NCBI GenBank assembly: GCA_015485455.1
Contig: WFTN01000566.1
Span: forward strand, 1 to 15,072
Reading direction: 5' to 3'
DNA from: Planctomycetota bacterium
GTDB taxonomy: Bacteria; Planctomycetota; GCA-002687715; DRQF01
Length of the DNA stretch: 15,072 nucleotides
The notes under the pieces were generated by a model. That model ran no database searches. It saw only the letters and a program-made list of their open reading frames with translations, and was not told where the DNA came from. The translations under genes were made by a program, and so were the position numbers. Position 1 is the first letter of the stretch; the number at the start of each line of letters is the position of its first letter. This document shows positions 1 through 15,072 of this stretch, one piece after another.

Positions 1-1
1 G

Positions 2-541
2 CGCATAGAAGCCGATCATATTCTACCAGCAGGCCGAGATGCAGAATTGACTGTGATGGAGCAACAATACTTCTACGATCGAGAAGAACTGGCAGACTTC
101 CTCTTAGACAAAAGCCATGTGAAGGCAGGGGACGTTTTGATTCAGGTGTCCAACTCTGGCAAAGAAGCGTTCACCGTTGGTGTGGGGGCGGGAGCAAAAG
201 CTCGGGGTTTGCAGCTCATCGTCTTGTCGTCTTTGGCCTTTTCCAAGTCCGTTGAGCCCCGGCATTCCAGCGGTAAGAGGTTGTTTGAAATCGCCGATGC
301 GGTGATCGACTTGCGAGCTCCCTTAGGGGACGCCGTTTTGGAGATCCCTGGTGTGGGCACAAAAGTCGGCGCCACTTCAGGAGTCATGACGGCAGTAGCC
401 CTGTGGGCTTTGATGTGCGAGATCACTGGGCTATTGGCAGAGAAAGGAATGGCCCCGGCGGTCTACCGCAGCGTCAACATGCCCGGCGGGTTTGACTTCA
501 ATCGAGAGCAACAAAAGTTGTATGAAGAGCGCGGGTTCTAA
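2..541 (+). CDS. SIS-domain phosphosugar-binding protein, UPF0309-like (5' end cut by window edge)
   Basis: The frame is open from the left edge to a TAA, so this is the last 179 codons of a gene, not a small gene starting at the TTG at 47. The family is usually about 240 residues, so roughly 60 N-terminal residues lie outside. The core reads GDVLIQVSNSGKEAF, followed by an R-H-x-S-GK-x-LF segment and the region GVGTKVGATSGVM, ending in a PGG-x-x-x-N motif. These match the SIS (sugar isomerase) fold of the UPF0309 family, which binds phosphosugars. The exact substrate is unknown for most members. A second full-length member lies 3 kb downstream on the same strand, with the lyase-like secreted gene between them on the other strand. 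Family assignment is firm; the reaction is not known. Confidence 0.85.
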   Translation, partial: RIEADHILPAGRDAELTVMEQQYFYDREELADFLLDKSHVKAGDVLIQVSNSGKEAFTVGVGAGAKARGLQLIVLSSLAFSKSVEPRHSSGKRLFEIADAVIDLRAPLGDAVLEIPGVGTKVGATSGVMTAVALWALMCEITGLLAEKGMAPAVYRSVNMPGGFDFNREQQKLYEERGF

Positions 542-633
542 GTCTCTCTGTTCCTAAGGAAGCAAGTCAAGAACTCAGAAATGGCGGTCTCAGAATTTTC
601 TTCATCCACCGCACCCGATAGCTCCAATAAAAT

Positions 634-662
634 CGCCCCCGCATCGAATCGATACGGGGGCG
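634..662 (-). terminator. rho-independent terminator of the secreted YetA/PcRGLX-like gene
   Basis: An 8-bp GC-rich stem (CGCCCCCG with CGGGGGCG) encloses a 13-nt loop that can itself pair partly (ATC/GAT). Read on the minus strand it is followed by ATTTTATT, and on the plus strand by no T-run. It lies 37 bp past the TAG of the minus-strand gene ending at 699, so it most likely ends that transcript and shields it from the convergent SIS gene. Confidence 0.8.
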
Positions 663-698
663 AGAAACACCATGCCGGTTGCTGCGTGGAGAATTTTT

Positions 699-3275
699 CT
701 ACCAAGACCAAGTCCAAAGGGCATCGGCGCAATTGTAAGCCTGCCCCCAGAGTGCGATGTTCGACATAATCTTAGTTTCCGAGTTCGGGAACTGCTGCAT
801 GCGAAAGGCAATCTTGTCGTAAGAACTTGGGTCATTGTAATCCTGAGGTGTCTGCGACGTGGTCTCGCTGTGTTGGTAATATCTTGTCACAGATTGGAAC
901 AGTGTTCTTGAGGCCGCCATGTAAGAGGGATCAAAGAACACAATACTCGACCAGGCCAAAGCCTGAGACGTCACCCAAACATGATGAACACTGGGGTTCA
1001 TGCGATAGGTTTGATCGTCAATGCGGCGCCAAACTGTCGCTGTGGTCCGCGCATTCATCGGGCCAGTGGGCGTGTCCTTGATCACCTCATCACGCATGAG
1101 GATGGCCATCTTCTTGATAACATCAACGGCGGTTTGATCCCATGATGCCAAGTAGTACTTGCACAGTGCATTCAGAACGATGGCGTGCATCCAAGTCTGA
1201 GCATGAGGAATGCTCCACCCTGGGTTATAGACCAAACCGTCTGAGCCTGTCCGTTGCAAGTCAAGAACCTTCCAACGTTCCATCGTATCATGAGCTTCTG
1301 TCAAGTAGGCCGGATCACCGATATAGTTGTAGAGGTTGGTAAGACCTTCCAACTGCCATCCAAGGATACGAGCACCCCACCACCCGCTCCAGTTTTCTGG
1401 AGCTTGACGTTTGTAGAATTCACCCACTTCCAAAGCTGACTCGTAAGCCCCTTCATCACCGGTGGTGATGTAGTAGAGCAAAAGTCCGTGTACCCAAGTG
1501 TGAGACGCTTCAGGAGCATTGTAGTTACCGTGGGTATACCCCTTCTCGTAAATTTGTCCGCCCCGCCTGGAAGATGAAGCGTGAGTCGTATGGTTTTGGT
1601 CATAGTCTCGGCGATGCTCACTCATGTCCCTTGCCATGTCGAAGAAAGCATAGTCACCGGTGCGGAACCAGTTAATCAGGACGCCAAAGTTAAGGTCGTA
1701 GTGGTTAGACGAGAAGCCATCACCCCAAGCGATGTCACCAAAGTTCTCCCAGCCGTACATTTGACGACTGCCGTAGGTGCCACCTCGGGAACGGAACTTA
1801 GGAAGTCCAATTTGACCAAGGGCATCTTGCTGATCGGCTGCACTGTCGTGAGCCAAAGTATCCATCATCCGTTCCCAACGAATTTGAGATGCGTCCGTCC
1901 AGTTGCGGCGTTCGATGAGCAAATCACCAAAGGCCCAGTTTTGGAAGGGCCAAGACTTGCCTGGACGTCCCAAAATAGGTGCATTCGTCGACTCAGCATG
2001 CTCATAGACTTCCGCCATGCTGAAGCCACCTTGAGAAGGCGACCTAAAATTGATGTTCATCGTATGAGTCTTCCAACGACCACCTTCAAAGCGATAGTGA
2101 GTCGTACTCATCAGGTCCACAACGTTGCTGGTAGGAATGCCGTATTGCCCGCGATAAACCGGGCCAAATCCAAATGAAGGAAAAAGAGCCAAGGAAATCG
2201 TGTCGCCATCCACCTCAAATGCCTTGGGATAGTTTTGCCAAAAACGGTCCGTGGCCACAGAGATCGAACCTGCGGTACTGTTGAGAGCCAAGGCGCCGTT
2301 GAAGCGCCCGCCGGTGAAGATCGTCGTTCCGTTTAGCTTTTCACGATAAAAGAAGCCATCTTCCATTTGCAAGGCATTCAAAGGAGTAGCCCAGTTCTGA
2401 TTGATGACATAGGGGGCACCAGCCAAGTCACGAACATCTGTGGAAGTCACAGCATCGCCATTGGAGTCAGGCACCTTGAGGCTCAACTTCAAGGAATCAA
2501 AATGACTGGTATCATCGCTGTTACCAGTCAGAGTACCGATTTGTCCGTAATTGCCTTGGTTTTCCAAACGGAACTCAACCTTAACGTCGCTGTGCCCAGT
2601 GTAGAAGTAGTAGCGAATGGTAAAATCCAAACCCAGGGAAGGGATGTTTCCACTTTGGCGAATGATGGTCCGAACACTCGAATTGTATTCGAACTTCGTC
2701 GAAGTCAGAACGGGCATGACGCTGGCGCCAGCCACATCGAGGATATCCAAAGAACCAGGTGCGGCAATCACATCTGTGCCGCCAATCTTCACTTCTTTGA
2801 AGAACGAAAAGTTGAGCTTGTCAATCTTGAAAACAGCAGTCCCTGTGTCAATGGTGTACTCGTTGGCGGTTTCTGTGCGAACAAGTTGCCCGGTATGGGC
2901 TGATCCGGGAACGACGTAGTAGGTACGGGTTGAGTTAGCGGGAAGATCGGCGTTGAAGCTGAGCAAAGTCCACTTAACGCGCTTTGAGCCATCCCAGCGT
3001 TTGCCACCCCAACGTGCGGTCACTTTGGCAGCAGCTTCGACTGGGTTACCCAAGTCATCTACGAGCAAGAAATCTGAATTTGGGTTGCTGATGGCCATGC
3101 CCAATGGAATAGGGACGGGCGCTCTCACCGAAACATTGTTCCGAACAAAATTCGACGGGTTATCGACATAAATTGGGAATCCCATAACTTGGGACTTCGC
3201 CTGTACGGCGAATGATAAAAAAAGCAGGGCAGCCAACGCCCACTTTGTGTGCGCTAACGATGAAAGAATTCGCAT
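699..3275 (-). CDS. secreted YetA/PcRGLX-like protein (RIFT barrel plus alpha/alpha toroid), possible polysaccharide lyase or hydrolase
   Basis: 858 residues. The ATG at 3275 is chosen because GGAGG sits 6 nt upstream and a signal peptide follows at once (MRILSSLAHTKW, then hydrophobic ALAALLFLSFAV, cleavage near VQA). The frame stays open 62 codons further up, but those codons look non-coding. Residues 32-130 (FPIYVDNPSNFV, PIPLGMAI, DGSKRVKWTLLSF) resemble the N-terminal RIFT barrel of YetA/PcRGLX proteins, known from rhamnogalacturonan utilisation. The middle is beta-rich. The C-terminal half is Trp/Tyr-rich and helical, with GWENFGDIAWGD and SNNHYDLNFGVL-type segments near residues 505-530 and a SHTWVHGLLLYYITTGD segment near 590, typical of an alpha/alpha-toroid active-site cleft. 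It should act outside the cytoplasm on a polysaccharide. Whether it is a lyase or a hydrolase, and on which glycan, cannot be read here. The two flanking SIS proteins could handle sugar phosphates downstream of it. Confidence 0.75.
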   Translation of the reverse strand: MRILSSLAHTKWALAALLFLSFAVQAKSQVMGFPIYVDNPSNFVRNNVSVRAPVPIPLGMAISNPNSDFLLVDDLGNPVEAAAKVTARWGGKRWDGSKRVKWTLLSFNADLPANSTRTYYVVPGSAHTGQLVRTETANEYTIDTGTAVFKIDKLNFSFFKEVKIGGTDVIAAPGSLDILDVAGASVMPVLTSTKFEYNSSVRTIIRQSGNIPSLGLDFTIRYYFYTGHSDVKVEFRLENQGNYGQIGTLTGNSDDTSHFDSLKLSLKVPDSNGDAVTSTDVRDLAGAPYVINQNWATPLNALQMEDGFFYREKLNGTTIFTGGRFNGALALNSTAGSISVATDRFWQNYPKAFEVDGDTISLALFPSFGFGPVYRGQYGIPTSNVVDLMSTTHYRFEGGRWKTHTMNINFRSPSQGGFSMAEVYEHAESTNAPILGRPGKSWPFQNWAFGDLLIERRNWTDASQIRWERMMDTLAHDSAADQQDALGQIGLPKFRSRGGTYGSRQMYGWENFGDIAWGDGFSSNHYDLNFGVLINWFRTGDYAFFDMARDMSEHRRDYDQNHTTHASSSRRGGQIYEKGYTHGNYNAPEASHTWVHGLLLYYITTGDEGAYESALEVGEFYKRQAPENWSGWWGARILGWQLEGLTNLYNYIGDPAYLTEAHDTMERWKVLDLQRTGSDGLVYNPGWSIPHAQTWMHAIVLNALCKYYLASWDQTAVDVIKKMAILMRDEVIKDTPTGPMNARTTATVWRRIDDQTYRMNPSVHHVWVTSQALAWSSIVFFDPSYMAASRTLFQSVTRYYQHSETTSQTPQDYNDPSSYDKIAFRMQQFPNSETKIMSNIALWGQAYNCADALWTWSW

Positions 3276-3671
3276 GCAGAACCTCCGACGGCAAAAGGAA
3301 TCGCGGCATGCGGCCCGTTTGCGCCTATGAATTAGGCCCAAATCGGTTGCGAGGTTGAAAGGGAAGTTCAAACAGAACCCCCGGTCTTCGTCATGGGGTG
3401 CAGAAAACAGGTGAAAACCACTGTTCTCCCCCAAGACGGAAGATCCGCTCCATCCATGCATCTTGTGGGCAACCTGCTACCGTATCCGTCGTATGACAGA
3501 CTTAGGCCATTGGCTTTGCGTCACCAGCTTTCGCCGGCTTTGCCTTGGTCCAAAGGGACGCTATGAGACGGGGCGCTTGCGCGCGTCGAATTATTGTACT
3601 CTCAGCTTAGTCTACCCCGCACTTGCTCATGAGGTCGGAAAGATTCTGAAACACAGCACGCAGGAATAAGA
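3276..3671. other. divergent intergenic region between the secreted enzyme and SIS genes
   Basis: 396 bp without a convincing gene. It must hold the promoters for the minus-strand secreted protein and the plus-strand SIS gene, but I found no clear -35/-10 pair. An open frame at 3463-3669 (plus) and the 62-codon upstream extension of the minus gene (to 3461) both lack SD support and protein-like composition. I see no strong hairpin in the stretch. Confidence 0.5.
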
Positions 3672-4400
3672 ATGCCATCAAAAGACGAAACACCCGCCTA
3701 CTTATCTTTCCTCCAAGAAGCCCAGGCTCAATTGGCGGCCGTGGTCGATAAGAATGCAGAAGAACTGGGTAAAGCTGCCCGCAAGATTGCTCCTCGCCTG
3801 AAATCCGGTGGCCGGCTCTTGGGTTTCGGCTGCGGGCATTCTGGCTTGATTTCCCAGGATGCCTACTACCGGGCCGGTGGGCTCAAGGGATACATTCACA
3901 TCTTTGCTCCCCGTGTCGAATTAGATCAGCACCCCATTGCCCACAGCTCGGTGGAAGAAAAGACCCCCGGATGGATCGAAGGGCACCTGCAAGCCCAGTC
4001 ATTTACCGACCGCGATTGCTTGATCGTGATTTCCACAAGCGGAGTGAATGCTGTCCCCGTGGAGGCTGCTCTTTGCGCCAAGGAAGCAGGCGCCTTGGTG
4101 ATTGCCATCACCAGCGTTGCCGCGAGCTCCGCACTTTCTACTGGCCACGAATCTGAGATGAAACTCAGCGATCTAGGCGATTTTGTTCTGGACAATCATT
4201 CTCCCTACGGTGATTCCTTGGTGGCAGTTACCCCAAATGGTTCAAAAATGGGGTCTGCCAGCACGGCCGCCGGGTGTTTATTGGTCCAGAGTCTGTCTAT
4301 CGCGGTGCAAGAAGAGTCCCTGCGTTTGGGTGCCCCTCTTCCCACCTATGTGAGCGGTAACTTGCCGGGAGGCATGGAAAAGAATGCGAGCAGAGAATGA
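3672..4400 (+). CDS. SIS-domain phosphosugar-binding protein, UPF0309-like (full length)
   Basis: 242 residues, the usual length of the family. AGGA lies 6 nt before the ATG. N-terminal helices (to about residue 40) are followed by the SIS core: GFGCGHSGLISQDAYYRAGGL near residues 53-73, DCLIVISTSGVNAVPVEAAL near 115-135, VIAITSV, then DNHSPYGDSLVAV and a GSASTAAG segment, ending with SGNLPGG. In this fold the STSG and nearby Ser/Thr residues hold the sugar phosphate. It is clearly a paralogue of the truncated gene at the left edge, but the end after PGG is shorter and lacks the DFNREQQKLYEERGF-like tail. It stands alone, followed by a minus-strand tRNA terminator. Its role is probably isomerising or binding a phosphosugar; the substrate is unknown. 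Confidence 0.88.
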   Translation: MPSKDETPAYLSFLQEAQAQLAAVVDKNAEELGKAARKIAPRLKSGGRLLGFGCGHSGLISQDAYYRAGGLKGYIHIFAPRVELDQHPIAHSSVEEKTPGWIEGHLQAQSFTDRDCLIVISTSGVNAVPVEAALCAKEAGALVIAITSVAASSALSTGHESEMKLSDLGDFVLDNHSPYGDSLVAVTPNGSKMGSASTAAGCLLVQSLSIAVQEESLRLGAPLPTYVSGNLPGGMEKNASRE

Positions 4401-4436
4401 CCGGGTTTAATCTTGAGGCTAAACAGCAAAGAAATA

Positions 4437-4460
4437 AGCCTGCAGAATTAACTGCAGGCT
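4437..4460 (-). terminator. terminator of the tRNA-Ala gene
   Basis: Perfect 9-bp stem AGCCTGCAG / CTGCAGGCT with a 6-nt loop. On the minus strand it starts 3 nt after the tRNA 3' end and is followed by TATTTCTTT. It lies 36 bp past the stop of the plus-strand SIS gene and has no T-run in that direction, so it serves the tRNA transcript first, although readthrough from the SIS gene would also fold it. Confidence 0.75.
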
Positions 4461-4463
4461 CCA

Positions 4464-4536
4464 TGGAGACGAAGGGAGTCGAACCCTCGACCTTCGCATT
4501 GCGAACACGACGCTCTCCCAACTGAGCTACGTCCCC
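4464..4536 (-). tRNA. tRNA-Ala (anticodon CGC)
   Basis: 73 nt with a full cloverleaf. The acceptor arm GGGGACG pairs with CGTCTCC and includes the G3:U70 wobble that marks alanine tRNAs. D-stem GCTC/GAGC. Anticodon stem TCGTG/TGCGA around loop TTCGCAA, anticodon CGC, reading GCG. Variable loop AGGTC, T-stem GAGGG/CCCTT around TTCGACT, discriminator A. The 3' CCA is not encoded (the next bases are TGG), so it must be added after transcription. It is a single tRNA with its own promoter candidate and terminator. Confidence 0.96.
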
Positions 4537-4546
4537 GTGCAAAAGA

Positions 4547-4575
4547 AAGTTAGAATCCAAAGCCCGGACAATCAA
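4547..4575 (-). promoter_or_regulatory. candidate sigma-70-type promoter of tRNA-Ala
   Basis: On the minus strand TTGATT (4575-4570) is followed after exactly 17 nt by TAACTT (4552-4547), 10 nt before the tRNA 5' end. The -10 box is a poor match, so this is a positional call. It overlaps the leader of the divergent trmL gene, so the two transcripts share about 70 bp of control DNA. Confidence 0.4.
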
Positions 4576-4608
4576 GCCTCAAGACATTTTCCCTCGGCAA
4601 AGACCAAC

Positions 4609-5070
4609 ATGGACATACAATTAGCCCTCTTCAATCCGGAAATTCCCCAAAACACCGGGAACATCGCACGACTCAGTGCCGGATTCAAAGTTCCTCTCCA
4701 CATTGTCGGAGAAGCCAAATTCTCATGGTCTGAAAAAGCCCTGAGGCGATCAGGCCTTGATTATTGGCATTTAGTCGATCTTCACCATCAAGCGAGCATT
4801 TGGCATCTTTTGGAGTCAACCCCGGCGAAAAGGGTCATCCCTATTACTACCAAAGGCAAGACACCTTTGGGCAAAATGGTCTTTGAAACCGGCGATGTCT
4901 TGGCTTTCGGGAGCGAGTCTTCTGGGCTTCCACCAGAAATTCACCGAGATTTTGGGGCCAATTCTTGCCGAATCGAGCAATGGGGTGAAATTCGAAGCCT
5001 AAATTTAGCCACTGCTGCTGGTATTGTGATTTGGGAAGCTCTTAGGCAACTTAGAGAAGAAACCCCTTAG
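4609..5070 (+). CDS. trmL: tRNA (cytidine/uridine-34 2'-O)-methyltransferase TrmL
   Basis: 153 residues, the normal TrmL length. All three SPOUT motifs are visible: FNPEIPQNTGNIAR at residues 8-21, FGSESSGLP at 100-108, and IRSLNLATAAGIVIWEALRQL at 128-148, which form the trefoil knot that binds S-adenosylmethionine. The enzyme methylates the ribose of the wobble nucleotide in certain tRNA-Leu species. The ATG at 4609 fits the family N-terminus (MDIQLALFNPEIPQNTGN). An upstream in-frame GTG at 4537 touches the tRNA gene and would add 24 residues unlike the family. There is no clear SD at 4609. The next gene's SD overlaps this stop codon, so the two form an operon. Confidence 0.93.
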   Translation: MDIQLALFNPEIPQNTGNIARLSAGFKVPLHIVGEAKFSWSEKALRRSGLDYWHLVDLHHQASIWHLLESTPAKRVIPITTKGKTPLGKMVFETGDVLAFGSESSGLPPEIHRDFGANSCRIEQWGEIRSLNLATAAGIVIWEALRQLREETP

Positions 5071-5082
5071 GAGGATCTGGCG

Positions 5083-5772
5083 GTGAGTGACGAGCGCAAA
5101 GAAGAAAACGCATCCTTTGAACAATACCCCCTCACCCGGGCTGAGTACATCTCTGCTATGGTCCACCTCTATCGTGGAGAGCAGCAACGAGCCCAGGTCT
5201 GGCGTACCCGCTTGGACACCACCACCAACTGGGCAGTCATTTCCATGGGTGCCCTTTTGTCCTTCGCCTTCACCAACAAAGAACGAAGCGGTGACATCGT
5301 CTTGGTCTTAGGCATGTACATGATCTTTACCATGTTGGTCTTCGAATCCCGGCGCTTTCGGTTCTACGATGTCTGGCGCCATCGAGTCAGGCGGGTTGAA
5401 GAGAACTTCTATGTGCCCATCCTGAGGCGAGATTTGACCAGCCCCGTCGAAAATTGGGGATTCTTCGTGGCCGAAGATCTGTTGAATCCAAGCTATAAGA
5501 TCAGTTTCTTCATGGCCATGAAAGCCAGGTTGGTCAACAACTATCTTCCACTTTTTGGGGTTCTCTTCGCAGCCTGGGCTTTTCGGTTCTTTGACCCAAC
5601 TTCCGGGCACCACATCAACCTAGACACCCTGGTAGAATGGGCCCAAGTGATCGGAGTCGGATTGCTCTATGGGTTTATTGCTTACATCATCATTTTTGTA
5701 AGGCGAGCGGTGAAAGCCGAAGACATTTACTTCGGCTCTCGCTCGGTCGACTCTATCGATGACGTGGGTTAA
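5083..5772 (+). CDS. DUF2270-family integral membrane protein
   Basis: 229 residues, starting at GTG 5083 with a strong AGGAGG at 5069-5074 that overlaps the trmL stop, so it is cotranscribed and possibly translationally coupled. The N-terminus carries the family signature LTRAEYISAMVHLYRGEQQRAQVWRTRLDTTTNWAV (residues 17-52). Hydrophobic segments at about 50-64, 71-87, 153-170 and 187-206 predict two helical hairpins, joined by a basic cytoplasmic-type loop (RRFRFYDVWRHRVRRVEENFY, 90-110). The function of DUF2270 is unknown. The tRNA-methyltransferase neighbour may reflect convenience of expression more than a shared role. Confidence 0.82.
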   Translation: MSDERKEENASFEQYPLTRAEYISAMVHLYRGEQQRAQVWRTRLDTTTNWAVISMGALLSFAFTNKERSGDIVLVLGMYMIFTMLVFESRRFRFYDVWRHRVRRVEENFYVPILRRDLTSPVENWGFFVAEDLLNPSYKISFFMAMKARLVNNYLPLFGVLFAAWAFRFFDPTSGHHINLDTLVEWAQVIGVGLLYGFIAYIIIFVRRAVKAEDIYFGSRSVDSIDDVG

Positions 5773-5798
5773 GGCGAGATGGTGAACAAAACCCCATC

Positions 5799-7316
5799 CT
5801 ACTTGAAGCCCTTCTTGATGAACTTCATATAGGCCTCATTCAATTCTTCCAGGTCCACCCCATCGATGGCTGCATCCAGGGCCTTACCTGAGCTCCCGGT
5901 TTTGACCATAGTGTTGAAGTAGATGTCCAAAATCTCGGGCCAACGCTTGTTTTGCTTCTTACAGCTTTTGCTTTTCAAAAAGTAAACAAAAGCCCACCCT
6001 TGCGCATAGCAAATTCGGCCATTGGCATAATATTGAGGCTGGGTGTAAGTGAGAAGATCCTTCAGATGGACGTTCTTTCCTTCGCGGACAGCCTTTTTGA
6101 CCGTGGCTGTGCGCCAGTCGAACAAGCCAATTTTGAAACCCTTCTTGGGGTTCGCGCCTGCAAAGTAGTCACCATAACCTTCGTCAAACCAACGATGAGC
6201 TGATGTCTCACCCACAGAATAGTACAAGTATTGGTGGAAAGCTTCGTGAAATAAGGTCGAATAAGAATCTGCCATGCCGCCATCTTTGGTGGCATCATAG
6301 ATGACCAATTCACCTGATGAAGGATTGAAGTAACCAGCACTGCCACCAGGACCGCCATATTGGTGATACTCCTCTCGATCCTGGCAAACCCGAACAACAC
6401 TCACAGCGGTGATTTTCTTCTTCGGAGGAAACACCTTTTCGTAGTGCTTTCTCATGCGCTCAAGATACTTCACAATATTCTTGGCGAAGATGATCTGCTT
6501 GGTTTTTTTCTGAGGAATGTTGTGGACGACGACGTATTGCTTTGTCGGTGTGGGCATGATTGTCCAACTCTTGGGCAAGCGTCCACGAATCTTCTCGATT
6601 TTCTTGTCCATCTCCGACAAGTTGTCCAGATCCATGCCCTTCTTTTGGTTTTTGCGTTCCCGATCAAAGAACTTAAGCGACTTAATCGATGAATAAATCT
6701 TCGATTTGACTTTTGTTTTCGAGTTAGGAGAGCGCTCAGGAAAAATCTGATCCGTAGGAGCTTCGTAGATCACCGCCCACTCGAAGGTGCCATCGAAGAC
6801 CACCCCGACAATCATCGAAGTGTGACCGTACTTTGTGGAACGCAGGTCGAGTTCAAAGACCTTGCCTTTGGCCTTGCCAACTTTAATGGCTTTCGACTTG
6901 GGTAGTTTGGCCAGATATCCAAAGCTCTTTTTCCAATAGTCCTGAAACGAAACCGGACGGTTACGCTCTTTCCAGCGCCTCATCATCTCCGCGCGGTCAA
7001 TCTCTGGACTACCATCACCCTGGCCCCCCGCTGTCACTTCAGCGGGGACGGCCGATCCCGTCACCCCCCCACGGCGGCGGAATTTCATCAGGCGCAGGGC
7101 ATAGCGCTCGCCAGTGCCCTTTTTCATGGTATCGGCTGCCCATTTGGCCACCACGTCGTCTTCATCCGGTTGAGGAGGAATCTGATCCCACTGGCCTGGA
7201 ACCTTGACGGAGACACCATCAGCAGGGAATTTCTGCCGCTTGAGTGACTTGATTTGCCCACCAGCAGAAACAGCCATGGTCACGATTAGGAATACGGTTG
7301 CGAAATAACGATACAT
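5799..7316 (-). CDS. secreted zinc metallopeptidase-like protein (DUF1570 / peptidase MA-like)
   Basis: 505 residues from ATG 7316. GAGGGG lies 11 nt upstream, and a signal peptide follows (MYRYFATVFLIVTMAVSAGG). The C-terminal domain (about 290-500) contains HEAFH at 357-361, a canonical HEXXH zinc site, then WFDEG with Glu379 18 residues after the second His, the spacing expected for the third ligand of a gluzincin-type peptidase. A GGPGGSAGYFNPSSGELVIYD-like segment precedes it, typical of DUF1570 proteins. The N-terminal part (about 25-230) is rich in Lys/Arg and may bind a surface or substrate. The protein probably acts outside the cytoplasm. It converges with the trmL operon with 26 bp between stops and no good terminator. 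Substrate unknown. Confidence 0.82.
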   Translation of the reverse strand: MYRYFATVFLIVTMAVSAGGQIKSLKRQKFPADGVSVKVPGQWDQIPPQPDEDDVVAKWAADTMKKGTGERYALRLMKFRRRGGVTGSAVPAEVTAGGQGDGSPEIDRAEMMRRWKERNRPVSFQDYWKKSFGYLAKLPKSKAIKVGKAKGKVFELDLRSTKYGHTSMIVGVVFDGTFEWAVIYEAPTDQIFPERSPNSKTKVKSKIYSSIKSLKFFDRERKNQKKGMDLDNLSEMDKKIEKIRGRLPKSWTIMPTPTKQYVVVHNIPQKKTKQIIFAKNIVKYLERMRKHYEKVFPPKKKITAVSVVRVCQDREEYHQYGGPGGSAGYFNPSSGELVIYDATKDGGMADSYSTLFHEAFHQYLYYSVGETSAHRWFDEGYGDYFAGANPKKGFKIGLFDWRTATVKKAVREGKNVHLKDLLTYTQPQYYANGRICYAQGWAFVYFLKSKSCKKQNKRWPEILDIYFNTMVKTGSSGKALDAAIDGVDLEELNEAYMKFIKKGFK

Positions 7317-7474
7317 CTTGGGCAAAACCCCTCTTTTTTGTCCTGAGAATCGAATGCCTGAAAGCAATCTTCACTTCTTACACTGTTAAGACGCGAAAAA
7401 TGGTGATTCCGTTCCGATTTTATTTTTCGTTACAATAATTTGACACGAAACGAACTGAAAAATCAGAAAAGACT

Positions 7475-7708
7475 ATGAGCAACTCTCACGAACGCCTGAC
7501 AGAAATCGAACATGATCTTAGCCACCAAGGGAGGCTTGCAGAAGTGCTGAATGAAGTTGTTTGCCAACAAGGTCGAGAGATCGCTGCCTTTGCTGGCGTT
7601 ATCAAGAAACTTGAGGCGAGAATTACCTATTTGGAACAACGTTCCAGCGGCGGCGACGCCGCGAGTACAGCGGAAGAAGCGTCTCCTTGGAAAGACCCAG
7701 AGATGTAG
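7475..7708 (+). CDS. slyX: SlyX-family small coiled-coil protein
   Basis: 77 residues. The pattern ERLTEIEHDLSHQGRLAEVLNEVVCQQGREIAAFAGVIKKLEARITYLEQ (residues 6-55) gives heptads with leucine, isoleucine and valine at core positions and matches SlyX: Lx-E-x-DL, LNxVVxxQQ-like, IxxLExRI. The tail (56-77) is acidic, Ser/Ala-rich and likely disordered. SlyX is a conserved small cytoplasmic protein without a settled function. The gene is divergent from the peptidase gene and stands alone; the SD (AGAAAAGA) is poor. The symbol is by family resemblance, since short coiled coils can mimic one another. Confidence 0.75.
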   Translation: MSNSHERLTEIEHDLSHQGRLAEVLNEVVCQQGREIAAFAGVIKKLEARITYLEQRSSGGDAASTAEEASPWKDPEM

Positions 7709-7836
7709 GAAATCCGCCGGATCGCATTGTATTGCTTCCCGAAAGATTGGCGTCTTCGCCGTTTCCTCGGTCTTCGATTTGTGTCTTTTGGGCAGAGCAG
7801 CGTTATGGACTTCTGGGGGGCTGGGAGAGAAATCCA

Positions 7837-7962
7837 AGAAGCCGCGGGACGCGACTGCTCCCAGTTGGATAATCTTAAGAAGACGAAGAAGCCGCGAGAC
7901 GCGACTGCTCCCAATTGGGTAATCTCAAGAAGACGAAGAAGCCGCGGGACGCGACTGCTCCC
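7837..7962 (-). repeat. tandem array of 50-bp hairpin repeats (three copies)
   Basis: The block that reads GCCGCG, GGA, CGCGAC, TGCTCCC on the plus strand occurs at 7841-7862, 7891-7912 and 7941-7962, exactly 50 bp apart. Two full linkers of similar sequence (AGTTGGATAATCTTAAGAAG-like) separate the copies. On the minus strand each copy reads GGGAGCA, then GTCGCG and CGCGGC as a 6-bp stem (one G:U) around TCC (TCT in the middle copy), then TTCTTCGTCTTC. On the minus strand the array begins 65 bp after the sigma-factor stop, in sense with that gene. Its boundaries with flanking unique DNA are abrupt. See the findings for its likeness to the array at the right edge. Confidence 0.85.
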
Positions 7963-8027
7963 GGCCTAAGGAAAGAGCGCGAGCCTTCTTGGCTAAACTG
8001 CCAAGCAACGGCTCAGCGCTTTCGTGC

Positions 8028-8657
8028 CTAAACTTCGACCTTCTCCCACTTCTCCCGGAAGATCTCTCTTGCTTTGTGCAATCTCCAGCGGGTGGTGGCA
8101 TTGGTGCAGTCAATGATCTCTGCAATTTCGTCACAACTCATTTCGTGGACATCACGAAGTAAAATCACAGTTTTGTACTTCTCAGGCATGGTGTTGAGAA
8201 CACCATTGATTTTCTGGCCTAGCTCAGAACACATCATCAGAGCTTCAGGCCCCTTGGCAGGCTCCGTGGGATCAGCTGGGAACTCTTCCAAACTCACGTT
8301 GTTTTGTTTGCCCTTTTTGCGAAGGGAGTCGATGGCCAAGTTCACCACAATCCTGTAGAGCCAAGTGTAGAAGTTATATTTCAAGTCGAAGCGATTGATC
8401 GCTTTGAAGACCCGCAGGAAAGCGTCTTGGGAAATGTCTTTGGCGTCCTCGACGTTGTTAACGAGGTTGAAGGCCACCCAAAAAACCCGCTTTTCATATT
8501 CTTTGACCAAGGCCTCAAAGGCTTTCATGTCGCCTCCTTGGGCGGCCACGATTCTTTCCTTTTCAAGGCGAATCTCTTCAGGCGTCCGCACCCGACGAGG
8601 TTGCTTCTTGCCGACTTTAGGTGCCAGCTTCTTGGTCTTGTTCTTGAGCTCCATCAT
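8028..8657 (-). CDS. ECF-type RNA polymerase sigma factor
   Basis: 209 residues from ATG 8657, chosen because GAGGGAG ends 6 nt upstream. Further in-frame ATGs up to 8771 lack a good SD and encode unlikely sequence. Region sigma-2 spans about residues 47-115 (FEALVKEYEKRVFWVAFNLV, DAKDISQDAFLRVFKAI, FYTWLYRIVVNLAIDSLRKK), with the DISQDAF core-binding and FYTWLYRI -10-binding parts clear. Region sigma-4 spans about 150-203 (LNTMPEKYKTVILLRDVHEMSCDEIAEIIDCTNATTRWRLHKAREIF), a helix-turn-helix for the -35 box. A basic extension of about 35 residues precedes sigma-2. No anti-sigma gene is next to it. It could direct a stress or envelope regulon; the signal is unknown. Confidence 0.93.
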   Translation of the reverse strand: MMELKNKTKKLAPKVGKKQPRRVRTPEEIRLEKERIVAAQGGDMKAFEALVKEYEKRVFWVAFNLVNNVEDAKDISQDAFLRVFKAINRFDLKYNFYTWLYRIVVNLAIDSLRKKGKQNNVSLEEFPADPTEPAKGPEALMMCSELGQKINGVLNTMPEKYKTVILLRDVHEMSCDEIAEIIDCTNATTRWRLHKAREIFREKWEKVEV

Positions 8658-8776
8658 GGTGTTCTCCCTCACTCTGTCGTTCATATCTTTCTCGTATGCC
8701 CAAACGGGATTCGAGCGTTGGGTCCGACAGTGAACCCGCATCCACATAGCCTTTCGCAAGCGGTGGGCCAAACGAC

Positions 8777-8796
8777 GAGAATTCTTTCTAATTCTC
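8777..8796. promoter_or_regulatory. 20-bp dyad, possible operator near the sigma-factor promoter
   Basis: GAGAATT and AATTCTC form a perfect 7-bp inverted repeat with a 6-nt spacer (CTTTCT on the plus strand). It lies 120 bp upstream of the sigma-factor start. The size and symmetry fit a dimeric regulator's site, but the AT-rich arms could arise by chance and no -35/-10 box is clear beside it. Confidence 0.3.
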
Positions 8797-9063
8797 CTAA
8801 GGCGTTTATTTGAAACGACTTAGACATTGCCCCAAGACAATCGATTCCTCAGAACTACTGTCCCCAAAAGTGAAACATCGTTGCACGATTTAGGACACTT
8901 CCTCTTAGACGCACGATTCTTTCAGACGCGCCATCAATTCTGCTGGGGCATCTACCCTACAGCGCAAAGTTCTTTGCTATGAAGATTATAGAGTTTGATG
9001 ACGAATCATCTCGAACAACCCATTATTCGCTGGGGGGAATAAGCCCCACCTCTCGGAAATAGT

Positions 9064-9119
9064 GGCTGGGAACGGACTTAGGAGGAGACGAGTTGGGGCC
9101 TCTTGATGGCCCAGCCAAC
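9064..9119 (+). promoter_or_regulatory. overlapping hairpins in the leader of the leucine-dehydrogenase gene
   Basis: GTTGGGGCC (9092-9100) pairs with GGCC (9108-9111) and CCAAC (9115-9119) around a 7-nt loop with a 3-nt bulge. The segment CCCAGCC (9110-9116) can instead pair with GGCTGGG (9064-9070). The two folds exclude each other, as in attenuators or leader switches. There is no T-run after either. They lie 80-135 bp before the start codon. This is structure seen on paper only. Confidence 0.3.
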
Positions 9120-9199
9120 TTGACGTATGACTGTGGCACAAAAGCACTTGTGAGCTTTTCGACTATCGCCCCATCCAACCCATGAGCAGGTCCTTGATC

Positions 9200-10255
9200 A
9201 TGAAGATCCGCAAACTCGATATTGAGAACTACGAGACCGTCGTCCACGCTACAGACGATGCCACTGGCCTCAACGCTTTCATTGGCGTCCATGACACAAC
9301 TTTAGGACCAGCATTGGGCGGCATGCGCATCTGGCCCTACGAACGAGAAGAAGACGCTCTCACCGATGTGCTCCGGCTTTCCAAGGGCATGTCCTACAAG
9401 TCGGCAATCGCCCAAACCGGATTGGGAGGCGGCAAATCTGTCATCGTTGGTTCTCCAGACGTGGTGCGCAATCCAGAGACGCTACGGGCCATGGGACGCT
9501 TCATCGAGACTTTAGAAGGCAAGTACATCACAGCTGAAGACGTCAACACCCGAGTCGTCGACTTAGAGATCGTGCGGGAAGAAACCAAATGGGTCACGGG
9601 CCTGCCCTTAGAAAAAGGTGGCTCGGGCAATCCATCACCTTACACAGGTTTCGGCGTTTTCTTGGGCATAAGGACTTGCCTTGAAGAGGCTTTCGGCAGC
9701 GACGACCCCAAGGGCAAGCACGTTGCAATGCAAGGTGTTGGCAATGTAGCCCAAGCAGTGATTGAGCAATTGCTCAAAGCAGGGGCCACGGTGACCGCTT
9801 GCGACATCAACGAGAAACGCATCAATGCCGTCAAGGAAAAGTATCCAGAGGTCACCTTCGTCGATCCGGATACAATCTATGACATTCCTTGCGACGTATT
9901 CTCACCCCATGCTTTGGGTGCCATCATCAACGATCAAACAATCGACCGTTTGCGGTGCCCCATCATCGCCGGCGCTGCTAACAACCAACTGGCGGAGGTA
10001 CGCCACGGCGACATCTTGCGAGAAAAGGGCATTCTCTACGCCCCTGATTTCGTCATCAATGCCGGTGGCATCGTCAATGTCAGTGTCGAATTCCAAGAAG
10101 GTGGCTACAACGAAGAAGTAGCTCTCAAGAAAATCGGCAACATCCAGAACGCCCTGAAGTCCACTTTTGCCATGGCAAAGGAAGACGGCACTTCCACCAA
10201 CCGCGCTGCGATTGCCGTGGCCAAAAAAATCATCGCCGACGCTAAACGCTCATAG
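9200..10255 (+). CDS. leucine dehydrogenase (Glu/Leu/Phe/Val dehydrogenase family)
   Basis: 351 residues. NAD-dependent oxidative deamination of branched-chain amino acids to 2-keto acids and ammonia in the cytoplasm, reversible. The N-terminal domain carries GPALGGMR (37-43), Lys67 in GMSYKSA and Lys79 in GLGGGKSVI, the substrate-binding and catalytic lysines, and Asp114 in TAEDVNT. The NAD domain has GVGNVAQAV (179-187) with Asp202 ending the next strand (TACDINE). APDFVINAGGIVNV (281-294) is typical of the family. The 351-residue length fits leucine dehydrogenase better than the longer glutamate dehydrogenases. Start: ATG 9200 has AGCAGG 9 nt upstream and matches the usual MKI-type N-terminus; ATG 9182 (six residues longer) has no SD. 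Related valine or phenylalanine specificity is possible. Confidence 0.92.
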   Translation: MKIRKLDIENYETVVHATDDATGLNAFIGVHDTTLGPALGGMRIWPYEREEDALTDVLRLSKGMSYKSAIAQTGLGGGKSVIVGSPDVVRNPETLRAMGRFIETLEGKYITAEDVNTRVVDLEIVREETKWVTGLPLEKGGSGNPSPYTGFGVFLGIRTCLEEAFGSDDPKGKHVAMQGVGNVAQAVIEQLLKAGATVTACDINEKRINAVKEKYPEVTFVDPDTIYDIPCDVFSPHALGAIINDQTIDRLRCPIIAGAANNQLAEVRHGDILREKGILYAPDFVINAGGIVNVSVEFQEGGYNEEVALKKIGNIQNALKSTFAMAKEDGTSTNRAAIAVAKKIIADAKRS

Positions 10256-10292
10256 AAGCAAGACTTGAGCTTTCTTTGAGTTTAGCCTGACA

Positions 10293-10314
10293 CTCCTGTA
10301 GGATTCTACAGGAG
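10293..10314 (+). terminator. stem-loop after the leucine-dehydrogenase gene, likely terminator
   Basis: Perfect 9-bp stem CTCCTGTAG / CTACAGGAG with a GATT loop, 37 bp after the stop codon. The following bases (CGCCACCTTCATT) are only weakly T-rich, so it may be a poor terminator, an mRNA 3'-end stabiliser or a binding site for the downstream methyltransferase promoter. Confidence 0.5.
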
Positions 10315-10350
10315 CGCCACCTTCATTACCTTACTTCCAAAGTTGACGGC

Positions 10351-11274
10351 ATGACAAACGAAACTGCTGATACCACCGCCTCCTCTGAATCAAGCTCTCA
10401 TGCCTCAGAGATTGCCGCGGGCGAACGTTTTGAATTCGGCGAGAACTGGCGGCGGTTCTTAGCCAGTGTTTCTGAAGAGCGCATCACGACAGCCATCGCC
10501 AGTGTCCAAGAGCTCTTGGGGATCACCACCCTCAAGGGCAAGACCTTCGTCGATGTGGGATGCGGCAGCGGACTGTTTTCTTTGGCGGCTCACCGCATGG
10601 GTGCCCAAGTTCATAGTTTTGATTTCGACCCGGCCTCTGTCGCCTGTTGCCAACAACTCAAAGAAACCTATGGCAATAGTGGAGCCACATGGAAGATCGA
10701 ACAAGGCTCCGCTCTTGACCCAACCTATCTAAAACGATTAGGTCAATTCGACGTCGTCTATTCTTGGGGTGTTCTCCACCATACCGGGGAGATGTGGCAG
10801 GCCATCGACAACGTTTGCAAACTGACGAAGCCAAATAGCTTGTTCACCATTGCCATCTACAACGACCAAGGTTCTTGGAGCGACCGATGGAAACGGATCA
10901 AGAAGACTTACAACAACCTCCCCCGATTCCTCAGACCGGTCTTCGCGGCTGTTGTCACCTTTCCCTTTGACTTGAGAATGGCGCTCAGTGCGTTCTTGAG
11001 GTTGAAGCCCATGGAATACATCCGCGTCTGGACGTCTTATGAGAATGATCGTGGCATGAATCGCTGGCACGACATCATTGATTGGGTGGGCGGCTATCCC
11101 TTTGAAGTTGCTAAGCCAGAAGAAATGCTCAAATTCTTCCGTGACCGAGATTTCGAGCTTACGAATCTGAAGACACGCTTGGGCAGTTTGGGTTGCAATG
11201 AATTCGTTTTTCAAAAGCAAGCCGAGGCCCCAGCCGAGATCAAACTCAAAGAGCGAACCGCCGCGAACGAGTGA
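10351..11274 (+). CDS. class I SAM-dependent methyltransferase
   Basis: 307 residues. Rossmann-type SAM site: FVDVGCGSGLFSLAA (66-80) is motif I, followed by the acidic end of strand 2 in SFDFDP (89-94) and QFDVVYSWGVLHHTG (132-146) as motif IV/post-motif. The C-terminal part (about 170-290) holds a conserved-looking block (WHDIIDWVGGYPFEVAKPEEM) and a GCNEFVF ending, as in methyltransferases often found near glycan or lipid genes. A low-complexity Ser/Thr/Ala N-terminus (1-22) is likely disordered. The SD is poor. The substrate cannot be named. It converges on a second, unrelated-looking methyltransferase gene. Confidence 0.85.
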   Translation: MTNETADTTASSESSSHASEIAAGERFEFGENWRRFLASVSEERITTAIASVQELLGITTLKGKTFVDVGCGSGLFSLAAHRMGAQVHSFDFDPASVACCQQLKETYGNSGATWKIEQGSALDPTYLKRLGQFDVVYSWGVLHHTGEMWQAIDNVCKLTKPNSLFTIAIYNDQGSWSDRWKRIKKTYNNLPRFLRPVFAAVVTFPFDLRMALSAFLRLKPMEYIRVWTSYENDRGMNRWHDIIDWVGGYPFEVAKPEEMLKFFRDRDFELTNLKTRLGSLGCNEFVFQKQAEAPAEIKLKERTAANE

Positions 11275-11277
11275 GAT

Positions 11278-11366
11278 CCTGGTCGTTGTGTGAGAAAATG
11301 CCCCCCTCAAGGAAAACTCGGAACAACGATTCCTAAGACTTCTTTTGAGAGCACAACGCGACCAGG
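11278..11366. repeat. long imperfect inverted repeat between convergent methyltransferase genes
   Basis: CCTGGTCGTTGTG (11278-11290) pairs with CACAACGCGACCAGG (11352-11366), 13 bp with a 2-nt bulge. Inside it, CTCAA (near 11306) can pair with TTGAG (near 11345) and GGAA with TTCC, giving a nested fold. It starts 3 bp after the first methyltransferase stop and could act as a bidirectional end structure for both convergent transcripts. No T-run follows either arm. Confidence 0.45.
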
Positions 11367-11426
11367 GGCGGCCGCGCGGTCGTGAAGGATATTCGGGCCA
11401 AGGCGATGATTCGTAAGCAATGGGGA

Positions 11427-12275
11427 CTAACTTCGCTTTCGTGCCACCACTTCGCTGATGCTTGGGGTGCAAAAGAGGGAGTTCGGCGATGACGAACGCT
11501 GCTTCCAATCGTCCAAGAATTCGTCTTCATCCTGGGATGTCAAAACCCCCTTCTCAACAAGCGTTCGGGCGACGATAGGAAAGAAACTCTCCGGCCAGCG
11601 CCAAAGAGCATCTTGAGGGCTTACCGAAAAGGTCAGGAGACGTTTGTATTCGACGTCAAAGCCGCAAGCATCAAGATGGGCGGGAAGGTCAAGCCCAACC
11701 CTTGGGTTTCCGCCACTGGCAACCCAGCTGTCATGAAAAGCACCTACCAACTTGTCAAAAGCTTCGCTTCTGGGATGGAGAGTTAGTGCACCAATGAAGT
11801 TCGAATAATCTTGAATGGCAATGGTGCCCCCGGGCTTTAGGGAGGCGCCAATGTTTCTGAGAGCCCCTTGGGGATCGTTGAGGAAACACCGCACCCAACG
11901 TAAATAGGCTGCATCGTGAAAATTCGCCTCCAAGGTGATCTCTTGTAAATCACCCTGGACGACTTTTACGCAAGAGGCATCGACACCAGGAACACCGTCT
12001 TTGGCCAAAGTCGCCTCCAAGCTGGAGACGAAAACCGCTGCATATTCGACCGCTGTCACCTGCCCTCGATCGCCAACAATGCGAGCTAAGTCCATGGTCG
12101 CAAACCCAGGGCCGCTCCCAGCATCCAGGACTTTCGAACCGTAGGCAATCCCGGCGCGCTTCCAAATTTTGTGGGCGTACTCGCTCCACAAAGCATGCTG
12201 TAGACCTAAACGGAATGCTTCGTCTTCATGGGTGCCCAAGACATAATCATCTGCATTGCCAGTTTCGAAATTCAT
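11427..12275 (-). CDS. class I SAM-dependent methyltransferase (UbiE-like fold)
   Basis: 282 residues from ATG 12275 (MNFETGNADDYVLGTHEDEAFRLGLQ), the usual N-terminus of such enzymes. AAAGG lies about 9 nt upstream. Fourteen more in-frame codons reach another ATG at 12317, but these are not protein-like. Motif I is KVLDAGSGPGFATMDLAR (48-65), with TAVEYAAVFV as the acidic strand-2 end and AYLRWVRCFLNDP and LKPGGTIAIQDY as motifs IV-VI. It begins 53 bp after the helicase stop on the same strand, so the two are probably cotranscribed. Substrate unknown; small-molecule methylation is most likely. Confidence 0.85.
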   Translation of the reverse strand: MNFETGNADDYVLGTHEDEAFRLGLQHALWSEYAHKIWKRAGIAYGSKVLDAGSGPGFATMDLARIVGDRGQVTAVEYAAVFVSSLEATLAKDGVPGVDASCVKVVQGDLQEITLEANFHDAAYLRWVRCFLNDPQGALRNIGASLKPGGTIAIQDYSNFIGALTLHPRSEAFDKLVGAFHDSWVASGGNPRVGLDLPAHLDACGFDVEYKRLLTFSVSPQDALWRWPESFFPIVARTLVEKGVLTSQDEDEFLDDWKQRSSSPNSLFCTPSISEVVARKRS

Positions 12276-12328
12276 GCTCCTTGGCCTTTCCTGTACTCGG
12301 GAATTATGACTGGCCAAAAGCGAATTGC

Positions 12329-14299
12329 TCAGTCGTCAATAACCCGTACCCGAGGAATAGCACCTAAGAACGCACGACCATAATATTTGTTCTTGATCCT
12401 GGTGTCTAAAACCACAACTGTGCCCGTGTCCGTTTCCGTCCGAATCAATCGACCAAAACCCTGCTTGAAGCGAATGATTGCCTCTGGCAAAGCTAAGTCG
12501 CGAAAGGCATTGCCCCCCTGGCTTTCAATGAGTTGGGCTCTGGCTTTCTGCAAGGGCGCCGTTGGCACTGAGAATGGAAGTCTGGCAATGATGACGAGCC
12601 GCAAAGGATCACCCTTCACATCAACCCCTTGCCAAAACGAATCGGTGCCAAACAGAACGGAATTGTCGGATTTTTGAAACTCCTTCACCATCATCGAACG
12701 GGGCATCTCTTCCCCCTGAACAAAGACCGGAAAGCCGAGCTCTTCCAAACGACCAATGATGCGATTTCGGATCTTGTTCATGAAGTCATAGCTGGTGAAG
12801 AGAATAAAAGCTCCACCTTGACTATGCTCCACATAACCCAGAATAGCGTTGGCACAGCGCTCTTCGTAGTCCTCGTCCTTAGACGGTTCATTGAGCCAAG
12901 TTGGAATGCGCAAGCGAACGTTTTTTTCGTAGTCAAATGGCGATCCTAATTGAAGGCGCGCTGCCCTCGTTGCTCCCAAGGCCTGGGCGACAAAATCGAG
13001 ACCGTTCTGCCGCCCCGTAGCCAAGGTGGCACTGGTCAAAATCACCGTGCCCACTTGTTCAAACAAGAGCTTCTCCAAGGTGTCGCTCACCTTGAGAGGT
13101 TTGCTTTGGATGCTTGCAGTGGTGCCCTGCTCGTTTGACTCCGCCCAGTGCACCGCTTTTCCTTCCATTCCATGAGGTCGCAAGATCACTTGCAACGACT
13201 TCAGAATGGAATCGATCCTGGTGATGTAAGACTGGAATTCGCTCTCTTGTTCCTGAGAGCCGCAATCGAGCTTCAAGTCCCCCAACTCTCCAGCCAACTC
13301 GTTGAGAACCGGCGACAAGACATCTCGGATCTGGTTCTCGTCGGTGATCTCACGCATGAAACGGTGCCGTCCACAAAACTGAGAGACCGAGAAGAAAAAT
13401 TCATCGCAAGCCTCTTCAGCTTCACCACAGAGACTTCGGGCCGCCTCCGCTCGCTGCACATACTGAAGAAATCCAAGCCCTTTGTGCCGTCGATGGAGGC
13501 GCATAAGAAGTAAACGAACCATACGCCGGGTTACGCGATGCCCAAAATGGTCAAGGGCCATGCCCTCTAAGCTGTGAGCTTCGTCAAAGATGACAACATC
13601 GTGGTCAGGCAGGATCTTGGCTCCCTTGGCCCGCAAAGCCAAGTCAGCCAGATACAGGCTATGGTTGACCACAATGAGATCCGCGTCTTGAAGCCCTCGT
13701 CTGGCCACATGGTAGGGGCAATCTTCGTTGAAATGACCGCAGGCCAATCCCAGGCAGTTTCCATGCTCTGACTGAACCTGCTCCCAAACATCATAGGTGG
13801 GTGCGGGAAAGATCTCTTGCTTGGTTCCTTCTGCCCCTTTGGTCCTCAAGGTATGCTGGATGCGCCTGAGCTGTTCTTTGACCTCGGGTTCGACTCCTGT
13901 GTCCATGGCACCCTTGATCGCCATAGCCAAGCGCCGAGGAGCAATATAGTTGCTACGACCCTTGGCCACCGCCGCCACAAATCGCCCTGGCAGGACGCTC
14001 TCCAGCCAGGGAATGTCCTTCTGAATCAGCTGATCTTGGAGACTCAAAGTCTGAGTTGAGATCAAGACGCGTCGCCCAGCAGGAATGGCCCTGAGTACGG
14101 CAGGCACCAAATACCCCAAACTCTTGCCAACCCCCGTCCCCGCCTCCACGATGAGGTGCTGCCCCTCGGAGATCGCAGATCCTACAGCATTGGCCATCTC
14201 AAGCTGCTGAGGGCGCAAATGGTAGTTTTCCAGCTTTTGGGCGGCGAGCCCATCCTCAGAAAAAAAGGCCTCGATTTCTTCGTCATTCAGACCAGACAC
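12329..14299 (-). CDS. DinG/XPD-like superfamily-2 DNA helicase
   Basis: 656 residues, typical of the DinG/YoaA group. GTG start at 14299 with AGGAAGAG ending 5 nt upstream. Motifs in order: Q-like LRPQQLEMA (28-36), Walker A EAGTGVGKS (52-60), Ia STQTLSLQDQL (81-91), Fe-S region 116-200, DEAH at 239-242, LTSATLATG in the middle, WQGVD and QGFGRLIR (613-620) as motifs V-VI. The family unwinds DNA 5' to 3' and resolves R-loops and G-quadruplexes in repair. The Fe-S region has Cys182, Cys187 and Cys194, but the first ligand, normally Cys after NYL/I, is Ala120 (GRSNYIAPRR). The cluster may be absent or differently held. The symbol dinG would be by similarity only, as YoaA is equally close. Confidence 0.92.
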   Translation of the reverse strand: MSGLNDEEIEAFFSEDGLAAQKLENYHLRPQQLEMANAVGSAISEGQHLIVEAGTGVGKSLGYLVPAVLRAIPAGRRVLISTQTLSLQDQLIQKDIPWLESVLPGRFVAAVAKGRSNYIAPRRLAMAIKGAMDTGVEPEVKEQLRRIQHTLRTKGAEGTKQEIFPAPTYDVWEQVQSEHGNCLGLACGHFNEDCPYHVARRGLQDADLIVVNHSLYLADLALRAKGAKILPDHDVVIFDEAHSLEGMALDHFGHRVTRRMVRLLLMRLHRRHKGLGFLQYVQRAEAARSLCGEAEEACDEFFFSVSQFCGRHRFMREITDENQIRDVLSPVLNELAGELGDLKLDCGSQEQESEFQSYITRIDSILKSLQVILRPHGMEGKAVHWAESNEQGTTASIQSKPLKVSDTLEKLLFEQVGTVILTSATLATGRQNGLDFVAQALGATRAARLQLGSPFDYEKNVRLRIPTWLNEPSKDEDYEERCANAILGYVEHSQGGAFILFTSYDFMNKIRNRIIGRLEELGFPVFVQGEEMPRSMMVKEFQKSDNSVLFGTDSFWQGVDVKGDPLRLVIIARLPFSVPTAPLQKARAQLIESQGGNAFRDLALPEAIIRFKQGFGRLIRTETDTGTVVVLDTRIKNKYYGRAFLGAIPRVRVIDD

Positions 14300-14393
14300 A
14301 AATTCTCTTCCTAAGTAATTTGGACCATGATAACATTCCCCCGCGTCGGAAAACGCATAACGTGTTCACAGAAGGATTTGGGAGAATTCACGG

Positions 14394-14816
14394 ATGTCGA
14401 ATTTGAGGCATGGAGCGCTGGTTTTGCTCGGCTTATTGTTTGTCTCGGCCTGTAGCTCATCAGTGGAATATACCCGGGAGCCGCAGATCCGCTACGCTGA
14501 CGCACGAGATCGTTACGAAGATATTTCTTTGCACAAGATCTTTCACGACGGCAAGCTCATGGGGTATGCCGACTCCAAGCGACTCAAGGATGGCGACAGT
14601 AACGATTTCAATGATCGCCATGAGGTTTTCATCTTGGATGCCAACCATGACATGGTGGGCTATATCACCGACCACAACCAAGCATTTCGCCTACGGGCTC
14701 ATGGGCCAAGTGAGTTAGTCGCCGTCAACGATGACTTGGGCCGCAATGTTCAAGCTATCTTCGGTTGGCGTCAAGGAACAGTGACATTGAAGCGCATGGT
14801 TTACCAAGAAGACTAA
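14394..14816 (+). CDS. small lipoprotein of unknown function
   Basis: 140 residues. Start ATG 14394 with GGGAG 9 nt upstream. MSNLRHGALVLLGLLFVSACSSS is a lipoprotein signal with lipobox VSAC, so Cys20 would be lipidated and the protein exported and membrane anchored. The mature part (about 120 residues) has no domain I recognise. It is rich in Asp, His and Tyr, with a run of Asp/Asn (KDGDSNDFNDRHEV, 66-79), and it looks like short beta strands (HEVFILDANHDMVGYITDHN, TVTLKRMVY). It is divergent from the helicase gene with 94 bp between, and is followed by a strong terminator. Confidence 0.8.
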   Translation: MSNLRHGALVLLGLLFVSACSSSVEYTREPQIRYADARDRYEDISLHKIFHDGKLMGYADSKRLKDGDSNDFNDRHEVFILDANHDMVGYITDHNQAFRLRAHGPSELVAVNDDLGRNVQAIFGWRQGTVTLKRMVYQED

Positions 14817-14839
14817 GTCGAACAGCTGATGATTCAAAG

Positions 14840-14870
14840 AAGCAGTCTCTCACTTGGTGAGGGGCTGCTT
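14840..14870 (+). terminator. strong rho-independent terminator of the lipoprotein gene
   Basis: A 14-bp stem with two G:U pairs starts AAGCAG and ends CTGCTT, closed by CTCAC/GTGAG around a TTG loop, and is followed at once by TTTCTT (the T-run is TTTTTCTT counting the stem end). It starts 24 bp after the TAA of the lipoprotein gene. Confidence 0.85.
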
Positions 14871-14975
14871 TTTCTTGTGGGAAACGAAGATCAAAACGAG
14901 AGCAACATCGTTGCGAATTCGAAGCAGCCCTTAATCCCGTCCTTGCACTTATGTCATTGAGTTCGTTTTTTTGCC

Positions 14976-15072
14976 AGGAGCACAGGCATCCTGCCTGTTT
15001 CTTTGTCTTCCTATCTCCGGTCAGGAGCACAGGCATCCTGCCTGTTTCTTTGTCTTCCCATCTCCGGTCAGG
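14976..15072 (+). repeat. tandem 47-bp hairpin repeats running off the right edge
   Basis: Unit 14976-15022 is repeated at 15023-15069 with one visible change (T to C at the centre of TTCCTATC), and a third copy begins at 15070, so the array continues outside. Each unit starts AGGAGCA, then CAGGCA and TGCCTG form a 6-bp stem (7 bp with the flanking A:T) around TCC, then TTTCTTTGTCTTC and a linker. It lies 159 bp after the lipoprotein gene on the same strand and past its terminator. Each hairpin plus its T-rich tail looks terminator-like, but the repetition argues for another role. Confidence 0.88.

Follow-up and report, generated by a model that had tools for sequence, protein, structure and literature searches.

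Results

Both tandem arrays were recovered where the first-pass annotation had placed them, each lying 3′ of a protein gene in sense, as it had also described. The window, by which we mean the whole stretch of 15,072 nucleotides that was analysed, carries the following features around the arrays (R1 scores refer to the covariance model introduced below):

7475..7708, plus strand: SlyX-family gene (PF04102, 41.2 bits, cut-off 30), converging on array 1
7836-7962, minus strand: array 1, tandem array of period 50 and 2.5 copies, with three 50-nt units
7838..7862, minus strand: array 1 hairpin copy 3, tail diverging past TTCTT (R1 39.4 bits)
7888..7912, minus strand: array 1 hairpin copy 2, loop TCT (R1 37 bits)
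7938..7962, minus strand: array 1 hairpin copy 1, GGGAGCA, stem AGTCGCG/CGCGGCT, loop TCC (R1 39.4 bits)
8028..8771, minus strand: sigma-70-type factor gene (ECF-like), stop about 65 nt before the first unit of array 1
14394..14816, plus strand: 140-aa reading frame 5′ of array 2, without a Pfam match, conserved in the sister genome
14837..14873, plus strand: strong terminator-like hairpin between the 140-aa frame and array 2 (−24.6 kcal/mol, z −4.86)
14975-15072, plus strand: array 2, tandem array of period 47 and 2.1 copies, with two 47-nt units and the start of a third
14976..15000, plus strand: array 2 hairpin copy 1, AGGAGCA, stem ACAGGCA/TGCCTGT, loop TCC (R1 39 bits)
15023..15047, plus strand: array 2 hairpin copy 2 (R1 39 bits)

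Array 1 occupies the gap between the SlyX-family gene (plus strand) and the sigma-factor gene (minus strand). The window is a whole contig and its end cuts array 2, so that the repeat count of this array is a lower bound of at least two units. The hairpin at 14837..14873 does not appear in the list produced by the terminator scan.

The units of both arrays are built alike: an RGGAGCA head is followed by a stem of 7 bp with a TCY loop, and then by a pyrimidine-rich tail with TTCTT. The first-pass annotation had pointed to a common head, loop and tail around six stem pairs that all differ and still pair. Indeed, the six inner pairs differ between arrays 1 and 2 with pairing intact in both, and a seventh, A-T pair forms beneath them in all five window copies. 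In these copies RGGAGCA is preceded by C or T and then one further base (C/T-N-RGGASC).

No Rfam covariance model matched over either array at E≤1, and a known Rfam RNA was rejected as their identity. Elsewhere in the window Rfam matched one c-di-GMP-I riboswitch and one tRNA and nothing else. Folded as DNA, single copies were not outstandingly stable, with z-scores from −0.74 to −2.66 for the 11 stretches folded. A second, mutually exclusive fold, in which GGGA or AGGA of the head pairs with TCCC or TCCT, had been proposed as matched in each array. Such pairing is possible in 7 of the 9 distinct own-genome copies. In single-strand DNA folding the head-using fold was the minimum in one array 1 copy and in one copy from contig C294 (see below), and a mixed fold was the minimum in another array 1 copy. 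TCC was present in the loop region of 229 of 2,286 background hairpins and of only 13 of the 48 distinct tagged hairpins of relatives described below; on the latter count the second fold was rejected as a conserved feature, and we take it as a by-product of the GGGA head and TCC loop in this genus.

All five window copies were flagged as terminator-like (a hairpin with a T-rich tail, though the tail includes C and G). Copies make up three of the four terminator-like sites round array 1 (1.6 expected) and two of the five round array 2 (0.7 expected). Together with the location of each array 3′ of a gene and in sense, this would suit transcription terminators or mRNA 3′-end hairpins that are kept by selection on RNA structure and were duplicated in tandem. 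However, a hairpin already lies between the sigma-factor gene and array 1 (z −2.11 on folding), and the 140-aa frame is followed, ahead of array 2, by a much stronger one with a T-run (z −4.86).

Copies elsewhere in the genome

The assembly to which the window belongs comprises 4.13 Mb in 614 contigs and is 77% complete. A covariance model, R1, was built from eight copies, five from the window and three from contig C253. With 150 of 523 candidates scored, R1 found ten sites at 36 to 40.2 bits in four places of this genome. Eight of these were used in building the model; the two strong sites on C294 are independent of it, and so is a site at the start of contig C290 (24.5 bits). The latter is one of three remaining own-genome sites listed at E≤10, all at 24.5 bits or less, and the other two are near noise. 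The strong copies on C253 are ordered +, −, +, with a decayed minus-strand copy between the last two. On C294 each unit of 106 nt combines a copy with a second, decayed copy in inverse orientation. Arrays 1 and 2, like the copies on C253, are intergenic; the C294 copies overlap a 133-aa frame, and the C290 copy overlaps a frame open to the contig start. Since array 2 and the copies on C294 and C290 are located at the ends of contigs, the copy number is probably underestimated. The occurrence of copies in opposite orientations within one intergenic region argues against terminators.

The literal pattern suggested by the first-pass annotation matched array 1 and no other place in the genome; it misses array 2 because the tail there has one extra T. 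A scan of public genome contigs with the tail pattern gave 10 places (own-genome records possibly excluded), and on rescanning the hairpin was present in none of the 10. Both outcomes would be expected if two unrelated tandem repeats resembled each other by chance. That explanation was rejected and we give it practically no credence: additional copies with a like head, loop and paired stem were found on C253, on C294 and in a sister species, one of them in an orthologous gap. Restriction to two loci in the genome, which had been named in advance as the outcome that would tell against a family, was not what the scan returned: the hairpin occupies at least four own-genome places in addition to the sister copies. 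The idea of one dispersed hairpin family with compensatory stems, of the mobile-element kind, is supported. Across 99 genomes, each represented by no more than 79 scored candidates, R1 matched at E≤0.01 in its own genome and in at least three others.

Covariation was evaluated on an alignment of the five window and three C253 copies (eight rows, six distinct). In the six distinct rows all 42 of 42 cells pair, compared with 28 to 43% when the structure is shifted by 1 to 3 columns. The covariation score was 0.705 against a shuffled mean of 0.220, and both sides were changed in 9 cells against a shuffled mean of 2.9; none of 500 shuffles was as high in either measure. Two of the five measures were unremarkable: the number of pairs changed on both sides (4) was reached by 72 of 500 shuffles, and that of further pair types by 168 of 500. 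In a larger alignment from both species (14 distinct rows, own genome and sister) 95.9% of 98 cells pair, changes on both sides affect six of seven pairs (a number reached by 49 of 500 shuffles) and covariation is 0.739 against 0.253 (0 of 500 as high). The pairing figures are inflated, because the models that collected these rows favour paired stems. Its nine further pair types lie within the shuffles (455 of 500 as high).

The sister species and orthologous gaps

The sister genome, G001, carries the same genus code as the genome of the window. A broader model, R2, built on 20 elements that include one of G001, gave 14 matches there at E≤10, seven of these at E<0.01, with 150 of 2,609 candidates scored. 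Of five G001 copies, three overlap mechanically called reading frames 125-177 aa long. The pyrimidine tail is retained in the sister species' copies, an observation in favour of terminators. In a further genome, G010, R2 gave 29 matches at E≤10, of which 13 had E<0.01. Inverted pairs occur on C253, on C294, in the RAYT flanks described below and among five G010 copies.

One sister copy (C149:2536-2560, minus strand) lies between the orthologues of the sigma-factor and slyX-type genes that flank array 1. It is single, has the same orientation as array 1 and shares with it the CCGGGAGC start, the TCC loop and the TTCTTCTTC-type tail. Its stem, GCGGACG/CGTCCGC, differs from the AGTCGCG/CGCGGCT of the window on both sides in five of seven pairs, and all seven pair. 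Such a difference could result either from descent with compensatory changes or from one copy having been replaced by another. In G002, from another genus of the same family, no R2 copy was found beside the sigma factor. No counterpart of array 2 was seen in G001, where the orthologous gene and its hairpin are followed by nearby sequence free of the array hairpin; as the window ends inside array 2, the comparison covers the near side only. The lack of a counterpart suggests that copies still come and go.

RAYT genes and their flanks

G001 contains a single Y1_Tnp match. The protein meets the NCBIfam model of REP-associated tyrosine transposase (RAYT) NF047646 with 86 bits (cut-off 80), and its nearest solved relative is E. 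coli TnpA-REP (4er8, E 6e-8), the sole PDB match below E 0.1. The HVH motif and the tyrosine of YIENNP are present. Compared with 4er8, W94 and R104 are kept, Q95 is replaced by S, E100 by D and H101 by R; the residues that contact GTAG in E. coli are as named in part of PMC6006769. The only R1 match in G001 (weak, E 4.2; 150 of 703 candidates scored) is in sense, 96 nt upstream of the matched segment of this RAYT. The hairpin has a GGGACC tag and a GCGGGCG stem with one mismatch, and at the gene end a perfect hairpin of the GCGGGCG stem lies inverted and without the tag.

In the genome of the window, 77% complete, neither a Y1_Tnp match nor, at E≤1e-5, a homologue of the sister RAYT was found; its RAYT would either have been lost or lie within the missing part of the assembly. 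If lost, the arrays could be former REPs that are now kept, with no active RAYT, as binding sites or mRNA-stabilising elements at gene ends. That both species retain a copy in the orthologous gap, its stem rewritten and still paired, fits such a role. But the assembly is incomplete, its contigs are broken at copies and array 2 is without a sister counterpart, and we regard such a retained side role as possible but rather doubtful.

Homologues of the sister RAYT were found in 120 of 294 genomes at E≤1e-5. We sampled 51 RAYT regions of the phylum, of up to 16.6 kb each, several of which share a genome or clade and are not independent, and scanned them with R1, which derives from own-genome copies; flank distances were counted from the matched protein segment rather than from the gene ends. 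R1 matched 91 times at E≤10. Forty-two matches fell in the 25.2 kb of 250-nt flanks and 49 in the rest (two of them inside the RAYT segment; 637 kb lie beyond both flanks and genes), an approximately 22-fold higher density in the flanks. The flank matches were 12 upstream in sense, 19 downstream inverted, 6 downstream in sense and 5 upstream inverted, so that 31 of 42 were either upstream in sense or downstream inverted. At least one flank match was present at 24 of the 51 loci, on both sides at 11 of them; the remaining 27 had none within 250 nt.

The enrichment was also seen without the model. Among hairpins of at least 6 bp, the GGASC tag was counted 72 times for 247 hairpins in 300-nt flanks and 108 times for 2,286 remote hairpins (tag events, one hairpin possibly counting on both sides). 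Counted from the motif, RGGASC was followed by a hairpin in 61 of 108 cases in RAYT flanks versus 53 of 843 remote. Control motifs in the flanks were followed by a hairpin far less often: RGGTSC in 5 of 55, the reversed tag in 8 of 136 and the complement in 11 of 136 cases. For GT[AG]G the figures were 32 of 397 in flanks versus 236 of 8,101 remote, and some of the 51 RAYTs are accompanied by hairpins of this GT[AG]G type instead. For the 50 distinct tagged hairpins of the flanks the prevailing sequence is C-C-Y-G-GGA-S-C-G, with 7-bp stems in 38 and a loop of 3 bases in 35 and of 4 bases in 15. Scanned one at a time with R2, RAYT regions of G008 and G010 (same order) and of G004 (L059, L060, L062) yielded just one match, at 12.7 bits.

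In the tagged hairpins of relatives conservation is highest in the head, a part that terminators can do without, a T-rich tail is no general feature, and tagged hairpins stand on both sides of the RAYT genes. Given these features, terminators or mRNA 3′-end hairpins appear improbable as the identity of the arrays.

The tag follows a tree of the 51 RAYT proteins, on which it changes 4 times, compared with a shuffled mean of 10.5 (0 of 500 shuffles as low). Labels were given to 38 of the loci; weak support affects 25 of 48 inner branches of the tree, and the branch of the sister RAYT is long. The sister locus (L154) was labelled GGASC by hand from its sequence, since the mismatch in its upstream hairpin made the script count zero; L155 was a tie and was excluded, and L159 was labelled GT[AG]G by count though the hairpins beside it carry GGGATC. 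Where the flank count favours GT[AG]G, 11 of 12 loci have Q at position 95 (E. coli numbering); where it favours GGASC, 14 of 25 do. Tag labels follow clades, and for this reason RAYT residues were rejected as tag determinants and we claim no determining residue.

Discussion

Foot-tagged hairpins that are dispersed and form inverted pairs round a Y1 transposase gene point to REP-type elements, which a small transposase presumably copies about bacterial genomes. We therefore read the two arrays, with a probability of roughly 0.85, as tandemly multiplied REP-type elements: short DNA hairpins (about 25 nt) in which a 5′ foot tag precedes a 7-bp stem closed by a loop of 3 to 4 nt. The foot tag is RGGASC in the genome of the window and CYGGGASC in relatives. 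The first-pass annotation knew of no named kind with such a layout; the REP/RAYT layout is in fact of this kind and only the tag differs. This kind of element is already known, and the CYGGGASC foot in place of GT[AG]G is the new part.

GTAG-tagged REPs with their RAYT/TnpA-REP, above all GTAG-1 of Pseudomonas and Xanthomonas (PMC3733652, PMC2817692), resemble the present case in several respects: a short hairpin with a small loop and a conserved foot tag, complementary stem variants, single, inverted-pair and clustered copies, and elements flanking a Y1/HUH transposase gene. Some GTAG-1-type REPs of P. putida and Xanthomonas include these very letters, such as GTGGGAGC or GTAGGAGC. REPINs and BIMEs, as outlined in PMC3116915, likewise form inverted pairs and tandem clusters that include flanking sequence, and PMC3733652 and PMC3116915 describe REPs and REPINs clustered in tandem together with adjoining DNA. 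In contrast to GTAG REPs, the elements described here have a CYGGGASC foot without GT[AG]G, a low number of copies found and stems that vary by species. REPs in the broad sense are palindromes of 20-40 nt with a short stem and a small loop, numerous and intergenic, their cognate RAYT gene being flanked by copies. The present hairpins agree in stem and loop, are intergenic in part, and flank a RAYT in the sister genome, with no RAYT match in their own. REPs usually exceed 100 per genome, according to a passage of PMC2817692, whereas the 77%-complete assembly here yielded ten strong copies.

PMC3733652 classes REPs according to whether the tag is of the GTAG or of the CGTC type. The GTAG super-family has a GTAG or GT[AG]G foot, and the hairpins here read RGGAGCA in the window and C-C-Y-G-GGA-S-C in relatives; the CGTC super-family has a CGTC foot and 8-9-bp stems, and the present hairpins have no CGTC and 7-bp stems. 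A partial sample of titles and abstract openings from the RAYT, REP and REPIN literature, including that on Planctomycetes, contained no GGGASC-tagged REP class. In the TnpA-Y1 survey (PMC6006769, in part), NHVH and YIENNP of the sister RAYT fit the NH[IFV]H and YIxNNP motifs listed for subclass 2.4; canonical REPs of this subclass carry GT[AG]G and the enzyme WQ, whereas the sister RAYT has WS. The same portion of the survey gives atypical, non-GT[AG]G structures for subclasses 2.6 and 3 and states that its automatic search used GTAG or GTGG.

Several observations count against the REP reading. The window's own genome is without a RAYT match and gives only 10 to 12 model matches, the tag is neither GT[AG]G nor CGTC, 27 of 51 RAYT loci lack an R1 match in their flanks, and the same-order RAYT regions of G008 and G010 gave R2 no score above 12.7 bits. 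The hairpin beside the sister RAYT has one mismatch and matched R1 only weakly (E 4.2), and the T-rich tail suits terminators as well.

TnpA-REP binds single-stranded REP, and the 5′ tetranucleotide has a part in recognition or in choosing where to cut; for the E. coli enzyme this is at CT adjoining the hairpin, as set out in parts of PMC8266576 and PMC6006769. By analogy, the RAYT would bind the hairpin as single-stranded DNA with the GGGASC tag as guide, cut beside it and help in its copying or movement, with an inverted pair as a possible unit. Tandem units might then arise by local duplication, and the stem would be free to change while pairing persists. We infer mobilisation of the hairpins by RAYT; the flank pattern in itself is an association.

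There is, in our estimate, an even chance that the phylum holds a RAYT lineage that reads a CYGGGASC guide instead of GT[AG]G, guide and enzyme having switched together. If so, REPs of this lineage would escape searches that require GT[AG]G, and the RAYTs of one phylum with their flanking hairpins would form a natural code linking enzyme residues, guide and cutting site. By comparing GGGASC-type with GT[AG]G-type pairs from this one phylum, one could test what guides a RAYT to its REP and to the cutting site. With these elements the REP/RAYT world gains another foot-tag class, from a group of bacteria that has been little studied, and those in the orthologous gap offer a clean case in which five of seven stem pairs differ with head and loop unchanged.

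Hairpin copies in relatives

A search of the genome of a same-order relative (G010) with the broader covariance model of the tagged hairpin, R2, which was built from 20 elements, revealed 29 GGGAGC-type copies at E<=10, 13 of them at E<0.01. In all five copies inspected (L176, L181, L185, L190 and L195), the hairpin was followed within ~60 nt by a whole or partial inverted copy, a REPIN-like arrangement. The sole Y1_Tnp region of this genome (L060) yielded an R2 match of only 12.7 bits.

Hairpins flanking RAYT loci L163, L165 and L168 (genomes G175, G019 and G187, respectively) read CTGGGA-GAGGCGAGC or CGGGA-GAGGCGAGC. The GGGA of the foot is kept, while SC is replaced by GAG; this foot is perhaps an additional variant of the tag. 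Hairpins of the sequence CGCCAATCTCCTGATTGGCG, whose foot is different, recur beside the RAYT loci L121 and L173 of two genomes (G214 and G056, respectively).

Other features of the window

The following features were annotated in the window, all on the minus strand:

699-3461, minus, frame of 920 aa that matches a PcRGLX-like domain
3465-3554, minus, c-di-GMP-I riboswitch (68.4 bits, gathering threshold 35)
4464-4536, minus, tRNA gene (63.1 bits)
5799-7367, minus, 522-aa frame with a DUF1570 match marginally below the cut-off (21.7 versus 22 bits)

The riboswitch immediately precedes the PcRGLX-like frame.
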